Assembly: GCA_016786495.1 (NCBI GenBank)
Contig: JAEUUJ010000051.1
Span: 1 to 64,000, forward strand
DNA length: 64,000 nucleotides
Origin: Cyclobacteriaceae bacterium
GTDB taxonomy: Bacteria; Bacteroidota; Bacteroidia; Cytophagales; Cyclobacteriaceae
Reading direction: 5' to 3'
Shown here: positions 1 through 64,000 of the stretch, piece after piece
Numbering within the stretch: the stretch's first letter is position 1
Layout: each line of letters begins with the position of its first letter
Made by a program: the position numbers and the translations under genes
Notes under the pieces: generated by a model
The model's input: the letters and a program-made list of their open reading frames with translations, nothing else
Databases searched by the model: none
What the model was told of the DNA's origin: nothing

Positions 1-188
1 GTCCATACCGCGTAGGCGGTTCCGATTGGTATTTTCTGGATTGCCTCATTCAAAAAATGAAAGCTCAGGAAGATGCAGATGAAAAATCCCACCGACCACT
101 TCCAGTTCGAAAAGTTGTTGCTGAATTTCAGGCACGTGGTAAAGCCCACTTCGAACAAGCCCGCAATAACCAGATAGATCCACGCCAT
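1..188 (-). CDS. SMR-family small multidrug/cation transporter (partial, N-terminal part)
   Basis: The first 62 codons of a gene that runs off the left edge. The start is the ATG at 188. The translation begins MAWIYLVIAGLFEVGFTTCL and continues with a second hydrophobic helix and a segment ending IPIGTAYAVW. This matches the small multidrug resistance family (SugE/EmrE), with the membrane glutamate in the first helix (GLFEVG) and the conserved GTAYAVW turn. Members are about 105-110 residue four-helix dimeric inner-membrane proteins that exchange protons for guanidinium or lipophilic cations. The gene lies 40 bp downstream of the methyltransferase at 229-969 on the same strand, so the two may be co-transcribed. 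The C-terminal half is outside the window, so the SugE/Gdx and EmrE subtypes cannot be separated. Confidence 0.85.
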   Translation of the reverse strand, partial: MAWIYLVIAGLFEVGFTTCLKFSNNFSNWKWSVGFFICIFLSFHFLNEAIQKIPIGTAYAVW

Positions 189-228
189 ACAGTACTGTTT
201 ACGGATGCAAAGATAGTCTTGTTTACCG

Positions 229-969
229 TCAGCGGTACGCAATCAGGCAGGTCATGCCGCCAATCACCTCTTTCTTCACCAGTGAAAGGCCATGTTTCTC
301 GAACAACGATATCACGCGCGAAACTGCAATCCGTAGTTTCGGATACCAGCTTACCGTCTGTTTCCATTGCGCTCCTTCGCGCTCGAACAAAATGTCGAAA
401 ACCTTTACATAGCCCGGAAGGTACTCCAGGTAGCAGGTATGAATACGATTCTCATCGCTGTTCACCGGAATGAACCTCTTTTCGTTCGTAAGTTCATCTA
501 CTAATTCGCGGAACGAGACCACAAATTTTCCGCCCCGTTCAAGCTTCTGCGCACTGAGTGCGATGAGTTCTTCTACTTGTTCGGGGCCTGAAAGGTGCGT
601 TAATGTATCGCCCATGCAAACAATAAGTTCTGCTTTTGATCGAACGGCATACAAATACTCGAGCAAATGCGCATCAATCGCTTCAATCTTGCGGTGTTCA
701 ATCCGAACTTTTAGTTCGTCGAGCAATTGCATATTAAAATCCACCGCTTGCACAGCAAATCCTAAGTTTGCCAACGCGATGGAGTTGATTCCATGGCCGC
801 AGCCCAAATCAAACGCAGCTCCCGAAATGCCAGGTGTGATTCCGTTTTCAAGAAAGAATTTTTCCTGTAAACACTGCTTTTCGGTAAAATCCCCTACCGT
901 CCACGAATAAAAATTGCCCAAATACCGGTCGTAATGATCTTTTACCGTCATCTCAAATCTGAAACCCAA
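229..969 (-). CDS. Class I SAM-dependent methyltransferase
   Basis: A 246-residue protein with the SAM-binding motif I near residues 52-66 (AFDLGCGHGINSIAL), an acidic residue ending the next strand (AVDFN) and a motif near residue 116 (ELIVCMGDTLTHL) typical of Rossmann-fold methyltransferases acting on small molecules. The C-terminal part carries beta strands (TCYLEYL, KVFDILFE) usual in this fold. A second Met at residue 7 (MTVKDHYDRYL) is the better start by comparison with relatives that begin near DHYD. The substrate is not evident. It sits upstream of the SMR transporter on the same strand with a short spacer, so it may share a transcript. Family confidence is high, function unknown. 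Confidence 0.85.
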   Translation of the reverse strand: MGFRFEMTVKDHYDRYLGNFYSWTVGDFTEKQCLQEKFFLENGITPGISGAAFDLGCGHGINSIALANLGFAVQAVDFNMQLLDELKVRIEHRKIEAIDAHLLEYLYAVRSKAELIVCMGDTLTHLSGPEQVEELIALSAQKLERGGKFVVSFRELVDELTNEKRFIPVNSDENRIHTCYLEYLPGYVKVFDILFEREGAQWKQTVSWYPKLRIAVSRVISLFEKHGLSLVKKEVIGGMTCLIAYR

Positions 970-1029
970 TTTGTTTACGTTATTGAGGTAAACATGGTTA
1001 TTTAATTCCTCACGATAACTTCAAAAAGT

Positions 1030-1575
1030 ATGAAAAAAGCACTCGCGCTTGCCTTCGTAATGATCTGTATCGCATTTGCGGTAACGGCACAGGTTACCGG
1101 TAAAGTATTTCCAAACATGACAGCCGAAACAGTGGAGGATAAGAAAATTGATCTCCCTCAAAGTGTAGCCGGAAAGTATACCTTGCTGGGCTTGGCGTAT
1201 TCAAAGAAATCGGAAGATGAATTGAATTCCTGGTTTCAACCGATCTTCGAAAAATTCATTCAGAAGAGTAAAGGAAGCGTGTTCGATGGCTTCACCTATG
1301 ATGTGAACGTGTACTTCGTGCCCATGTTTACCGGTATCAATGCAGCCGCAACCGGAACGGCCAAGAAAAAAGCCCTCAAAAATGTAGATCCTAACTTTTT
1401 GCCCTACATCTTGTTTTACAAAGGCGAACTCAAATCATACAAGGAAGCACTGGATTTCGAAAAAAAGGACATTCCGTACTTCTTTGTTCTTGACAAGGAG
1501 GGGAAGATCATTTACGCCACGTCCGGGAAATTCTCAAAAGCAAAAATGGACGAGATCGAGGAAGTACTTGAATAG
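1030..1575 (+). CDS. Secreted thioredoxin-fold-like protein without CxxC
   Basis: A 181-residue protein with a signal peptide (MKKALALAFVMICIAFAVTAQ) predicting export to the periplasm. The body has the layout of a redoxin/ATP10-like thioredoxin fold: KVFPNMTAET near the N-terminus, a strand KYTLLGLAYS where the active-site loop would follow, and a C-terminal YFFVLDKEGKIIYATSG strand pair typical of thioredoxin-like proteins. No CxxC is present, so it is unlikely to be a dithiol oxidoreductase and may be a chaperone-like or degenerate member. It is followed 29 bp downstream by the PrsW-like gene on the same strand, so the two are probably co-transcribed. The family assignment rests on overall pattern only. 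Confidence 0.6.
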   Translation: MKKALALAFVMICIAFAVTAQVTGKVFPNMTAETVEDKKIDLPQSVAGKYTLLGLAYSKKSEDELNSWFQPIFEKFIQKSKGSVFDGFTYDVNVYFVPMFTGINAAATGTAKKKALKNVDPNFLPYILFYKGELKSYKEALDFEKKDIPYFFVLDKEGKIIYATSGKFSKAKMDEIEEVLE

Positions 1576-1604
1576 TGCTATCTTGCTTTCTGAATTAAAC
1601 TCCC

Positions 1605-2306
1605 ATGATTCAGCTCGCGTTAGCACTCGCACCCGGTGTTGCCATTGCTTTATACATCTACCTGAAAGACAAACACGAGCGCGAACCGCTGAGTCTTTTG
1701 CTGATTAGTTTTTTGTATGGCGCCCTCAGCGTGGTGGTTACGCTCATCATCAGCCTGCCGCTGGAGATTATCATGATCAACAAACAAAGCGCGGCCGAGT
1801 TATTTGCGGATGCGTTTTTCAAGGTTGCGCTGGTGGAGGAGTTTAGTAAGTTCATTTTCATTCGCTTTATTCTGTTCCGGAATAAGAATTTTAATGAACC
1901 GTTTGATGGAATTGTATACGCGGCTATGGTGGGTATGGGTTTCGCCACGCTGGAAAACATCCTGTATGTTTATCAATACGGCATCCCAACCGGTATCTTG
2001 CGGATGTTCACAGCCGTACCGGCACATGCATGTTTTGCCATCTTAATGGGGTACTATCTTGGCCGGGCTAAATTCATCCATAATAAAAAATTGTATTACA
2101 GTTTGCTGGCGCTTATCTCCGCAACGGTATTCCACGGGGCGTACGATTACTTCCTGTTCATCACGTTTGTTCCGGGCATCTGGATTGGTGCGGCTGTTTC
2201 CTTAATTGTGGGTATTATTCTTTCGCGCAAAGCAATTAAAATTCACCAGGCAGCATCTCCGTTTATCAATCCGCCGCCTAACGTGCCGGATGTACCGAAA
2301 GAGTAG
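1605..2306 (+). CDS. PrsW-family glutamic-type intramembrane protease
   Basis: A 233-residue polytopic membrane protein with about seven hydrophobic segments. The PrsW/CAAX-like catalytic signatures are visible: the EEFSK motif near residue 78, FATLEN near residue 112 and a conserved histidine in PAHACFAI near residue 141, followed by FHGAYDY near residue 184. In Gram-positive bacteria PrsW performs site-1 cleavage of anti-sigma factors. The role in Bacteroidota is not established, so regulated proteolysis of a membrane substrate is an inference. The tail (PFINPPPNVPDVPKE) is proline-rich and cytosolic. The gene converges on rng, with a shared hairpin terminator between them. Confidence 0.85.
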   Translation: MIQLALALAPGVAIALYIYLKDKHEREPLSLLLISFLYGALSVVVTLIISLPLEIIMINKQSAAELFADAFFKVALVEEFSKFIFIRFILFRNKNFNEPFDGIVYAAMVGMGFATLENILYVYQYGIPTGILRMFTAVPAHACFAILMGYYLGRAKFIHNKKLYYSLLALISATVFHGAYDYFLFITFVPGIWIGAAVSLIVGIILSRKAIKIHQAASPFINPPPNVPDVPKE

Positions 2307-2386
2307 TGATCATGCTGAGCGAAACATCCTATTCATTCAATTCATCAACAAGGTGACTTGGGGTCGCGTCAATCATACGTAATAAA

Positions 2387-2411
2387 AAAGTCCGGCTCAT
2401 CACCGGACTTT
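2387..2411. terminator. Bidirectional hairpin terminator between prsW-like gene and rng
   Basis: A 9-bp perfect stem (AAAGTCCGG, 2387-2395, paired with CCGGACTTT, 2403-2411) and a 7-nt loop. It is flanked by A-rich sequence on the left and T-rich sequence on the right, so it can serve both converging genes. Confidence 0.75.
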
Positions 2412-2434
2412 CTGTTTACATCGTTACAATACCC

Positions 2435-3988
2435 TTACGCGGTAAGCTGAATTTCCTCTCCTTCTTTATTCAGGAATTTAAATTCGGTTACACCCAGTGA
2501 GGTATCGGTTTCCATATTCACCCAGCGTTTGTACTTCATAAACCACTTCACGCGGGTGGAAATAATTCCTTTCGTAAAAAATGCGTGGAGGTATGGATGA
2601 ACCGCCAGCACCAGGTTTTTCTCATTCTGTTTCACCAGCAAATGATCGATTGTTTTTTCAATCAGATCTGAAACAAGAATGGAGGCCGTGATCTTGCCAG
2701 TTCCGTTACAGGTAGGGCAAACCTCTTTGGTGATGATGCTTACCTGCGGGCGAACACGCTCGCGGGTAATTTGCATCAATCCGAATTTCGAAAGTGGAAG
2801 AACGGTCGATTTTGCCTTATCGCCATCCATTTCTTCGCGCATGATTTTGTAAATCAGTTTTTTGTTGTCCTGACTTCTCATGTCGATGAAATCGACTACG
2901 ATAATTCCACCCATGTCGCGCAAGCGCAACTGGCGGGCAATTTCTTTTGCGGCTTCAATGTTAACCGAAAGCGCAGTAGTCTCCTGGTTCTCTTCGCGGT
3001 TTGATTTGTTACCGCTGTTCACGTCAATCACGTGAAGCGCTTCGGTGTGCTCGATGATCAGATATCCGCCACCTTTCAAACTTACCGTTTGGCCAAACGC
3101 TGATTTGATTTGTTTTTCAACACCGTAGTGTTCAAAAATCTTGGCGCGGCCATTATAAAATTTAACGATCTTCTCCTGCTCGGGAGAAATGTTGCGGATG
3201 TATGCGCGTGCTTCGTCATACATCTTCTTGTCATCGATGTGAATGTTGTCGAACGATTCGTTCAACAGGTCGCGCAACAGGGATGAGGTCTTGTTCAGCT
3301 CGCCAATCAGCTTGTCGTTGGGCTGAGCGTCTGGTAAACGGGTGATGCCGTCTTCCCAGGTTTTTACAAGGTTTCTTAAATCACGGTCGAGGTCAGCCAC
3401 TTCGGCTCCTTCGGCAACCGTGCGAACGATCACACCAAAATTTTCTGGTTTGATCGACTGGATCAGGCGCAACAGGCGCTTACGCTCTTCGTTGCTGGTT
3501 ATTTTTTTCGAGACGTTAACCGCCTTCGAAAACGGCACCAGCACCAGGTAACGCCCGGCCAATGATAACTCGCAGGATAATCGCGGCCCTTTAGTAGAGA
3601 TGGGTTCTTTTACAATCTGCACCGGAAGCACCTGGCCTTTGGCCAACTGTTGGCCAATTTTGCCGTGCTTGTCAATGTCCGGTTCAAGGGTAAACTTTTC
3701 CAGCTTTCCGAAAATCTTTTTACCACGGGTCAGTTTGGTGAACTTGTTCAATGAACTGAACTGCGGTCCAAGATCGAGGTAGTGCAGGAAAGCATCTTTG
3801 TCATAGCCCACATCAATAAATGCGGCATTGAGACCCGGTACCACCTTTTTCACGGTGCCCAGATAAATGTCTCCGACCTGAAATTTGCTTCCTTCCTCTT
3901 CCTGGTGAAATTCTACGAGCTGTTTATCTCGAAGAAGGGCTATACGACATCCGTCTTGAGTGCTACTAATAATTAGTTCGTTGCTCAA
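2435..3988 (-). CDS. rng: Ribonuclease G/E family endoribonuclease
   Basis: A 517-residue Rne/Rng-family nuclease without the long C-terminal scaffold of RNase E, so RNase G-like in length. An S1-type RNA-binding region lies near residues 38-125 (GDIYLGTVKKVVPGLNAAFI). The catalytic region carries the two metal-binding aspartates in VIDVNSG (about residue 317) and VDFIDMR (about residue 364). The zinc-link CPTCNGTG is near residue 424. Family members cut single-stranded RNA in rRNA maturation and mRNA decay. It is last in a leftward cluster HU - TPR protein - 29-aa ribosomal protein - rng, a context that fits a role in ribosomal RNA processing. Confidence 0.95.
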   Translation of the reverse strand: MSNELIISSTQDGCRIALLRDKQLVEFHQEEEGSKFQVGDIYLGTVKKVVPGLNAAFIDVGYDKDAFLHYLDLGPQFSSLNKFTKLTRGKKIFGKLEKFTLEPDIDKHGKIGQQLAKGQVLPVQIVKEPISTKGPRLSCELSLAGRYLVLVPFSKAVNVSKKITSNEERKRLLRLIQSIKPENFGVIVRTVAEGAEVADLDRDLRNLVKTWEDGITRLPDAQPNDKLIGELNKTSSLLRDLLNESFDNIHIDDKKMYDEARAYIRNISPEQEKIVKFYNGRAKIFEHYGVEKQIKSAFGQTVSLKGGGYLIIEHTEALHVIDVNSGNKSNREENQETTALSVNIEAAKEIARQLRLRDMGGIIVVDFIDMRSQDNKKLIYKIMREEMDGDKAKSTVLPLSKFGLMQITRERVRPQVSIITKEVCPTCNGTGKITASILVSDLIEKTIDHLLVKQNEKNLVLAVHPYLHAFFTKGIISTRVKWFMKYKRWVNMETDTSLGVTEFKFLNKEGEEIQLTA

Positions 3989-4046
3989 AACGATAGTTGT
4001 TAAAATGTAAAAAATGTGTGTATAGCGCTAACAAGAAATATCCTGA

Positions 4047-4064
4047 TCCCGATGTCAATCGGGA
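4047..4064 (-). terminator. Possible hairpin after the 29-aa gene
   Basis: An inverted repeat TCCCGAT/ATCGGGA (4047-4053 and 4058-4064) with a 4-nt loop, 5 bp past the stop of the small gene at 4070-4159. The T-tract on the minus strand is poor, so it may attenuate transcription into rng or stabilise the upstream RNA 3' end rather than terminate fully. Confidence 0.4.
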
Positions 4065-4069
4065 CCGGC

Positions 4070-4159
4070 TTACTTCTTCTTATGTCTGTTCTTTCTCAAA
4101 CGCTTTTTGCGCTTGTGGGTAGCCATTTTGTGCTTTTTTCTTTTCTTTCCGCTTGGCAT
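4070..4159 (-). CDS. 29-aa AURKAIP1/COX24-domain (mS38/bS22-type) small ribosomal protein
   Basis: A very short, extremely basic ORF: MPSGKKRKKHKM followed by ATHKRKKRLRKNRHKKK, 29 residues in total. It has the length and Lys/Arg/His composition of the small proteins annotated as AURKAIP1/COX24 domain-containing in Bacteroidota, which are related to mitochondrial mS38 and mycobacterial bS22 (recognised from family knowledge, not searched). Such proteins bind rRNA in the small subunit near the decoding centre. It lies between the TPR gene and rng on the same strand, as expected of a co-transcribed ribosome-associated gene. Two ATGs are possible. The first (4159) gives the full conserved N-terminus and the second is at codon 12. 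It is easily missed by gene callers because of its size. Confidence 0.8.
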   Translation of the reverse strand: MPSGKKRKKHKMATHKRKKRLRKNRHKKK

Positions 4160-4209
4160 AAATGCTCGGGTTTGTTGCTCGTGCGGCAGGCACCGCACCG
4201 GCTTTGTTG

Positions 4210-5019
4210 TTATTTATTTAAATCCTTCAGATAAGAATCGACAGTTGCCTGTACTGCCGGATCCTTGTCCATATCTTTTACTTTTTCAAACTGCTCTTTC
4301 GCCTTCTTCTTCTCGTTCAGGTTCATGTAGGCCATGCCCAAAAGCAACGTTCCCTGCGTGTGGCGGGGATTTACTTCCATCAGCTTGCTCAACCAGGATA
4401 CCGCCTTGTCGTTTTGTCCCGACTGGATCGACAGCATTCCTAAATTAAACAGGGCAAGTTCATTCTTTGGGTCTGTTTCAACTACCTCCCTGAGCATCGC
4501 CACACCTTTCATCGGTGCGCTCGAGAGGTACGTCATCGCCATTTTGGTCTTGGCCGTCAGGTTCTTTGGATTGATATCCAAAACCTTCTGGAACAGCTCC
4601 CGGCTTTTCTCGCCCAGATTGCCTTGTTTGTTGGCGTTCAGCGCGAATGTGTACCCCTGATAGTAGCTGTCGCCAGCCTTAAACCAGCTTGCTTCCGTGT
4701 TAAAGAACGTTGCGGCCTCCTCAGCAAAGACTCCGGCACTGTCAAAACGGCCGGCCTCGGCATATAAAGTGGCCAAAGAATCCGCAAAGATAGCCTTTTT
4801 TTGGTTTTCTGAGGCTGCAGCGTATTCGCCCCGCATATGGGCGATGTGCTTGACAAGGCCTTCGGGCGCGGCTGAATGCGGGTCGGCCTGTTGTTGAACA
4901 GTATCTGCCTGCTCCGCCAGCGGCTTATCGTCATTGTTCACTACTACTTTGGGAAGCAGGAACAGTCCGACAACTACCAGCGCACTCACTACGACAAGAA
5001 TGATTCGATTTTTAAGCAT
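4210..5019 (-). CDS. Membrane-anchored tetratricopeptide repeat protein
   Basis: A 269-residue protein with one N-terminal transmembrane segment (residues about 5-25, IILVVVSALVVVGLFLLPKV) and then an acidic linker. The soluble part contains several TPR-like helical pairs: FAEEAATFFNTEASWFKAGD, LFQKVLDINPKNLTAKTKM, VVETDPKNELALFNLGMLS, LMEVNPRHTQGTLLLGMAY. It probably faces the periplasm or cytoplasm as a protein-interaction scaffold. No partner can be read from the sequence. It sits 24 bp downstream of the HU gene and about 50 bp upstream of the 29-aa ribosomal protein gene, so it belongs to the HU-rng cluster. Confidence 0.8.
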   Translation of the reverse strand: MLKNRIILVVVSALVVVGLFLLPKVVVNNDDKPLAEQADTVQQQADPHSAAPEGLVKHIAHMRGEYAAASENQKKAIFADSLATLYAEAGRFDSAGVFAEEAATFFNTEASWFKAGDSYYQGYTFALNANKQGNLGEKSRELFQKVLDINPKNLTAKTKMAMTYLSSAPMKGVAMLREVVETDPKNELALFNLGMLSIQSGQNDKAVSWLSKLMEVNPRHTQGTLLLGMAYMNLNEKKKAKEQFEKVKDMDKDPAVQATVDSYLKDLNK

Positions 5020-5043
5020 GTATTCGGTTTAAAAACCGGGGGA

Positions 5044-5352
5044 CTATGCTTTTTCAGCCAACTCTTTTACTTTATCGCTGTTCTTGATTTTGTTCACGAA
5101 AATCTTGGCAGGCTTAAAGCTGGGAACGAAGTGTTCGTCAATGACGAGGGCTGTATTACGGGAAATGTTACGCGCGATTTTCTTCTTGCGCTTCTTATTG
5201 ATAAAACTTCCGAAGCCGCGGATGTAAATGTTCTCACCACTGGCCATATTTTGCTTGATCACGCTGAAGAAAGCCTCCACAGAAGCAGTAACGTCCGCTT
5301 TGTCTACGCCTGTCTTTTCGGAAATTTCGTTGATTACGTCTGCCTTAGTCAC
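5044..5352 (-). CDS. HU/IHF-family DNA-binding protein
   Basis: A 102-residue member of the HU/IHF family. It shows the N-terminal helices (KADVINEISEKTGVDKADV), the IYIRGFGSF signature near residue 44 and the beta-arm region ending PSFKPAKIFVNKI. It bends and wraps DNA in the nucleoid. The start is a GTG (5350-5352 on the plus-strand numbering, read leftward). No ATG lies upstream in frame before the promoter-like element. The C-terminus is extended by about 10 residues (NSDKVKELAEKA) relative to the typical 90-residue protein. It is first gene of the leftward HU-TPR-ribosomal protein-rng cluster and is divergent from mutY. Confidence 0.93.
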   Translation of the reverse strand: MTKADVINEISEKTGVDKADVTASVEAFFSVIKQNMASGENIYIRGFGSFINKKRKKKIARNISRNTALVIDEHFVPSFKPAKIFVNKIKNSDKVKELAEKA

Positions 5353-5390
5353 GTTGGATATTTTTAGGTGTTTGTTTTTTTAAGGGAGGG

Positions 5391-5398
5391 CAAATTTA
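5391..5398 (-). promoter_or_regulatory. Bacteroidota-type -7 element for the HU operon
   Basis: Read on the minus strand this is TAAATTTG, an exact match to the TAnnTTTG -7 motif of Bacteroidota housekeeping sigma factor promoters. It lies about 38 bp upstream of the HU start codon. No clear TTTG -33 element is visible at the ideal spacing, so this is a candidate only. Confidence 0.4.
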
Positions 5399-5452
5399 AT
5401 TTGTGAGCCGAATATTAAAAATGAATATTGAAAAAATCTGATAATCAAGGGG

Positions 5453-6511
5453 ATGGATAGTCGATATTTCACTAAAAAGGTCGTTCAGTGGTTCGAAAAA
5501 AATAAGCGCGACCTCCCCTGGCGCGAAACAAAAGACCCTTACCGAATCTGGTTGTCTGAAATCATTCTTCAACAAACTCGCGTTGCGCAGGGACTACCCT
5601 ATTACCTGAAATTCGTTGAAACATTTCCAACGGTTCAGGCGTTGGCGAGCGCTCCCGAGCAAAAAGTACTGCGTTTGTGGCAAGGTCTCGGATATTACAC
5701 CCGGGCGCGCAATCTTCACAAGTGTGCGCAAGAGGTTGTTGCGCGATATAACGGAGTTTTTCCGGGTACATTCGAAGAACTGAAGACGCTTCCGGGCATT
5801 GGCGACTACACCGCGGCTGCTGTTGCTTCGATTTCGTTTGGTCAACCCGTTGCCGTGGTTGATGGAAATGTTTTTCGTGTACTCGCCCGCATTTTTGGAA
5901 TTGAAACTCCGATCAATTCCCCGGAAGGGAAGAGAGTCTTCACCAAACTCGCAAATGAACTCGTTCCCCAAAAGAACCCGGATGTTCACAATCAGGCTAT
6001 GATGGAGTTCGGGGCCACGTTTTGTACGCCCCGTAACCCGTCGTGCGAAACCTGTACATTTCAAAAAAACTGTTTTGCGTTTAAAAACTCGCTTCAGCAT
6101 CAGTTGCCTGTTAAACTTCGGCTCAAGCAGGCCCGCAAGCGATACTTCTGCTACTTCGTTATCCGCAAGGGAAACTCATTGCTGATGAAAAAGCGTGAAG
6201 AAAAGGACATCTGGCACGGACTGTATGATTTTGTTTCCGTGGAAACCCGGCGGCCGGTGGATCCTGAAAAGTTGTTCATGGAACATGACTCCTTAGCAAA
6301 ATTCCGAAAGGAAAAACTGGCCGACATCAGCGGTGTGTATAAACACATCTTAAGTCATCAGTTGATCCACGCGCGTTTCATTCAAATCTCGCTTTCGCGG
6401 GATATTGCCGTTACCGGATCAGGATTAAAATTTTATACAGTTAAGAAGGTAGCAGAGCTTCCCAAGCCGGTTCTGATCAGTAAATTCCTATCGGATTACG
6501 GTATTTTATGA
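5453..6511 (+). CDS. mutY: A/G-specific adenine DNA glycosylase MutY
   Basis: A 352-residue base-excision repair enzyme that removes adenine mispaired with 8-oxoguanine. Visible elements are the N-terminal LPWRETKDPYRIWLSEIILQ, the helix-hairpin-helix LPGIGDYTAAA near residue 112 followed by the catalytic aspartate in VVDGNVFRV (about residue 138), the [4Fe-4S] cluster cysteines in C-x6-C-x2-C-x5-C form (CTPRNPSCETCTFQKNC, about residues 191-207), and a C-terminal NUDIX-like 8-oxoG recognition domain (MKKREEKDIWHGLYDF). Length is normal for the family. It is divergent from the HU gene and 80 bp upstream of ssb. Confidence 0.96.
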   Translation: MDSRYFTKKVVQWFEKNKRDLPWRETKDPYRIWLSEIILQQTRVAQGLPYYLKFVETFPTVQALASAPEQKVLRLWQGLGYYTRARNLHKCAQEVVARYNGVFPGTFEELKTLPGIGDYTAAAVASISFGQPVAVVDGNVFRVLARIFGIETPINSPEGKRVFTKLANELVPQKNPDVHNQAMMEFGATFCTPRNPSCETCTFQKNCFAFKNSLQHQLPVKLRLKQARKRYFCYFVIRKGNSLLMKKREEKDIWHGLYDFVSVETRRPVDPEKLFMEHDSLAKFRKEKLADISGVYKHILSHQLIHARFIQISLSRDIAVTGSGLKFYTVKKVAELPKPVLISKFLSDYGIL

Positions 6512-6591
6512 CGTACTTTTGACAACTGATTTTGTCACAAGCTGACAATTGGCGTGCATACTTTTAACCTTGTAAAGAAATACCTACACAT

Positions 6592-7038
6592 ATGGCTGGA
6601 GTAAATAAAGTAATCCTGGTTGGCCGCTTAGGCAAAGACCCGGAAGTAAGAAACCTCGAAAACGGAGCTGTTGTTGCCAACTTCACGATGGCAACCTCCG
6701 AAACTTATAAAGACCGTGTTACGGGTGAGAAAAAAGAAATCACTGACTGGCACAACATCGTACTGTGGCGCGGGTTAGCAGAGATTGCTCAAAAATATCT
6801 GCACAAAGGCGACATGGTGTACATCGAAGGCAAGATGAGAACCCGTTCGTGGGAGAAAGACGGTGTTACACGTTATACCACAGAAGTAATTGGCGATAAC
6901 ATGACTATGCTTTCTACACAACGCAGTGGCAGCGGTGGCGGAAGCAGCTACTCACCGGAAGGTGGCTATTCGGGAGCGAGCAAACCACAAGAGAATTATT
7001 CTGCCGATGCATCCGGAACGGACGATCTCCCGTTCTAA
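6592..7038 (+). CDS. ssb: Single-stranded DNA-binding protein
   Basis: A 148-residue SSB with an OB fold at residues 1-105 ([20 protein letters not shown], then [20 protein letters not shown]), a Gly/Ser-rich linker and the acidic C-terminal tip DDLPF that recruits replication and repair proteins. It follows mutY by 80 bp and precedes gldD by 4 bp, an order reminiscent of the mutY/ssb/gld neighbourhood in many Bacteroidota. Confidence 0.96.
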
Positions 7039-7042
7039 CACT

Positions 7043-7627
7043 ATGAAAAATCTGAAGGGTTTTGGAGTATTTCTTTTGTTTGCATCGATGCTAATCGGCT
7101 GCGAGCGGGAGTATCTTCCAAAACCCTTAGGCTATAACCGGCTGGTGTTACCTGAACCGGCTTACCATACCTTACCGGATACCTTACCATACACATTTGA
7201 GTATTCGAAGCATGCAAAGCTACTGGCCGATACGTCATGGATCAGCGAAAAATTCTGGATTGAAATTTACTACCCGGAGTTAAAAGCAAACATTCATGTT
7301 ACCTACAAGAAAATTCTCAACAACGAACAGTTGCTGAAAGAGTTTCTCAACGATGCGTATGTGCTTACCTCAAAACATCAGATCAAAGCGTACGCAATTG
7401 ATGAGGTTATCACGCACAATCCGAAAGGTCATACTGCTGTGGTGGTGGAACTGGATGGCGAAGTACCCAGCCAGATGCAGTTTACGATTACCGATTCAAC
7501 TAAAAACTTCCTGCGCGGGGCGTTATACTTTAACACCAAAGTTCAGAACGATTCGCTTAAACCTGCGATCGAATACATGAAGAAAGATATCATGCACTTG
7601 ATCAACACGTTCGACTGGAAGAAATGA
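7043..7627 (+). CDS. gldD: Gliding motility lipoprotein GldD
   Basis: A 194-residue lipoprotein starting at the ATG at 7043. The upstream in-frame extension overlaps ssb and is not used here. The signal peptide ends in the lipobox LIGC (about residue 19). The conserved early segment reads [20 protein letters not shown], followed by [19 protein letters not shown], features I recognise from GldD. GldD is needed for gliding motility and for stability of the type IX secretion apparatus in Flavobacterium, and acts in the cell envelope. Only 4 bp separate it from ssb. In many relatives gldE lies between ssb and gldD, and it is absent here. Confidence 0.88.
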
Positions 7628-7636
7628 CTTTCTTAA

Positions 7637-7801
7637 ATGATTGTATTCGAGATCATAGGAGAGATTATCGTAAGAATCTTCGTTGATTTTATCTTCGAAA
7701 CTGTTCTCGTTGGCTTCTTCCGTTTACTAAAGCGTGCATTTAGTTTTATCAAAAACGATCTTCTTGGAATCAGGAAGAGAAGGATCAGATCCAAAAAATA
7801 A
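7637..7801 (+). CDS. 54-aa amphipathic/membrane microprotein
   Basis: A short ORF beginning MIVFEIIGEIIVRIFVDF and continuing with a hydrophobic stretch (FIFETVLVGFFRLL), then a very basic end (GIRKRRIRSKK). It is 54 residues long, starts 9 bp after the gldD stop and ends 2 bp before the next start codon, so the spacing argues for a translated gene in the operon. It probably inserts in or lies along the inner membrane with a positively charged cytosolic tail. I do not recognise a named family. Confidence 0.6.
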   Translation: MIVFEIIGEIIVRIFVDFIFETVLVGFFRLLKRAFSFIKNDLLGIRKRRIRSKK

Positions 7802-7803
7802 TT

Positions 7804-8955
7804 ATGCTTACTTCCAAGCGCTCACAATTCAGTCTTCCTCCGCAAATCACCTATCTCAATTGCGCGTACATGTCGCCCTTGATGAAAGATGTTGAGAAAG
7901 CCGGTATAAAGGCCATGCGCAGAAAGCGAAATCCGGTCACGATTCCACCTGCTGATTTTTTCAACGAGTCGGAGGTTTTACGGGAAGAATACGCACAACT
8001 CCTTAACGCACCTGAACCACAGCGGATGGCGATCATTCCCTCTGTATCATACGGAATAGCCAACGTTGCAAAAAATCTTGATCTCAAAAAAGATCAGCAC
8101 ATTGTTGTAACAGCCGAGCAGTTTCCGAGCAACTATTATTCATGGAAGAACATTGCCGATGAGGCGGGCGCGTCATTAAAAAGCATCCTGCCGCCCGAGG
8201 GGCTTGCCGATCGGGGCAAGAAGTGGAACGAACGTATTCTTGACGCCATTGATAAAAACACGCGCGCGGTTGCTATTCCAAACGTGCATTGGGTTGACGG
8301 AACACGGTTCGACCTCGAAGCGATCAGGAAACGCACGAACGATGTGGGGGCCTTGCTGATCATTGACGGAACGCAATCGGTAGGCGCATTGCCTTTCGAT
8401 CTGCAAAAAGTAAAACCCGATGCATTGATTTGCGCTGCGTACAAGTGGCTGCTGGGTCCTTATTCCATTGGCATCGGTTACTATGGACCATACTTCGACA
8501 GCGGAAAGGCGATCGAAGAAAGTTGGATGAATCGGATGGGTAGTGAAAACTTCTCAGACGTGAGTTATAAACCGAACTACAAAGCTGCAGCCTTGCGGTA
8601 TGAGGTGGGTGAACACAGCAATTTTGTTCACGTTCCGATGCTGATCGCTTCGCTGAAGCAATTGAACAAATGGAAGCCCGAACGCATTCAGGAGTATTGT
8701 GCGGGGATCACGCATTCCGGGATTGAAAAACTGCGCGCCAAAGGATTTTTTATTGAAGATGAAAACTGGCGCGGAGCCCACATGTTTGGCGTAAGGCTGC
8801 CGGCAGGGGCCGATTTAGACAAAATCAAAGCTGCGTTGCTGAAGAATAAAATATATGTTTCCGTACGGGGTGCAGCCATTCGAATATCCACGCATCTTTA
8901 TAATCGGGAAGCTGACATGGAAAAATTCACCCGCACATTAATTAAAGCACTATGA
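7804..8955 (+). CDS. Class V aminotransferase-fold PLP enzyme (cysteine desulfurase/isopenicillin epimerase-like)
   Basis: A 383-residue fold-type I PLP enzyme. Visible features are an N-terminal TYLNCAYMSPL, a DGTQSVGALPFDL segment near residue 189 (Asp and Gln contacting the cofactor), and the probable Schiff-base lysine in ICAAYKWLLGPYSIG near residue 215. The C-terminal domain ends with VSVRGAAIRISTHLYN, typical of the small domain. Related proteins include selenocysteine lyase-like and kynureninase-like enzymes. The substrate cannot be set from sequence. It overlaps the next gene by 4 bp (ATGA), which supports co-translation. Confidence 0.85.
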   Translation: MLTSKRSQFSLPPQITYLNCAYMSPLMKDVEKAGIKAMRRKRNPVTIPPADFFNESEVLREEYAQLLNAPEPQRMAIIPSVSYGIANVAKNLDLKKDQHIVVTAEQFPSNYYSWKNIADEAGASLKSILPPEGLADRGKKWNERILDAIDKNTRAVAIPNVHWVDGTRFDLEAIRKRTNDVGALLIIDGTQSVGALPFDLQKVKPDALICAAYKWLLGPYSIGIGYYGPYFDSGKAIEESWMNRMGSENFSDVSYKPNYKAAALRYEVGEHSNFVHVPMLIASLKQLNKWKPERIQEYCAGITHSGIEKLRAKGFFIEDENWRGAHMFGVRLPAGADLDKIKAALLKNKIYVSVRGAAIRISTHLYNREADMEKFTRTLIKAL

Positions 8956-9584
8956 GAAAACTCGTCATTTTGGTTTTGTTTATCTGTTTTGACATCGCGG
9001 CTTTCGCCCAGGCTAAATCCTACACGTTTGTGTTCCTCAATAACAAACCGGATAAAGAGGTGTTGTCGAAAGAAAAGTCAGACAGCATTATGCAGGGCCA
9101 CATGAATAACATCGGGCGGTTGGCGAAAGAAGGAAAGTTGCTGGCGGCCGGCCCGTTCGAAGGTGGCGGTGGATTATTTGTGCTCAACACAACTTCGGTT
9201 GCTGAGGCGAAGCAATGGCTGGAGACCGACCCCGGTGTTCAGGCAAAACGCTGGAATATTGAAATGTTTCCGTTTACGCCAACGGTTAATTCAATTTGTC
9301 CGGTTGGCGAAAAGTTTGAAATGGTGTTTTATCAATTTGTACGCTTCACGTCTGGTGCATCAGCCGGGGCTATTCACACGCATACCGAGTTCATTCAGCA
9401 ACTTGCCAAAGAAGGATTGGTTATTGGTGCGGGCAACTTCGACACGTACGGCAATGGCATTCTCATTTTGAAGGCTGATGTTACGAAAGAGCGGGTTGAT
9501 GCCGATCCGCTGGTTGTTTCCGGAGCATTGAAGGCAGAAATGAAAAAGCTCTACATCGCGAAGGGATCGTTCTGCGAAAAGTAG
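8952..9584 (+). CDS. Secreted YCII-like protein, apparently two tandem repeats
   Basis: A 210-residue protein with a signal peptide ending near FAQA. Two ferredoxin-like YCII-type halves are apparent. The first has HMNNIGRLAKEGKLLAAGPF (about residues 50-70) and the second HTEFIQQLAKEGLVIGAGNF (about residues 143-162), each followed by a G-rich strand and an acidic DP motif (ETDPGVQA, DADPLVVSGA). YCII domains are small alpha/beta folds of uncertain enzymatic role, usually cytoplasmic, so an exported double-domain form is less common. It is translationally coupled to the upstream PLP enzyme. Confidence 0.7.
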   Translation: MRKLVILVLFICFDIAAFAQAKSYTFVFLNNKPDKEVLSKEKSDSIMQGHMNNIGRLAKEGKLLAAGPFEGGGGLFVLNTTSVAEAKQWLETDPGVQAKRWNIEMFPFTPTVNSICPVGEKFEMVFYQFVRFTSGASAGAIHTHTEFIQQLAKEGLVIGAGNFDTYGNGILILKADVTKERVDADPLVVSGALKAEMKKLYIAKGSFCEK

Positions 9585-9594
9585 CGTGGCGGGT

Positions 9595-9657
9595 CGTCAT
9601 CGCGAGCAAAGCGTGGCGATCTAAAGTCGTCGTTAAGCAGATTGCCCCGCAATGACG
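9595..9657. repeat. REP/MITE-like intergenic palindrome (element A)
   Basis: An imperfect inverted repeat between convergent genes: outer arms CGTCATCGCG (9595-9604) and CGCAATGACG (9648-9657), inner arms GGCGATCT (9615-9622) and AGATTGCC (9639-9646), each pair with one mismatch. The CGTCATTGCGAG...GCAATGACG layout is typical of dispersed palindromic repeats in bacterial genomes. It may also act as a transcription terminator for both flanking genes. Confidence 0.6.
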
Positions 9658-9667
9658 TTATCAAAAT

Positions 9668-10231
9668 CTAACTCAGCATGGGAAAATCTTTAAATACCTC
9701 CCACACTTTCCCATCATGCTTCAATAGCGTGATGATCCCGATCTCCACAGTTGCTTCAAATTTCTTCTCTTTAAACTCATCCCAGGCTTTGTAAAACTCG
9801 GCCTTTTTTAAGTCGCGAAACGCGAGGGTAAGGTGTGGATGGAATGCCAATTCTTTATAGTCTGCATTGAACAGGTTCAATTCCTGTTTGGAGAACCGTT
9901 TGAGCTGCTTTTGTAAATCGTCAAGCGCCTCATTTTTCAACACATCAATAAACATCACGCGCGGTTCGAAGCACGAAAAATTGTTCAGCGTAATTTGGAA
10001 AGCCGGTTGTGCGCCCGCAAACTTCCCCAGCGCCTCAATTAGCTGTTCTTCTTTTGCTGCTTTCCACCGGAACGGCATGTGAAGCGTGATGTGCGGTGGC
10101 GAATTAAGGGATGCCTTGCTGTTAAAATGATCTCTGAAATACTCCTTGAGCGCTGCGGCTTGCGAATAGACTGGCTCCGGAGGAATGATCGCAACGAAAT
10201 ATCGCTGCTCAGAATTTTTGTCGATCATCAT
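9668..10231 (-). CDS. 2'-5' RNA ligase family protein (2H phosphoesterase)
   Basis: A 187-residue protein with the two HxT motifs of the 2H phosphoesterase superfamily: HITLHMPF near residue 47 and HPHLTLAF near residue 131. Each half contributes a histidine and a threonine to a symmetric active site that acts on 2',5' or cyclic phosphodiester linkages (LigT, ThpR, CPDase). The physiological substrate is unknown. It is transcribed alone, converging on the YCII-like gene across the palindromic repeat. Confidence 0.85.
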   Translation of the reverse strand: MMIDKNSEQRYFVAIIPPEPVYSQAAALKEYFRDHFNSKASLNSPPHITLHMPFRWKAAKEEQLIEALGKFAGAQPAFQITLNNFSCFEPRVMFIDVLKNEALDDLQKQLKRFSKQELNLFNADYKELAFHPHLTLAFRDLKKAEFYKAWDEFKEKKFEATVEIGIITLLKHDGKVWEVFKDFPMLS

Positions 10232-10357
10232 ATCGGGTAGTAGCAGGCCGGTCGTTTACAGATCGGAGCAAGGAAGAACGGGATAAATTTCGCATCTTGC
10301 GCCCGAATTTGAACAAAAAAGCCCGTTTTTGGGTTATTTACTGTAAAAAGAAACATC

Positions 10358-10579
10358 ATGGGAAGACCACCAACCTTACCGTTAAAGAAAAAAGACGGCT
10401 GGTATCTTGAAGTTCGTAACAAAGGCGCAAAAACTGGAACTGTACTGATCCGCGATACGGAGGAAGCCATGCACCTGGCAGCCCGTCTGTATCAAAACAC
10501 AAAAGACGTCATCATCCTGGGCGAACACCGCAACGGGAAAAAAGTAGAAGGCGAGAAAAAGAAGGCTAAGAAGGCTTAA
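10358..10579 (+). CDS. Small conserved-looking basic protein (73 aa)
   Basis: A 73-residue cytosolic protein beginning MGRPPTLPLKKKDGWYLEVR with a predicted beta-rich core (GWYLEVRNKGAKTGTVLIRD), a short helix (EEAMHLAARLYQNTKDVIIL) and a Lys-rich end (KKVEGEKKKAKKA). Its initiator is preceded by an AT-rich leader. It is monocistronic and its stop overlaps the end of ispH by 4 bp in convergent orientation. No family is recognised. The basic tail suggests nucleic-acid or ribosome association (inference). Confidence 0.65.
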   Translation: MGRPPTLPLKKKDGWYLEVRNKGAKTGTVLIRDTEEAMHLAARLYQNTKDVIILGEHRNGKKVEGEKKKAKKA

Positions 10580-11802
10580 GCTTTTTCGAATTCCACTAAC
10601 ACGTTTTCTACCGGCTTCGAGCCGCTGAAATAGCCAAGAAGCTTAAGCATTACTCTATCCACCAGCGTATCGGGGCATGACGCCCCGCTGGTCAGGATAA
10701 TCTTCACCGGATTTTTCTCCGGCAAATAATTCATCGTAACCCGTTTCTCTTTTTTGGGGTAATCAAAGTGATGAATTTCATCCGTTGATTTAATCTCTGT
10801 GTCCGAATTAATAAAATAAGTCGGGAACTTCCGTTCGCACAACTCAACAATGTGCGATGTGTTGGAGCTGTTATAGCCCCCTACTACAATCGCCAGATCG
10901 GCATCCGTTTCGAGCAACCGATACGTTGCATCCTGATTGTCGTTGGTAGCGTAGCACAACGTATCGCGGGTATCAGCAAAATGTTCTTTCAGATTTTCAA
11001 CGCCATACTTCCCGGCCATGGTTTGCTTGAAGTAGTCTGCGATCGCTTGTGTTTCAGTGGCCAGCATGGTCGTCTGATTAACAACACCCACGCGCTGTAA
11101 ATCCTTGTCGGGATCGAAGTCTTTGGAATAGCGGCCCGCAAACTCCTGATAAAACTCTTCTTTTGATTTTGAGTCCGTAATGTATTTTGAAAGGCGCTGC
11201 GCCTCTTCCATATCACGCACAATTACCGATGCTCCGTTACTTGCGCTGTGCGAAAATGTTGCGCGGGTTTCTTCGTGCTTCGGTTTGCCGTGAATGATGA
11301 TTGTATACTGGTCTTTACCCAACTTCTCGGACCGGTTCCATACTTTCTCCACGAATGGGCAGGTGGTGTTATACTTGTGAACTTCGACACCTTTATCGAG
11401 CAGCAGATGTTCTATCTCAAGGGTTGTTCCAAATGCCGGAATAATGACAACGTCTTCGCGATGAATCTGATCCCAGGAAATCAGTTGCGTGCCGTCGGTA
11501 TCCATAATGAATTTTATTCCGCGGCTTTCCAGGTCGTTATTCACTTCCTGATTATGAATCATCTGACTCAGCAGGTAAACTCTTTTATCCGGATTCTCTT
11601 CGATGGCTCTGTAGCTGATCTCGATGGCATTCTCAACCCCGTAACAAAAACCGAAGTGTCGTGCGAGGTAAAATTGAACAGGTCCGAAATCGAGGTGGGA
11701 TGGTGAAAAATCCTGCTTGCGTAAATCTTTCAGTCTACGCGACTCTTTAACTTTTCCGGTTACGGATGACCGGTAATAGGCAGGAATGTCGAACTTTTTA
11801 AT
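10576..11802 (-). CDS. ispH: 4-hydroxy-3-methylbut-2-enyl diphosphate reductase IspH; non-canonical start
   Basis: Last enzyme of the MEP isoprenoid pathway, a [4Fe-4S] reductase. The frame runs for 408 codons if counted from the ATT at 11802, giving VIKKFDIPAYYRSS..., then HFGFCYGVENAI with the first cluster cysteine, TTCPFVEKVW with the second and SGASCPDTLVDRV with the third. The long form near 400 residues is usual in Bacteroidota. The first in-frame ATG (11562) would give a 328-residue protein lacking about 80 conserved residues and the first cluster cysteine, so it cannot be the real start. Between the in-frame TAG (11821-11823) and the conserved region there is no ATG, GTG or TTG, only TCA, GTT, AAA, CCG, CTT, GTT, ATT. 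ATT is the only codon with precedent as an initiator (infC). A base-level sequence error is the alternative. Confidence 0.85.
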   Translation of the reverse strand: MKKFDIPAYYRSSVTGKVKESRRLKDLRKQDFSPSHLDFGPVQFYLARHFGFCYGVENAIEISYRAIEENPDKRVYLLSQMIHNQEVNNDLESRGIKFIMDTDGTQLISWDQIHREDVVIIPAFGTTLEIEHLLLDKGVEVHKYNTTCPFVEKVWNRSEKLGKDQYTIIIHGKPKHEETRATFSHSASNGASVIVRDMEEAQRLSKYITDSKSKEEFYQEFAGRYSKDFDPDKDLQRVGVVNQTTMLATETQAIADYFKQTMAGKYGVENLKEHFADTRDTLCYATNDNQDATYRLLETDADLAIVVGGYNSSNTSHIVELCERKFPTYFINSDTEIKSTDEIHHFDYPKKEKRVTMNYLPEKNPVKIILTSGASCPDTLVDRVMLKLLGYFSGSKPVENVLVEFEKA

Positions 11803-11858
11803 AACAAGCGGTTTAACTGACTAACACCAAAGTTAGCAGATTTGTTTGGCAAGGTAAC

Positions 11859-11934
11859 CGTCATGTCGAGCGGGGGCAAAACATCCTTGTTCCGTATTAC
11901 GAATCAGGACGCTTTGCCCGCGCTCAGCGTGACG
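11859..11934. repeat. REP-like intergenic palindrome (element B)
   Basis: A long imperfect palindrome between ispH and the 57-aa gene. Outer arms are CGTCA (11859-11863) and TGACG (11930-11934). Inner complementary blocks include GGGCAAA on the left and TTTGCCC on the right. The left arm resembles a single-arm fragment just after the PrsW-like gene (TCATGCTGAGCG...AACATCC, about 2312-2330), so the family occurs more than once in the window. Confidence 0.55.
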
Positions 11935-11941
11935 TGTATGA

Positions 11942-12115
11942 CTAGGCTGCCTTCGACAGCTTATCTTCTTTTACCGTATTGGTCCGCACTTCTTTCGATT
12001 CGAGGTCGAACCATTTTACTTCAACAATGTTACTCTTCAAATACCGCAACACTTCCATTACTTTTCCATCGATCTTGTTGCGTACCCGCTCTCCTTTTCT
12101 AAACAATCTTCTCAT
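11942..12115 (-). CDS. 57-aa small basic protein downstream of the Do protease
   Basis: An ORF of 57 residues, start ATG at 12115, beginning MRRLFRKGERVRNKIDGKVM and ending in KEDKLSKAA. A compact beta-rich pattern with alternating hydrophobics (VMEVLRYLKSNIVEVKWFD) suggests a small SH3/KOW-like barrel of the kind that starts with FRKGERV, seen in proteins that bind RNA or other proteins. It begins 18 bp after the end of the Do protease gene on the same strand, which suggests co-transcription. The family call is not certain, but coding looks likely from codon pattern and position. Confidence 0.6.
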   Translation of the reverse strand: MRRLFRKGERVRNKIDGKVMEVLRYLKSNIVEVKWFDLESKEVRTNTVKEDKLSKAA

Positions 12116-12133
12116 ACTCTTAATAAAAATATT

Positions 12134-13600
12134 TTACCATTTGAACGCATAGATATACTCCCGCGGGAGATCAGCATACGTCCCGGTTAAGATAACTAAA
12201 TCTCCGGGATTTTTGGATTTCATCGTTTCGTTGAAATCTCTAACCGTTTTTACCGGTTTGTCGTTTATTTTCGTCACAATGAAACCTTCACGCACGTCTG
12301 TGAAGCGTGAGAGTTTTCCATTCTCCAGACTTTTAATTTTTACACCGTTCGTCAGGTTGAGTGCCTTAAGCTCTTTTGCATTTACTTCTTCGAGCGTTAC
12401 GCCCAGCGAAGCATAGCCGGATTTTTCTTCACGCTTAATGGTTTCTTCATTACCGTCACGATTCTTTAACACAACCGGAATCGTAATTTCTTTTCCGGCA
12501 CGGTTCACGGTGATGTTAAGCTTATCGCCCGGCCGGTGACTGCCCACGGTTTCAATCAACGCTGAGCTCGAACGAATGGGTGCGTCATTAATTTTTACAA
12601 TCACGTCACCCTCTTTTACACCGGCAGCTTTTGCGGAACTCTTCTCGGCAAATGTTGACACATACGCACCCTCGTTAACTTCCAGTGCGTGCGCTTTCAC
12701 CAGATCGCTGTTTACACTTGTGATGGAAACCCCAAGCCAACCACGTTGCACTGCACCAAACTTGATCAGATCTTCTACCACTTTACTAACAATATTGGAG
12801 GGTACAGCAAATCCATAGCCATTATACGAACCCGTGTTGCTGGCAATGGCCGTGTTGATACCCAGCAAGCCGCCCGTCATGTCAACCAAGGCTCCTCCGC
12901 TGTTACCCGGATTGATCGCTGCATCGGTTTGAATGAACGACTCAATGCCTACGTTGCCCTCTTCGGTTTGACGATTGATGATGTTGATGTTGCGGCTCTT
13001 CGCGCTGATGATCCCGGCGGTAACGGTTGATGTCAGGTTGAACGGATTGCCTACCGCTACGACCCACTCCCCTACGCGCGAATGATCGGAGTTCACAAAA
13101 GACATATACTTCAATCCCGTTGCATTAATCTTAATCAGCGCCAGATCTGTGTCGGGATCCGTGCCAATAATTTCTGCCTGAAATGTGCGGTTATCGTTCA
13201 GCGTCACTTCAACCGCATCGGCATCTTCTACTACGTGGTTATTCGTAACGATATAACCGCCTTCGCTGATGATGACACCCGAGCCGGAACTTACGCTGGG
13301 GCCTGACGGACCGCGATATCCGAAAAACTGACGCAGCTCTTCCGGTATTTCGCTGCTGCGATTACTGTTGGATTGTTTCGATTTAATAAAAACGACTGCG
13401 GGGGTTGCCTTTTCTGCAATGGCCGTAAAATCAAGGGGTACTTCACGCCCGGTTTCATCGTGCGTGTAGGAAACTTTCTGCACAGGCGTTTCCGCCATGT
13501 ACGAAAGTGCCACCTCATCCTTTTTAAAATATTCAACTGCACCGATTGTGCAAAGGCTGCCCAGAATGGCTGCCATAAAAAATGTTGCAAACCTTTTCAT
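12134..13600 (-). CDS. Do/HtrA-family periplasmic serine endoprotease
   Basis: A 488-residue trypsin-like protease with two PDZ domains. An N-terminal hydrophobic segment (residues 6-23) exports or anchors it. The catalytic triad is visible: His in YIVTNNHVVEDAD (about residue 120), Asp in GTDPDTDLALIKI (about 153) and Ser in INPGNSGGALVD (about 233). PDZ1 lies near residues 280-375 (RGWLGVSI... GVKEGDVIVKIND) and PDZ2 near 395-480 (GYASLGVTLEEV... GFIVTKINDKPV). The family degrades or refolds misfolded envelope proteins. Whether it matches DegP or DegQ cannot be decided. It is upstream of the 57-aa gene. Confidence 0.94.
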   Translation of the reverse strand: MKRFATFFMAAILGSLCTIGAVEYFKKDEVALSYMAETPVQKVSYTHDETGREVPLDFTAIAEKATPAVVFIKSKQSNSNRSSEIPEELRQFFGYRGPSGPSVSSGSGVIISEGGYIVTNNHVVEDADAVEVTLNDNRTFQAEIIGTDPDTDLALIKINATGLKYMSFVNSDHSRVGEWVVAVGNPFNLTSTVTAGIISAKSRNINIINRQTEEGNVGIESFIQTDAAINPGNSGGALVDMTGGLLGINTAIASNTGSYNGYGFAVPSNIVSKVVEDLIKFGAVQRGWLGVSITSVNSDLVKAHALEVNEGAYVSTFAEKSSAKAAGVKEGDVIVKINDAPIRSSSALIETVGSHRPGDKLNITVNRAGKEITIPVVLKNRDGNEETIKREEKSGYASLGVTLEEVNAKELKALNLTNGVKIKSLENGKLSRFTDVREGFIVTKINDKPVKTVRDFNETMKSKNPGDLVILTGTYADLPREYIYAFKW

Positions 13601-13755
13601 ATTCTGTCTCTATTTTAAAGTGTTTCGTCTTATACAAAAAGCGGGCAGAAATGCCCTGAAAGGAAAATTTGTCAGTTTTCAACGTCCTGAACATGACTTT
13701 TTTATACTCTTCCGCCTTCGTTCCCGATCGTACACTAAATACGATTTGTCAGGTA

Positions 13756-13775
13756 CTTTGGTTCAACTACCAAAG
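13756..13775. promoter_or_regulatory. Inverted repeat upstream of the RlmI-like gene
   Basis: A perfect 7-bp inverted repeat CTTTGGT / ACCAAAG (13756-13762 and 13769-13775) with a 6-nt spacer, 59 bp before the start at 13834. It lies in the 233-bp region shared by two divergent genes (Do protease leftward, RlmI-like rightward). It could be an operator or an RNA hairpin. Nothing else is recognised in this spacer. Confidence 0.3.
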
Positions 13776-13833
13776 ACGGCTCCGGCCGGCCAAATAGTTT
13801 GAAAACCGCTCCTGTTTTTTCGTACTTCGCGGC

Positions 13834-15018
13834 ATGATTAAGGGCCGCGTACAGCTAAAAAAGGGTAAAGAGTTTTCCATTCAGCGGTTCCATCCGTGGA
13901 TTTTCTCCGGTGCAATCGCCAAACTGGAGGGCCTGATTGCGGACGGCGACTGGGTAACGGTTGTCTCCGCTGCGGGAAAGGTTCTCGGGCACGGTCATTA
14001 TCAGAATGGCTCTATCGCAGTCCGGGTGCTGAGTTTCCGGGAAACCGAACCGTCGGCTGATTTATATCAAGAGAAGATCGAAGCTGCCTACACCCTCCGC
14101 GAAAAGGCCGGTATTATTTCTAACGACACTACTGCCTTTCGGCTCATCCATGGCGAAGGTGACGGCTTACCGGGATTGATCGTTGATTTTTATGAAGGTG
14201 TTGCCGTTGTGCAGGCGCATTCGTTTGGCATGCATGCCGACAGAAACCTCATATCGGAAGCACTGCAGAAAGCGCTCGGGCAAAAACTCATCGCGGTCTA
14301 TTACAAAAGCAAAGCAACGCTCCCTGGAAAAGTTAAAGAAGTTCAGCAAGATGGATACTTGTTCGGAATGGCTGTGGTGCCGCACGTTGTGCTCGAACAT
14401 GCCCATAAGTTTTATGTTGACTGGGAAGAAGGTCAGAAGACAGGCTTTTTCCTGGACCAGCGTGAGAACAGAAAGCTATTGAGCGAATTCTCATCCGGAA
14501 AGAACGTACTCAACACCTTTTGTTACACGGGTGGATTCTCCGTTTACGCATTACAGGGTTCTGCTGCTTTGGTTCATTCGGTAGATGCTTCCGAAAAGGC
14601 AATCGAGCTTACCCGCAAAAACATTGAGCTGAATGGATTCAGTGCCACGCAGCATGCGTGCTTCGCGATCGACACGTTTGAATTTTTGAAAGATAAAAAC
14701 AATGTGTATGATCTGATCATTCTCGATCCGCCGGCGTTCGCCAAACATCGTGATGCCCGGCATCAGGCGGTAAAGGGTTATCAGCGGCTTAATGCGGAAG
14801 CGATGAAGGTGATTAAAAAGGGCGGAATCCTTTTTACATTCTCATGTTCGCAGGTTGTTGACCGGCAATTGTTTTACGACACCGTTGTGTCGGCTGCGAT
14901 TCAGGCGGGTCGCGATGTAAAAGTGTTGTATCAGTTAACCCAATCGCCCGATCATCCTGTTTCCATGTTTCATCCGGAAGGTGAATACCTGAAGGGGCTG
15001 GTGCTGTACGTGGCATAA
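13834..15018 (+). CDS. RlmI-type class I SAM-dependent rRNA methyltransferase
   Basis: A 394-residue protein with an N-terminal PUA domain (about residues 1-75; FHPWIFSGAI, HGHYQNGSIAVRVL) and a C-terminal Rossmann methyltransferase domain. Motifs are VLNTFCYTGGFSVYAL (SAM binding, about residue 222), the acidic residue in VHSVDASEKAIEL and the catalytic-loop DPPAFAK near residue 298, followed by FTFSCSQVV with the conserved cysteine (about 334). RlmI methylates C1962 of 23S rRNA to m5C in E. coli. Close homology suggests the same reaction here, but the exact site is an inference. Confidence 0.88.
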   Translation: MIKGRVQLKKGKEFSIQRFHPWIFSGAIAKLEGLIADGDWVTVVSAAGKVLGHGHYQNGSIAVRVLSFRETEPSADLYQEKIEAAYTLREKAGIISNDTTAFRLIHGEGDGLPGLIVDFYEGVAVVQAHSFGMHADRNLISEALQKALGQKLIAVYYKSKATLPGKVKEVQQDGYLFGMAVVPHVVLEHAHKFYVDWEEGQKTGFFLDQRENRKLLSEFSSGKNVLNTFCYTGGFSVYALQGSAALVHSVDASEKAIELTRKNIELNGFSATQHACFAIDTFEFLKDKNNVYDLIILDPPAFAKHRDARHQAVKGYQRLNAEAMKVIKKGGILFTFSCSQVVDRQLFYDTVVSAAIQAGRDVKVLYQLTQSPDHPVSMFHPEGEYLKGLVLYVA

Positions 15019-15030
15019 TCTGCTTTTAAA

Positions 15031-15038
15031 TATCTTTG
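15031..15038 (+). promoter_or_regulatory. Candidate -7 element for the SDR gene pair
   Basis: TATCTTTG matches TAnnTTTG exactly and ends 16 bp before the ATG at 15055, leaving room for a short leader. No good -33 TTTG is seen upstream, so confidence is modest. Confidence 0.4.
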
Positions 15039-15054
15039 CGGCTTAATTCACTGC

Positions 15055-16041
15055 ATGAAAATTCTGGTTACCGGTGCTGATGGTCTTTTGGGAAGTAATC
15101 TGGTTCGCGAGCTCTTGTCGCGCGGACACGCCATTCGGGCGTTTGTTCAGCCCGGCCGGCAACAGAAAACACTTGAAGGATTAACGATCGAAAAGTTTCC
15201 TGGAAACCTCCTCAATCCGGATGAAGTGGTTCAGGCTGCTGAGGGTTGTGATGCCATCATTCACTGCGCGGCAAGTACGGCAGTTTGGCCGATTCGTTCG
15301 GAAATCATCAACCAGGTAAACATCGAAGGAACGAAAAACATTATCACAGCGGTCTATAAGAATAAAATTGCGCGATTAATTTATGTAGGGACTGCAAACT
15401 CGTTTGGGTTTGGTTCGAAAGAGCAACCGGGAGTTGAAGGCAACCCGTATAAATCAGCCACGTATGGTTTAGATTACATGGATTCGAAGTACAAGGCCAT
15501 GCAGGTTGTGCTGGAAGAAGTGAAAAAGAATTCATTGCCGGCAGTGGTCGTTAACCCGACCTTTATGTTCGGACCATACGATTCAACCCCGAGCTCCGGT
15601 GCGATGATTGTTGCGTTGTACAAAGGAAAAGTGCCGGGCTATACAAAGGGCGGAAGAAATTACCTGTGTGCAAAGGATGCTGCGGTGGCTATCGCGAATG
15701 CGTTGACAAAAGGAAGAATTGGGGAGTGTTACATTCTCGGCAACGAAAATCTCTCATACAACGAAATCTTCACGAAGATCGCGAACACGATTGGTGTGAA
15801 GTCGCCTTCGCTGCCAATTCCTTCCGTGTTTGCAACGTTATACGGACGAATCGGATCGCTGATGGGCAACCTTACCGGCAAAGCCCCTGCAATCAGTTAT
15901 CCGCTTGCGCGGATTTCAGCGGACGAACATTATTACAGTCCCGCGAAAGCGAGAACCGAACTGGGTCTTCCGCAAACTCCGGTTGAAACCGGAATTCGTG
16001 AGTCGTTCGAGTGGTTAAAAGAAAACGGGTATTTAAAATAA
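15055..16041 (+). CDS. Extended SDR: NAD(P)-dependent epimerase/dehydratase family
   Basis: A 328-residue extended short-chain dehydrogenase/reductase. The nucleotide-binding GADGLLGSNL (GxxGxxG) is at residues 7-16, an IIHCAAST strand near 69-76, and the active-site YMDSK near residue 141, with an upstream serine region (GTANSFGFG). It is close in pattern to dihydroflavonol-4-reductase or 3-beta-HSD-like enzymes (NPTFMFGPYDSTPSSGAMI). The substrate is unknown. It is one base pair away from the next SDR gene, so the two are surely co-transcribed and may act on a common metabolite. Confidence 0.85.
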   Translation: MKILVTGADGLLGSNLVRELLSRGHAIRAFVQPGRQQKTLEGLTIEKFPGNLLNPDEVVQAAEGCDAIIHCAASTAVWPIRSEIINQVNIEGTKNIITAVYKNKIARLIYVGTANSFGFGSKEQPGVEGNPYKSATYGLDYMDSKYKAMQVVLEEVKKNSLPAVVVNPTFMFGPYDSTPSSGAMIVALYKGKVPGYTKGGRNYLCAKDAAVAIANALTKGRIGECYILGNENLSYNEIFTKIANTIGVKSPSLPIPSVFATLYGRIGSLMGNLTGKAPAISYPLARISADEHYYSPAKARTELGLPQTPVETGIRESFEWLKENGYLK

Positions 16042-16042
16042 C

Positions 16043-16855
16043 ATGTCGTTTTTTAAAGATAAAGTAGCGATCATCACCGGCTCAGGAATGGGCATCGGTA
16101 AAGCCACCGCACTTGAGCTGGCTGCGCAAGGCGCGAAGGTGGTTTTAAACGGACGAAATGCCGAAAGGCTTCAAAAGGCTTTTGAAGAACTCAAGGCAAA
16201 AGGACATGACGTGATCGCGATTCCGTGCGATATTACATCGGCCGCTGATTGCGAAAACCTAATCCGACAAACAATTGAAACCTACGGCAAGCTCGACATC
16301 CTGATCACCAACGCGAGCATCAGCATGCGTGAAAAATTCGAAAACCTTCAGCCTGAGGTGTTCTCGCAAATCATTCACAGCAACATCAACGGGTCTGCTT
16401 TTCCGGCCTGGTATGCGCTGCCGCATCTTAAAAAAACTAAAGGCAGCATCACGTTCATTTCAAGTGCGGCCGGTATGATTGGTATGCCAACGGGCTCAGC
16501 CTACAGTGCCGGCAAAATGGCGCTCACGGCACTGGCGCAATCCATGAAGATTGAACTTGACGGTTCCGGTGTGCACGTGGGTATTGTACACGTGGGGTTC
16601 ACTCAAAATGAAGATGCGAAGCGCGTGTTGAATGCCAAGGGTGAATTGGTACCGGTGGCGCCACGTCCGCCCTATCTCCAGCAAACGCGCGAACAGGTTG
16701 CGAAAGCTATTCTCCGGTCTATTAAGAGCCGTCAGTTTAAAACCGTTCTTACAATTGTTGGCAAGTTGAACGCGTTTATGGTTCGATTCTTTCCGGGACT
16801 CGTCATCCGCATCATTATGTATTCGCAAAAGCGGATGAAAGATATGTACGAGTAA
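16043..16855 (+). CDS. Classical short-chain dehydrogenase/reductase
   Basis: A 270-residue classical SDR. The cofactor motif TGSGMGIGKATAL is at residues 12-24, NASISM (NNAG equivalent) near 92, the catalytic Ser in ITFISSAAGMIG near 140, and YSAGK near 153-157. The C-terminal region contains a hydrophobic, possibly membrane-facing segment (LNAFMVRFFPGLVIRIIMY). Members reduce or oxidise hydroxyl/ketone groups with NAD(P)H. Pairing with the extended SDR suggests consecutive steps in a lipid or terpenoid pathway (inference). Confidence 0.87.
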   Translation: MSFFKDKVAIITGSGMGIGKATALELAAQGAKVVLNGRNAERLQKAFEELKAKGHDVIAIPCDITSAADCENLIRQTIETYGKLDILITNASISMREKFENLQPEVFSQIIHSNINGSAFPAWYALPHLKKTKGSITFISSAAGMIGMPTGSAYSAGKMALTALAQSMKIELDGSGVHVGIVHVGFTQNEDAKRVLNAKGELVPVAPRPPYLQQTREQVAKAILRSIKSRQFKTVLTIVGKLNAFMVRFFPGLVIRIIMYSQKRMKDMYE

Positions 16856-16869
16856 AACTTCGGTTATGA

Positions 16870-18180
16870 TTATTTAGCAGGTGCGTACATGTAATCCAAT
16901 GTTAGCTGCAGCATCGCTTTCAGTCCAACCCGCATACTTCCCTCGTCCATCATGAAGTCAGGCGTATGATGTGACGCTGCTTTCGCAGGATCCATATCCG
17001 CGGGACAGGCTCCAACAAAGAAAAACATGCCCGGCACTTTCTCGACGTAATACGCAAAATCCTCGGAGCCGGTATCGGGAGGTATTTCAATAACATTGTT
17101 ATCACCAGCCGCACGTTTCAGGCTGGCCACCATCTGCTTCGTGATTTTTTCATTGTTGAACGTAACCGGCATCTTCTTATCAATGATTACTTCCGCACGG
17201 GCTCCTGCGCTTTCAGCAATGTTTGTTGCTGTTAGTTTTATCTTATCATGAATGATGCTTTGCATCTGGGGGTCGAAGGTTCGGATGGTGCCCGACATTT
17301 CTAACGTCTCGGGAATAATGTTCTCGCGAATACCTGAGTTTATTCTTCCGATGCTGATCACTGCAGCCGCCTGTGTTAAATCGGTTTGCCGGCTTACAAT
17401 GGTTTGAAGGCCTGCGATGATTTGCGAAGACACTACAATGGGATCAACACCCAGCCACGGACGCGACCCATGTGACTGCTTCCCATAAACTTTTATCGTA
17501 AACCAATCGGAAGCCGCCATAAATCCTTTGGGCCGATATTCAATCACACCGAGCTTGCTGATTGAACGGACATGCAATCCGAAGATCACGTCAACGTTCG
17601 GATTCTCAAGCACGCCCTCTTCCACCATCAACCCCGCTCCGCCTTTTTCTCCGGCGGGCGCGCCTTCTTCGGCGGGTTGAAAGATAAACTTGATGGTGCC
17701 TTTCAGGTCATTTTTATTCTTTGAAAGAATTTCGGCCACACTCATCAATATCGCCACGTGTGCATCGTGACCACACGCGTGCATGACACCTGTCTCCTGT
17801 CCGTTAAATGTGGCTTTTTCTTTTGACGCAAAGGGTAGGTTGTTGCGTTCCGTCACGGGCAGCGCATCCATATCCGCGCGAAGTGCAATAACAGGTCCGG
17901 GTTTGCCACCTTTCAAAATCCCTACAACTCCTGTATGCGCTATCCCGGTTTGAACTTCAATGCCCAGTGATTTCAGGTGTTCGGCAACTTTCGCTGACGT
18001 TTTAAATTCGCGATTCGATAATTCCGGATTTTGATGGAGATCCCTTCGCCAATCAATCATCTTTTGCTCAATGTCTTTCGCCTGCTTGTCGACTTTACTC
18101 TGAAGAGACGCGTTTACCTGTGCGTTCAACCCGAAGGCTATCAGCAGCAAGCCGGATATAATACAAGAGGATTTCCGCAT
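16870..18180 (-). CDS. Secreted M20-family amidohydrolase (hippurate/indole-acetyl hydrolase-like)
   Basis: A 436-residue metallopeptidase-fold amidohydrolase with a signal peptide (SCIISGLLLIAFGLNAQ). The domain starts DWRRDLHQNPELSNREF. Metal-binding and catalytic residues appear in MHACGHDAHVAILM (about residues 133-146), QPAEEGAPAGEKGGA (Glu pair near 170) and GLHVRS (about 200), with the dimerisation insert and the final HHTPDFMMDEGSM. The family cleaves N-acyl amino acids or aminoacyl conjugates. Export to the periplasm is shown by the signal sequence. The substrate is unknown. It converges with the upstream SDR gene. Confidence 0.9.
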   Translation of the reverse strand: MRKSSCIISGLLLIAFGLNAQVNASLQSKVDKQAKDIEQKMIDWRRDLHQNPELSNREFKTSAKVAEHLKSLGIEVQTGIAHTGVVGILKGGKPGPVIALRADMDALPVTERNNLPFASKEKATFNGQETGVMHACGHDAHVAILMSVAEILSKNKNDLKGTIKFIFQPAEEGAPAGEKGGAGLMVEEGVLENPNVDVIFGLHVRSISKLGVIEYRPKGFMAASDWFTIKVYGKQSHGSRPWLGVDPIVVSSQIIAGLQTIVSRQTDLTQAAAVISIGRINSGIRENIIPETLEMSGTIRTFDPQMQSIIHDKIKLTATNIAESAGARAEVIIDKKMPVTFNNEKITKQMVASLKRAAGDNNVIEIPPDTGSEDFAYYVEKVPGMFFFVGACPADMDPAKAASHHTPDFMMDEGSMRVGLKAMLQLTLDYMYAPAK

Positions 18181-18229
18181 AGCAATAAGTTTGCAATCAA
18201 GTTGAGAAAAAACATGATCTTCGCAAAGT

Positions 18230-18550
18230 ATGGAATGGCTGAAGGTATTTTCCGGAGAACAAGAGGCATTACAACGGATTCAAAACAATAAGCCGCAGCT
18301 CGTAATTGCCAATGGTAAGCGCATCTGCCTCGTCAATCACAACGGCCGTTTTTCTGCCGTGCAGGATTCTTGTACGCACAGTGGTGCCTCGCTCAGTCAG
18401 GGATTAGTGAATTATTTAGGTGAGATCATCTGTCCGCTGCATAACTACTGCTTTAATCTGCAAACGGGGCAGGAACTGTCGTCCCGGTCACGCGACCTGA
18501 AAACCTATCCTGTTAAAATTGATGAGTCAGGTTTTTTTATCGGCATTTAA
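18230..18550 (+). CDS. Rieske [2Fe-2S] ferredoxin-like protein
   Basis: A 106-residue single-domain Rieske protein. The cluster ligands are visible as CTH (DSCTHSGASLSQG, about residue 48) and CPLH (IICPLHNYCFNL, about residue 70), i.e. CxH...CxxH. There is no signal peptide. Such small Rieske proteins serve as electron carriers to oxygenases or nitrite reductase-like systems. No oxygenase is adjacent. Its C-terminus is close to the start of the next gene, with overlap depending on which start is used there. It is divergent from the M20 amidohydrolase. Confidence 0.88.
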   Translation: MEWLKVFSGEQEALQRIQNNKPQLVIANGKRICLVNHNGRFSAVQDSCTHSGASLSQGLVNYLGEIICPLHNYCFNLQTGQELSSRSRDLKTYPVKIDESGFFIGI

Positions 18551-18593
18551 TACCTTGCTTAAAATACAGGTCACGGCTTTTCGTTTAAGATTG

Positions 18594-19574
18594 ATGAGAT
18601 TGTTTCTGCTTCTTTGTTTGCTTCTTCCTGCTTTCGCAGATGCTCAATTCCTGTCGGAGGATGTGCTCATCGGCAGGCTCAAGGCTGGAAATATTCCGGA
18701 AGAAGTGATGAGCAAGCGTACCCTGGTGTTGCATTCGGGTACAATTTCTTCCAAAGAAATCGCCAGTATTCATGAGGGATTGATACGCGCAGGCATTGAT
18801 GCCGTGGCCTACTTTCCGGCCGACCAGGTGCTTGCCGGTGGCGATTCGGAAAAAGCGTATAACAAATACCTGAACAGACGTGAAATCTCGTGCATCGTTT
18901 TTATTCAGAAAAAGCCATCCGGCTTTTCTGCGCACATCACACTATATAATGGCAAAACAGATTTTGTGGATGCAGGGCAAATCGGATGGAGTACTTCGGC
19001 TCCATCGCTTTCACAGTTAACCAATGAAATTTATCGGTCCGCACTTTCGAGTTATCAGAAAAAAAATCTTTTGATCAATGAGGTTCCGGAAACCGACCTC
19101 CCTGTTCGCGTGATTGAGGGTACGCGCAGTGAAACCTTCGCGTATGATTTAAAAGTCGATAACCTGGCCGTGCCGAAATTTTCTGATACTGTGGCTACCC
19201 GCGAACTGGCAGAGCTTTTCAAAAGCTATCCGTTGCGCTATGAGCTAACGAACAATACCATTGCTGATAAAGACTTGCGGTCTAAGGGCTTTTTATATGT
19301 CTTGTGCGTGGTGCACGCACGCAGTGGAATTGCGAAAGAACTTCTTGGCTATTCCGTAACCAAATCGGAGAGTGCATTTGTATCCGTAACGTATCCGGCA
19401 ACAGAAATGCAACTCAAAAATATTCCTGCCGATACCGAGGTGTACAAATTCTATGTTCGCCATATCGATTCAGGAAACGTCTATCTCGGTACAAAATGGG
19501 ATGCTGATACAAGCTGGCAACAAGCTCTCCAGAATTTCATTAAAGGGCTTAAGGCCGAAATGAAGCTGAATTAG
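18594..19574 (+). CDS. Exported protein of unknown function
   Basis: A 326-residue protein. The ATG at 18594 is preferred because it yields a clean signal peptide (MRLFLLLCLLLPAFADAQ); earlier in-frame ATGs overlap the Rieske gene. The mature part has no recognised catalytic motif. Two halves can be seen: an alpha/beta region with LVLHSGTISSKEIASIHEGL and VDAGQIGW, and a C-terminal part with AYDLKVDNLAVPKFSDTVAT and FLYVLCVVHARSG. It is probably periplasmic. No family is recognised. Confidence 0.7.
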   Translation: MRLFLLLCLLLPAFADAQFLSEDVLIGRLKAGNIPEEVMSKRTLVLHSGTISSKEIASIHEGLIRAGIDAVAYFPADQVLAGGDSEKAYNKYLNRREISCIVFIQKKPSGFSAHITLYNGKTDFVDAGQIGWSTSAPSLSQLTNEIYRSALSSYQKKNLLINEVPETDLPVRVIEGTRSETFAYDLKVDNLAVPKFSDTVATRELAELFKSYPLRYELTNNTIADKDLRSKGFLYVLCVVHARSGIAKELLGYSVTKSESAFVSVTYPATEMQLKNIPADTEVYKFYVRHIDSGNVYLGTKWDADTSWQQALQNFIKGLKAEMKLN

Positions 19575-19621
19575 GCTTCACGACAACAATCTTCGAACAA
19601 TACTCGTTTTAGTTTAGGTAG

Positions 19622-19637
19622 TCATGCCGTGGCATGA
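19622..19637. other. Short perfect hairpin in intergenic spacer
   Basis: TCATGCC-GT-GGCATGA, a 7-bp perfect stem with a 2-nt loop, between the exported protein ending at 19574 and the next start at 19669. No T-tract follows, so it is not a standard terminator. It may be an operator half-site pair. Confidence 0.3.
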
Positions 19638-19668
19638 AGCTTGCATCTGTTGACTAAAAGAAGTTGTT

Positions 19669-20055
19669 ATGAAGCGGTTGGTGTTAGTCATTTTTCTTAT
19701 TGCATCGGTTCAATCTGCTTTTGCCTACATCTCGGGCATCGCTATTCAAACCGAAAAAAATTCAACGTTCCAGGTTTACATCAATGGCCAGTTGCGCACT
19801 GCACAGCCCAAATCCTTCGTGAGAATTAAAAGCAAACCTGGCTTGTACCATGTGATGGTGAAGGTGCTCAATCCGAATGACAAGGAGTGGTACGTGCTTC
19901 GCAAAGATGTTCGCGTAACAAAAGGATATGAGTTTTACTACAAAGTAGATTTCTCAAAAGGCAAGCGGCCGGTGCTTCAGCTGGTAAGGCGTTACCCGGT
20001 TTACAGTCATTACTTCTTAAATCCCGGCCTCTACAACAAACATCCGGTCTCTTAA
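19669..20055 (+). CDS. Small exported protein of unknown function (128 aa)
   Basis: The signal peptide is MKRLVLVIFLIASVQSAFA. The mature part looks all-beta with an early FQVYINGQLRTAQPKSFVRI segment, then GLYHVMVKVLNPNDKEWYVL and a basic, Tyr-rich end (RRYPVYSHYFLNPGLYN). The pattern resembles PEGA/carbohydrate-binding-like beta sandwiches, but no family can be fixed. The stop codon (20053-20055) abuts the stop codon of the gene on the opposite strand without any spacer. Confidence 0.65.
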   Translation: MKRLVLVIFLIASVQSAFAYISGIAIQTEKNSTFQVYINGQLRTAQPKSFVRIKSKPGLYHVMVKVLNPNDKEWYVLRKDVRVTKGYEFYYKVDFSKGKRPVLQLVRRYPVYSHYFLNPGLYNKHPVS

Positions 20056-20352
20056 TTACTGCTTGCGGCTTGTTGATTTTGCCAGCATCACGATAGCGAA
20101 GACGAGTGCAACCGCCAGAAATGTGTTGCATCCGAACGAACCATGCCAGCCAAACATTCCTCCGAAGGCCGACCCAATCCCGCCGACAACAGCTCCGAAA
20201 ACACCGGCTACAATACCAATAGCCGCTCCGATCAATCCGATAACCAGTCCGAATAAACCTCCTGCTAACCCGATCCAGATCGGGAAGGTGAAAATGATCA
20301 GCAGAACTATCAAAATGGTTGACGTTCCTGAACGCGTGTTTGATCGTGTCAT
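20056..20352 (-). CDS. Glycine-rich small membrane protein
   Basis: A 98-residue protein with an N-terminal transmembrane helix (residues about 12-32, ILIVLLIIFTFPIWIGL), then a long Gly/Ala/Ile/Val zipper (GLIGAAIGIVAGVFGAVVGG) and a second helix near 77-92. Glycine-zipper proteins can form tightly packed membrane bundles or oligomers. It ends exactly next to the stop of the exported protein on the other strand. No function can be assigned. Confidence 0.65.
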   Translation of the reverse strand: MTRSNTRSGTSTILIVLLIIFTFPIWIGLAGGLFGLVIGLIGAAIGIVAGVFGAVVGGIGSAFGGMFGWHGSFGCNTFLAVALVFAIVMLAKSTSRKQ

Positions 20353-20463
20353 CGCTTAGTTGTTTTGTTGATGTATGGGCGGCAAAAACCGTTCTGATTA
20401 CAAAAACGTGCAGAATAGGCGAATTTTAAGCCTTCTCAGTTGTAACCTGTTGAAAAATGAACA

Positions 20464-20484
20464 GTACACATTACAAAAGTGTAC
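20464..20484. promoter_or_regulatory. Inverted repeat GTACAC-N9-GTGTAC upstream of tlpA-like gene
   Basis: A perfect 6-bp inverted repeat (20464-20469 and 20479-20484) with a 9-nt spacer, located 115 bp before the start at 20599 in a 246-bp region without a recognisable gene. The spacing suits a dimeric helix-turn-helix regulator. No regulator can be named. Confidence 0.3.
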
Positions 20485-20598
20485 ACTGACATTATCGGAC
20501 AATGATTGGGATCAGGCGAGAATTGATACGTTCGGCATGCCCGGCAAAACTATTTTGCGTGCTTCTCTCATCTACAGTCAGATATAAAATCCTATACC

Positions 20599-22044
20599 AT
20601 GTTCAAGAAGTTTGTTCCTTTCCTGCTCCTGATAACCGTCCTCGCATCTTCTTGCCAGGAAAAGAAAACAACGACAGCGCTGATTTCCGGTAAATACACG
20701 GGCTTTGATACCACGCTTACATTTCTCGTACGCGATCACGGAGGCGAATTAAATTTCAGTATCCCCCTTTACATCGATACCATTACAACTTCGGCTGACG
20801 GATTGTTTTCGTTTACGGTTGATGCGTCAACTCCGCGCGAGCTTCTTTTGGAAGGCAAGTCTCCCGATGGACAGGGCAAGATCTATCAGAGCATTTTTGT
20901 TGAGGCGGGAGACAGCATCTATTATGAATCCGATGGGAAGTACCGGTCACCGCTCAGAAATCTTCGCGGTCAGGGTAGTATCAAACTTACGGTTATGGAT
21001 TCCGCTGGAAGTTTTATCAGCGGGTTAGGCTTTTTCAAAATCATCGAGAAAAAAGACAGTGCTTTGGTTCTTGCTGACTTCCATGAGCGGCTGAAAAAGT
21101 ATGACACGTATCTCGACAGCATCAAACCGCTTTTTTCGGAAGCGTTTACAGATCACCTGCAGGCAAGCAAGTTGCAGGAGACGGCATACTTCTTACAAAT
21201 TCTGACTTCGTACCTGAATGCTTACGGCTATCCATCGTTTGAAGTTGACACCGTTGAACGCGACAGAGCCTACCAGGCACTTTCATCATTCTCCGCTAAA
21301 GGGTACAGAAATTTCGATTTTGGTGAACAGCTTTATCAGTTATTGATGACTAACCTTCCCAAAACCGACAGCGTTTCTAAACGGATCGACAGTTATATAG
21401 CACAGGTTGATTCGCTCCATCTTCCCGAAGAAGCACGACAGATCATGGTGGGAAAGGGTATACTATCGTTTTTAAGACGCGGCAAGGTTCGGGAAATTGA
21501 ACCTACGCTCAGGAATTTTCACGCGCAATATCCTTCCTCTCGTTACAAGCAAACGCTCGACTCCCAGTTCGAAGAATGGGGTGCGCTTTCCGCAGGAAAG
21601 CCCGCACCCGATTTCGCTGCAACGCTTTCTGACGGAAATCCTTTCAAGCTATCTGATCTAAAAGGCAAGGTTGTTTATATCGATATCTGGGCAACGTGGT
21701 GCGGGCCTTGTCGCGCGGAGTTTCCGTACACCAAAGACATTAAGAAGCACTACCAGAACAACAACGACATTGTGTTCCTCTACGTGTCGGTGGATGAAGA
21801 AAAAGAAACGTGGCTCAAATACCTGAAAGAAAATCCTGATTTCACCGGAGTGCAGGTAAACGATCCGGGCAATTTTGATTCTGCTATTGCCAAAACGTAC
21901 AAGGTGAATGGAATTCCAAGGTATATGATCATTGACCGTGATGGCAAGATCTTTTCAAACGATGCGAAACGACCATCAAGCGGAGAAGAGCTGATCGCGC
22001 AACTGGATCAGGCGCTCGGCTACCCGGCGTACGTGAAGCGTTAA
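20599..22044 (+). CDS. TlpA-like thioredoxin-domain lipoprotein
   Basis: A 481-residue lipoprotein with lipobox LASSC (residue about 19). The N-terminal third (about 28-110) is a beta domain of the kind found before TlpA-like domains in Bacteroidota (DUF4369-like), and the middle is helical. The C-terminal thioredoxin domain (about 335-475) has the active site WATWCGPCRAEF and the cis-proline segment NGIPRYMIIDRDG. It is expected to act as a periplasmic or outer-membrane-attached thiol-disulfide reductase. It is a single gene followed by a strong terminator. Confidence 0.88.
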   Translation: MFKKFVPFLLLITVLASSCQEKKTTTALISGKYTGFDTTLTFLVRDHGGELNFSIPLYIDTITTSADGLFSFTVDASTPRELLLEGKSPDGQGKIYQSIFVEAGDSIYYESDGKYRSPLRNLRGQGSIKLTVMDSAGSFISGLGFFKIIEKKDSALVLADFHERLKKYDTYLDSIKPLFSEAFTDHLQASKLQETAYFLQILTSYLNAYGYPSFEVDTVERDRAYQALSSFSAKGYRNFDFGEQLYQLLMTNLPKTDSVSKRIDSYIAQVDSLHLPEEARQIMVGKGILSFLRRGKVREIEPTLRNFHAQYPSSRYKQTLDSQFEEWGALSAGKPAPDFAATLSDGNPFKLSDLKGKVVYIDIWATWCGPCRAEFPYTKDIKKHYQNNNDIVFLYVSVDEEKETWLKYLKENPDFTGVQVNDPGNFDSAIAKTYKVNGIPRYMIIDRDGKIFSNDAKRPSSGEELIAQLDQALGYPAYVKR

Positions 22045-22051
22045 AACAAAC

Positions 22052-22070
22052 AAGGCCGGTACCCGGCCTT
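22052..22070 (+). terminator. Rho-independent terminator after tlpA-like gene
   Basis: A perfect 8-bp GC-rich stem AAGGCCGG / CCGGCCTT (22052-22059 and 22063-22070) with a 3-nt loop, followed by a T-rich run. Confidence 0.85.
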
Positions 22071-22147
22071 TTATTTTTTCATTTCTTCTGAAAAATAGAA
22101 ACTAATCTTTGATGTTTCCGTTAAGGCCGTTGTAAAGGCTTGTTTCT

Positions 22148-22474
22148 ATGAAAACCTACCTCGGAGAATTTGAGGAACTCGTATTGCTAACCGTGGCCTC
22201 GCTGGGTGACGATGCATACGGAGTATCCGTTCAGCTCGAAATCGAAAAACGTTGCAACCGCAGCATCAGCATTGGTGCACTGCATTCTACCATTACTCGC
22301 CTTGAAGAAAAAGGATTTTTAAAGTCCTGGCTTGGGGGTGCAACGCAACAACGCGGTGGCCGCAGCAAACGATACTATGAAATTACCCAGGCAGGCAAGA
22401 AAGCGGTGTCGGAAACCAAGAGTATGCGTGACGAACTGTGGAGTTTATCGAAGGTTAAACTTTCTGTAAAATGA
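22148..22474 (+). CDS. PadR-family transcriptional regulator (pair 1)
   Basis: A 108-residue winged-helix protein. It begins MKTYLGEFEELVLLTVASLG, then DDAYGVSVQLEIEKRCNRSI, the ALHSTITRLEEKGFLKSW recognition-helix region and a wing (GGRSKRYYEITQAGKKA). PadR regulators usually repress a neighbouring transport or stress gene and respond to small molecules. Its stop overlaps the start of the adjacent permease by 4 bp (ATGA), which implies translational coupling and probably control of that permease. Confidence 0.9.
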   Translation: MKTYLGEFEELVLLTVASLGDDAYGVSVQLEIEKRCNRSISIGALHSTITRLEEKGFLKSWLGGATQQRGGRSKRYYEITQAGKKAVSETKSMRDELWSLSKVKLSVK

Positions 22475-25113
22475 AAACGCCTCAGCCTCCCAAACTCGCA
22501 CGAAAACTTTTTGAATGGTACTGTGGCCAGGCGAACGTACAGGATCTGCTGGGCGACATGGATGAGCTGTTCCATATCCGGACCGCTGGCAAATCAGCCT
22601 TCCGGGCAAAGTTCATTTACTGGAGACTGGTGATCTCGCTGATGTTTTCCTATGCGGTACGTACCCGTAAGCGCAAGGCGCAATCCGGCATGTTTGCTTC
22701 ATCGTCCTTCTCAATGGCCATGTTAAACAACTATTTCAAAGTTGCGGCTCGAAGTCTGTACAAGCATAAGTATTTCTCTACCGTTAATGCAGTGGGGTTG
22801 GCGATTGGTATGTCTGTAAGTTTATTGTTGATCGTACTCTATGCACATGTTTGCACGTTTGACAATTTCCACACGAACAAGTCTGAAATTTATCGCGTTG
22901 TTACCTCGCATCATTCCGACAGGGAGTGGGAACTTGCGTTCGCACCTTTTTCGATTGCCGATGATTTTAATAACGGGTTTGCAGGGATTAAAAAGACAGT
23001 TAAGATAACCTCCGGATTCAGTGCTGATGCCTTTTCAGGTAAACTCGAAATTCCGATCAGGGGCTTTTTCACCGAGCCCTCCTTTTTCGAGGTTTTCACC
23101 TTTCCGTTGATCAAAGGCAATGCTTCAACAGCATTAGTGGAACCCAACGCGATTGTTCTGAGCGAAAGCACTGCAAAAAAGATTTTTAACCGGACAGATG
23201 TGTTGGGTGAATCAATCGAGTTTCACAACGTTGGAAAATTTGAAGATTCAATAGCCACCTATCAGGTAACGGGTGTGATGAGCGACCCGCCTGCGAACTC
23301 GCATATGTCGTTTGAGATTCTGATTTCCCACAGCACGCTTAAGCCATATGAGCAAACTTATGAAGGCAACTATAGAGCGTTTGCATCGTACGGCCATCAG
23401 TACATTTATTTTTTGATTGATAACAAAGCTGCGCTCGCTAACATTAAAAAACGGCTCAATGACTTTTCAGCCATGGCTAGTAAACGCGCTAACGTTAAAA
23501 TTGCGTTTCATGTTCAGGCGTTAACTGACATTAATCCGGGCACCGAACTTGTAGCGCTCACAGGAGGCCTCGGCCCGCAATGGGATAACACGGGGTTTAC
23601 CATTTTCGGAATTATTTGCCTGCTTATTTTACTACCCGCATGTTTTAACTACACAAACATTTCCATCGCACGTGCACTTAAACGGTCGAAAGAAATCGGG
23701 TTGCGCAAAACGATGGGCGGCATGAAAAATCAAATTTTCTTTCAGTTTATCGTAGAAACTATTCTGATTGTTCTGATTTCATTATTGGGTGCGCTACTCA
23801 TTTTCTACTTCATCCGACCAGAGTTTAAGAGTATGATGATCGGGGGTTCAACACTTGATCTATCTCTGACTTGGTCAATATTATTGCTTTTTATTGCCTT
23901 TGCGATTTTTACTGGCTTCCTCGCCGGAGTTTTTCCCGCCATGCATTTTGCGGGGCTTAATCCAATCCGCGCGCTACGCGGCAATACGGGCAAATTCTCT
24001 TCTAAAAGTGTGCTCCGTAAAGGGCTAACCGTCTTTCAATTTGCGCTCTCGTTTTGCTTCATCATTGCGCTAGTTGTGTTTTCACGACAATACCGATATA
24101 CACTCAACTACGATTTTGGCTTTCATCATGAGAATATTCTGGACATTCAACTACAAGACGTGGATCAGAGCCGTTTTCGTAACGAATTTTCACAGCTGGC
24201 GTCTGTGCGGGAACTGTCTCTGTCCTCGCATGTCCTCGGTACATCACGGTGGGTTGGGAATACGGCCTCCATCGAGTCGCAAGACTCGTTTGACGTGTAT
24301 CAGATTTTTGCAGACCATAACTACCTGAATGTTGTGAAGCTGACTTTGCTGGCGGGAAGAAACTTTCCGAATGAAGTATGGCAACATGAGAAATATACTT
24401 TGGTTAATGAAGAATTCGTAAAGCAGTTCAAATTAGGATCGCCGGCAGATGCGTTGGGCAAGGTCTTTAGGATTGACGGCAATGAAATTGAAATCATCGG
24501 AGTTTTAAAGAACTTCAATTACTCAAAATTGAACTCCCCTATCGAGGCCTTTATGATTCGTATGAATCCTGACAAGTATGCCGTGGCTAATCTCAGTGTC
24601 AACTTCACCGATGCGTTTAGCGGACTGGAACAGATGGAGGCTACTTGGAAAAAACTGAACCCAGAGCAAAAATTCGAGGCAAATTTTATGGATGACGAAA
24701 TCCGCGAAACCTATAAAGCCTATGAATCAGCGATAAAACTCATAGGGTTCCTCGGTTTGCTTGCAATCTCGATTTCTCTTTTGGGATTGCTCGGAATGGT
24801 GGTGTACAACTCAGAAACAAAAACAAAGGAGGTCGGCATCCGAAAAGTGATGGGGGCAAGCATCGAAAGTATCGTGCTCATGCTCTCGAAAGATTATATT
24901 AAACTGATGTTATTAGGAGCCTTGCTGGCAATACCGTTCGCGGTTGCTTTTTCGGATAAAGTTTTGGCAATACAGTATTACCATGTCTCACTTAATTTCT
25001 GGGACATATTGGTGAGCCTGATCCTGCTGATAACAATGGGCCTCGCTACCATTGCATCCCAAACATTCAAAACTGCCTCAACAAATCCGGCTGAAACCTT
25101 GCGCACCGAGTAA
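22471..25113 (+). CDS. MacB/FtsX-type ABC transporter permease with N-terminal prefix domain (pair 1)
   Basis: An 880-residue permease. The first 75 residues (PPKLARKLFEWYCGQANVQD, DLLGDMDELF) form the small prefix domain found on PadR-linked permeases. A four-helix FtsX core follows: TM1 near 100-125 (TVNAVGLAIGMSVSLLLIVL), a large periplasmic MacB-like domain, TM2-4 near 370-500, then a second periplasmic domain and final TMs near 750-870. The signatures ISIARALKRSKEIGLRKTMG and TKTKEVGIRKVMGAS are typical of FtsX permeases. No ATPase gene is adjacent, so the ATPase must be elsewhere. Likely role: efflux or envelope stress export. Confidence 0.9.
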   Translation: MKTPQPPKLARKLFEWYCGQANVQDLLGDMDELFHIRTAGKSAFRAKFIYWRLVISLMFSYAVRTRKRKAQSGMFASSSFSMAMLNNYFKVAARSLYKHKYFSTVNAVGLAIGMSVSLLLIVLYAHVCTFDNFHTNKSEIYRVVTSHHSDREWELAFAPFSIADDFNNGFAGIKKTVKITSGFSADAFSGKLEIPIRGFFTEPSFFEVFTFPLIKGNASTALVEPNAIVLSESTAKKIFNRTDVLGESIEFHNVGKFEDSIATYQVTGVMSDPPANSHMSFEILISHSTLKPYEQTYEGNYRAFASYGHQYIYFLIDNKAALANIKKRLNDFSAMASKRANVKIAFHVQALTDINPGTELVALTGGLGPQWDNTGFTIFGIICLLILLPACFNYTNISIARALKRSKEIGLRKTMGGMKNQIFFQFIVETILIVLISLLGALLIFYFIRPEFKSMMIGGSTLDLSLTWSILLLFIAFAIFTGFLAGVFPAMHFAGLNPIRALRGNTGKFSSKSVLRKGLTVFQFALSFCFIIALVVFSRQYRYTLNYDFGFHHENILDIQLQDVDQSRFRNEFSQLASVRELSLSSHVLGTSRWVGNTASIESQDSFDVYQIFADHNYLNVVKLTLLAGRNFPNEVWQHEKYTLVNEEFVKQFKLGSPADALGKVFRIDGNEIEIIGVLKNFNYSKLNSPIEAFMIRMNPDKYAVANLSVNFTDAFSGLEQMEATWKKLNPEQKFEANFMDDEIRETYKAYESAIKLIGFLGLLAISISLLGLLGMVVYNSETKTKEVGIRKVMGASIESIVLMLSKDYIKLMLLGALLAIPFAVAFSDKVLAIQYYHVSLNFWDILVSLILLITMGLATIASQTFKTASTNPAETLRTE

Positions 25114-25120
25114 ATAAAAA

Positions 25121-25140
25121 ACCCGGAGGTGTCTCCGGGT
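25121..25140. terminator. Bidirectional terminator between permease 1 and the beta-oxidation operon
   Basis: An 8-bp perfect stem ACCCGGAG / CTCCGGGT (25121-25128 and 25133-25140) with loop GTGT, A-rich on the left and T-rich on the right. It serves both converging transcripts. Confidence 0.8.
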
Positions 25141-25163
25141 TTCTTTTTGTTATTCCAAAACTG

Positions 25164-26960
25164 TTAGAACGGATATCTGCCTTTTTCAATCATATAGTCC
25201 GCCACCTTTCTGCGCGCATTCTTCAAATTGTATGCATCGATTTTTGTGAACCGCTTCAACCCCAACATCATCAGGCGCAGCTCGTCACCTTCAGCAAAGG
25301 ATGTTACGGCCGACTTACCTGCAGATGCAGCCTTTTCAATTGCTTCATGCAGGTAAATGATTGCCATTTCCTTTTCAACCTCGCATGCTTTCTCTCCGCG
25401 CTGCTGAATAAGTTTTTCCACGCGGAGTAACACCGATTCTGCCACATAGCCTTCAATCAGCATATCGGCCAGGTTCATCAGCACTTCCTGCTCATCGGAA
25501 AGCTTCATCATAAACTTTTGAACCGCTGCTCCTGCTGCCATCAGTCCGGCTTTCTTCAGGTTGGCCAGCGCTTTCTTCTCTTTCACGAACAATCCCTCTT
25601 CATCGCTTGCGCCAAAATCCGGAATACCCATGAGTTCCTTTTGAACTGCTGATGCCGGGCCCATTAAATCAAGTGTGCCCTTCATTGCACGCTTCAAAAT
25701 CATGTCGATGGTAAGCAGCCGGTTGATTTCGTTGGTTCCTTCAAAAATCCGGTTGATGCGCGCATCGCGGTACGCACGGTCCATCGGACCTTCTGCCGAG
25801 AAGCCCATGCCGCCATAAATCTGAACGCCTTCATCTGTTACGAAATCAAGAACTTCCGAACCGTGAACTTTCAGAATCGCACATTCAATCGCGAATTCCT
25901 CCAGTGCTTTCAATCTGGCTTTGCCAGACTCCATGCCACCCGCAACAAGTGCATGGTAAGCATCGTCAATGTTCTGGCTTGCGCGATAATGTGCAGATTC
26001 AGAAGCATAAATTTTCACAGCGCTTTCAGCAAGCTTGTGCTTAATCGCACCAAAGTTGGAGATCGATGTTCCGAATTGCTTGCGCTCCTTTGCGTAATTG
26101 ATGGCTTTGCTCAGCGTTGCTTTCGATCCACCGATCGCGGCTACGCCAAGTTTAATCCTGCCAATGTTCAGAATGTTCACCGCGATCTTAAATCCGTTCT
26201 CGCGTTCACTCAACATATTCTCCACAGGAACCGGACAATCATTGAAGAAGATCTGGCGGGTAGACGATCCTTTAATACCCATTTTCTTTTCTTCCTCATT
26301 CATCGTAATACCTCCGAACGACTTCTCTACAATGAATCCAGTCAGGTTTTTATCGTTATCAATCTTGGCGAAAACCACATAGATATCCGCAAAACCGCCG
26401 TTGGTGATCCACATCTTCTGACCCGTGATCAGGTAGTGTTTTCCGTCTTTGCTCAGCACAGCTTTCGTCTTGCCTGAGTTTGCATCTGATCCTGAATCGG
26501 GTTCCGTTAAACAGTAAGCAGCTTTCCACTCGCCTGACGCCAGCTTCGGAATGTATTTTTTCTTCTGTGCATCATTACCGTAGTAGAGAATTGGTAACGT
26601 ACCAATCCCCGTATGCGCGGATACCGCTACTGCCACGGAATGGCCCGCACCCAGCACTTCCGCTACCAGCATCGAGGTATTGAAATCCATGCCGAAGCCT
26701 CCGAGCTCTTGTGGAACGGATGTTCCAAGAAGTCCTAACTCTCCGGCTTTGTCAAGGATCTCCGGCATCAGCTTGGGATTTTTCATCGAATCGATTTCGT
26801 CCAGCTTCGGCCAAACTTCTTTCGCCAGAAAGTCTTCGCACTGCTGGCGAATCATTTTCTGTTCTTCATTAAAATCTTCCGGGGTAAAGATTTCTGCTGC
26901 GTGTGTCTCGCGAATCAAAAATTCGCCTCCTTTTATCGCTTTGGTTTCTGTTGTTGTCAT
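25164..26960 (-). CDS. Acyl-CoA dehydrogenase with C-terminal extension
   Basis: A 598-residue flavoprotein for the first oxidation step of fatty acid degradation. The N-terminal helical domain begins EDFNEEQKMIRQQCEDFLAK, the middle beta domain has AYCLTEPDSGSDANSGKTKA (FAD/substrate loop near 155-175) and WITNGGFAD, and the C-terminal helical domain has the signature RIFEGTNEINRL near residue 415, preceded by QIYGGMGFS. An extra helical domain of about 170 residues after 430 distinguishes it from the 380-residue enzymes and resembles very-long-chain or Bacteroidota-type ACADs. It is the last gene of the operon. Confidence 0.93.
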   Translation of the reverse strand: MTTTETKAIKGGEFLIRETHAAEIFTPEDFNEEQKMIRQQCEDFLAKEVWPKLDEIDSMKNPKLMPEILDKAGELGLLGTSVPQELGGFGMDFNTSMLVAEVLGAGHSVAVAVSAHTGIGTLPILYYGNDAQKKKYIPKLASGEWKAAYCLTEPDSGSDANSGKTKAVLSKDGKHYLITGQKMWITNGGFADIYVVFAKIDNDKNLTGFIVEKSFGGITMNEEEKKMGIKGSSTRQIFFNDCPVPVENMLSERENGFKIAVNILNIGRIKLGVAAIGGSKATLSKAINYAKERKQFGTSISNFGAIKHKLAESAVKIYASESAHYRASQNIDDAYHALVAGGMESGKARLKALEEFAIECAILKVHGSEVLDFVTDEGVQIYGGMGFSAEGPMDRAYRDARINRIFEGTNEINRLLTIDMILKRAMKGTLDLMGPASAVQKELMGIPDFGASDEEGLFVKEKKALANLKKAGLMAAGAAVQKFMMKLSDEQEVLMNLADMLIEGYVAESVLLRVEKLIQQRGEKACEVEKEMAIIYLHEAIEKAASAGKSAVTSFAEGDELRLMMLGLKRFTKIDAYNLKNARRKVADYMIEKGRYPF

Positions 26961-26992
26961 AAGACTTGAGATTTGAGTATTCAGATATGAGA
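26961..26992. repeat. Heptad-repeat array, left flank of the S23 remnant
   Basis: A strict 7-bp periodicity fills the whole space between the acyl-CoA dehydrogenase start codon and the S23 remnant stop codon. Read from 26961 the units are AAGACTT, GAGATTT, GAGTATT, CAGATAT, each of form NAGNNNN. Compared from the outer ends inwards they pair with the reverse complement of the array on the right flank (AAGACGT, AAGATTC, AAGTAGT), so the two arrays are inverted. Confidence 0.7.
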
Positions 26993-27166
26993 TTATTCTT
27001 GTGATAGCTTTATTTGTAGTGCATAACTCATCGTTTGGATTTGATCTAATTGATCCAGCAGATGATCCAGCGAAGCATTAATTAAGTTCAGGTTTTTTTG
27101 CAATGCGTTATTGTGTTTGTAATTCATCGCCTTCTGCCAAATCTTTAATTCTTTGCGGTTGTGCAT
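26993..27166 (-). pseudogene. Internally deleted four-helix-bundle (S23-type) gene remnant
   Basis: An open 57-codon frame starting MHNRKELKIWQKAM and ending LDQIQTMSYALQIKLSQE. The first 14 residues match the start of the intact S23-type protein at 28405-28755 (MNNYKELKVWQKAV), and the last 23-30 residues match its C-terminal helix (ITEIQKMNWSLQKTLS). The central about 60 residues, including the conserved IRRSG..IA.NIAEG region, are absent. The frame is still open, so a short peptide could be made, but the four-helix fold cannot form. It sits between fadA-like and acyl-CoA dehydrogenase genes and is bounded by heptad arrays on both sides. Confidence 0.7.
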
Positions 27167-27201
27167 TTGCCTTGCGTCTTACTACTTGAATCTTACGTCT
27201 T
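27167..27201. repeat. Heptad-repeat array, right flank of the S23 remnant
   Basis: Five phase-locked 7-bp units of form NNNNCTT on the plus strand: TTGCCTT, GCGTCTT, ACTACTT, GAATCTT, ACGTCTT (27167-27201). The array reaches into the stop codon of the thiolase gene (27200-27202). Its reverse complement (AAGNNNN units) aligns with the left-flank array. Confidence 0.75.
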
Positions 27202-28372
27202 ATAGCATTTCATAAATACCCGCAACGCCCTGGCCTCCGCCAACGCAGGCCGTAACCATTCCGTACTTTTTATTCTGACGTTTTAATTCGTTGAACAACT
27301 GAACCGATAAGCGCGCACCGGAAGATCCGAGCGGGTGGCCTACCGCAATAGCGCCTCCGTTCACATTCAATTTCGATTTATCGATGTTCAATTCTTTCAC
27401 CACGGCTAGCGATTGAGCTGCGAATGCTTCATTCAATTCAATCAGATCAATGTCCTGCAGTTTCATATTCGCCAACTTGAGCGCCTTGGGAATTGCCGCT
27501 ACCGGACCGATACCCATAATTCTCGGATCAACACCCGCTGCTGCGTAACTCACCATCCGCGCAATCGGCTTCAAATTCAATTGCTTCAGAATTTTTTCGG
27601 ATACTACCATCACGAATGCCGCGCCATCGGAAGTCTGTGAAGAGTTGCCCGCGGTAACGGTTCCACCAGCTGCAAACACCGGCTTCAGTTTCGACAAGCC
27701 TTCAACGGTTGTATCCGCGCGGATACCCTCATCTTTCTCAACAACCCATTCCCGGGTTTTCTTTTTCATGTTCTCGTCCACATAAACCTCTTTCACGGTG
27801 ATCGGAACCACTTCGCCTTTGAATTTATTTTCTTTCCAGGCGGCAGCGGCCTTCATGTGCGATTCATAGGAAAACTGATCCTGCTCCTCACGGGAAATCT
27901 TGTATTGCTTCGAAACCTCCTCGGCCGTCAGGCCCATGCTGGTATAATAGGTCGGGTGGTTCTTGGCGATCTCGTAGTTCAACGCAGTGCGGAAACCCAT
28001 CACAGGTACCAGCGACATAGACTCCGTGCCTCCTGCGATGATTATATCGGCCTGACCGGCATGAATGCGGGCAGATGCAATCGCGATTGCCTCGACACCC
28101 GATCCGCAATATCGGTTGATCACCATTCCGGGTGCATCAAGCCCCAGCGCAAGCAACGAGATCATACGACCCATTTGCATGCCTTGTTCTGCTTCGGGAA
28201 CTGCGTTGCCAACGATCAGATCATCGATCATGTTGTTCTCAACGCCCGGAACAGACTTCACCAAATATTTAATCACATCCGAGGCAAGATCATCGGGACG
28301 CGTAAAACGAAATCCGCCTTTTTTTGCTTTACCTACTGCTGTTCTGAATCCAGCAACGATGTATGCGTTCAT
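27200..28372 (-). CDS. fadA: Acetyl-CoA C-acyltransferase (3-ketoacyl-CoA thiolase)
   Basis: A 390-residue thiolase catalysing the last beta-oxidation step. The acyl-accepting cysteine is in VINRYCGSGVEAIAIA (about residue 89). The thiolase signatures NVNGGAIAVGHPLGSSGAR (catalytic His near 345) and MVTACVGGGQGVAG (second Cys near 377) are both present, with NEAFAAQSLAV near 314. Length is typical. It is in a leftward operon with the hydratase/dehydrogenase fusion upstream and the acyl-CoA dehydrogenase downstream, giving a complete core of the cycle. Confidence 0.94.
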   Translation of the reverse strand: MNAYIVAGFRTAVGKAKKGGFRFTRPDDLASDVIKYLVKSVPGVENNMIDDLIVGNAVPEAEQGMQMGRMISLLALGLDAPGMVINRYCGSGVEAIAIASARIHAGQADIIIAGGTESMSLVPVMGFRTALNYEIAKNHPTYYTSMGLTAEEVSKQYKISREEQDQFSYESHMKAAAAWKENKFKGEVVPITVKEVYVDENMKKKTREWVVEKDEGIRADTTVEGLSKLKPVFAAGGTVTAGNSSQTSDGAAFVMVVSEKILKQLNLKPIARMVSYAAAGVDPRIMGIGPVAAIPKALKLANMKLQDIDLIELNEAFAAQSLAVVKELNIDKSKLNVNGGAIAVGHPLGSSGARLSVQLFNELKRQNKKYGMVTACVGGGQGVAGIYEML

Positions 28373-28405
28373 AGTGTTAGTAGTTAGTCTTTAGTTAATA
28401 GTAAT
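28372..28405. repeat. Heptad-repeat array, left flank of the intact S23 gene
   Basis: TAGT recurs at 28378, 28385, 28392 and 28399, exactly 7 bp apart, with a preceding TAGT at 28372 offset by 6. The array starts on the first base of the thiolase start codon region and runs into the S23 stop codon (28405-28407). Units ending in AGT match the reverse complement of the right-flank array. Confidence 0.75.
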
Positions 28406-28755
28406 TAGCTCAAGGTTTTTTGAAGAGACCAGTTCATTTTTTGTATCTCTGTTATTTCCCCTTGAAGTGTATCTAATGTTTCCTTGTCTAAAAATTCGAT
28501 TCGGTTCGCAATTATCAATTGCGTTTCCAACTCACAGATTGATCCATTTGAAATACTCAAAAAGTTCTTGAAATCCTTTTTTGAATTTCTACCTGCACCT
28601 TCAGCGATGTTTGACGCGATTGAGACGCCAGACCTTCTTATTTGATTTGTTAGGGCGTACTCTTCTTCACGTGGAAATGCGGATGTTGTGTTGTAAATCT
28701 TAACGGCCAAGTCAACCGCCTTCTGCCAAACCTTAAGTTCTTTATAGTTATTCAT
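28405..28755 (-). CDS. Four-helix-bundle (S23/IVS-type) protein
   Basis: A 116-residue protein of the 23S rRNA intervening-sequence (S23) family: KELKVWQKAVDLAVKIY in helix 1, FPREEEYALTNQIRRSGVSI, then ASNIAEGAGR near residue 60 and the C-terminal helix EITEIQKMNWSLQKTLS. The fold is a homopentameric four-helix bundle related to the Avd accessory protein of diversity-generating retroelements (family knowledge). It is not within rRNA here but inserted between fadB-like and fadA genes of one operon. Flanking sequence on both sides is a heptad-repeat array. Its role in cells is not known. Confidence 0.9.
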   Translation of the reverse strand: MNNYKELKVWQKAVDLAVKIYNTTSAFPREEEYALTNQIRRSGVSIASNIAEGAGRNSKKDFKNFLSISNGSICELETQLIIANRIEFLDKETLDTLQGEITEIQKMNWSLQKTLS

Positions 28756-28761
28756 GCTTAA

Positions 28762-28810
28762 ACTCTTTACTCAGGACTATAGACTCAGGACTATAGACTC
28801 AATACTAATT
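28762..28810. repeat. Heptad-repeat array, right flank of the intact S23 gene
   Basis: Seven consecutive 7-bp units each starting with ACT: ACTCTTT, ACTCAGG, ACTATAG, ACTCAGG, ACTATAG, ACTCAAT, ACTAATT. The two ACTCAGG+ACTATAG pairs form an exact 14-bp tandem repeat (28769-28796). The last unit includes the stop codon of the fadB-like gene (28805-28807). On the minus strand the units read NNNNAGT, matching the left-flank array. Confidence 0.8.
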
Positions 28811-31204
28811 CCTCAGAGGCTTACCCCCGGTTAATATCGATTGTATCCTCTCAAGTGTTTTCCGTTCACCGGTGAGTGACAGGAACGCTTCACGCTCCAG
28901 GTCAAGGAGGTACTGCTCACTCACTTCCTGCGGAGACGTTAAGTCGCCACCGCACATAACGTTTGCAATCCACCGGGCAATTTTTGCATCGTGTTCCGAA
29001 ATGAATCGGCCCATCTGCATTCCCTGCAATCCGGCCATGAATAATGCTTGTCCGGTTCTACCCTGAACTTTGATGTTCTTTGCCTGCTGAGGCATGGTGT
29101 AACCTGCTTCCACCAAATCCAGAACAGCCTGTTTCGCATCCGCGATTTGGCGGTCCTTGTTCATGGTTAAACGGTCAACCTTTTTCAGGATGCCCAGCTC
29201 ACGCGCTTCCTCGGCTGAGGTTGCAACCTTTGCTGTCGCGATGGTCATGAACGCATTTTGCAGTGCGTTCAATTCTACGTCACCTTCCTGCAACGAATCG
29301 CTCACGCGTTTCGCAAATTCTTTTGTTCCACCTCCGCCAGGGATCAAGCCCACACCAACTTCCACAAGGCCGATATAGGTTTCCGCAGCCGCCTGTGCGA
29401 TGTCGGCATGCATGGTCATCTCACAACCTCCTCCCAGTGTTCTTCCTTGTGGCGCAACAACCACCGGAATGGATGAGTAGCGTAAGCGCATTACCGAATT
29501 CTGGAATGCACGGATCATGAAATCGATTTCATCATAATCCTGTTCAATGGCGTACATAAATACAAGCCCAAGGTTTGCGCCCAGCGAGAAGTCAGGTCCC
29601 TGATGACCGACCACCAAACCTTTGTAATCTTTTTCTGCCAGATCGATCGCTTTATTCAAGCCTTCGATCACGCTGCTGCCGAGGGTATAGCTTTTTGAAT
29701 GCCACGAGAAGTTTAGCACGCCATCGCCAATGTCGGTAACTCTTGATTCGGCATTTTTCCATACCACGCTGTCCTTTTTGCTTTCGAGTATGATAAACGC
29801 CTCACGACCCGGAATTGCTTTGTAGGATTTTGTCGGGATATCGTAATATTTCTTTACACCGTTCTCAACTTTGTAGAACAACTTGTTGCCGGCATCCAGC
29901 ATTTCATAAACCCAGTCGTTGGGTTTGTAGCCGGCGGCTTCCATGAGCGGAATGCTCTTTTCAACGCCTACGGCATCCCAGGTTTCAAATGGACCGATGT
30001 CCCAGCCAAAGCCTCCGCTCACGGCATCATCGATACGGAACAATTCATCACTGATCTCAGGGATGCGATGGCTTACGTACTTGAACAAATCGTAAAACAT
30101 GTCGCGGTAGAAATCTCCCGCCTTGTCTTTGCCTGCGAGCAACACTTTGAACCGATCTTTGAGGTTGTCGATCGTTTTCGTGGTTTCAAGCGTTGCAAAT
30201 TTTGCTTTTGCCTTTTCCTTGTACTCGAGTGTTTTGAGATCGAGTGTCAGAATTTCGGTTTGACCTTTAGCATTCTTGGTTTTCTTGTAAAAGCCCTGAC
30301 CGGTTTTATCCCCAAGCCACTTGTTTTGTTCCAGCTTGGCAACAACTTCCGGAAGTTTAAACATTTCGCGCCCTTCATCGTTCGGCAGACCCGCATAGAG
30401 GTTGTTGGCAACCTTCACCAGTGTATCCAACCCGACAACATCTGACGTACGGAACGTTGCCGACTTTGGCCGGCCGATAACCGGTCCGGTAAGTTTATCG
30501 ACTTCGTCTACGTTTAGATCGAACTTGCGCATTGAGTCAATCACTTTCAATAATCCGTAAACACCAACGCGGTTTCCGATAAACGCAGGCGTGTCTTTAC
30601 ACAACACCGTTGTCTTTCCGAGGAACAGGTCACCGTAGTGCATGAGAAACTTCGTCACTTCCGCATCGGTCTTTGCGGTCGGGATAATTTCGAGAAGCTT
30701 CAAGTAGCGTGGCGGATTGAAGAAGTGAGTTCCCGCAAAGTGCTTCTGAAAATCTTCACTGCGTCCATCTGCCATCAAATGGATCGGGATACCGGACGTG
30801 TTGGATGTGATAAGCGTTCCGGGCGTGCGATACTTCTCTACTTCTTCGTAAACTTTTTTCTTGATGTCAAGATTTTCAACAACTACCTCAATGATCCAGT
30901 CGTAGTGTTTAATCTTTGGCATATCATCCGCAAAATTTCCCAGCGTGATCCGCGAGGCAAATTTCTTGCTGAACAATGCGGCCGGGCTCGACTTCAAAGT
31001 CGATTCGAACGCTGCGGTCACAATCCGGTTTTTCACCGCAGGATGATCGAGCGTTAAATTTTTCTTCTTCTCCTCTTCCGTTAATTCTCTGGGGGCAATG
31101 TCGAGTAGCAATACTTGCACACCGATGTTGGCGAAGTGACAGGCAATGCGGGAGCCCATGATGCCTGAACCCAGAACTGCAACTTTGCGGATTGATCTAT
31201 TCAT
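28805..31204 (-). CDS. 3-hydroxyacyl-CoA dehydrogenase / enoyl-CoA hydratase fusion (FadB/FadJ-like)
   Basis: A 799-residue bifunctional beta-oxidation enzyme with the dehydrogenase half first, opposite to the classical E. coli order. The NAD site VAVLGSGIMGSRIACHFA is at residues 8-25, the dehydrogenase signature near 165-210 (HFFNPPRYLKLLEIIPT, DTPAFIGNRVGVY). The C-terminal crotonase domain near 500-720 has the oxyanion-hole and catalytic regions (LGANLGLVFMYA, GRTLGGGCEMTMHADI, VGVGLIPGGGGTKEF). It converts enoyl-CoA to 3-ketoacyl-CoA for the downstream thiolase. Confidence 0.92.
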   Translation of the reverse strand: MNRSIRKVAVLGSGIMGSRIACHFANIGVQVLLLDIAPRELTEEEKKKNLTLDHPAVKNRIVTAAFESTLKSSPAALFSKKFASRITLGNFADDMPKIKHYDWIIEVVVENLDIKKKVYEEVEKYRTPGTLITSNTSGIPIHLMADGRSEDFQKHFAGTHFFNPPRYLKLLEIIPTAKTDAEVTKFLMHYGDLFLGKTTVLCKDTPAFIGNRVGVYGLLKVIDSMRKFDLNVDEVDKLTGPVIGRPKSATFRTSDVVGLDTLVKVANNLYAGLPNDEGREMFKLPEVVAKLEQNKWLGDKTGQGFYKKTKNAKGQTEILTLDLKTLEYKEKAKAKFATLETTKTIDNLKDRFKVLLAGKDKAGDFYRDMFYDLFKYVSHRIPEISDELFRIDDAVSGGFGWDIGPFETWDAVGVEKSIPLMEAAGYKPNDWVYEMLDAGNKLFYKVENGVKKYYDIPTKSYKAIPGREAFIILESKKDSVVWKNAESRVTDIGDGVLNFSWHSKSYTLGSSVIEGLNKAIDLAEKDYKGLVVGHQGPDFSLGANLGLVFMYAIEQDYDEIDFMIRAFQNSVMRLRYSSIPVVVAPQGRTLGGGCEMTMHADIAQAAAETYIGLVEVGVGLIPGGGGTKEFAKRVSDSLQEGDVELNALQNAFMTIATAKVATSAEEARELGILKKVDRLTMNKDRQIADAKQAVLDLVEAGYTMPQQAKNIKVQGRTGQALFMAGLQGMQMGRFISEHDAKIARWIANVMCGGDLTSPQEVSEQYLLDLEREAFLSLTGERKTLERIQSILTGGKPLRN

Positions 31205-31223
31205 GAATAGGTGATTAGGTTAA

Positions 31224-31676
31224 TCAATGCTTTTGATAAATGTTGTTCTTTTCTATGAGCTGGTTGATATTCTGAACGACTTCAAAAAAAACGGTTAGTT
31301 TTTCTTCCGGCAACTGTTCGCGTACAGCTTCATTAAAGCGTAACACAGTCGCCTTGGAATGCTCACGTTGCTTCTTCCCTTCTTCCGTTAATTTAATTCG
31401 TACCGAACGTTTATCTGTTTTATCGCTTTCGCGGCAGATCAGTTTCTTTTCCTCCATCGAGCGGAGCAAGCGCGTCAGGCTCCTGGCTTCAAGGCCCATC
31501 AACGGAGCAATTTTGGTTGCCGGTGTGCCCTCGTCTGCATCAATGTTCAGCAGCGCAAAGCCGATCGACATGGTTCCACCGTATTTCAACGCCTGCTGGT
31601 TGTACATCCGCGCGATTGCATGCCAGGCAGTTTTGATATGATAATCTATGGTTTCTTCCTTTCTCATTCCATGCAA
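31224..31676 (-). CDS. MarR-family transcriptional regulator
   Basis: A 150-residue winged-helix dimer-type regulator. The DNA-binding core is near residues 55-105 (TKIAPLMGLEARSLTRLLRS, KLICRESDKTDKRSVRIKLT), with the N-terminal YHIKTAWHAIARMYNQQALK and C-terminal dimerisation helices. It lies first in the beta-oxidation operon, 20 bp before the fadB-like gene, so it probably regulates this operon, perhaps in response to acyl-CoA (inference). Its start region is divergent from the second PadR gene. Confidence 0.9.
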   Translation of the reverse strand: MHGMRKEETIDYHIKTAWHAIARMYNQQALKYGGTMSIGFALLNIDADEGTPATKIAPLMGLEARSLTRLLRSMEEKKLICRESDKTDKRSVRIKLTEEGKKQREHSKATVLRFNEAVREQLPEEKLTVFFEVVQNINQLIEKNNIYQKH

Positions 31677-31768
31677 TCGTTGCCGAAGGTATAAAATATT
31701 TAGTATGCATGCCGAGCATTTTGAATTAATTTTCTTTTTGAGAGCAACCCGAGGGATTGTTTTGGCGT

Positions 31769-31780
31769 CTTATGCATAAG
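31769..31780. promoter_or_regulatory. 12-bp palindrome between marR and padR 2
   Basis: CTTATGCATAAG is a perfect palindrome 14 bp before the start of the second padR gene. The core ATGCAT also occurs at 31705-31710 and at the padR start codon (31794-31799), three times in 95 bp. It is a candidate operator for the MarR or PadR regulator. Confidence 0.35.
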
Positions 31781-31793
31781 AGAATTAGGTATT

Positions 31794-32126
31794 ATGCATT
31801 CTACGGAACTACTGAAAGGCACCCTCCAGACAATCATCCTTAAAATTTTGGCCGATCACGGGAAGATGTACGGCTACGAAATCACCCAGCGGGTGAAAGA
31901 ACTTTCGGCCGGCACCATTCTGCTAACGGAGGGCGCGCTCTACCCCACGCTTCACAAAATGGAAGCCGAAGGATTCCTCCAAACGGAAACAGAAGCGATC
32001 GGCAAGCGAATCCGGAAATACTATTCGCTTACACCCGTCGGAAAAAATATCGTAGAAGATAAAGTGAGCGAGTTCATCGCCTTCATCAAAACCATGAGCA
32101 CCGTCTTAAATGTTGCGATTGCATAA
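31794..32126 (+). CDS. PadR-family transcriptional regulator (pair 2)
   Basis: A 110-residue PadR protein starting MHSTELLKGTLQTIILKIL, with DHGKMYGYEITQRVKELSAG, the recognition region EGALYPTLHKMEAEGFLQTE and a wing (RIRKYYSLTPVGKNI). Its stop codon overlaps the permease start (TAATG, sharing one base at 32126). The tight coupling to a MacB/FtsX-like permease mirrors the pair at 22.1-25.1 kb and suggests autoregulated control of the transporter. Confidence 0.92.
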   Translation: MHSTELLKGTLQTIILKILADHGKMYGYEITQRVKELSAGTILLTEGALYPTLHKMEAEGFLQTETEAIGKRIRKYYSLTPVGKNIVEDKVSEFIAFIKTMSTVLNVAIA

Positions 32127-34828
32127 TGCAGCTCACCGCAGACCATATCGATTATATCATTAAAGATGTTCAATACCGGGGCATTGTTGTCGATGGCCTG
32201 AAGGATGAGCTGATCGATCACATCTGCAGTTTGGTCGAAACGGAAATGCAGTCGGGCAAACGGTTTATCGATGCCTATCACCATGTACTAAAATCGTTCG
32301 GACATACCGGAGGACTTCGCGAAATACAAACGCAAACCCTTCAGCTTGAAAATCAAAAAACTAAAATCATGTTAAAGAATTACCTGCTCATCGCCATCCG
32401 TTCATTAATGAAGCATCGCTTTTATGCTTTCATCAATGTAATTGGTTTGGCCACCGGCATTGCTGCGTGTTTGGTTATCGTTCTCTTTATTCAGCATGAG
32501 CTTAGCTACGACCGGCACTATGAAAATGCAGAACGCATCTATCGCCTGAACGGCGAGATTAAATTTGGCGGCAATCACTACAAGCTCGCTGTTGCTTCCG
32601 CACCGCTGGGCAGCACGCTCGTTCAAGGCTTTCCGGAGGTTGAGGCAGCCGTGAGGTTTCGCTCGCGCGGTTCATACCTGATCAAGCGTAACGAAACTGC
32701 TGATAACATTAAAGAGAACAATGTTATCTGGACCGACAGCACCTTCTTTAAAGTTTTTTCCGTGCCGGTAATTTCCGGTAACGCATCAACAGCACTGGCT
32801 GAACCGAACTCAGTCGCCATCAGTCAATCCGCAGCAAAAAAATATTTTCCTGATGGAAATGTGCTGGGCCAATCGTTGATTCTGGATAACCGTTGGAATG
32901 TCAAAGTCACGGCCGTATTCGAAGATATGCCCCGTGCATCGCATATTCATTTTGATTTCCTGATTGCGCTGGCCGCCCTGGACGAAGCTCAGCAAACCAA
33001 TTTCATGAGCAATAACTTCCAAACGTATCTGCTGCTGAAGCCTGGCACAAATCCGAAGGAACTGCAACACAAATTTCCCGAGTACCTCGACAAATTTATG
33101 GGGCCACAGGCCGCGGCTGTTTTAGGGGGTGATTTTACGATGGAGAAATTCCGTGCCGGTGGAAATATTTGGGAATACACGCTGATGCCCGTAACCGACA
33201 TTCATTTGCATTCTGATCTTACCGCTGAGCTCGGACCGAATGGCGACATCACGTACGTGTACTTGTTCTCGGCAATCGCGCTATTTATACTCGGCATTGC
33301 CTGCATCAACTTCATGAACCTGTCAACAGCGAGGTCGGCAAACCGCGCCAAAGAAGTGGGCGTACGGAAAGTGATGGGATCGCTGCGCTCACACCTGGTA
33401 CGTCAATTTCTGCTCGAATCAATTTTGCTCAGTTTTGCCTCTTTCGTTGTTGCTGTTGCAGTCGCCTGGCTGGCGCTTCCGGTATTCAACTCATTGTCGC
33501 AAAAAGATCTTGTGTTGCCGCTGTCAAGCCCGGTGTTTTACCTCTTGCTGGGGGGCGCCTCAATCCTGATAGGTTGTCTGGCCGGGTTGTATCCTTCGTT
33601 TTTCTTGTCCGCGTTTAAACCCGTGAATGTGCTGAAGGGCAATGTTGCGTTGGGCATGCGCAGCGGGTGGATCAGAAGTTCGCTGGTGGTGTTTCAGTTT
33701 GTGATTTCAATTTTTCTGGTGATTGCAACGATCACTGTTAACCGGCAACTGGATTACATTCAAAACAAAAAGATTGGCTTTCAAAAAGATCAGGTGTTGA
33801 TCGTGAACGATGCATATGCGTTGGGCGATAAAATCGAATCATTCAAAAATGAAGTACTCAAAAACAACTTCATCAAAAACGGAAGCATCTCCGGATACAT
33901 ACCTGTGACGGGTGGCTGGAGAAATGATAACACGTTTTGGCCGGAAGGCTCCGAACCAAACGAACAAACCATGGTTGGTCTTCAGAACTGGAGTGTCGAT
34001 TATGATTACGTCAAAACCATGGGAATGAAAATTACAGATGGTCGCGATTTCTCGGCCGACTTCGCGTCTGATTCTTCGGCTGTTATTTTGAATCATGCTG
34101 CGCTCAAATTTTTCCATCTCGAGCAGGACCCTATCGGAAAAAAAATCAGCACGTTCAACAACAACAATCCTGATGGTTCTCCCGACCGCAATTCGCTGCG
34201 CTCCTGGACAGTCATTGGCGTGCTCGAAGATTTTCACTTCGAATCGTTAAAGCAAAACATATCCCCGCTCGGCCTGTTCCTCGATAAGAGTACCGGCTCG
34301 GTAATTTTCAGGTTCGGAGCAGCCAATTCTCAGGATGTTATTGCGGCAGTTGAAAAAACCTGGAAAGATCTCGCGCCAGGCCAACCCTTCCAATATTCCT
34401 TTCTTGATGAAGATTTTGCGAGAATGTATTCAACGGAGCAACGCCTCGGAAAAACGTTTGCCGTGTTTGCCTGCCTGGCGATTATCATTGCTTGCCTGGG
34501 TCTCTTCGCACTCACATCCTTTACCGCTGAACAACGAACAAAAGAAATCGGTATCCGAAAAGTGCTTGGCGCCTCCGTTAGCAGCATTGTAGTGCTCTTG
34601 TCGAAAGAATTCGGAAAACTCATTCTCATTGCTTTTGTGTTAGCAGCGCCTCTGGCGTGGTATGCCATCAACTGGTGGCTGAAAAGTTACACCTACAAAG
34701 TTGAGATCGGAATTTTGGTTTACGTGCTTGCGGGATTGTTCGCCTTCTTAATTGCGTGGATAACGATGAGCTATCAATCGATCCGGGCAGCCCGGAACAA
34801 TCCGGTCACGTCATTACGAAGTGAATAG
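32126..34828 (+). CDS. MacB/FtsX-type ABC transporter permease with N-terminal extension (pair 2)
   Basis: A 900-residue permease. A helical N-terminal extension (residues 1-75, ADHIDYIIKDVQYRGIVVDG, then DELIDHICSLVE) precedes TM1 near residue 95 (FINVIGLATGIAACLVIVLF). A periplasmic MacB domain follows, then TM segments near 385-520, a second periplasmic domain, and TMs near 770-890. FtsX signatures MNLSTARSANRAKEVGVRK and FTAEQRTKEIGIRKVLGAS are present. The extension differs in sequence from that of pair 1. No ATPase is encoded next to it. The export substrate is unknown. Confidence 0.9.
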   Translation: MQLTADHIDYIIKDVQYRGIVVDGLKDELIDHICSLVETEMQSGKRFIDAYHHVLKSFGHTGGLREIQTQTLQLENQKTKIMLKNYLLIAIRSLMKHRFYAFINVIGLATGIAACLVIVLFIQHELSYDRHYENAERIYRLNGEIKFGGNHYKLAVASAPLGSTLVQGFPEVEAAVRFRSRGSYLIKRNETADNIKENNVIWTDSTFFKVFSVPVISGNASTALAEPNSVAISQSAAKKYFPDGNVLGQSLILDNRWNVKVTAVFEDMPRASHIHFDFLIALAALDEAQQTNFMSNNFQTYLLLKPGTNPKELQHKFPEYLDKFMGPQAAAVLGGDFTMEKFRAGGNIWEYTLMPVTDIHLHSDLTAELGPNGDITYVYLFSAIALFILGIACINFMNLSTARSANRAKEVGVRKVMGSLRSHLVRQFLLESILLSFASFVVAVAVAWLALPVFNSLSQKDLVLPLSSPVFYLLLGGASILIGCLAGLYPSFFLSAFKPVNVLKGNVALGMRSGWIRSSLVVFQFVISIFLVIATITVNRQLDYIQNKKIGFQKDQVLIVNDAYALGDKIESFKNEVLKNNFIKNGSISGYIPVTGGWRNDNTFWPEGSEPNEQTMVGLQNWSVDYDYVKTMGMKITDGRDFSADFASDSSAVILNHAALKFFHLEQDPIGKKISTFNNNNPDGSPDRNSLRSWTVIGVLEDFHFESLKQNISPLGLFLDKSTGSVIFRFGAANSQDVIAAVEKTWKDLAPGQPFQYSFLDEDFARMYSTEQRLGKTFAVFACLAIIIACLGLFALTSFTAEQRTKEIGIRKVLGASVSSIVVLLSKEFGKLILIAFVLAAPLAWYAINWWLKSYTYKVEIGILVYVLAGLFAFLIAWITMSYQSIRAARNNPVTSLRSE

Positions 34829-34837
34829 TAAAAACAG

Positions 34838-34855
34838 AAGCCGCAGCAGCGGCTT
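34838..34855 (+). terminator. Rho-independent terminator after permease 2
   Basis: A 7-bp stem AAGCCGC / GCGGCTT (34838-34844 and 34849-34855) with loop AGCA and a run of seven T (34854-34860). Confidence 0.85.
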
Positions 34856-34861
34856 TTTTTA

Positions 34862-36775
34862 TCAGCTTTGCGGAACGGGCGAGTCTTTAAAATCTCCGCG
34901 GAGTACCCGGAATCTTTTTCGGGCTTCGGCCGCAAACACGGATCCCGGATACTTGTCGAGGAAATTACGGTAAACCTCCATTGCCATTTCGCGGTTCTTT
35001 AAGTGCCGCTCATAAATTTCGCCCTGCAGGAAATAAGCATCGTCTGCGAGAATATCATCGGGATATTCGTCACGGATTTGCTGCAACAACTTGATCGACT
35101 TTTCAAATTCGCCCCGCTCCATTTGAATGTTTGCTTCGAGCCAATACACATCGTCTTTAATTGCGCTGTTTGAGATTCTTTGAACCGCACCGGTTTTAGA
35201 GGTGTCAGCCCCTGGCAGACCGCTGGCCAGTTGGGCAAGTGCCGTCAATGCTTCGTCACGTTTATTTTGATACAACAACAATTCGACTTTTGCATACGCC
35301 TGAAGTGCTTCGCCCACGCTGTCTTCCAGCAGGTTTTCTTTGATGCGCATGCTCAACTCCATGGCATCGTTTGCTATTTCCCGTGTGGTTGCCTCCTTCA
35401 GGATGTCGAGGTGCTCCTGGGCCAGTTTGAAATCGCCTTTGTAGTAGGATAGCTTGGCATTTTTTAGTTTGGCTTCATACCCAACCGGATTTTCCTCCAG
35501 CGCTTTTTCAACCTGGGAGTATAGCAAGCTCGACTCCCACGGCTCGCCTTTTAGCAAATAGATATCACCTAAATCCAGTTTCACCCTCGACTTAAGCGGC
35601 AGTGAGACTTTAGGATTTTTTATCAATTCTTCCAGCAATAGAATGGCCTGATCTTTTTTATCGAGATAGGTTGCGTAGAGCATCGCTTCATTGCGTTGCG
35701 CTTCAAGTGAATTCGCATTCTCGGGATATTTCAACACGAACTTGCGATAGTCGGCGGCCAGACTTTTTACGGAATCGACATTTACCGGAAACGTATTCTT
35801 CACGCGGGTTTCGCGGGTTCGTAACAGGCCAAGTTGCGCCTGAAGAAAATAAGGTCCGCCGGGATACTCGCGAATAACATATCCATAGGCCTTTGCTGCT
35901 GTTTCGTAGTCTTCGTTGTCAAGTGCAACTTTCGCAATCTCGAGGCTTTTCTCACCGAAACGTTTGTACCTCCGGTCGTATGCGCGCGCCTGGTTAAATG
36001 AAGCACCGAAATTTTTCTGCTGCATCGTTACCCAGATGAGCAAGTCGGAATAAACATCTGCGTCCGGAAATTTCTGGATGCGATCGTATAAAACTTTCTC
36101 AAGCGCCTCAAGTTCTTCCGGTTTGGTAAGAAGAATCTGCATCATGTTTTTTGCGTTCTGGATGGTACCGGAATTCTGGCTCGCAAAGTTCAAGTACTCT
36201 TCAATCATTTTTTCGCGCTGGCCTTTTAGCCGGTAAAGTGTAGCGAGTTCGAAGCTGAACAGAACGGGGTTTCCTAGCGTCTTGCGGCTTTCGTTCAATG
36301 CAATGATCGAGTATTCACCGAGTGACTTTGTGGAAAGGTAGTCCGACAAAATCTTGATCATCGTGACGTTTTCCTTGTGTTCATCGATGAGGTCTTTAAA
36401 GTGCTTATCAGCTTTTGCTACATCGCCTGTTCGCACATATACAACACCGACATCAAGATTATAAATAATGTTATGCGGATCGCGTTTGAGGAGTCGTTTT
36501 AAATATGACTGCGCCTCCGATGGTTCATTCAGGTCAAGCAGCGTGTTGAGATAATTATTATGTATGAAGGGAATATTAATTTCATCTTTGGCAAGATCGC
36601 GAAAAACTTCCACAGCTTTACGTTTATCGCCTTTTAAAAGATATTCGTTCGCAAGTTGTATCTCGGATTGATTTTGTGAATAGCCTTTCATCATGAGCGA
36701 CATGAAAAGTATACACATGGGGATTACCCTTATTATTAATGTATTTATATATATATTATAATTACTATTAGTCAT
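34862..36775 (-). CDS. Exported tetratricopeptide repeat protein
   Basis: A protein of about 640 residues made largely of TPR-like helix pairs (SEAQSYLKRLLKRDPHNIIY, EYPGGPYFLQAQLGLLRTRE, LLEELIKNPKVSLPLKSRVK) ending with a BamD/YbgF-like segment (YFLQGEIYERHLKNREMAME, NFLDKYPGSVFAAEARKRF). A hydrophobic leader ends at GYSQ, so it is exported. The start is uncertain: ATG at 36775 gives a longer leader, ATG at 36718 gives a minimal one and would leave the AT-rich stretch upstream entirely non-coding. An ATG at 36850 exists too but runs through DnaA-box DNA. It is likely an envelope assembly scaffold (inference). Confidence 0.8.
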   Translation of the reverse strand: MTNSNYNIYINTLIIRVIPMCILFMSLMMKGYSQNQSEIQLANEYLLKGDKRKAVEVFRDLAKDEINIPFIHNNYLNTLLDLNEPSEAQSYLKRLLKRDPHNIIYNLDVGVVYVRTGDVAKADKHFKDLIDEHKENVTMIKILSDYLSTKSLGEYSIIALNESRKTLGNPVLFSFELATLYRLKGQREKMIEEYLNFASQNSGTIQNAKNMMQILLTKPEELEALEKVLYDRIQKFPDADVYSDLLIWVTMQQKNFGASFNQARAYDRRYKRFGEKSLEIAKVALDNEDYETAAKAYGYVIREYPGGPYFLQAQLGLLRTRETRVKNTFPVNVDSVKSLAADYRKFVLKYPENANSLEAQRNEAMLYATYLDKKDQAILLLEELIKNPKVSLPLKSRVKLDLGDIYLLKGEPWESSLLYSQVEKALEENPVGYEAKLKNAKLSYYKGDFKLAQEHLDILKEATTREIANDAMELSMRIKENLLEDSVGEALQAYAKVELLLYQNKRDEALTALAQLASGLPGADTSKTGAVQRISNSAIKDDVYWLEANIQMERGEFEKSIKLLQQIRDEYPDDILADDAYFLQGEIYERHLKNREMAMEVYRNFLDKYPGSVFAAEARKRFRVLRGDFKDSPVPQS

Positions 36776-37030
36776 GTTGATATGTGGATAACCTTGGCCC
36801 TTGCTTCGTTGTCGGTAATGTGTGAAATACGTGTTTATAGTAATGCCCAATTGATCAGATAGTTAGACCAATATCAACAATTTTTATGATTGTGGATAAA
36901 AGCTGTGTTGATTAAACGTAATGTTTTGATGTGTGGTTAAGTCTGTTTTTACCAACACTCGGGATCCCTTTTTGTCGTATTTCCGGTTTTCGTACGAGTT
37001 TGTGGATTTTGAAGTGAGTTATCCACACCC
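36725..37030. other. Candidate chromosomal replication origin (oriC)
   Basis: About 300 bp with the features of an oriC. A 40-bp stretch at 36731-36770 contains only two G/C bases, a good candidate for the duplex-unwinding element. Three perfect 9-bp DnaA boxes lie beside it: TGTGGATAA at 36783-36791 and 36891-36899, and TTATCCACA at 37019-37027. A one-mismatch box, TGTGGTTAA, is at 36932-36940, and a partial TGTGGATTT at 37001-37009. The spacer between the TPR protein and the Ig-like lipoprotein has no other gene. mnmG (gidA), a frequent oriC neighbour in bacteria, is 2.5 kb away, and parS-like sites follow. dnaA itself is not in the window. Confidence 0.6.
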
Positions 37031-37032
37031 GG

Positions 37033-38712
37033 TTAATAAGTTATTAACAGTGGTCCGAGCGTCCAGTTCGGCTTGAGGGAGATGTCTTTGACGCCCTTTG
37101 GATTTCTGTAGTAGACAATCGGTTCGGGCTCCGTTTTGGTTTGGTAGTTGCCGGGGTCCCATTTTCCGTTGTTGTTGAGGTCCACAATAATGCGTAGCTG
37201 GTAGGCGTCAGGTGGGAGATTTTGAAAGGAGAATTTTTTCTGGTTGCGTTGCTCTGCGAAGAGTTTTCCGGTTTTCGTGACCAGCTGCAAGATGAAGTTG
37301 TTCGTGGTTTTTACTTCTGCTTCGATGATCGCGGTCGATTCCAGCGTGACGAGTTTTATGTTTGTTGAGAGTGAAACGGATGAATCTCCTTCTACTGAGA
37401 TGAATGTTGCTTTGGCAGCGATCAGCTGTGGTGCTGGCGGTGGTGTGGTGTTTTTAGGTGGCTTGCCGTCGGCAGCTGGTTTCGCTGATGTTGTGTCTTT
37501 CGGGAAGACTTTGGTCAGGTCAATTTTTCTGTTCACTGTTAGTTTGGTGCGTGTGGCGTTCCATGTGAGATCAGATGGAGAAAGTGTTTGTCGTGTTAAC
37601 GAGTCGATGGCGATGTAGATGCTGTCGGCGGTAAATCTCGCGATCGGCTTTGCGAAATTGAGATTCGATATGAGAATCGAGTTACTCTCTGTAACGTTTG
37701 CTGATTCAATTCCTGCTGAGAATTTATCCTTCGTTGCGTCTTTCTTCGGAAACTTGATGTAGACAAGTGTGTCTAGTGAGAAGTTGATACTGTCTGATGC
37801 CTGCACCCGAATCTGGATACTGTCGAGTGGGGAAATCGTGTTATAAATTTTTAACGTGGTTAAGTCAGCCTCGAGTGTTGCGGCTACCCGGTGCGCGGTG
37901 TCTGCCGGAGTTACTTTGTAGTCGGCGAGGCTTTTCGAAAACCGAAGATTGAAATAAGCGAATGTTGGCCGGGCTGTGATCAGCTTCAGCGGATTCATGT
38001 CGGCCTTGAAAGTTCGGATCACCAGCGAGTCGAGGTTTTTGTTCAGGTCAATTGGCTGTGCAATGAATCCGTACGTTTCGCTTTTGCTATCAACCAAAAG
38101 GTTTTTGCTTTTGTCGGCAAACGCGTAGACAACGTACTTTCCGGGCTTTAAATTTTCTAGCGAGAATTTGCCTTTTTTATCCGTTTGTGTTACCCACGAT
38201 CCTGGGTGTTTGAAGATATTGAATGTGTCAGTGTACTCGGCTAATGCTACTGTGTAACTCTTGGGCGGAGTTTCTGTTTGTGCGTCAATGATTTTTCCCG
38301 TTATGCGAAGTGAGTCTAGGTATGACCCGGTACTGAACGCAATTTTTTCGTTGGCCGGATTCTTCTCTGTTAAATCGAGTATGGCTTCGCGAAAGTTGAT
38401 CGTGTACGTGGTGTTTTCCTGCAGCCGGTTTTTGAGTTGTATGGTTACGCGATTTTTGTTCGCAGTAACGTCAAAGTCTTTTCCAACGCTTGGGGTGATG
38501 ATGATTTGTTCTTTGGGATTGCTGAGTTGGATGGGTTCATCGAACGAAAGTTCAATCCGGTTGCCCTGGAAGTTTACTTGTTTATGTTTCGGAAATGACT
38601 CGCGAAGTTTTGGAGGCGTTTCATCTTTTGGGCCGCCCGTAGGTGCGGTTTGTTTAGCGCATTGAACCGCGAGAAAACCAAGCAGAACGAAATATATCAG
38701 GCGGAGTTTCAT
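37033..38712 (-). CDS. Ig-like-domain lipoprotein
   Basis: A 559-residue lipoprotein with lipobox LAVQC (about residue 18). The conserved start of the mature part is APTGGPKDETPPKL, followed by a Big_5-type Ig-like domain (about residues 30-130: NRIELSFDEPIQLSNPKEQI, TTYTINFREAILDLTEKNP). A second beta domain resembling a carboxypeptidase-regulatory fold follows (GKFSLENLKPGKYVVYAFAD). A proline-rich linker lies near 415-435 (KPPKNTTPPPAPQ). The type is widespread in Bacteroidota and sits on the envelope; its function is unknown. The gene overlaps the downstream end of the methyltransferase gene by 4 bp. Confidence 0.85.
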   Translation of the reverse strand: MKLRLIYFVLLGFLAVQCAKQTAPTGGPKDETPPKLRESFPKHKQVNFQGNRIELSFDEPIQLSNPKEQIIITPSVGKDFDVTANKNRVTIQLKNRLQENTTYTINFREAILDLTEKNPANEKIAFSTGSYLDSLRITGKIIDAQTETPPKSYTVALAEYTDTFNIFKHPGSWVTQTDKKGKFSLENLKPGKYVVYAFADKSKNLLVDSKSETYGFIAQPIDLNKNLDSLVIRTFKADMNPLKLITARPTFAYFNLRFSKSLADYKVTPADTAHRVAATLEADLTTLKIYNTISPLDSIQIRVQASDSINFSLDTLVYIKFPKKDATKDKFSAGIESANVTESNSILISNLNFAKPIARFTADSIYIAIDSLTRQTLSPSDLTWNATRTKLTVNRKIDLTKVFPKDTTSAKPAADGKPPKNTTPPPAPQLIAAKATFISVEGDSSVSLSTNIKLVTLESTAIIEAEVKTTNNFILQLVTKTGKLFAEQRNQKKFSFQNLPPDAYQLRIIVDLNNNGKWDPGNYQTKTEPEPIVYYRNPKGVKDISLKPNWTLGPLLITY

Positions 38713-39593
38713 ACGTGCCGGGCGATATAAATCAGACTTGAGAAATTATCGCTGCCAGCTTTCATGTTGGAGCGCATGCCTGACAAAAATCCCCGGAGCA
38801 TTGTTGACATAGAAGCGGTATTGCCGTTGAGATAGTTTTCACTGAGCATGCTTACATAAAATGCGTCAAGCCTCATCGGCACTATTTTTTGAACTTCCAG
38901 CCCGTTTAATTGAAGGAGTTGAGTCATACTCTTTTTCGAGAAATGCCACAGGTGCCTCGGCACATCGTATGCTGCCCAGTAGTCCTGATATTTTTGTGCA
39001 TCGGGTGATTCATAGTTCGGTACAGCAATAAATATAGTGCCATCTTTCTTTAGATGTTGCCGTAACGAGGCGATCGTTTGTTGCAGATCGGGAACGTGTT
39101 CAACCACGTGCCAGGCCGTGATTACATGAAATGGCTGTTCGGGAATTTCGCTTAATGCGGAATATATTTTTTCGCCTGTGTGGTTTTGGGCTTTGGTCCG
39201 CGCGAGCAAGGAGGGCTCTACGCCAGCCACCGTCCAGCCCTGATTTTTCAGGGCGCCCAAAAATTCTCCTGTTCCGCAGCCAAAGTCTAAGGCGCTTCCG
39301 TTTTTTTGATGCGTTCGGATGAGCCGTGTTTTCCAGTTGAGCGCAAATGAGCGGGCTGTTTTGTAAAGGGGACCCATCAGTCCGGATGATTTTCCCGAGT
39401 GGGAAATGTATTCTTCCGACTGGTAGTAGTCACCAAGCTTTTCTGTGTTGGGCCGGGGAGTGGTGATTCCCAGAGAACATTCGGCACAGATAACTACCGG
39501 AAACGTTTCATGTGAAACGGTGAAATCTTTACAGTGTCTGTGTGGTGTAAGTGTCCGGCTTTGGCAGACCGGGCATTCAACAATATCTACCAT
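38709..39593 (-). CDS. SAM-dependent methyltransferase with N-terminal zinc-ribbon-like region
   Basis: A 294-residue methyltransferase. The N-terminus carries CPVCQSRTL and a later CAEC (about residues 7-40), a probable zinc-binding ribbon. The Rossmann domain begins at ALDFGCGTGEFLGALK near residue 102, with VAGVEPS next and HVITAWHVVEHVPDL near 156. This layout occurs in methyltransferases linked to cell-surface or glycan metabolism. A near-palindromic parS-like sequence (39504-39519) lies inside this gene. It abuts mnmG at 39593. Confidence 0.85.
   Translation of the reverse strand: MVDIVECPVCQSRTLTPHRHCKDFTVSHETFPVVICAECSLGITTPRPNTEKLGDYYQSEEYISHSGKSSGLMGPLYKTARSFALNWKTRLIRTHQKNGSALDFGCGTGEFLGALKNQGWTVAGVEPSLLARTKAQNHTGEKIYSALSEIPEQPFHVITAWHVVEHVPDLQQTIASLRQHLKKDGTIFIAVPNYESPDAQKYQDYWAAYDVPRHLWHFSKKSMTQLLQLNGLEVQKIVPMRLDAFYVSMLSENYLNGNTASMSTMLRGFLSGMRSNMKAGSDNFSSLIYIARHV
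39504..39519. promoter_or_regulatory. parS-like site (13/16)
   Basis: CGTTTCATGTGAAACG matches the ParB-binding consensus TGTTNCACGTGAAACA at 13 of 16 positions, with both arms intact and a changed central dinucleotide. It lies within the coding sequence of the methyltransferase, as many parS sites do. Confidence 0.45.
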
Positions 39594-41455
39594 TACTTGC
39601 CAAGATAGATAGTTAGGATGGAAATGTCTGCAGGCGATACTCCGCTGATGCGCGATGCCTGGCCGATGGTTTCGGGTTTGATGCGCTTCAGTTTTTCGCG
39701 CCCTTCTGCAGACAGCGCTTTCACCCGGTCGTAGTCAAAGTCGGAGAGTATTTTGTAAGCGTCCAGTGTCCCGATTTTTTCTGCCAGCTTCTGTTCGCGG
39801 TCGATGTAGCTTTCGTACTTAACGGCAATCTCTACCTGCTCCTGCACTTCCTGCGGATATTTATTAAAGACCGATGCGATCTCCGCATTGATTGCTTTGA
39901 ACTCCGATAATCCGATTTGTGGTCTTCTCAGCAAATTCACGGCAGCAATTTTTTCCTGGATTGTCGAAGTGTTGAGTGTTTCAAGTCCTGCATTCACCGT
40001 CTCCGGTTCAACTTTAATTTTTGCAAGCTCTTCCGAAAGCCGCTTGATGTCGTTTCGTTTGTCAATCAATTTTTCCAGACGGGTGTCATCGGCGAGTCCG
40101 AGTTTGTGACCCATTTCGGTTAAGCGTAGATCCGCATTATCCTGGCGGAGCAGAATTCTGTATTCGGCACGCGAAGTAAACATCCGATAAGGTTCCTGTG
40201 TGCCTTTGTTCACTAAGTCGTCAATCAATACCCCGATGTAGGCCTCGGATCTCTTTAATATAAAGGCCTCTTTTTCGTGTACCTTGTTATGGGCATTGAT
40301 TCCGGCCATAAGTCCTTGACAGGCAGCTTCTTCGTAGCCTGTGGTACCATTGATTTGCCCTGCAAAGTACAGATTATCAATAAGTTGCGTCTCGAGTGTC
40401 AGCTTTAGCTGAGTCGGCGGAAAGAAGTCGTACTCGATCGCATATCCGGGACGGAACATTTTTGCGTTCTCAAAGCCGGGTATCTTCCGAAGGGCTTCGT
40501 GCTGCACATTTTCCGGTAATGATGTGGAGAATCCGTTGACATAGATTTCAACGGTGTTCCATCCTTCGGGCTCAACAAAAATTTGATGCCTGTCGCGCTC
40601 AGCGAATCGGTTGATCTTGTCTTCTATCGAAGGGCAGTAGCGCGGTCCGAGTCCTTTTATTCTTCCGCTGAACATGGGCGACTTTTCGAAGCCTTCTCTG
40701 AGTTCTGCATGTACCGCTTCATTCGTGTAGGTGATCCAGCAGCTTACTTGTTTTTCCAGCGGTTTTGTATCCGAGTATGAAAACTTGCCGGGCTTTTCAT
40801 CGCCTGGTTGTTCTTCCATTTTTGAGTAGTCGAGCGAACGGCCATCCACACGCGGAGGTGTTCCGGTTTTCATTCGTCCCGATTCAAATCCGAACGATAC
40901 TAGTTGCTCCGTAAGTCCGGTAGCCGTTTTTTCGCCCGTTCGGCCACCACCAAAATTCTTTTCTCCGATGTGAATCTTTCCGTTCAGGAAGGTGCCGTTA
41001 GTTAACACAACAGCTTTTCCTTTTATCTCCAGGCCGAGCGCGGTTTTTATTCCGGCCACTCTCCCATCCTTTACAAGAATCTCTTTGGCCATTTCTTGCC
41101 AGAAGTCCACGTTGGCTATCCCTTCAAGCGCTAAACGCCATTCTTCGGCAAATCGCATCCGGTCGTTTTGGGTACGCGGACTCCACATGGCTGGTCCTTT
41201 CGACATGTTCAGCATTCTGAACTGGATCATCGACTTATCGGATACAATCCCAGACTGGCCCCCCAGGGCATCAATCTCCCGGACGATCTGGCCCTTTGCC
41301 ACACCACCCATCGCCGGGTTGCATGACATCTGGGCAATGGTGCCCATGTTCATTGTTACCAGCAGGACTTTCGATCCCATCTTGGCGGCAGCCGCGGCAG
41401 CCTCACATCCGGCATGGCCGGCACCCACAACAATTACATCGTATTCTGGTAGCAT
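39593..41455 (-). CDS. mnmG: tRNA uridine-5-carboxymethylaminomethyl modification enzyme MnmG
   Basis: A 620-residue FAD enzyme (GidA) that with MnmE forms the cmnm5 modification at U34 of tRNAs. The start at 41455 (MLPEYDVIVVGAGHAGCEA) places the FAD-binding GAGHAG at the N-terminus; an earlier in-frame ATG at 41500 runs through a parS-like palindrome and is not used. Signatures are GGVAKGQIVREIDALGG near residue 48, TGTPPRVDGRSLDYS near 200 and CPSIEDKI near 275. The C-terminal helical domain ends VSPADISILTIYL. It is close to the candidate oriC. Confidence 0.96.
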   Translation of the reverse strand: MLPEYDVIVVGAGHAGCEAAAAAAKMGSKVLLVTMNMGTIAQMSCNPAMGGVAKGQIVREIDALGGQSGIVSDKSMIQFRMLNMSKGPAMWSPRTQNDRMRFAEEWRLALEGIANVDFWQEMAKEILVKDGRVAGIKTALGLEIKGKAVVLTNGTFLNGKIHIGEKNFGGGRTGEKTATGLTEQLVSFGFESGRMKTGTPPRVDGRSLDYSKMEEQPGDEKPGKFSYSDTKPLEKQVSCWITYTNEAVHAELREGFEKSPMFSGRIKGLGPRYCPSIEDKINRFAERDRHQIFVEPEGWNTVEIYVNGFSTSLPENVQHEALRKIPGFENAKMFRPGYAIEYDFFPPTQLKLTLETQLIDNLYFAGQINGTTGYEEAACQGLMAGINAHNKVHEKEAFILKRSEAYIGVLIDDLVNKGTQEPYRMFTSRAEYRILLRQDNADLRLTEMGHKLGLADDTRLEKLIDKRNDIKRLSEELAKIKVEPETVNAGLETLNTSTIQEKIAAVNLLRRPQIGLSEFKAINAEIASVFNKYPQEVQEQVEIAVKYESYIDREQKLAEKIGTLDAYKILSDFDYDRVKALSAEGREKLKRIKPETIGQASRISGVSPADISILTIYLGK

Positions 41456-41461
41456 AATATT

Positions 41462-41477
41462 AGTTCCACGTGGAACT
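41462..41477. promoter_or_regulatory. parS-like palindrome upstream of mnmG
   Basis: AGTTCCACGTGGAACT is a perfect 16-bp palindrome matching TGTTNCACGTGAAACA at 13 of 16 positions with the exact CACGTG core. It lies 6 bp upstream of the mnmG start codon, so ParB binding here could also affect mnmG transcription. Confidence 0.5.
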
Positions 41478-41503
41478 TGGCGTATTCCACATTTCCACAA
41501 GCT

Positions 41504-41512
41504 TTATCCACA
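41504..41512 (+). promoter_or_regulatory. DnaA box in the mnmG-ybeY spacer
   Basis: TTATCCACA is a perfect match to the 9-mer DnaA box, located between two parS-like palindromes. It may be a regulatory or titration site near the origin. Confidence 0.45.
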
Positions 41513-41517
41513 GTAAA

Positions 41518-41533
41518 GGTTTCACGTGGAACA
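41518..41533. promoter_or_regulatory. parS-like site (15/16) next to ybeY
   Basis: On the minus strand this reads TGTTCCACGTGAAACC, matching the ParB consensus TGTTNCACGTGAAACA at every position except the last. It is the best parS match in the window, directly beside the end of ybeY. Confidence 0.65.
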
Positions 41534-41534
41534 G

Positions 41535-41957
41535 CTATTTCCACAAAGATAGGCAAGCGTCCTCTTTTTCACGCATTGCCGCCTTTTCTGCCTTTGTCTT
41601 GTCGTTATAACCAAGCAGGTGTAGAACCCCGTGAATCATCACGCGGTTCAATTCGGTGGGAAAATCTGTTTTGAAGGTTTTGGCGTTTTCACGCACCCGG
41701 TCTACACTGATATAGATTTCGCCCTCAATCTCCTTTTCCGAGGGGTTGTAGTTGAAGGTAATAATATCCGTATAGGTCTTGTGGTCGAGAAACTCGATGT
41801 TGATCTGCCTCAGATACTCATCTGTACAGAAAATATATGTGAGGCCTAAAAGAGATTTCCCTTCGTGTTTGATGGTGTTCTTTATCCACGAAGTGGTTTT
41901 GCGGGGTTGTGCGAGCTTGAAGCGGGGCTTTTGAGAGAAATAATTAATGGCCGCCAT
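41535..41957 (-). CDS. ybeY: Endoribonuclease YbeY (rRNA maturation factor)
   Basis: A 140-residue protein of the UPF0054 family. The metal-binding signature is HGVLHLLGYNDKTKAEKAAM near residue 110. The first two histidines (H-x3-H) are kept, while the position of the third histidine of GYDH is Asp, as I recall for other Bacteroidota members. The family takes part in 16S rRNA 3' processing and ribosome quality control. It is preceded by the ATPase gene (1 bp overlap) and followed by the mnmG spacer. Confidence 0.9.
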   Translation of the reverse strand: MAAINYFSQKPRFKLAQPRKTTSWIKNTIKHEGKSLLGLTYIFCTDEYLRQINIEFLDHKTYTDIITFNYNPSEKEIEGEIYISVDRVRENAKTFKTDFPTELNRVMIHGVLHLLGYNDKTKAEKAAMREKEDACLSLWK

Positions 41958-42361
41958 TAAGAATTCATGTAGAAGCTCAACTCTACAGTTTTTCCGTTTT
42001 CACGGAATTCAACCTCGTCAGAGAGGTGTTTCATCAGGAAAATCCCACGGCCGCCCGGCTTTTCCAGATTTTCAGGAGCAGTAGGATCAGGAAGCTGTTC
42101 GTAGTTAAAGCCCGGACCTTCGTCTTTTACAATAAACTTGAGCAGGTTATCGTGGAGTGTCAGGCTGAGAAAAACGTTTTTAGCGGAGTTTCCAGAATTG
42201 CCGTGACGGATAGCATTGTTTACTGCTTCCGTTACCGCGATCATAATATTACCGTACAGGTCTTCATCCAGGTGAAAACGCTCTTTCGCGTTATCAATAA
42301 AGCTCTCAATCATTCTGATGTTCTCAACGATTGAGGGAATCTGGATACTGATCGTGTTCAT
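41957..42361 (-). CDS. HATPase_c anti-sigma-type ATP-binding protein
   Basis: A 134-residue GHKL ATPase of the RsbW/SpoIIAB kind. The N-box is IMIAVTEAVNNAIRHGNSGN (about residues 40-60), the G1 box VKDEGPGFNYEQLP (about 82-95), and the G2 region PGGRGIFLMKHLSDEVEF (about 108-125). Such proteins phosphorylate anti-anti-sigma factors or bind sigma factors. No cognate sigma or STAS protein is adjacent. It overlaps ybeY by 1 bp and follows the DUF4175 gene by 5 bp, so all three are one transcription unit. Confidence 0.88.
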   Translation of the reverse strand: MNTISIQIPSIVENIRMIESFIDNAKERFHLDEDLYGNIMIAVTEAVNNAIRHGNSGNSAKNVFLSLTLHDNLLKFIVKDEGPGFNYEQLPDPTAPENLEKPGGRGIFLMKHLSDEVEFRENGKTVELSFYMNS

Positions 42362-42366
42362 TTTCT

Positions 42367-45300
42367 CTATTTATTACCCCCTATCCGCTTGAAATATTCG
42401 CTTACTTCCTTCTTATAGTATGGAAACAGCTTGGGCGGAACGGTTTTCAACAATTCTACTTCTTTTTCCTTTAAACGTAAATATTCTTCAACTGCAGGCG
42501 GAATTTCTTTTTCGTAATCCTTTGCCGTCTCCCCTTTACGTTCATCATCGAGATCTTGTTCGCGCATCGACTTCTCCGATTCGAGTAAACGGGTTAAAAT
42601 TTCTTTCTGACGCTCAATGAGTTTATCGGTAAGCTGTTTGTTTACCAATTCCACTTCGGTCTCTTCCATTTTCTGATTCAAATCTCCGCCGGGAAGCTTA
42701 CCGCCATTTTCATTTTTCATTTTTTCCTGCATCTCCTGAAGCGCTCTGCGGATGCGCTCCTGCTCTGCTGCCATCTCAGCAAGCTCTTCCGATAATTCGC
42801 GCCCCTGCTTTCCACTGCCCTTCAGCTCTTCTATTCGCTTGTTTAATTGTTGCTGCATCTGCCCCAGACTTTGCTTCCCGCCTTTTGATTTTCCCTTGCC
42901 CGGTTTTGCCTTTTGCATCATCTGCATCATTTGATCGAAATGACTATCCAGCATCAGCGCGAGATTATTAATCGCAGTCATGCTGAATTGCATTTCACTG
43001 GCCGCCTGCTGGCGCCTGCGTTCTTTATTGGCTTCTATTACTTTATCAATGCGTGTATTCAGCTCCGTTACCTCACGCGTAACGAATGAACTCATCATGG
43101 CATCCTTCTTACTAAGCTCTAACAAACTGTCTTCCAACACTTTAACATCATCTTTCAACTTAAGTTGCTGTTGCGCAAGCACATTAAAACGGGGATCGTT
43201 TTGCTCGAGCTCACGGAATTTTTTGATGAGGTTCTCCTGGTCGAATGAAATCTTGATCAACCCGTGAATAATCTGACGGAGCGACTCCATGTTCTGCATG
43301 TCCATCTCCATTTCCATCGAATTCTGGGAATCCTCCATTTGCTGCTGCATTTGCTGCATTTGTTGAATTGCCTTTTTCTGTGATTCTTTTGCCTTCGAAG
43401 GACTGTTTTGCTTCAAGTTTTGCTCACTTTCTTGCTGCGATTTTTCAACGGATTCGGACTTTTCCTTTTCAGGTGCCCCATTTTCGTTCAATTCCTCACC
43501 CAGTTTTCTTAATTCTTCGAACTTTTCCTCCGTTTTTTTGAATTCTTCATTCAATTTTTGCTGCTCTTTTGCGAGTTCCTGGCTTTTCTCTTCTTTCGAC
43601 TGCTGGCCGGACTGGTTCTGATTTTCTTTTGACTGCTCGCCAGTTTTTTCGGGATTTTTCCCGTCTTCCTTCTTAGTGCCGTCTTCCTTCCTGGCGTCAT
43701 TTTTCTGGTCTTTGTTGCCGGAATCTTTCTTGTCGGATTTGCCCGACTGCTTTTCGAGCTCTTCTGTTTTTTTCAGGATCGCCTCCTGGGCCTCCCGCTT
43801 TTCTTTCAGGTCGGCAATTGCCTGCTCCATTTTATAGTCGAACTGAAGTTGTTTGAATAATTCCAGCGTCCGTTCAAGTTCCTTCTCCAGGTTTTTCGAA
43901 TTCTGGTTGAGCTTGTCCAGCGAGCGTTGAAGCTGTTGCGGATCGTTCTTTTCGCGCAATAACTTCTCGAGCTCTTCCATCAATTTTTTAGTTTCCTCAT
44001 CCAGCAGTTCATCCATCAGCTTCTGGATTTGTTCTGCTTTTTCACGCAGGCGCTCGTCCTGCTCGGTGAACGTCTCCTTCTTTTGTTCGAGGAGTTTGTT
44101 CTGCTCTTTCATCTGGTTGATCATCTGATCGAGCTTCTTTTTCTGCTCCAGAATATTTTCAATCTTTTTCTCGTCTTGCCAGTCGAGCGATTGCTTGCCT
44201 TTCAACTTTTGATTGAGATCCTCCACTTGTTTCTGAAACTCATCAGCCTTTTTTGCGCTCTGCTCAATTTTGCTTTCTGTTTGTGACTGGGTTTTAGAAA
44301 TGTCGGTGATTAGCTGGTCCTTGTCTGGAATGAAGAATGCATAGGTTGCAGAGCGTGTCGACTTGCGGCCGTTGACACCATCGTTGTCCCAGGTCTGTAA
44401 AAAATATTCAAGTTGCTGTCCGGGCTTCAGGTTTAGCGTGTCGAGGTTCCAGTTGAAAAAGAAACTTTGCTGCGGCTGATTGTACGTAACAGGGATGTTG
44501 ACTGTGCGATGGGTTAAGACTTTTTGCTGAGCGTCTTTCACGTGAAACTGCAGACTCAGCTGCGTGATTCCGTAGTCGTCGACCGCGACACCACTTAAGA
44601 TGATGCGCTTGTACAATACCGAGTCTCTGAAGTTGTTGATGTTGAGTTGCGGATAGAGATCTTTGATCACATCGACCGAATAGAAGATGCGTTCCTTGTT
44701 TTGACTTTGCTCATTCCGGAGGAAAACTTCGTACTGATCGGCATTCCTGAACTGTTTTGAGTGTATAAATGACTGATTATCAGTTGATTGAACGTCAATT
44801 GTGGAACTATCCGACCGGAAAAGCATCGATACACGCGTGGCATTTGCGGTATTTAATCTCCAGGTCACTAATGTGCCTTCCGGGATTTCGAGATTGCCCG
44901 CATTCACCAGTCGGTCATTTTTACGCTGAAGGTATTTTGGGTATTGAAGTTCAATGGCGAGTTGTGTGAGCTCCGGCCGGTTTGCCAGTGTTATTTCAAA
45001 ACTCTCCGAATAATAGCCGGCCGCGGAAAGTTGAAACGATTTTGGTTGCTGAAGCTTTTCGAATGTGTATTGGAAAATTCCCGCTTGCACGGTTTCCATT
45101 TTTAATTGCTGGTTTCCGATCACGAGGTAAGCTTCGTCCGGAACAGCTTCGCCTTCGAGGGCGAGTTGCAGGGTAAAGTCCTCGTTAAAAAAACCCACCA
45201 GCGTTTTGTTCTGAATATTAAAACTGAAGGGCGCTTGCGGTGAATACTGCTGGCTAAAATTTACAATGCGCTCGGTGCTTTGCGTGATGATGGTCTTGTT

Positions 45301-45804
45301 CAGCAGCAAAATCACCAGGATGATTCCAACCGGAATAGCCAGGTACTTCAGGTATTTTTTGTTGTCGTTAATCCGGATCACAGACTCGAACTGAACCGGC
45401 TCAAATTCTTTTGACTTTTGCAAGATGCTCGCCTGCGCGAGTCCGGAATCGCTCACCGATGCGAGCTGAATGAGGTTAACGAGCCGGTCTTTAATTCCGG
45501 GAAAGTAATCGCCAATCAATCGCGCACCTTGCTCATCGTTAAGTCCGCGTTTGGAAACCAAATAGGCAACCGGATCTTTGAAGAATTTAAATCCACAGTA
45601 AACTACTAGTCCGAAGAAAATAACCAGAATCAACAGCCGGCCCCAGGTGCCGAGCCAAAGAACATATTCCAGGATGGCAGCCGTAAGGAAATACGCCACC
45701 AGTATGGAAAGCGTAAACAGGATACCCCGAACCAGCAGGTTCAGATAATACCGTCTTTTAAAGGAATCAATCTTTTTTTGGATCCGCTCAATGCCGTTCG
45801 CCAT
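42367..45804 (-). CDS. DUF4175 family membrane coiled-coil protein
   Basis: A 1145-residue protein. Two transmembrane helices lie near residues 22-75 (LLVRGILFTLSILVAYFLTA and LLILVIFFGLVVYCGFKFF), with a third hydrophobic segment near 150-168 (YLAIPVGIILVILLLNK). A periplasmic beta domain spans about 190-480 (Ig-like segments such as LYPQLNINNFRDSVLYKRII). From about 500 to the end it is highly charged, with long coiled coils and Gln/Glu/Lys-rich low complexity (QKKLDQMINQMKEQNKLLEQ), plus MQQMQQQM near 820. The C-terminus ends PYYKKEVSEYFKRIG. The function of DUF4175 is unknown. It contains a parS-like site at 44534-44549. Confidence 0.9.
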   Translation of the reverse strand: MANGIERIQKKIDSFKRRYYLNLLVRGILFTLSILVAYFLTAAILEYVLWLGTWGRLLILVIFFGLVVYCGFKFFKDPVAYLVSKRGLNDEQGARLIGDYFPGIKDRLVNLIQLASVSDSGLAQASILQKSKEFEPVQFESVIRINDNKKYLKYLAIPVGIILVILLLNKTIITQSTERIVNFSQQYSPQAPFSFNIQNKTLVGFFNEDFTLQLALEGEAVPDEAYLVIGNQQLKMETVQAGIFQYTFEKLQQPKSFQLSAAGYYSESFEITLANRPELTQLAIELQYPKYLQRKNDRLVNAGNLEIPEGTLVTWRLNTANATRVSMLFRSDSSTIDVQSTDNQSFIHSKQFRNADQYEVFLRNEQSQNKERIFYSVDVIKDLYPQLNINNFRDSVLYKRIILSGVAVDDYGITQLSLQFHVKDAQQKVLTHRTVNIPVTYNQPQQSFFFNWNLDTLNLKPGQQLEYFLQTWDNDGVNGRKSTRSATYAFFIPDKDQLITDISKTQSQTESKIEQSAKKADEFQKQVEDLNQKLKGKQSLDWQDEKKIENILEQKKKLDQMINQMKEQNKLLEQKKETFTEQDERLREKAEQIQKLMDELLDEETKKLMEELEKLLREKNDPQQLQRSLDKLNQNSKNLEKELERTLELFKQLQFDYKMEQAIADLKEKREAQEAILKKTEELEKQSGKSDKKDSGNKDQKNDARKEDGTKKEDGKNPEKTGEQSKENQNQSGQQSKEEKSQELAKEQQKLNEEFKKTEEKFEELRKLGEELNENGAPEKEKSESVEKSQQESEQNLKQNSPSKAKESQKKAIQQMQQMQQQMEDSQNSMEMEMDMQNMESLRQIIHGLIKISFDQENLIKKFRELEQNDPRFNVLAQQQLKLKDDVKVLEDSLLELSKKDAMMSSFVTREVTELNTRIDKVIEANKERRRQQAASEMQFSMTAINNLALMLDSHFDQMMQMMQKAKPGKGKSKGGKQSLGQMQQQLNKRIEELKGSGKQGRELSEELAEMAAEQERIRRALQEMQEKMKNENGGKLPGGDLNQKMEETEVELVNKQLTDKLIERQKEILTRLLESEKSMREQDLDDERKGETAKDYEKEIPPAVEEYLRLKEKEVELLKTVPPKLFPYYKKEVSEYFKRIGGNK
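44534..44549. promoter_or_regulatory. parS-like site (14/16) inside the DUF4175 gene
   Basis: TCTTTCACGTGAAACT matches TGTTNCACGTGAAACA at 14 of 16 positions with an intact CACGTG core. It is located in coding DNA 3 kb from the mnmG-proximal pair. Confidence 0.5.
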
Positions 45805-45898
45805 CCTTACCCGGGTTTAATCTAAAAACGAATACGCCTTCTCTAAAGATACAGGCTAAATCATTTTTCAACAACGCCAATGGTATGGATGGGCGGGA

Positions 45899-46282
45899 TC
45901 AGATTTCGGGGGCCGCGGAAGAATCGATGACCCAACCGTTTTCGTGCTCGAAGTACTCGATCACGTGCATTTTCAGGAGTTTTTCCTGCTCCAGGAGATC
46001 GAAGTGAGGAAGTTTTTTGATCATTTTCCAGTGTGGCCAGCCCTGTTCATCAAGCCCCTCGAGCTCATAATACCCGGAAAGACTCAAAACTTTGCAAATG
46101 GCGATGTGCATGAGGTCTTGCTTTTCCTCTTTCGAGAAAGTCTTGGGGCCTCTGCCCAACTCATGAACCCCAATGAGAAACAGCACCCCGTTCAGGTCTT
46201 TGGGCTTTTTGCCGATCGTTTGTTGAAGCAAATTCAACAACGCCTGCCACCTGCGGTCAAAATCCAGGTCGCGTTTAAACAT
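45899..46282 (-). CDS. Small helical protein of unknown function
   Basis: A 127-residue protein starting at the ATG at 46282 (MFKRDLDFDRRWQALLNLLQ); the longer in-frame extension overlaps the upstream gene and is not preferred. A helical pattern with a conserved-looking GVLFLIGVHELGRGPKTFSK near residue 32, YYELEGLDEQGWPHWKMIKK near 75 and a KMHVIEYFEHENGW end. It overlaps the end of the carboxymuconolactone decarboxylase-like gene by 8 bp on the same strand, indicating coupling. No family is identified. Confidence 0.75.
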   Translation of the reverse strand: MFKRDLDFDRRWQALLNLLQQTIGKKPKDLNGVLFLIGVHELGRGPKTFSKEEKQDLMHIAICKVLSLSGYYELEGLDEQGWPHWKMIKKLPHFDLLEQEKLLKMHVIEYFEHENGWVIDSSAAPEI

Positions 46283-46616
46283 GTTGAAGTTCTTCCCAGA
46301 ATTCGAACGCTCTGCGCAGGTGCGGAATGACAATGGTTCCGCCAATCAGGGTGGCCACGCCCATCGCTTCGTGCACTTCTGCGGTGGTGAACCCAACTTC
46401 CTTACATTTTCCCAGATGATATTTCACGCAATCATCGCAGCGCAACACAAGTGAACAGGTTAACCCGATCAGCTCCTTGCTTTTTACATCCAGATGGCCT
46501 TCTGCGTAGGCATTGGTGTCGAGGTTAAAAATCCGCTTCACGATCAGACCGTCCGATGCCATGATCTTCTCGTTCATCTTGCTGCGGTATGCATTGAAAT
46601 CTTCTACTAATCCCAT
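46275..46616 (-). CDS. Carboxymuconolactone decarboxylase/AhpD-family protein
   Basis: A 113-residue helical protein of the CMD/AhpD family. The CxxC redox motif with following histidine is visible in LRCDDCVKYHLGKC (about residues 58-71), followed by AEVHEAMGVATLIGG. AhpD-type members act as alkylhydroperoxidases or disulfide-active thiol enzymes, so a redox role is plausible. It is the first gene of a two-gene unit with the small helical protein. Confidence 0.88.
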   Translation of the reverse strand: MGLVEDFNAYRSKMNEKIMASDGLIVKRIFNLDTNAYAEGHLDVKSKELIGLTCSLVLRCDDCVKYHLGKCKEVGFTTAEVHEAMGVATLIGGTIVIPHLRRAFEFWEELQHV

Positions 46617-46686
46617 AAATGCGTTCGTTGGTATTGATTAAAAACCTCAGTAATATTAGTAAGGCTTAGCTGCAAATGTACCCAGC

Positions 46687-47397
46687 ATGAAATTCTTTGC
46701 AACGGAAATTTTAACCGACTTTGTTGGGCTGTTTTATCCACGCTACTGTTTTGCCTGTAATCTGGGATTGGCGAAGGGTGAAGAAACGGTTTGCACAGCC
46801 TGCATGCTTGACCTTCCGCGAACGGATTATCACATCAACCCGGATAATGCGCTGTTCAGGCGTTTGGAGGGTCGCGTTAGACTTCAATTTGCAACGGCAT
46901 TTCTTCTTTTTCGGAAACGCGGCAAAGTGCAGCATCTGTTGCACCAGCTGAAGTACAACAACCATCCTGAAATTGGTCAAACCCTTGGCCGCGTGTATGG
47001 CGAAGACCTTCGTCAGCATCACATCGATGAAAAAATTGATGCCATCATTCCGGTGCCTTTGCATCGTTCAAGAAAACGCAGGCGCGGCTACAACCAGAGT
47101 ACCGAATTCGGAAAGGGATTATCGGAGAGTTTACAAAAGCCGTGTTACGATGATGTGCTTGTGCGGATCACGAAAACGGAAACACAAACCAGGAAGACCA
47201 AGTTAATGCGCTGGCAGAATGTCAAGGAAGTGTTTCACGTGGCCCAGCCAGAGGGGTTGCATGAAAAAAATGTTCTCCTCGTAGACGATGTGATCACTAC
47301 CGGAGCAACCATCGAAGCGTGCGTCAACATGTTGCTAAACGCGGGTTGCAAGAGCGTAAGCATTGCCAGCATAGCCTATACAGATGAAGGCAAATAA
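46687..47397 (+). CDS. ComF-family phosphoribosyltransferase-like protein
   Basis: A 236-residue ComF homologue. The N-terminal zinc-binding cysteines are CFACNLG and CTACML (about residues 18-39). The conserved AIIPVPLHRSRKRRRGYNQS is near residue 119, and the PRPP-binding signature VLLVDDVITTGATIEAC is near residue 198. In competent bacteria ComF helps DNA uptake; elsewhere its phosphoribosyltransferase substrate is unknown. Length fits the family. It is followed by a terminator. Confidence 0.92.
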   Translation: MKFFATEILTDFVGLFYPRYCFACNLGLAKGEETVCTACMLDLPRTDYHINPDNALFRRLEGRVRLQFATAFLLFRKRGKVQHLLHQLKYNNHPEIGQTLGRVYGEDLRQHHIDEKIDAIIPVPLHRSRKRRRGYNQSTEFGKGLSESLQKPCYDDVLVRITKTETQTRKTKLMRWQNVKEVFHVAQPEGLHEKNVLLVDDVITTGATIEACVNMLLNAGCKSVSIASIAYTDEGK

Positions 47398-47427
47398 AAA
47401 ACCCCGACCGTTAAAGTCAGGGTTTTT
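47397..47427. terminator. Bidirectional terminator between comF and gldJ
   Basis: Stem AAAAACCCCGAC (47397-47408) paired with GTCAGGGTTTTT (47416-47427), with one C-A mismatch and a 7-nt loop. A-rich on the left and T-rich on the right, so it can serve both converging genes. Confidence 0.75.
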
Positions 47428-47446
47428 GATATAAATTTCTAAGATT

Positions 47447-48697
47447 TTAGTAGTTCGAACCTGCTTTGATCATAGCACAACGGAAACCGATTGTTGCTGT
47501 TGCGCTATCCTGATCAAGATATCTTCTTGTACCCGGTGACATCCAGTACGCAACATCTTTCCAGCTACCACCTTTGTAAACGCGCGCACGGTCAGTTACC
47601 AGCGAGGTAAAGCTTTCCGCATTGCGTTGTGTGTACTGACCTGTTGCAGGATCTTTAATCAGGTTGTTGTTATAATCTTTTGCATCATCCAGGAAACCAT
47701 CTCTGCGGATTGGGTTCAGGTCATCAAAATCCTGGAACGTCATCGGACGGTAAACATCCTGTACCCACTCACTCACGTTACCGGCCATGTTATACAAGCC
47801 GAAGTCGTTTGGAGGGAATTCGTAAATCTGTGAAGTGATCAGGGCACCATCATTCAAACGACCGGCAATACCGGCATAGTCACCGCGACCGCGCTTAAAG
47901 TTGGCAAGCATATAACCCATCTGTTTGCCATACGGGTTACGAACCGCGTGGCCATCCCAAGGATAGATGCGCTGGTGTGTTTGCATTTCGTCTAACCATT
48001 GTGTTCCGATCATTGCCTGTGCAGCGTACTCCCATTCTGCTTCTGTTGGCAGACGGTAAGCCGGAACAACGATACCCGATTCCAATGGAATGCGGCCATC
48101 TGTTTCAGCATATTCTTCGCCGGCTTCTTTCGCCAGCGCAATGTTTACTGCGCGGGTTCTCCATACAGCATATTCACTGCACTGTGTCCACGTTACACCC
48201 ACCACCGGGAAGTAACGGAAGCCAGGATAACGCAGGTAGTGTTCTACGTATGGATCGTTGAAAGCGAGCTTTCCAACCCAAACGGTTGTATCAGGTTTTG
48301 CAGCGGCCAGAACTTCCTGTGTGGAGTCCTTACCGAGGTACCACATATATTCTAACCAGTGAATATTCGCAATTTCAGTTTCGTCCATGAAGAAAGAAGC
48401 CACTGAAACGGTTCTTTCGATGTTGTCGCGGTACGCCATAACATCTTCTTCAAAAGAACCCATTACTGCGCGACCACCTTCGATGAAAATCATGTTTGGA
48501 GCATCCGGCTGGCCTTCGTAATCGGTAACGCGGTATGTACCGGCATCTTCGTCATTGTACGCCAATCCGGTTGCGGTACTAATTTGTCCTGGGTTGGTAG
48601 AAGTGGGTTTACCGCCACCGCCTCCAAAAAGTGCACATCCCGAGAGGATGGCAGAGCTCACGGCTAGAAGGAAAAGAAGTCTGAAACAAGTCTTCAT
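47447..48697 (-). CDS. gldJ: Gliding motility lipoprotein GldJ (SUMF1/FGE-like)
   Basis: A 416-residue lipoprotein. The start ATG at 48697 gives MKTCFRLLFLLAVSSAILSG with the lipobox LSGC. The sulfatase-modifying-enzyme (FGE) fold is seen in NMIFIEGGRAVMGSFEEDVM (about residue 67), VVGVTWTQCSEYAVWR (about 190), YRLPTEAEWEYAAQ (about 225), LYNMAGNVSEWVQDVY (about 305) and VYKGGSWKD. GldJ supports gliding and type IX secretion, with a structural rather than enzymatic role. It could be confused with GldK, but the absence of gldLMN next to it favours GldJ. Confidence 0.85.
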   Translation of the reverse strand: MKTCFRLLFLLAVSSAILSGCALFGGGGGKPTSTNPGQISTATGLAYNDEDAGTYRVTDYEGQPDAPNMIFIEGGRAVMGSFEEDVMAYRDNIERTVSVASFFMDETEIANIHWLEYMWYLGKDSTQEVLAAAKPDTTVWVGKLAFNDPYVEHYLRYPGFRYFPVVGVTWTQCSEYAVWRTRAVNIALAKEAGEEYAETDGRIPLESGIVVPAYRLPTEAEWEYAAQAMIGTQWLDEMQTHQRIYPWDGHAVRNPYGKQMGYMLANFKRGRGDYAGIAGRLNDGALITSQIYEFPPNDFGLYNMAGNVSEWVQDVYRPMTFQDFDDLNPIRRDGFLDDAKDYNNNLIKDPATGQYTQRNAESFTSLVTDRARVYKGGSWKDVAYWMSPGTRRYLDQDSATATIGFRCAMIKAGSNY

Positions 48698-48957
48698 CTG
48701 GGTTTTCAGTTTAAAACAAATGCTAATATAGAGAGATAAATATATGTTTTCCAAGCAGTAGGCGTTAAATCCTGAATCGATGGTGTAAACGCTTTTACTA
48801 AACGGTGAAGTGCAGGACGTATTGTTTCGGGAATCGGATGTCCCAAAATAAGAATTCCGCAGTCGATGAGTTAACAAATTTGCCGGTTTAGACGCTGCTT
48901 TTTGCACTCCGGTTCGCTGGCACGGGATTTACGAAGGGTAGGGAAAATTAAGTTAGT

Positions 48958-49221
48958 ATGATTACTATCAGCGAGTTTCGGGTGATGCCTTTTGAGAAGA
49001 AATGTGATGTGGTAACCTATTTCGGGCAGTACCTCACCCACCGGTTTTTGGGCGAGTGCAAAGTGTTCCTGTACGCCACCGATGATTTTTTTATCGAGGT
49101 TTACTACTCTGCGAAATACCAGAAAGTTCTAATGATTAATGCCTTCGAGCAACGGGCGGGACTCGAACCCTACCTGGATGTGATTTCACTGGCCGATCTC
49201 GACAAGCGGCCGATCATGTGA
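48958..49221 (+). CDS. Small conserved-looking protein (87 aa) overlapping mfd
   Basis: An 87-residue cytosolic protein (MITISEFRVMPFEKKCDVVT), with strands KVFLYATDDFFIEVYYSA and helix VLMINAFEQRAGLEPYLDVI. No family is recognised. It is convergent with mfd, and the last 52 bp (49170-49221) are shared by the two reading frames on opposite strands. The 260 bp upstream to the gldJ start hold no gene that I can see. Confidence 0.7.
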   Translation: MITISEFRVMPFEKKCDVVTYFGQYLTHRFLGECKVFLYATDDFFIEVYYSAKYQKVLMINAFEQRAGLEPYLDVISLADLDKRPIM

Positions 49222-52200
49222 TTGAACAATTCGATCGCGGCATCGACAGTCGGAACATTCTCAATAACGATCAGCGGTTTTCCACCCTGATCTTTTATTT
49301 TACACCTGCGCGGATTGTTTTGCGCGAACTTTAAAATCAGTCCGAAGATTTCTGAATTAAAGTATGCATCGTTGCCGCTCACAAAGTATCCGCGGATGCG
49401 CTCGTTCTTTAAACTGATTTTTTCAAAACCAAGCTCTTCTCCCAGCCATCGCAAACGCACGGAGTTTATCATTTCGTGAACGGCAGCCGGAATTTCCCCA
49501 AAGCGATCACTTAACTCATCCGAGAATTTCTTGAGCTGCTCCTCATCTTTGATATTGTCGAGCCGCGCGTACAACTGAAGGCGCTCGCTTGTGTTGTTCA
49601 CATACGTTTCGGGAATTAAGATTTCAAGATCGGTTTCAATCACGCAATCCTGAACAATAATCTTTGCTTTCTCGGCAAGCTCTACCGCAAACAAATCGCG
49701 GAAGTCGTTTTCTTTTAATTCCTGAATCGCATCATCGAGAATTTTGTGATAGGTTTCAAAACCGAGGTCGTTAATAAAACCACTTTGTTCGCCACCCAAA
49801 AGATTTCCGGCCCCGCGGATGTCAAGGTCGCGCATGGCAACTTTAAAACCATCGCCCAAATCTGAAAATTCTTCAAGCGCGGCAAGCCGCTTGCGCGAAT
49901 CGGACGTGAGCAAGGAAGCAGGCGGTGTTAACAAATAGCAAAACGCTTTTTTATTTGAACGACCTACCCTTCCGCGCATCTGATGCAGATCGGATAATCC
50001 GAACATGTGGGCCTGATTGATGATGATGGTGTTGGCATTGGGAATATCGAGCCCCGACTCTATAATATTGGTCGATACCAGCACATCGTACTCTGCGTCA
50101 ATAAACTTCATCATCGCACGCTCAAGCTTATCGCCCTCCATCTGGCCGTGTGCAATTCCAATCTTCGCATCCGGCACCAGCTTGTAAATGGTATTGGCCA
50201 CAGAATCGATATCGCCCACCCGGTTATGAACAAAAAACACCTGGCCGCCTCTTCGCAGCTCATGACTTACTGCATCGCGAATAATTTTTTCATCGAAGGT
50301 ATGAAGCTCGGTGGTAACCGGCTGCCGGTTTGGCGGAGGTGTGGCGATGATGCTTAAATCGCGTGCACCCATCAACGAAAAATGAAGTGTGCGCGGAATC
50401 GGTGTTGCTGTCAGGGTGAGTACATCTACGTTGACCTTCAATTCTTTTAACCGGTCTTTTACTTTTACGCCAAACTTCTGCTCTTCATCAACAATTAATA
50501 AACCCAGGTCTTTAAACTCGATGTCTTTGCTTACGACACGGTGCGTGCCGACCAGAATATCAACTTTACCCTCCTTAACGTCTGCGATAATTTTTTTGAT
50601 TTCTTTTTCGGTGCGGAAACGTGAGATGTATTCCACCCGCACGGGAAGGTTGCGCAACCGGTCTTTAAACGTACGGTGATGCTGCATCGCCAAAATGGTT
50701 GTCGGAACCAGTACGGCAACCTGTTTGCCATCGGTCGTTGCTTTGAACGCAGCCCGGATCGCAACCTCTGTTTTTCCAAAGCCAACATCCCCGCAAATCA
50801 GCCGATCCATCGGATGCGGCTCCTGCATGTCTCGCTTTACGTCTTCCGTTGCCCGGGCCTGGTCAGGCGTATCTTCATATAAAAAAGATGATTCAAGTTC
50901 GGCTTGCAGGTAGCTGTCGGGTGAAAACGCAAAGCCGGGCGCAGTTTTGCGCTTGGCATACAAACTGATCAGCTCCTTGGCAATGTCTTTAACCTTACCC
51001 TTGACTTTTGCCTTTTTGGATTCCCACTCCTGTGAACCCAGTTTGCTGATTTGTGGCGGACTTCCATCCTTGCCGGAATATTTTGAAATCTTGTGAAGCG
51101 CGTGAATGCTTACATACAGCAAGTCGTTGTCGCGATAAACCAACCGGATTGACTCCTGTTCATGACCGTTGACTTCTTTTTTTTCGAGGCCGGCAAACTT
51201 GCCGATTCCGTAGTCGATGTGTGTTACAAAGTCACCGGGCTGCAGGGTATGCAACTCACGTAAGGTGATGGCTTTGGATTTGGAAAACTTTTCTTTTGAT
51301 CGGTACCGGTGAAACCGCTCGAAAATCTGGTGATCGGTATAACATACGATCTTCAGTGATTGGTCGACAAATCCTTCGCGCAACGCAAACTCCAGCGCCA
51401 GGAATCGGATTTCGGGATGAATCTCTTCGAAAATTTCTTTCAGCCGATCATGTTGCTTGGGAATATCGGCCGCGATAAAATTTGAATACCCCTGTGCCTG
51501 ATGCTCCATGAGATCACCGGCCAGCAGTTCAAAGTTTTTATTGAACGAGGGCTGCGCGGCAGCAGGAAGATCAAAAACCATTGAATCACTTAATGAAGAA
51601 CGGCTTCCAAACTCAATTCGCTGAAAGGATTCAGATCGTGCTTTAAACGTTTTTGCTACCTCGAACAGCTGCTCGGGTTTTAACACAACCTGCGCGCCAC
51701 TCTGCTGCACAATTGTTTCAAATGAGCCCTCCGCCTTTTCAAACGATTTTTTCAGCACATCCAGCGTAAGCTGAAAATCCTTAAACCAGAGCCGGGTGGT
51801 AGGAGAAATAAAGTCCAGCAGCGACTGGCGTTCTTCCTGCATCAGCTTTGTTTGTACGTTGGGAATGATGCTGATCTGCGTAAGCGTGTCAACCGAAAGT
51901 TGCGACCCGGGGTCAAACGACCGGATACTGTCAACCTCATCACCAAACAATTCAATCCGGTAGGGAAGCTCATGGGCAAACGAGAACACGTCAATGATTC
52001 CTCCGCGTACGGAAAATTGTCCGGCTTCGTAAACGAAGTCCGTTTTTTCAAAGTCGTAACTGTGCAGAAACTCCTCCAGAAAAGGAATTTCAAGTTTTTC
52101 TTTCAGTTTAACGGTAAAGGTGTTGGACGCGAGCGAGCGCTTGTTGATAACCCTTTCAGACAACGCTTCGGGATACGTGACAACGATTTCCGGCTTTGTT

Positions 52201-52544
52201 TTTTCAGCAAGCCGGTTAAGAACCTCTGCCCGCATCAAAATGTTGGCGTTTTCTATTTCCAGAAACTCATACGGCCTTTTGTATGACATCGGGAAGAGAA
52301 GAATTTCGCGACCGAGCAGGTTTTGTAAATCGTTCTGAAAATAGGCTGCCTCTTCTTTGTCCTGCAGGACGATAAAATAATCGTGAGGGTGAAGTTTAAA
52401 TGAACTTGCCGCGACAACGGCATCAAAGCTTCCGGCAAGACCTTTCAGCCGAATGTTTTGATTTCTGGGCGCATGAATCCCTGCGGCCACGGTTTTGATT
52501 AAACCATCCGCGCAATAGATATTCAAAAAATCGTGCGCCCTCAA
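49170..52544 (-). CDS. mfd: Transcription-repair coupling factor Mfd
   Basis: An 1124-residue DNA translocase that removes stalled RNA polymerase and recruits UvrA. The UvrB-like module is N-terminal (about residues 1-330). The RNAP-interacting CarD-like domain begins at GDFVTHIDYGIGKFAGLEKK (about 445). The helicase motifs include Walker A GDVGFGKTEVAI (about 592), DEEQ in LLIVDEEQKFG (about 697), TLTATPIPRTL and the later RGRVGRS. The C-terminal TRCF domain ends in a degenerate end. Its 3' end overlaps the opposite 87-aa gene by 52 bp. Size is normal. Confidence 0.97.
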   Translation of the reverse strand: MRAHDFLNIYCADGLIKTVAAGIHAPRNQNIRLKGLAGSFDAVVAASSFKLHPHDYFIVLQDKEEAAYFQNDLQNLLGREILLFPMSYKRPYEFLEIENANILMRAEVLNRLAEKTKPEIVVTYPEALSERVINKRSLASNTFTVKLKEKLEIPFLEEFLHSYDFEKTDFVYEAGQFSVRGGIIDVFSFAHELPYRIELFGDEVDSIRSFDPGSQLSVDTLTQISIIPNVQTKLMQEERQSLLDFISPTTRLWFKDFQLTLDVLKKSFEKAEGSFETIVQQSGAQVVLKPEQLFEVAKTFKARSESFQRIEFGSRSSLSDSMVFDLPAAAQPSFNKNFELLAGDLMEHQAQGYSNFIAADIPKQHDRLKEIFEEIHPEIRFLALEFALREGFVDQSLKIVCYTDHQIFERFHRYRSKEKFSKSKAITLRELHTLQPGDFVTHIDYGIGKFAGLEKKEVNGHEQESIRLVYRDNDLLYVSIHALHKISKYSGKDGSPPQISKLGSQEWESKKAKVKGKVKDIAKELISLYAKRKTAPGFAFSPDSYLQAELESSFLYEDTPDQARATEDVKRDMQEPHPMDRLICGDVGFGKTEVAIRAAFKATTDGKQVAVLVPTTILAMQHHRTFKDRLRNLPVRVEYISRFRTEKEIKKIIADVKEGKVDILVGTHRVVSKDIEFKDLGLLIVDEEQKFGVKVKDRLKELKVNVDVLTLTATPIPRTLHFSLMGARDLSIIATPPPNRQPVTTELHTFDEKIIRDAVSHELRRGGQVFFVHNRVGDIDSVANTIYKLVPDAKIGIAHGQMEGDKLERAMMKFIDAEYDVLVSTNIIESGLDIPNANTIIINQAHMFGLSDLHQMRGRVGRSNKKAFCYLLTPPASLLTSDSRKRLAALEEFSDLGDGFKVAMRDLDIRGAGNLLGGEQSGFINDLGFETYHKILDDAIQELKENDFRDLFAVELAEKAKIIVQDCVIETDLEILIPETYVNNTSERLQLYARLDNIKDEEQLKKFSDELSDRFGEIPAAVHEMINSVRLRWLGEELGFEKISLKNERIRGYFVSGNDAYFNSEIFGLILKFAQNNPRRCKIKDQGGKPLIVIENVPTVDAAIELFNHMIGRLSRSASEITSR

Positions 52545-52659
52545 TTCAACGGCAAAGATAATCAGGATTTAAAATGACAAACCGGTTTTTTTAGTTCCCG
52601 GTCATTCAACGCGGACGTTCACTAACCAGAACAGGAAAAATTTGTTTTACCTTTCCGTT

Positions 52660-52851
52660 ATGGGAATTGTGCGCCTTTTCTTTCTCCTGCTTGCCGCTAC
52701 CAGCATGATTTTTTTATTGATCGGCCTTTTTCGCCCCTGGTCAATGCTATGGTGGGAGGATATTCAGAACCGGAGGAAGGTTATTAAAGTGTATGGTACC
52801 GTGGCCGTACTGTGCTACGCGGTTTACTGGGCGCTGTATTTTTTCGGATAG
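52660..52851 (+). CDS. Small two-helix membrane protein
   Basis: Reads MGIVRLFFLLLAATSMIFLL from the ATG at 52660, about 63 residues. Two transmembrane segments are seen, near residues 4-24 and 43-60. The segment LFRPWSMLWWEDIQNRRKVI between them is basic and Trp-rich and likely cytosolic. It ends next to the convergent methyltransferase gene, with no gap. The upstream in-frame TTG is a less likely start. No family is recognised. Confidence 0.6.
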   Translation: MGIVRLFFLLLAATSMIFLLIGLFRPWSMLWWEDIQNRRKVIKVYGTVAVLCYAVYWALYFFG

Positions 52852-54048
52852 TTATTTTAGCCGTTCGGCAGCAAGCAAAAACTTTTGTTTCTCGCCCGAG
52901 CAGCCGATCAGGTAGCGCTCACCACCGTCACGAAGTTTAAATTTCTTCTTCAACGCGTCTGGCGACAGTGGATAATTACGGGTGATCACATTCACTTTGT
53001 TTTCCGGAAAATGTGTTGCGATAGTTTTAGCATCTGCTTTCAAATGGGTGTTTATTTTAAAAATCCTGCCGGGGAAACGGTTAATCAGTTCGTTGCTCGT
53101 GTATAAATGCGTGTTCGGATGGATTTTACCAAGCGCATATGTTGCGGCAATCACCTTGAACGCACCGGCCTTGAGGATTGAAGCGTTGGGTTCATATAAA
53201 TAAGTTAGCGGATCAGACACAGGAGCTTGCACAGCGCGTTCGTCAGATAATTTAAATGTAAAAGGCTCGTGATCGCTTTCCAGGTTAACGGCCGAAACAA
53301 CCGGTTCATCGCTGTAATTCTTAGCACACAGAAACAAGAGTTCTTTCACTTCATTTCTAACGCTCACTACCCAAACCTGCTTAACACTGTTCAGGTCGAG
53401 GAGCCCCTCCTGAAGATCCAGCAACGGGGCGGCCTTCACGAGCAAATAATCCGCGTGCGCGAATATCGTGGGAAGAATGGAAATGATGTTCGGCTCACAC
53501 TCGTCCAGTTCGAAAATTTTCTTGTTGGAAGCCGATCTCCGGGAAGGATCAATATAAAAGCAATCCACAGGGCCGGTCAATGATTCGAGAAACTCTTCCG
53601 CAGAGGAATGAATATGCCGGATGTTTTCTGCGCCTAACTGCAGGTGATTGTGTTTCGCATATTCGATTAATTCCGCATTCGGCTCGACATAGGTAACGCG
53701 CTCAATTACTTTGCTGAAAAAGAAACTGTCGACACCAAAACCACCCGAAAGATCGACCAGACTTTTTGCAGCAGGCAATTGACGCTGAAGCAGAGACGCT
53801 TTGAAAACAGCGGTTTCTTCGGAAGAACTTTGTTCGAGATTTACTCCGGGCGGGTAAACCATGTTTGCGGTATTATAATAGAGCGGGATTTTTGATTTTG
53901 ATTTACGTCTGCCGCTTATTTGCCAGGCGATTAAACTTGCCGGAAGTCCGTGAATGGTTTTGTGTTTCAGCAAAAGACTTTGCTCGTCATCGTTAGCGTG
54001 TTGCCGAATAAACTCCTGAACGGTTGGCTGAAGCAGTTGCTCAATCAT
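52852..54048 (-). CDS. Class I SAM-dependent methyltransferase with THUMP-like C-terminal domain
   Basis: A 398-residue protein. The SAM-binding segment KSLVDLSGGFGVDSFFFSKV is near residue 95, with YVEPNAELIEYAKHN next and the catalytic-type DCFYIDPSRRSASNKKIFEL near residue 163 (a DPxR motif). The C-terminal about 100 residues, ending in a pattern GGERYLIGCSGEKQKFLLAA, match the THUMP-like domain annotated on this family in Bacteroidota (family knowledge). An RNA substrate is likely. It overlaps the next gene upstream by 4 bp. Confidence 0.85.
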   Translation of the reverse strand: MIEQLLQPTVQEFIRQHANDDEQSLLLKHKTIHGLPASLIAWQISGRRKSKSKIPLYYNTANMVYPPGVNLEQSSSEETAVFKASLLQRQLPAAKSLVDLSGGFGVDSFFFSKVIERVTYVEPNAELIEYAKHNHLQLGAENIRHIHSSAEEFLESLTGPVDCFYIDPSRRSASNKKIFELDECEPNIISILPTIFAHADYLLVKAAPLLDLQEGLLDLNSVKQVWVVSVRNEVKELLFLCAKNYSDEPVVSAVNLESDHEPFTFKLSDERAVQAPVSDPLTYLYEPNASILKAGAFKVIAATYALGKIHPNTHLYTSNELINRFPGRIFKINTHLKADAKTIATHFPENKVNVITRNYPLSPDALKKKFKLRDGGERYLIGCSGEKQKFLLAAERLK

Positions 54049-54590
54049 TCTTCTGCGCGAAAGGTGCGGATGATTGTTCGGAAGGGTGAATCGAAACGTG
54101 CAAAAAGACTTTTCTCCGTGACACCGTTGATCAGGTAAAGCGAATCGCCTTTCTTAACAACATAGAACAAGGCTTGTAAGGTAGCCGACAGAATGCTGTC
54201 TCCGGAACCTGTTCCTCCTGCCGCGGTACCCTGCGCTGAAAATGTGAACGTCATCCACCTGGCCGGAACCCCGTTTATCTGTTCGGATCCCTGATCAACA
54301 ATCTTGAATCCGGAATAGAGCTCAGGGAAATCGGTATTCAGATAAAAATCAAAGGCGTCATTCAGTTCCACACCTTCGCCCAAGCTTGTGCTGAAGGTAA
54401 TTTTTTCATCCCACGGATCCATGTCACCATCGGCCGGGGCATAGACATAACTTTCACTCCCGTCTGTGCGGGTCGTCCATCCGCTAAGCGGAACGAACGA
54501 ATAGTGTCCTTCACCATTGGCAAATTTCTTTTGCGAAACCGCGTCCGCAGAGATCAGAACAACTAGAAGAAAGAGAAAAAGTCGTGTCAT
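54045..54590 (-). CDS. Exported protein of unknown function (PsbP/DcrB-like pattern)
   Basis: A 181-residue protein with signal peptide MTRLFLFLLVVLISADAVSQ. The mature part reads KKFANGEGHYSFVPLSGWTT, then SLGEGVELNDAFDFYLNTDF and INGVPARWMTFTFS, an alternating strand pattern typical of PsbP/MoG1-like alpha-beta sandwiches. Such proteins often stabilise secreted or membrane complexes. The gene overlaps the methyltransferase by 4 bp (ATGA) and is co-transcribed. No family is confirmed. Confidence 0.7.
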   Translation of the reverse strand: MTRLFLFLLVVLISADAVSQKKFANGEGHYSFVPLSGWTTRTDGSESYVYAPADGDMDPWDEKITFSTSLGEGVELNDAFDFYLNTDFPELYSGFKIVDQGSEQINGVPARWMTFTFSAQGTAAGGTGSGDSILSATLQALFYVVKKGDSLYLINGVTEKSLFARFDSPFRTIIRTFRAEE

Positions 54591-54637
54591 CGCGTAAGGT
54601 TAAGATACGCAATATTAACGATTGATTGGCTAAAGGG

Positions 54638-54919
54638 TTAAAGCAGGTGATGCTGAAACAATACGATGAAGAAGGTGGCCGATGAAATGAGCAAGAACGC
54701 CAAACGTTTCAGAAGCTTAAAGGTGCCAACCTTCTGGCGGTGCATCACGCGAAAGAAAGCCGCCTGAATAAGCATGCTCATAATCAGAACAACAAGAGAA
54801 GTTGTGACAGGGAGAACGAGCGCTATCCCGAGAAGAATCAGGCTTAGCAGATTTAGAAAGCTAAAACTGCGGGGAAACGCAACCTCAGCTCGGGCAACGA
54901 GTGAATAGATAAAGGACAT
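54638..54919 (-). CDS. Small membrane protein of unknown function
   Basis: A 93-residue protein starting at the ATG at 54919 (MSFIYSLVARAEVAFPRSFS); a TTG start at 54955 is also possible. It has two hydrophobic stretches (FLNLLSLILLGIALVLPVTT, then LVVLIMSMLIQAAFF) followed by a basic linker and a third helix at the end. No domain is recognised. It is likely co-transcribed with the genes downstream on the same strand. Confidence 0.55.
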   Translation of the reverse strand: MSFIYSLVARAEVAFPRSFSFLNLLSLILLGIALVLPVTTSLVVLIMSMLIQAAFFRVMHRQKVGTFKLLKRLAFLLISSATFFIVLFQHHLL

Positions 54920-54991
54920 ACCGAAATGCCGGACGTTAGACAGTTGTGTATACAAATACGACCTTAAAGGTAAGTCTATTTCCGGCTAAAA

Positions 54992-56233
54992 GTGGCAATT
55001 TTGGGGGTGTTTGATTTAATAATTATCGGGGGCGGTGCGGCCGGCTTTTTTGGTGCCCTTCAGGCAGCCGAGCGCAAGCCGGGCCTGAAAATCCTGATCC
55101 TCGAAAAAACCAGCAAGCTGCTTTCGAAGGTCCGGATTTCGGGAGGAGGCCGTTGCAACGTTACCCACCATTGTTTTGAACCGACCGAACTGTCGCACCA
55201 CTATCCGCGCGGGCAAAAGGTTTTGAAAGCACTTTTCAGGCGGTACCAGGCGGGAGATGTCGTAAAATGGTTCGAAGAAAAAGGCGTGCAGCTGAAAGCG
55301 GAAGCAGATGGCAGGATGTTTCCGGTAACGGACAACTCAGCAACCATCATTGATTGCTTTCTACGCGAGGCAAGGCGGCATCAAATAAAAATTGAACTCA
55401 ATGCCGAAGTGACCGACATCAAAACAACCCGTGACGGATTTTCTCTTTTGTGCGGCAAGGACACGTTCACGGGAAAACATGTACTCATCGCCACGGGCGG
55501 ACATCCCAACAGCAGTGCCTACTCGTTTTTCAAAACAACCGGGCACGCAACGCTGCCACTCATTCCATCGCTGTTCACGCTGAATGATTCACGAAAGCAG
55601 TTTAAAGATTTGATGGGCGTAGCGGTTTCGAACGGAACCGTGCGAATAGCCGGCACAAAATTTTTTCAGGAAGGACCGATTCTGATTACACATTGGGGAT
55701 TGAGCGGGCCTGCCGTTATCAAACTTTCTGCCTGGGCGGCTGAATATTTCTATCAGCATAAATATGAAGCCACCGTTTTGATCGGCTGGATACCGGAAAC
55801 GCGTGAGGAGGTTGTAAGGCAATTTTTAACGGAGTACAAAAGCACGAACGGAAAACGAAAGATTTATTCCTATCCGTTGTGCGACCTTCCGCAGCGCTTG
55901 TGGACACGATTATGTGAACTTGCTGAAATCGATACTGAAAAGATTTGGGGAGAACTCGCTAATAAGAATCTGAACAAGTTGCTTGAATTATTGATTCGTT
56001 GTCCGTTTACAATAAAAGGAAAAACGACTTTCAAAGAAGAGTTTGTTACCTGCGGTGGCGTGGACCTTCAGGAGATCAATCTTGACACCATGGAAAGCAA
56101 AAAAGTGAAAAACCTTTTCTTCGCGGGCGAAGTACTTAACCTGGACGGTGAAACGGGTGGGTTTAATTTTCAGGCCGCATGGACCACCGCATATGTTGCC
56201 GCGCAGGAGATATCCTCCCGAACAACCGGATAG
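54992..56233 (+). CDS. NAD(P)/FAD-dependent oxidoreductase, HI0933/BaiN family
   Basis: A 413-residue flavoprotein. The FAD-binding GIGGGAAG-type motif (LIIIGGGAAGFFGALQAAE) starts near residue 9, KLLSKVRISGGGRCNVTHH is near 41, ATGGHPNSSAYSFF near 168 and the C-terminal GEVLNLDGETGGFNFQAAW near 375. These are the signatures of the HI0933 family (also called RdsA/BaiN-like). The substrate is unknown. The predicted start is GTG at 54992, with another in-frame GTG at 55007 also possible. Confidence 0.9.
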   Translation: MAILGVFDLIIIGGGAAGFFGALQAAERKPGLKILILEKTSKLLSKVRISGGGRCNVTHHCFEPTELSHHYPRGQKVLKALFRRYQAGDVVKWFEEKGVQLKAEADGRMFPVTDNSATIIDCFLREARRHQIKIELNAEVTDIKTTRDGFSLLCGKDTFTGKHVLIATGGHPNSSAYSFFKTTGHATLPLIPSLFTLNDSRKQFKDLMGVAVSNGTVRIAGTKFFQEGPILITHWGLSGPAVIKLSAWAAEYFYQHKYEATVLIGWIPETREEVVRQFLTEYKSTNGKRKIYSYPLCDLPQRLWTRLCELAEIDTEKIWGELANKNLNKLLELLIRCPFTIKGKTTFKEEFVTCGGVDLQEINLDTMESKKVKNLFFAGEVLNLDGETGGFNFQAAWTTAYVAAQEISSRTTG

Positions 56234-56246
56234 ACATGAAACAAAA

Positions 56247-56266
56247 AACCCGGCTTGCACCGGGTT
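56247..56266. terminator. Bidirectional terminator between flavoprotein and asd
   Basis: A 7-bp perfect stem AACCCGG / CCGGGTT (56247-56253 and 56260-56266), with a 6-nt loop, A-rich on the left and T-rich on the right. Confidence 0.8.
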
Positions 56267-56290
56267 CTTTTATTTACGTACGCCTGACGG

Positions 56291-57283
56291 TTAGTACACC
56301 AGGCTTTTTTCAAGCATGAATTCTGCAATTTGAACCGCATTGGTTGCTGCGCCCTTGCGGAGATTATCGGCAACAACCCACATGTTTAGTGTGTTTGGCT
56401 GCGATTCGTCTCTGCGCAAGCGACCAACAAAAACTTCGTCTTTGCCCTGCGCCGTGATCGGCATCGGATAGAGATTGTTCTTCGGATTATCCTGAACGAT
56501 AATTCCCGGGGTGTTGACAAGCGTTTCGCGCACTTCGCTTAATGAGAAGTCGTGATAGAACTCTGCATTCACCGCTTCGGCATGACCGCCAATGGTTGGG
56601 ATGCGCACCGTGGTTGACGTAACACCAATGGTTTGATCGCCCAAAATCTTGCGCGTTTCGTTTACCATTTTCATTTCTTCTTTGGTGTAACCATTTTCGG
56701 TAAACACATCGATGTGCGGCAACGCATTCATGTCAATGCGGTGCGGATATACTTTCTGGCCCTCCACGTTACCCCGTTCATCCATCATTTGCTGAACCGC
56801 ATCTTTACCTGTTCCGGTTACAGACTGGTAGGTAGAAACAACGATGCGCTTGAGTTTATATTTAACGTGCAGCGGAGCCAAGGCCATCACCATTTGAATG
56901 GTAGAGCAGTTCGGATTGGCAATAATGCGATCGTCTATTTTTAATTCGTGCCCGTTGATTTCCGGAACGATCAGTTTTTTGGTTGGGTCCATTCTCCAGG
57001 CCGAAGAATTGTCGATGACAATCGTACCCATCTCGGCAAATTTCGGTGCCCACTCGAGCGAAGTGCCCCCGCCGGCAGAAAAAATTGCCACATCGGGCGC
57101 AAGTTTGCAGCACTCTTCGATGCTCAGGATGGTGTAGTCCTTGTTCTTAAAACGGAGTACTTGTCCAACGGATTTTACTGATGCTACCAGGTATAACTCA
57201 TCAAACTGGAATTTTCTCTCTTCGAGGACTTTCAGAACCTCCTGACCTACCAGACCGGTAGCTCCAACCACTGCAAGTTTCAT
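56291..57283 (-). CDS. asd: Aspartate-semialdehyde dehydrogenase
   Basis: A 330-residue enzyme. The start at 57283 (MKLAVVGATGLVGQEVLKVL) places the GATGLVG NADP-binding motif at the N-terminus. It makes aspartate semialdehyde for lysine, diaminopimelate, threonine and methionine synthesis. The catalytic cysteine is in NPNCSTIQMVMAL (about residue 128), and the substrate-binding region includes VRIPTIGGHAEAVN with the catalytic His near 243. Length and motifs agree with the family. It is divergent from the lamin-tail gene. Confidence 0.95.
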   Translation of the reverse strand: MKLAVVGATGLVGQEVLKVLEERKFQFDELYLVASVKSVGQVLRFKNKDYTILSIEECCKLAPDVAIFSAGGGTSLEWAPKFAEMGTIVIDNSSAWRMDPTKKLIVPEINGHELKIDDRIIANPNCSTIQMVMALAPLHVKYKLKRIVVSTYQSVTGTGKDAVQQMMDERGNVEGQKVYPHRIDMNALPHIDVFTENGYTKEEMKMVNETRKILGDQTIGVTSTTVRIPTIGGHAEAVNAEFYHDFSLSEVRETLVNTPGIIVQDNPKNNLYPMPITAQGKDEVFVGRLRRDESQPNTLNMWVVADNLRKGAATNAVQIAEFMLEKSLVY

Positions 57284-57328
57284 CTTCTTAGTCAATCTTT
57301 TAAAGGCGCAAAAATAGTATTTTTGGTT

Positions 57329-59650
57329 ATGCCCCGTTTCAGTCGAGCGCAAATAATATGTTGCCTCATCACTTCATGCCTAACGATCGTTTATGCTTAC
57401 GATTGCGCTGCACAGGTTACCGATAACTTTATTGACGGTAACTTCACCGTGAACCCCGTATGGACAGGAACCGATTCCAAGTTTCTCGTTCAAAACGGTG
57501 TACTTAAGCTGAAAGCTCCAGCGGTAACTGAAACCGCATACCTCTCAACACCAAGCCAGGCTATCAATAATGCTTCCTGGGAGTTTTTGGTAACCATAAC
57601 CGGCAGCACATCGTCAGCCAATTATGCGGATGTCTATCTCGTTGCGGATGAAGCCGCGTTAACAGGTCCGTTGAACGGGTATTTTGTAAGGATCGGAAAT
57701 ACAACCGATGAGGTATCGCTGTATCAGCAAACCGGAACGACGAAAACAAAAATTATTGATGGTGTAGACGCGCGCGTCAATCAGGCCCTCGCAAACATAC
57801 GCGTGAAGGTTACGCGCGATGCCAATGGCGCATGGCAACTGTTTTCGGATGCCACCGCAAGCGGGTATGTACCGGAAGGATCTGTCACGAACAACGATAC
57901 TTTCAGCTCGGCATATTTTGGAATTGTGTGTGTTTATTCTGCAACGCGCTCAAACGACTATGCGTTTGATGATGTTGTCGTGAGCGGCACTCCGTATGTC
58001 GATCCTTCGCAACCGGCCGACTATAAAGATGTTATCATCACGGAAATTTTCCCCGATCCATCCCCCGTCATCGGACTGCCGGACGCGGAATTTATAGAGG
58101 TATTCAATCGAAGCGAGAAAATCATAAATCTAGCCGGATGGAAATTTACCGATGGCAGTTCAACGGCTACCCTTTCCGGCATGCTCAATCCGGGTGAGTA
58201 CAGAATTATTTCCTCGACATCAACGGCTTCAGAGTTTTCAACATTTGGTGTTGTGACAGGCGTTGCCAATTTCCCGACCCTTAACAACAGTGGCGATAAC
58301 CTGGAGTTAAGAAGGAAAGACGATCTGTTGATTGACCGCGTATCGTATTCCGACAGCTGGTATCGCGATGAGGATAAGAAGCAAGGCGGCTATACACTTG
58401 AACTCATTGATCCGGGCAACCCGTGTGGTGAAGGCGACAACTGGATTGCATCGGATGCAAGCAAAGGCGGAACACCGGGTGCAGAGAATTCCGTGTTGGA
58501 AAGCAAACCGGATTTAACCGGGCCACACCTTATTTCCGTTGTGCCTGCTTCCGAAACAACACTGCTCGCGAAGTTCAATGAAAAGCTGTTGGCGGATGTG
58601 CCCGCATTAACCGCCTTTCAACTCACGCCCGCAATCGACATACGTTCTCTTCGGTTTACGGATGCAACGTTAACAACACTTGAGCTTACACTCGCGGAAT
58701 CGCTCCAACCGAGGACACGCTATTCTGTTTTGGTGCAAGCAGTATTTGATTGTAATGGAAACGAAATTCACGTTGAGTCTGCGACTGCTTCGTTCGCGTT
58801 GCCGGAGTTAGCCGAAGAACACGATCTGATCATCAATGAAATTTTGTTCAACCCGCGGCCGACCGGAGTAGATTTCGTAGAAGTTTACAATAATTCGGAT
58901 AAATACATTTCGCTGAAAAACTGGTCTGTTTCAAATTATGTTGATGGCGCAGTGCTCAACGCGAAGATTATTTCTAACGAAGATTTTTTGCTTGCACCCC
59001 ACATGTACTTGGTTCTCACGGAAGACAAGAATGTGCTGCAAGGAGAATATGTGCGCGCGACAGAAGAGAATATTTTTGTGGTTGACGATCTGCCTTCGCT
59101 TAACGATGATGAAGGAACCGTGGCGCTAATTGATGGAATGGGTAACGCGATCGATTTCTTTTCGTATTCCGATGATTACCATACCGTATTTCTGAACAAC
59201 GATGAGGGCGTTTCGCTCGAACGCATTTCCGCGAATGCGGCAACGAACGACCGCGCAAACTGGCAATCGGCAAGTTCAGCTTCCGGATTTGCAACTCCCG
59301 GTTACATTAACTCAAACGCGCGTGGCGAGATGCTGGCCGATCGGGTTACTGTAGACCCGGAAATTTTTGAACCGGTAGACGGTCAACCTTCGTTCACGCA
59401 AATTCATTACAACTTTCAGTCGGGCGGGTATGTGGCGAATGTAAAAGTTCTCGATGGTCAGGGCCGGCAGGTAAAACAACTTGCGAACAACGCCCTGCTT
59501 GGAACCACGGGTTTCTTTCGGTGGGATGGCGATACGGAAGACGGCACCAGGGCGCGAACCGGTTATTACACCATTTGGATTGAAGTGTTCGGTGCCAAGG
59601 GTAGCGTGGAATCGTTCCGGAAGCGGGTGATTATCGGCTCTTCTTTTTAA
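57329..59650 (+). CDS. Secreted lamin-tail-domain protein with FlgD-like C-terminus
   Basis: A protein of about 773 residues. Secretion is implied by the signal segment ending YDCAAQ. The modules, in order, are a jelly-roll-like N-terminal part (about 30-215), a first lamin-tail domain (VIITEIFPDPSPVIGLPDAE, about 235), an Ig-like Big_5 region (TTLLAKFNEKLLADVPALTA, about 410), a second lamin-tail domain (LIINEILFNPRPTGVDFVEV, about 505) and a FlgD-like Ig end (GFFRWDGDTEDGTRARTGYY, about 730). No catalytic signature was seen. An extracellular binding role is inferred. The start is taken at ATG 57329; a TTG lies 6 bp upstream. Confidence 0.85.
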   Translation: MPRFSRAQIICCLITSCLTIVYAYDCAAQVTDNFIDGNFTVNPVWTGTDSKFLVQNGVLKLKAPAVTETAYLSTPSQAINNASWEFLVTITGSTSSANYADVYLVADEAALTGPLNGYFVRIGNTTDEVSLYQQTGTTKTKIIDGVDARVNQALANIRVKVTRDANGAWQLFSDATASGYVPEGSVTNNDTFSSAYFGIVCVYSATRSNDYAFDDVVVSGTPYVDPSQPADYKDVIITEIFPDPSPVIGLPDAEFIEVFNRSEKIINLAGWKFTDGSSTATLSGMLNPGEYRIISSTSTASEFSTFGVVTGVANFPTLNNSGDNLELRRKDDLLIDRVSYSDSWYRDEDKKQGGYTLELIDPGNPCGEGDNWIASDASKGGTPGAENSVLESKPDLTGPHLISVVPASETTLLAKFNEKLLADVPALTAFQLTPAIDIRSLRFTDATLTTLELTLAESLQPRTRYSVLVQAVFDCNGNEIHVESATASFALPELAEEHDLIINEILFNPRPTGVDFVEVYNNSDKYISLKNWSVSNYVDGAVLNAKIISNEDFLLAPHMYLVLTEDKNVLQGEYVRATEENIFVVDDLPSLNDDEGTVALIDGMGNAIDFFSYSDDYHTVFLNNDEGVSLERISANAATNDRANWQSASSASGFATPGYINSNARGEMLADRVTVDPEIFEPVDGQPSFTQIHYNFQSGGYVANVKVLDGQGRQVKQLANNALLGTTGFFRWDGDTEDGTRARTGYYTIWIEVFGAKGSVESFRKRVIIGSSF

Positions 59651-59665
59651 AAATCCGCAACGTGA

Positions 59666-60919
59666 TTACACTGGTTTACCTGTTTCCGGTTGCGTTCGCA
59701 TAATCATCCGGTTCAGGAAGTACATCATAATAATGGTAATAATCGTAGTGACGGAGACTACGTAACCGAGTATTGGATAGTTTTCGAGCGGACTTGTTTT
59801 GGTTTCCTGATAGACAATCAATCCCGCGATAGCGGCAGCAATACCACCCGATATTTGCTGGAGCGAAGCGTTGACACCCATAAACGCCCCGCGATCGGCC
59901 GGGGTGGGTACAGCAGTTAGCAAGGCAGATGATGAAATAATGCGCGCAGAAATTCCCATAAACAATAGAACGTTGAACATAATCACCATCCAAAGCGGAA
60001 TCACATCCTGATGCGTGTAAACGAGCACCATGATGATGCTCCAAACAGATCCAAGTACAAAGATGGTGTACTTGCCAATCTTGTCGCTGAAAAATCCAAT
60101 AACAGGTCCGGTAATAATGGAGAACAATCCGGTGATGGAAAATATCATGGGCAGGTCGCTTCGATCTACACCCAGATTATTAACACTGAACGCTGTTCCA
60201 AAAGGCATCAACATGAAGCCGCCCGTCGCCAGCAATGCTGTTGCTGCAAACGCCTGGAGATACCTGGGCTTCGACACGGTTTTCAGTAAATGCTCGAGCG
60301 GATTTTTTACGGTTTGCAACTGAACGTGTGCATTTACAGGCTTCATGTAAACAAAGATGAACAAGCCAGCAAACGCGCTTACACCAACAATCAAAAGAAA
60401 GGGTGAATGCCAGCCCAATTTATTGGCCAGATAAAGACCGATCGGAATACCGAGAATCTGACTTGCTGCAAACGCCATTTGAACAAAACCCATGACCCGG
60501 CCGCGTGTTTGCAGCGGAAAAATATCGGTGATAATGGCAAAACTGATGGAACCGATAACCCCGCCAAAAATTCCTGTCACCACACGTGCTATGAGCAACG
60601 ATTGATAATCGGGCGCGAGTCCACAAAGCAGTGTGCCGATGATAAACCCGATATAAAAGAACAGCAGCAGTTTTTTACGATCAAACTTATCGGCAAAACC
60701 CGCAGCCAATAATCCGGACGCACCAGCGCTTAGCGCGTATGCCGACACCACAATTCCGAACTGCGAAGGTGAAATGTCAAGCTCTTTCATAAGTTGCTCG
60801 CCTAACGGTGACAACACCATGAAATCCAGAATGACCGTGAACTGCAAAAATGTGAGTACGGCAATAATAAAAACCTGGTACGGGCTGAACAGCCGTTCTT
60901 TCACAACAGTATTTTCCAT
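59666..60919 (-). CDS. MFS transporter (sugar/drug efflux type)
   Basis: A 417-residue protein of about 12 transmembrane segments. It has the early MFS element DFMVLSPLGEQLMKELDISP (residues about 31-50), then GLLAAGFADKFDRKKLLLFF (about 69-88), the loop motif characteristic of MFS transporters. The cytosolic loop near 200-215 is basic. This pattern is seen in AraJ/Bcr-like efflux proteins. Substrate unknown. It converges with the lamin-tail gene and is followed upstream by the small Cys-containing protein. Confidence 0.9.
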   Translation of the reverse strand: MENTVVKERLFSPYQVFIIAVLTFLQFTVILDFMVLSPLGEQLMKELDISPSQFGIVVSAYALSAGASGLLAAGFADKFDRKKLLLFFYIGFIIGTLLCGLAPDYQSLLIARVVTGIFGGVIGSISFAIITDIFPLQTRGRVMGFVQMAFAASQILGIPIGLYLANKLGWHSPFLLIVGVSAFAGLFIFVYMKPVNAHVQLQTVKNPLEHLLKTVSKPRYLQAFAATALLATGGFMLMPFGTAFSVNNLGVDRSDLPMIFSITGLFSIITGPVIGFFSDKIGKYTIFVLGSVWSIIMVLVYTHQDVIPLWMVIMFNVLLFMGISARIISSSALLTAVPTPADRGAFMGVNASLQQISGGIAAAIAGLIVYQETKTSPLENYPILGYVVSVTTIITIIMMYFLNRMIMRTQPETGKPV

Positions 60920-61003
60920 TGAGTTTTGTTGAAGTGTGATTCCGGCTGAGGCGACCGAAGGCGCAAAGAAAGTGAAGACATTCTGAAAACGCAGCGCCCC
61001 GAC

Positions 61004-61405
61004 TTACTTTTTATTTTCAAAACGTCTGACTTTTACCGATGTCCAATGGCGGGTAGTGTCGGAAATGGTGTATGTAAGGCGATAATCGCAAAGGCAGCGG
61101 CACGCATCTGAATTTGTTTGATAGTAATTAAGATTTAATGTTCCGTTTATAATGGTTGCATTGCCGGTGTGAGTTTCGCAACAGTTTGAAATGAAATCGA
61201 ACGAAACAAGTGTTGTATCAGGCGCAATTTTTTTCTGTCGAATGTCATAGGCCTTCAAGGTGCCCCGGCCAGCCGCGCGTTCGGGAGTAACCGGACGTTC
61301 AAGTTCATCACACAACGACTGGAACTTCACGGTATACCACGTGTTTCTTTGGTTTTGTGGAATGAAGGCCAGCATGACAATGACAAATCCAGCAACCACT
61401 TTCAT
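61004..61405 (-). CDS. Cys-rich small exported protein of unknown function
   Basis: A 133-residue protein with an N-terminal hydrophobic segment (MKVVAGFVIVMLAFI) that acts as a signal or anchor. Six cysteines occur: SLCDEL, SNCCETHTGN and DACRCLCDYRL. The NCC...CRCLC arrangement suggests a disulfide-bonded or metal-binding fold outside the cytoplasm. It lies 2 bp downstream of the acylase gene on the same strand, so it is very probably co-transcribed. No family is recognised with confidence. Confidence 0.65.
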   Translation of the reverse strand: MKVVAGFVIVMLAFIPQNQRNTWYTVKFQSLCDELERPVTPERAAGRGTLKAYDIRQKKIAPDTTLVSFDFISNCCETHTGNATIINGTLNLNYYQTNSDACRCLCDYRLTYTISDTTRHWTSVKVRRFENKK

Positions 61406-61407
61406 AC

Positions 61408-63594
61408 TTATTCTCCCGGATGGTACGTTTTTACTGCGCGCTTATCCACATCCTCTTTGTAGTAAGCAACATCTTTAAACTGAACATCGGCATACCGCTG
61501 CGCCTGGTCGAAGAAATGCGGTGAAGCCGGATTACCGTTTTGGCCGCCAGCCAGAATGCTTTTTGCTTTTACGCGATCACCAAACTCAACAACCGCCACA
61601 AAGCTGTTGCCGTACGTGCCATAAATGCGTTTGGTATTTGTGCCGCGGGCACCAAACGAAGCAAGCGCGCCCCAATTGCCGGAAGCCATTCCGATGGCAA
61701 CGCTTGGCTTGCTGTCATCGAACGGTTGTTTAATGTCGCCCGTTAGTCGTTGCAGGCGATTGATTTCTCCCCATGGTGTATTCCACGTTCCGAAATCTTC
61801 GCTCAATTTCTGAACGACAAGTGAAAATATTTCAAGCCGTTCTTCCAGCGGGCTGCCGGTGCCGAAGTAGTTTATGACATCGATGAGTTCGAGTTCCGGA
61901 TCGCGCTCGCCTTTTGTCATATAGATGGAGATGTAGTAATGCGCGAGCGACATACCCACCGATTCTTTTGAAGTCTTCAGGTTCCACTTGCGCAGCGTGT
62001 CGATAGCCGGCTTCAGGTGCGGATACGTTGTTCCTTTTTTATCGAAGGCATCGACAAGACCGGGAATGAGTTTTTCAAATGCCGGCAGATAAGGATCGTA
62101 TGCAGTTTGAATGAGTTTATCTAACGTGTATCCGCTGCTGCCGGTCAACACGCGTTGTGCATGAATGCCCCGGAAGTTTTCAGGCTCTGTTGCCATGTAG
62201 TAGGGATAGTTTTCTTTTTTGGGAGAATACTCGAGGGCAGCCGTGAACGGAGTTGAATTACAATTCTGAATCCAGCCGTTAGGCGGATTAACAACATGAA
62301 TCTCATCTTTCACATCATGCAAACCTTTCCAGTCGGCAGCCACGTTACTTCCATCAACGGGTTTTGAATAATCGAATTGCACATCACGTTTTGGAATAAA
62401 GTTTCCCTGGTACAAGGCGATGTTACCATCCGCATCAGCGTATACGGTGTTGTTCGATGAGTTTGTACGAAGATCCATTACTTTCAAAAACTCTTCATGT
62501 GAGCTTGTCTTTGTGCGGAGGAACGATTGTTGTAAAGCCTTTGACGGATTCCAGTTCATTCCGGTAGCAGTTAACTTTCCGTTCGTGCGATGCGTGACAG
62601 GACCGTGGTGTGTTCGATAGAAGGTAAATGTTTTTTCAAGAGTGGAATCTCCATCAGCATAATTCAATGTGATTTGTTTTTTAATCACCGGGCGCAGCTC
62701 TTCGCCATACGTGTAAAACAACTGGTCGTCTTTAGCGATCACGGTTTCCACAAATTCATCCATCACATCGGTGTACGAGGAGGTGTGCATCCATCCGTTG
62801 TGCTCGTTGAATCCCTGGTACACGAAAAATTGTCCCCACGTTACGGCACCGTATACATTCAACCCCTCTTCACTAACAACGTGTACTTCGCCCCGAAAGA
62901 AGAAGGATGTATGCGGATTGATTAATAACATAGCTTTACCCGACTCCGTGAGCTTGCCTGAAATAGCAAAGCCATTCGATCCCTGGGGCTCTTCAATACC
63001 TGCGATTGTGCTGAAATGAGACGCAAGCGTGTTACGTGTTTCAGGTCTGAAGCTTATGCTGCTTTCCGCGGAGTCATACAGTTGCTGAATGCCGCGCGTG
63101 GAGATCGACTCAATGTCACCGCCAATAGAGCCTTCAAAGAAGTACATCGGCATCCACGGTTCGAAGTGCGTTAGGAGTTTAGGCTTTACCTCCGGATGCG
63201 TGAAGAGGTAGTAGTTTATACCATCGGCAAACGCATCGCAAAGTTTGCGCAGCCATTCCGGGCTCGTTTTATAATAATATTCCGCTTCGTCCCGGGTCAT
63301 GTACAGGTTTGCGCGGAGGTCGCTGTAAAGTTCATCCTTTCCCTCAACCTCGGCCAGGCGACCGGTGGCCCAAATATAATTTCGTTCTACCCGGTTGAAG
63401 TCGTCTTCGCACTGGGCATACAGCAAGCCGAAAACCGCATCGGCATCCGTCTTTCCATAAATATGGGGTACACCGAAATCGTCACGGGTGATGGTAACGT
63501 TCGCTTTATGCTCCTCCCACCGTTTTTGCTCATCGGTTTTTTGGGAACAGGCTGAAGCGAGCAAAATCAGGAATAGCAGGGGGAGTATCCTCAT
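61408..63594 (-). CDS. Penicillin/AHL acylase-family lipoprotein (Ntn hydrolase)
   Basis: A 728-residue lipoprotein with lipobox LASAC (about residue 16). Family members are translated as precursors and self-cleave to expose an N-terminal serine nucleophile; the likely site is the SNGFAISG segment in QGSNGFAIS (about residue 202). The alpha chain begins ITRDDFGVPHIYGKTDADAV, and the beta chain carries HTSSYTDVMDEFVETV and a later NSSNNTVYADADGN. Members hydrolyse penicillin G, cephalosporins or acyl-homoserine lactones. The substrate is unknown; being lipid-anchored suggests an envelope location. Confidence 0.92.
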   Translation of the reverse strand: MRILPLLFLILLASACSQKTDEQKRWEEHKANVTITRDDFGVPHIYGKTDADAVFGLLYAQCEDDFNRVERNYIWATGRLAEVEGKDELYSDLRANLYMTRDEAEYYYKTSPEWLRKLCDAFADGINYYLFTHPEVKPKLLTHFEPWMPMYFFEGSIGGDIESISTRGIQQLYDSAESSISFRPETRNTLASHFSTIAGIEEPQGSNGFAISGKLTESGKAMLLINPHTSFFFRGEVHVVSEEGLNVYGAVTWGQFFVYQGFNEHNGWMHTSSYTDVMDEFVETVIAKDDQLFYTYGEELRPVIKKQITLNYADGDSTLEKTFTFYRTHHGPVTHRTNGKLTATGMNWNPSKALQQSFLRTKTSSHEEFLKVMDLRTNSSNNTVYADADGNIALYQGNFIPKRDVQFDYSKPVDGSNVAADWKGLHDVKDEIHVVNPPNGWIQNCNSTPFTAALEYSPKKENYPYYMATEPENFRGIHAQRVLTGSSGYTLDKLIQTAYDPYLPAFEKLIPGLVDAFDKKGTTYPHLKPAIDTLRKWNLKTSKESVGMSLAHYYISIYMTKGERDPELELIDVINYFGTGSPLEERLEIFSLVVQKLSEDFGTWNTPWGEINRLQRLTGDIKQPFDDSKPSVAIGMASGNWGALASFGARGTNTKRIYGTYGNSFVAVVEFGDRVKAKSILAGGQNGNPASPHFFDQAQRYADVQFKDVAYYKEDVDKRAVKTYHPGE

Positions 63595-63766
63595 GGGTTC
63601 GGTTTAAAAGCTTACTGTAATCTTAGCAAACGTTTTCATTTTTATCATCGGGGATTATGCAAATGGCGAATGGGGGTGAATTTCAGGCTTTTAGGAGCCG
63701 GTGAATTAACACGATAACTTTTTTTGTTTGCCCCAAGGGTTTAATTTTGCGCAACTTTTTTAAGAC

Positions 63767-64000
63767 ATGGCGAAGACAAAAAAACCTGCCAAGGCAGCCA
63801 AGAAGACCGCTAAGGCAAAACCCGCGAAAAAAGCAGCTCCTAAAAAGAAAACGCCTGCAAAAAAGGTGGCCACTAAAAAGATAACCGTGAAGAAAGAAAC
63901 AGCCGCAAAAAAGACTACGACCGTAAAAGCAACCCCCGCGCCCGCAAAGCCGGCACCTCCGCAACTCGTAAACTTCCCTGTATTAACCCAACGCCCGATT
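63767..64000 (+). CDS. Lys/Ala/Pro-rich protein, N-terminal part (partial)
   Basis: An open frame of 78 codons reaching the right edge. It begins MAKTKKPAKAAKKTAKAKPA and continues with alternating Lys, Ala, Thr and Pro to about residue 67, then becomes more ordinary (PQLVNFPVLTQRPI). The start resembles bacterial histone H1-like proteins, or a basic low-complexity tail on a longer protein. Because the window ends here, the body of the protein cannot be identified. The upstream 63595-63766 region is AT-rich and non-coding. Confidence 0.6.
   Translation, partial: MAKTKKPAKAAKKTAKAKPAKKAAPKKKTPAKKVATKKITVKKETAAKKTTTVKATPAPAKPAPPQLVNFPVLTQRPI

Follow-up and report, generated by a model that had tools for sequence, protein, structure and literature searches.

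The locus examined here raises the question of why a gene for a small four-helix-bundle protein of the S23 type lies between a fadB-like gene and a thiolase gene, enclosed on both sides by arrays of 7-bp units, in the window, i.e. the whole 64 kb stretch of DNA that was analysed. Our answer, which we regard as probable, is that the locus belongs to a family of minimal insertion elements that is widespread, works in a similar way to REPIN/RAYT systems, and has an S23 pentamer that probably recognises the heptads of its own element. The parts of the locus and its neighbours are as follows.

28405..28755, minus strand: S23-type four-helix-bundle gene, 116 aa, with a match to the PF05635 / TIGR02436 profiles.
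28762..28810, minus strand: arm 5' of the S23 gene, with seven NNNNAGT units on the minus strand, the outermost of which holds the fadB-like stop codon (28805-28807).
28376..28408, plus strand: arm 3' of the S23 gene, with inward-reading (T)TAGTNN units on the plus strand that reach the thiolase start; period-7 score 12.
28373..28807, minus strand: whole element; its bounds are the flanking start and stop codons and represent provisional ends.
26961..27199, minus strand: a further S23 element, decayed, at the opposite end of the thiolase gene, with an internal deletion within the S23 reading frame.
27169-27199 and 26961-26994: arms of the decayed element, seen by eye, with period-7 scores of only 5 and 9.
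27200..28372, minus strand: thiolase (acetyl-CoA acyltransferase), the host gene downstream of the element, named from the preliminary description and the sequence.
28805..31204, minus strand: fadB-like 3-hydroxyacyl-CoA dehydrogenase/enoyl-CoA hydratase, the host gene upstream of the element, named in the same way.

On the right-hand side of the S23 gene, ACT recurs at 28762, 28769, 28776, 28783, 28790, 28797, and 28804 and thus marks seven units in register, while on the left TAGT occurs at 28378, 28385, 28392, and 28399 and additionally at 28372. The top Tandem Repeats Finder row of the 64 kb window falls into the right-hand array (28769-28801, score 66). The last right-hand unit includes the fadB-like stop codon, and on the other side the left array runs directly up to the thiolase start codon (28370-28372). 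The inverted match between the 90-bp flanks of the gene (11.5) was higher than the direct match (7). Based on these positions and scores, the preliminary description of inverted 7-bp arrays around the S23 gene, extending from the fadB-like stop to the thiolase start, was exact. The genome of the window (G000; 4.0 Mb) has four S23 places, and a pattern of five AGTN4 units occurred in it 12 times at 5 places (backward control: 0). In 464 kb of G000 we counted 11 period-7 arrays scoring at least 10, three of which were S23 arms. Nine other periods gave 0–8 such arrays and shuffled sequence gave 3; across G000 as a whole the excess is thus small. The excess of 7-bp periodicity sits at S23 genes.

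The window S23 protein was clearly assigned by its matches to PF05635 (E 1.7e-41, 141.2 bits versus a cut-off of 33.8; Pfam) and TIGR02436 (136.2 bits versus a cut-off of 24). The names used for S23 in Pfam and NCBIfam are “intervening sequence protein” or “four helix bundle protein”, with no further function. Apart from PF05635, the Pfam profile search of this protein matched only bAvd; no nuclease, transposase, or integrase was recognised and no Y1/HUH transposase domain was found. Comparison with the orthologue in G009, a genome whose thiolase protein is 100% identical to that of G000, yielded a dN/dS of 0.12, which indicates purifying selection. The arm 5' of S23 in G009 is shorter by 14 bp, i.e. 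two units, and the arrays thus change by whole units. A hairpin at the RNA level was considered as the main feature and rejected, because the predicted folding of the window element was not stronger than that of shuffled sequences (z −0.38).

The association of S23 genes with such arrays was assessed in two sets of loci. The genus set comprised 17 genomes, all of which contained an S23 match (92 matches, 72 of these places fetched), and 73 genus loci with both flanks scored were collapsed to 26 sites. For the wide set, the 80 loci whose proteins are most closely related to the window protein were combined with 29 loci taken from the top matches in 148 genomes; many of them are from MAGs, and the choice is biased towards close relatives. 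Across the 73 genus loci, the mean period-7 run score was 9.75 upstream and 8.81 downstream, with most other periods at about 3–4, periods 14 and 21 raised as harmonics, and periods 8 (5.33/4.79), 15, and 16 mildly raised. An array of period 7 or 8 scoring at least 8 was present at all 26 genus sites (period 7 alone: 18 of 26), compared with 7 of 26 for periods 5, 6, 9, 10, and 11; at a score of at least 10, the numbers were 16 (period 7), 23 (period 7 or 8), and 2 (control periods), each of 26. In the wide set, 95 of 106 loci had a period-7 or -8 array with a score of at least 8, and 79 of 106 had an arm with a period-7 score of at least 10. Altogether, 181 of the 358 arms of the 179 genus and wide loci reached a period-7 score of at least 10, as opposed to 11 of 4000 random windows and 12 of 561 ORF-end windows (both backgrounds taken from G000 only), and at the same arms period 8 yielded 25 and the remaining periods 0–6. 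The expectation in the preliminary description that other S23 loci would have a 7-bp periodicity was thus borne out (26/26 genus sites and 95/106 wide loci).

The two flanks of a locus also tended to match each other in inverted orientation. The inverted match between the two flanks of one locus exceeded the 95th percentile of mismatched loci at 42 of 73 genus loci and, when one locus was drawn per site, at about 20.5 of 26 sites on average (1.3 expected). The same threshold was passed by 18 of 29 loci in the phylum sample, 26 of 56 Bacteroidota loci, and 14 of 23 loci with titles from other groups, which include Acidobacteria, Clostridia, Nitrospirae, Deltaproteobacteria, seven Fibrobacter, Planctomycetes, Opitutae, Kaiserbacteria, and Proteobacteria. 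S23 genes are common: of 148 genomes sampled from the phylum of the window, 116 have a match, with up to 16 per genome. On plasmids an S23 match occurred in 40 of 72,556 records, mostly cyanobacterial among the matches listed. Eight of the ten plasmid loci that were read had a period-7 score of at least 10 on one or both sides (all except L251 and L259); the inverted match was clearly higher than the direct match in seven (L253–L259) and about equal in L251, and the near arms of L250 and L252, both among the eight with period-7 arms, matched better in direct than in inverted orientation. A tblastn search with the window protein gave no match in 50,697 phage records, and a search at the DNA level alone gave no match in E. 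coli. Six 23S rRNA words matched none of the 179 loci, and among the wide loci with enough flank none was without an open frame of at least 110 aa on either side. Overall, the element class is real, widespread, and apparently unrecognised.

Arm anatomy was counted in the 221 of 358 arms with a period-7 score of at least 8. The median arm length was 4.6 units (mode 4–5), and an AG dimer was conserved at a fixed unit position in 145 of the 221 arms, about two thirds. When read inward, AG strongly outnumbered CT both in upstream (469 versus 69; 108 arms) and in downstream arms (385 versus 62; 97 arms). The unit is 7 bp long, or 8 bp in some elements, and its remainder is locus-specific (NNNNAGT at the window, TTAGAAN at L002, GTTAATG at L003, and ATTAGGC at L004). 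Three-frame stop codons supplied by the element were too weakly enriched to be the reason for the unit (0.44 of upstream arms, versus 0.33 after column permutation).

With neighbours defined by the longest open frame, 153 of 179 loci were scorable, and in 134 of these both neighbours lay on the strand of S23 (both opposite: 4). Among same-strand upstream arrays, 65 of 94 started between −10 and +6 nt from the upstream stop codon. The elements lie in transcribed DNA, usually near the stop codon of one operon gene and ahead of the start of the next, and in sense direction, so that transcription of the host operon probably also provides for expression of S23. Purifying selection acts on S23, with a dN/dS of 0.02–0.19 in 17 of 18 pairs, the remaining pair being saturated.

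Sense orientation within operons would also be expected of an insertion at the RNA level, in which an Avd-like S23 protein works with a reverse transcriptase in trans. Profile comparison relates S23 to Avd of diversity-generating retroelements (PF22296, 1.4e-6; DivGenRetAVD, 3.3e-7), a homology that has also been stated in the literature (PMC10053308, seen in part). The window protein, however, remains below the Avd cut-off (30.6 versus 80 bits) and the bAvd cut-off (29.2 versus 40). RVT_1 had no match in 14 of the 17 genus genomes, G000 included, and the single-contig genomes G003 and G016 contain 10 and 7 S23 matches, respectively, and no RVT_1 match. With RVT_1 matched in only 3 of 17 genomes, a reverse-transcriptase partner is unlikely for this genus, and we consider retro-insertion as a whole highly improbable.

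Arrays also occur apart from S23 genes. Four S23-derived units were searched in eight outside genomes with up to 2 mismatches; because matches overlap inside an array, there are fewer arrays than matches. The Clostridia unit had 125 matches in its home genome (G169), 16 in Fibrobacter, and 3, 1, and 0 in others, and the deltaproteobacterial unit had 51 matches at home (G165), 3 in one other genome, and 0 in six. The Brevundimonas unit was matched 11 times at home versus 31 times in Fibrobacter, and S23 loci of other Fibrobacter genomes (L188, L205) have a unit similar to it; the Mariprofundus unit had 8 matches both at home and in Brevundimonas. According to these counts, two of the four units are clearly genome-specific. 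Controls with the backward pattern gave no match in most cases; the exceptions were 137 in G169 and 41 in G164 (Mariprofundus search) and 12 in G165 (deltaproteobacterial search), because a reversed heptad can be the unit of another genome. Only 3 of 54 fetched loci bearing S23-derived units in the outside genomes contained S23, two of these three being the Mariprofundus S23 locus itself, and in the Clostridia genome G169 S23 was present in one of eight stretches, namely the query's own locus. Adjacent arrays in G169 that were at most 200 bp apart comprised 5 inward, 0 outward, and 2 same-strand pairs (47 array clusters, among the matches listed). The inward S23-less pairs in G169 and G163 correspond to REPIN/RAYT-like non-coding copies that share the terminal sequence of the gene. 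In G000, an array at L224:3990, which is at none of the four S23 places of this genome, shares a 16-nt stretch with an arm of the S23 element L003, and its inverted partner scores only 8.5.

Which unit an element has is linked to the S23 lineage. For pairs of loci at different sites, unit similarity fell with distance in the protein tree (r = −0.18; 0 of 2000 label permutations as low); this correlation is weak, the permutation ignores the relatedness of the loci, and the close pairs amount to about five cases. Same-site pairs were excluded, since their 90-bp flanks include homologous coding sequence. In six pairs of genes at least 70% identical in different contexts, five of which share one member, arm similarity was 18.4 versus about 8. 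Judging from these comparisons, the unit differs between loci yet travels with the S23 gene. The scarcity of S23 among the fetched array loci (3 of 54), together with the lack of a recognised catalytic motif in S23, could also be taken to mean that S23 is a passenger, i.e. captured cargo within a separate dispersed repeat of inverted heptad arrays that is moved by a host or transposon enzyme. Cargo would hardly be so constant, though, as arrays accompany S23 at every one of the 26 genus sites and at 95 of the 106 wide loci, and a passenger role does not fit units that follow the S23 lineage or a gene conserved by selection. We therefore regard captured cargo as quite unlikely.

Comparison among genomes supports insertion of these elements. 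At the junction of murD and ftsW, seen in 16 genomes, the two genes overlap by ATGA in 13, whereas G000 and G009 have an S23 element. The murD end in G013 is as in the 13, with a short tandem duplication that shifts the murD frame so that it ends 12 bp before ftsW. In G000 and G009 the murD product ends in KLKLEHSI (stop) versus KLKKEKENQLV (stop) in G004, whose FtsW is 96% identical; the last murD codons were thus replaced by the element. In this one clean case host codons were replaced and not duplicated, and no target-site duplication was noticed in an inspection that was not systematic. The host sequence of G004 at this junction, GTTGAAGAAAGAA, resembles the arm GTTGAAGTTAGAA, a single case that may be due to chance.

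The junctions on both sides of the thiolase gene have a more varied history. The fadB–thiolase junction was seen in 16 of 17 genomes and holds 5 S23 elements, 7 S23-less arrays (period-7 score 8–22; inverted match above all 30 shuffles in 6), 2 remnants recognised by eye (G008, G013), and 2 spacers without a clear array (G012, G015). G004, the closest genome that lacks S23 at this junction (thiolase 99% identical to that of the window), does not keep the spacer: the inverted heptad element found there is without S23 and built of a different unit. Conservation of the spacer in such a genome would have refuted the preliminary description, and this check did not refute it. The thiolase–acyl-CoA dehydrogenase junction has 9 S23 elements, one with an apparently broken frame and the others without a noted interruption (G016, G001, G006, G003, G007, G011, G002, G010), 2 decayed elements, 2 S23-less arrays with an inverted match above all shuffles (G008, G014), and 4 others (G004, G012, G013, G015). 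In the protein tree, some deep nodes of which are weakly supported, the S23 genes at the latter junction fall into three clades and those at fadB–thiolase into two, each clade with its own unit. L052 lies at a site common to one clade and carries the unit that its own clade has at other sites; site 2 shows that the two arms of a locus can drift apart. The window junction yielded no near-identical empty site, and the genus loci read yielded no recent duplicate. The closest same-genome S23 pair among these loci is 59% identical, which implies that movement is rare or consists mostly of transfer between lineages. Among plasmids, Dolichospermum was considered as a clean empty site and rejected: it is 99.3% identical to Anabaena 90 around cas6/cas4 and lacks S23, but contains a different inverted-repeat insert.

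These comparisons bear directly on a regulatory explanation, according to which S23 acts as a regulator that binds specific RNA or DNA sequences and the heptads are slippage-grown operators through which it autoregulates and acts on other operons in trans, so that the dispersed arrays form a regulon and are not insertions. The overlap of the upstream arm with the S23 leader, the whole-unit length variation between G000 and G009, the purifying selection on S23, and the S23-less arrays of the same unit within one genome all fit such a regulator, and translational control by TAACTGA repeats has been proposed (MacGregor 2015, PMC4679880, seen in part). A regulator gives no account, however, of an S23 gene with arms at murD–ftsW, where the genes of relatives overlap, or of different S23 clades at one junction. 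It also leaves the usual inversion of the arms unexplained, as a single-stranded RNA binder would meet only one arm in the sense strand. Hence, we consider a regulon unlikely and favour the insertion element. Mobility of S23 elements is supported by sequence comparison, namely by the murD–ftsW element, the different clades at the same junctions, and the dispersed S23-less arrays. The preliminary reading of a minimal mobile or mobilised element is thus supported, while its heptad termini cannot be one fixed terminus because the unit is lineage-specific.

A full element consists of a single S23 gene between two inward arms of about 4–5 units each. S23 structures 2gsc and 2rld in the PDB have five chains each, and “five four-helix bundles” appear in the title under which a reference list cites the 2gsc paper. 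Arms of roughly five units, the frequent AG core, inverted pairing, and a lineage-specific unit fit a pentameric end-recognition protein with one heptad per subunit, and we infer that S23 functions as such a protein in the element. Each subunit of the S23 pentamer would bind about one unit of its own heptads, and the pentamer would bring the two ends together. A point against this is that S23 proteins lack a strongly basic character (median pI 8.6; window protein 6.3). In the numbering of the window protein, Q38, R41, S45, N49, E52, and E75 form a conserved polar set and are candidate contacts for nucleic acid or metal. S23-less copies would be mobilised in trans, as REPINs are by RAYTs, and strand transfer would fall to the replication or repair machinery of the host, acting where sequences are partly alike. 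Dependence on transcription of the host operon would explain the sense orientation.

Known systems share parts of this organisation. REPIN/RAYT systems combine one conserved protein gene with many short inverted non-coding copies that share its flanks and are dispersed between genes, and the RAYT is an HUH/Y1 transposase that acts on palindromic REPs. S23, in contrast, shows no HUH/Y1 domain and the ends of its elements are heptad arrays, which suggests a similar working but not membership in that family. MITEs are short non-coding inverted-repeat elements seemingly derived from a coding element, whereas S23 elements have no recognised transposase-encoding parent, no fixed terminal sequence, and no noticed target-site duplication. 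Intervening sequences in 23S rRNA genes of the Coxiella and Leptospira type are similar in that an S23 ORF lies in an inverted-repeat-bounded insertion in transcribed DNA. The Coxiella sequence has terminal inverted repeats and three tandem heptamers, variable in number among strains, before the S23p start codon (PMC4990558); in the available part of that paper, the heptamers are not generalised. The window element differs from these sequences by its location in an mRNA operon, between the fadB-like and thiolase genes and not within a 23S rRNA gene, and by tandem heptads on both sides; S23-less arrays that share the unit of an S23 element also occur in the same genome. The rRNA sequences are excised by RNase III; the hairpin predicted for the window element is no stronger than those of shuffled sequences. 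S23 ORFs have also been described in 16S and 23S rRNA inserts of CPR bacteria (PMC11270868), four helix bundle genes among predicted phage regions (PMC5524665), and S23 genes in cas loci, where a CRISPR-associated function was discussed (PMC3936711) and S23 is named in a figure legend on CRISPR (PMC10910872; all four seen in part).

Several heptamer families, made of tandem and mostly intergenic units, have been published separately. GGGAATC heptads occur in Xanthomonas and Nostoc (Rehm et al., PMC4692102); in Xanthomonas they form 70–75 inverted pairs with a preference for 4 units, lie between aligned genes and on the coding strand near stops, and are generally not associated with mobile elements according to the part of that study available to us. 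For the TAACTGA repeats of Beggiatoaceae, MacGregor suggested that a repeat-binding protein might itself be a mobile element and named the S1, Csp, and Csr families as candidates (PMC4679880). Geobacter has heptanucleotide elements of four and five units (PMC2700814). In the portions of these sources that were accessible, the three families are described as quadruplex, regulatory, or simple repeats and are not tied to S23. Our literature search, whose coverage mostly excluded subscription journals and which saw sources in part, found no paper that ties S23 genes in general to inverted heptads. The S23 structure 2gsc is that of XCC0516 from Xanthomonas campestris, a species with described heptamer repeats.

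A broader hypothesis, which we put forward tentatively and hold to be plausible though somewhat doubtful in its full extent, is that S23/PF05635 is the recognition and mobility factor of an element class that has no transposase, integrase, or reverse transcriptase. The pentamer would read lineage-specific AG heptads and spread S23-less pairs in trans, and the heptamers of Xanthomonas, Nostoc, Beggiatoaceae, and Geobacter, the rRNA intervening sequences, and the S23 genes of cas loci would all be its products.

The finding raises the question of how an element inserts without a recognised recombinase. It also calls for caution, as S23 genes in conserved operons, including those in CRISPR-cas loci, should not be read as functional partners of their neighbours. 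Several of the published heptamer repeat families could be non-autonomous copies of such elements. For the S23 family itself, the tie to inverted heptads provides a candidate ligand and a candidate role for common genes with solved structures.

At the end of the thiolase gene that faces away from the intact S23 element, the minus strand of the window holds another S23 element in a decayed state.

It spans 26961–27199 and separates the thiolase gene from that for acyl-CoA dehydrogenase.

In sister species, this same junction is occupied by S23 genes from several clades. At one site, the S23 orthologues of the window's own genome and its near relative (L004 and L068) differed with a dS of 0.66, whereas the orthologues of the same two genomes at three other sites showed far lower values (dS 0.10–0.15). 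The high divergence of L004 and L068 looks as though one S23 copy had been replaced.

The length of the repeat units also varied. Some S23 elements (L120, L123, and L125) had units of 8 bp instead of 7 bp, and 8-bp units were found at 11 of the 26 genus sites, some of which also showed period 7. Mixed 7 + 8 (15-bp) spacing was detected in elements L028 and L029. By eye, a single intergenic region of locus L007 (1440–1545) contained two adjacent heptad arrays with clearly unlike units, AAATCTG-like in one array and ACTACTA-like in its neighbor.

In cyanobacterial plasmids (L250, L254, and L259), S23 genes occupied cas junctions: either cas6–cas4, with type I-D surroundings, or cas10–cmr3. The cas6–cas4 spacing was 5 and 23 bp in two relatives, and Pseudanabaena ABRG5-3 carried a solo heptad array at this junction. 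In L254, the right arm of the S23 element reaches into the annotated cas4 start, which suggests that the annotated start codon is wrong. In a Dolichospermum plasmid (L314, 620–870), the cas6–cas4 junction was taken by a different inverted-repeat insert (GTTGGGTT...AACCCAAC).

Across 175 S23 proteins, positions 38, 41, 45, 49, 52, and 75 were 91–99% conserved, the conserved set being Q, R, S, N, E, and a second E. Judged from residue spacing, the Q, R, S, N, and first E would appear to share one helix face, and the six conserved polar positions are possibly an active or base-reading site.
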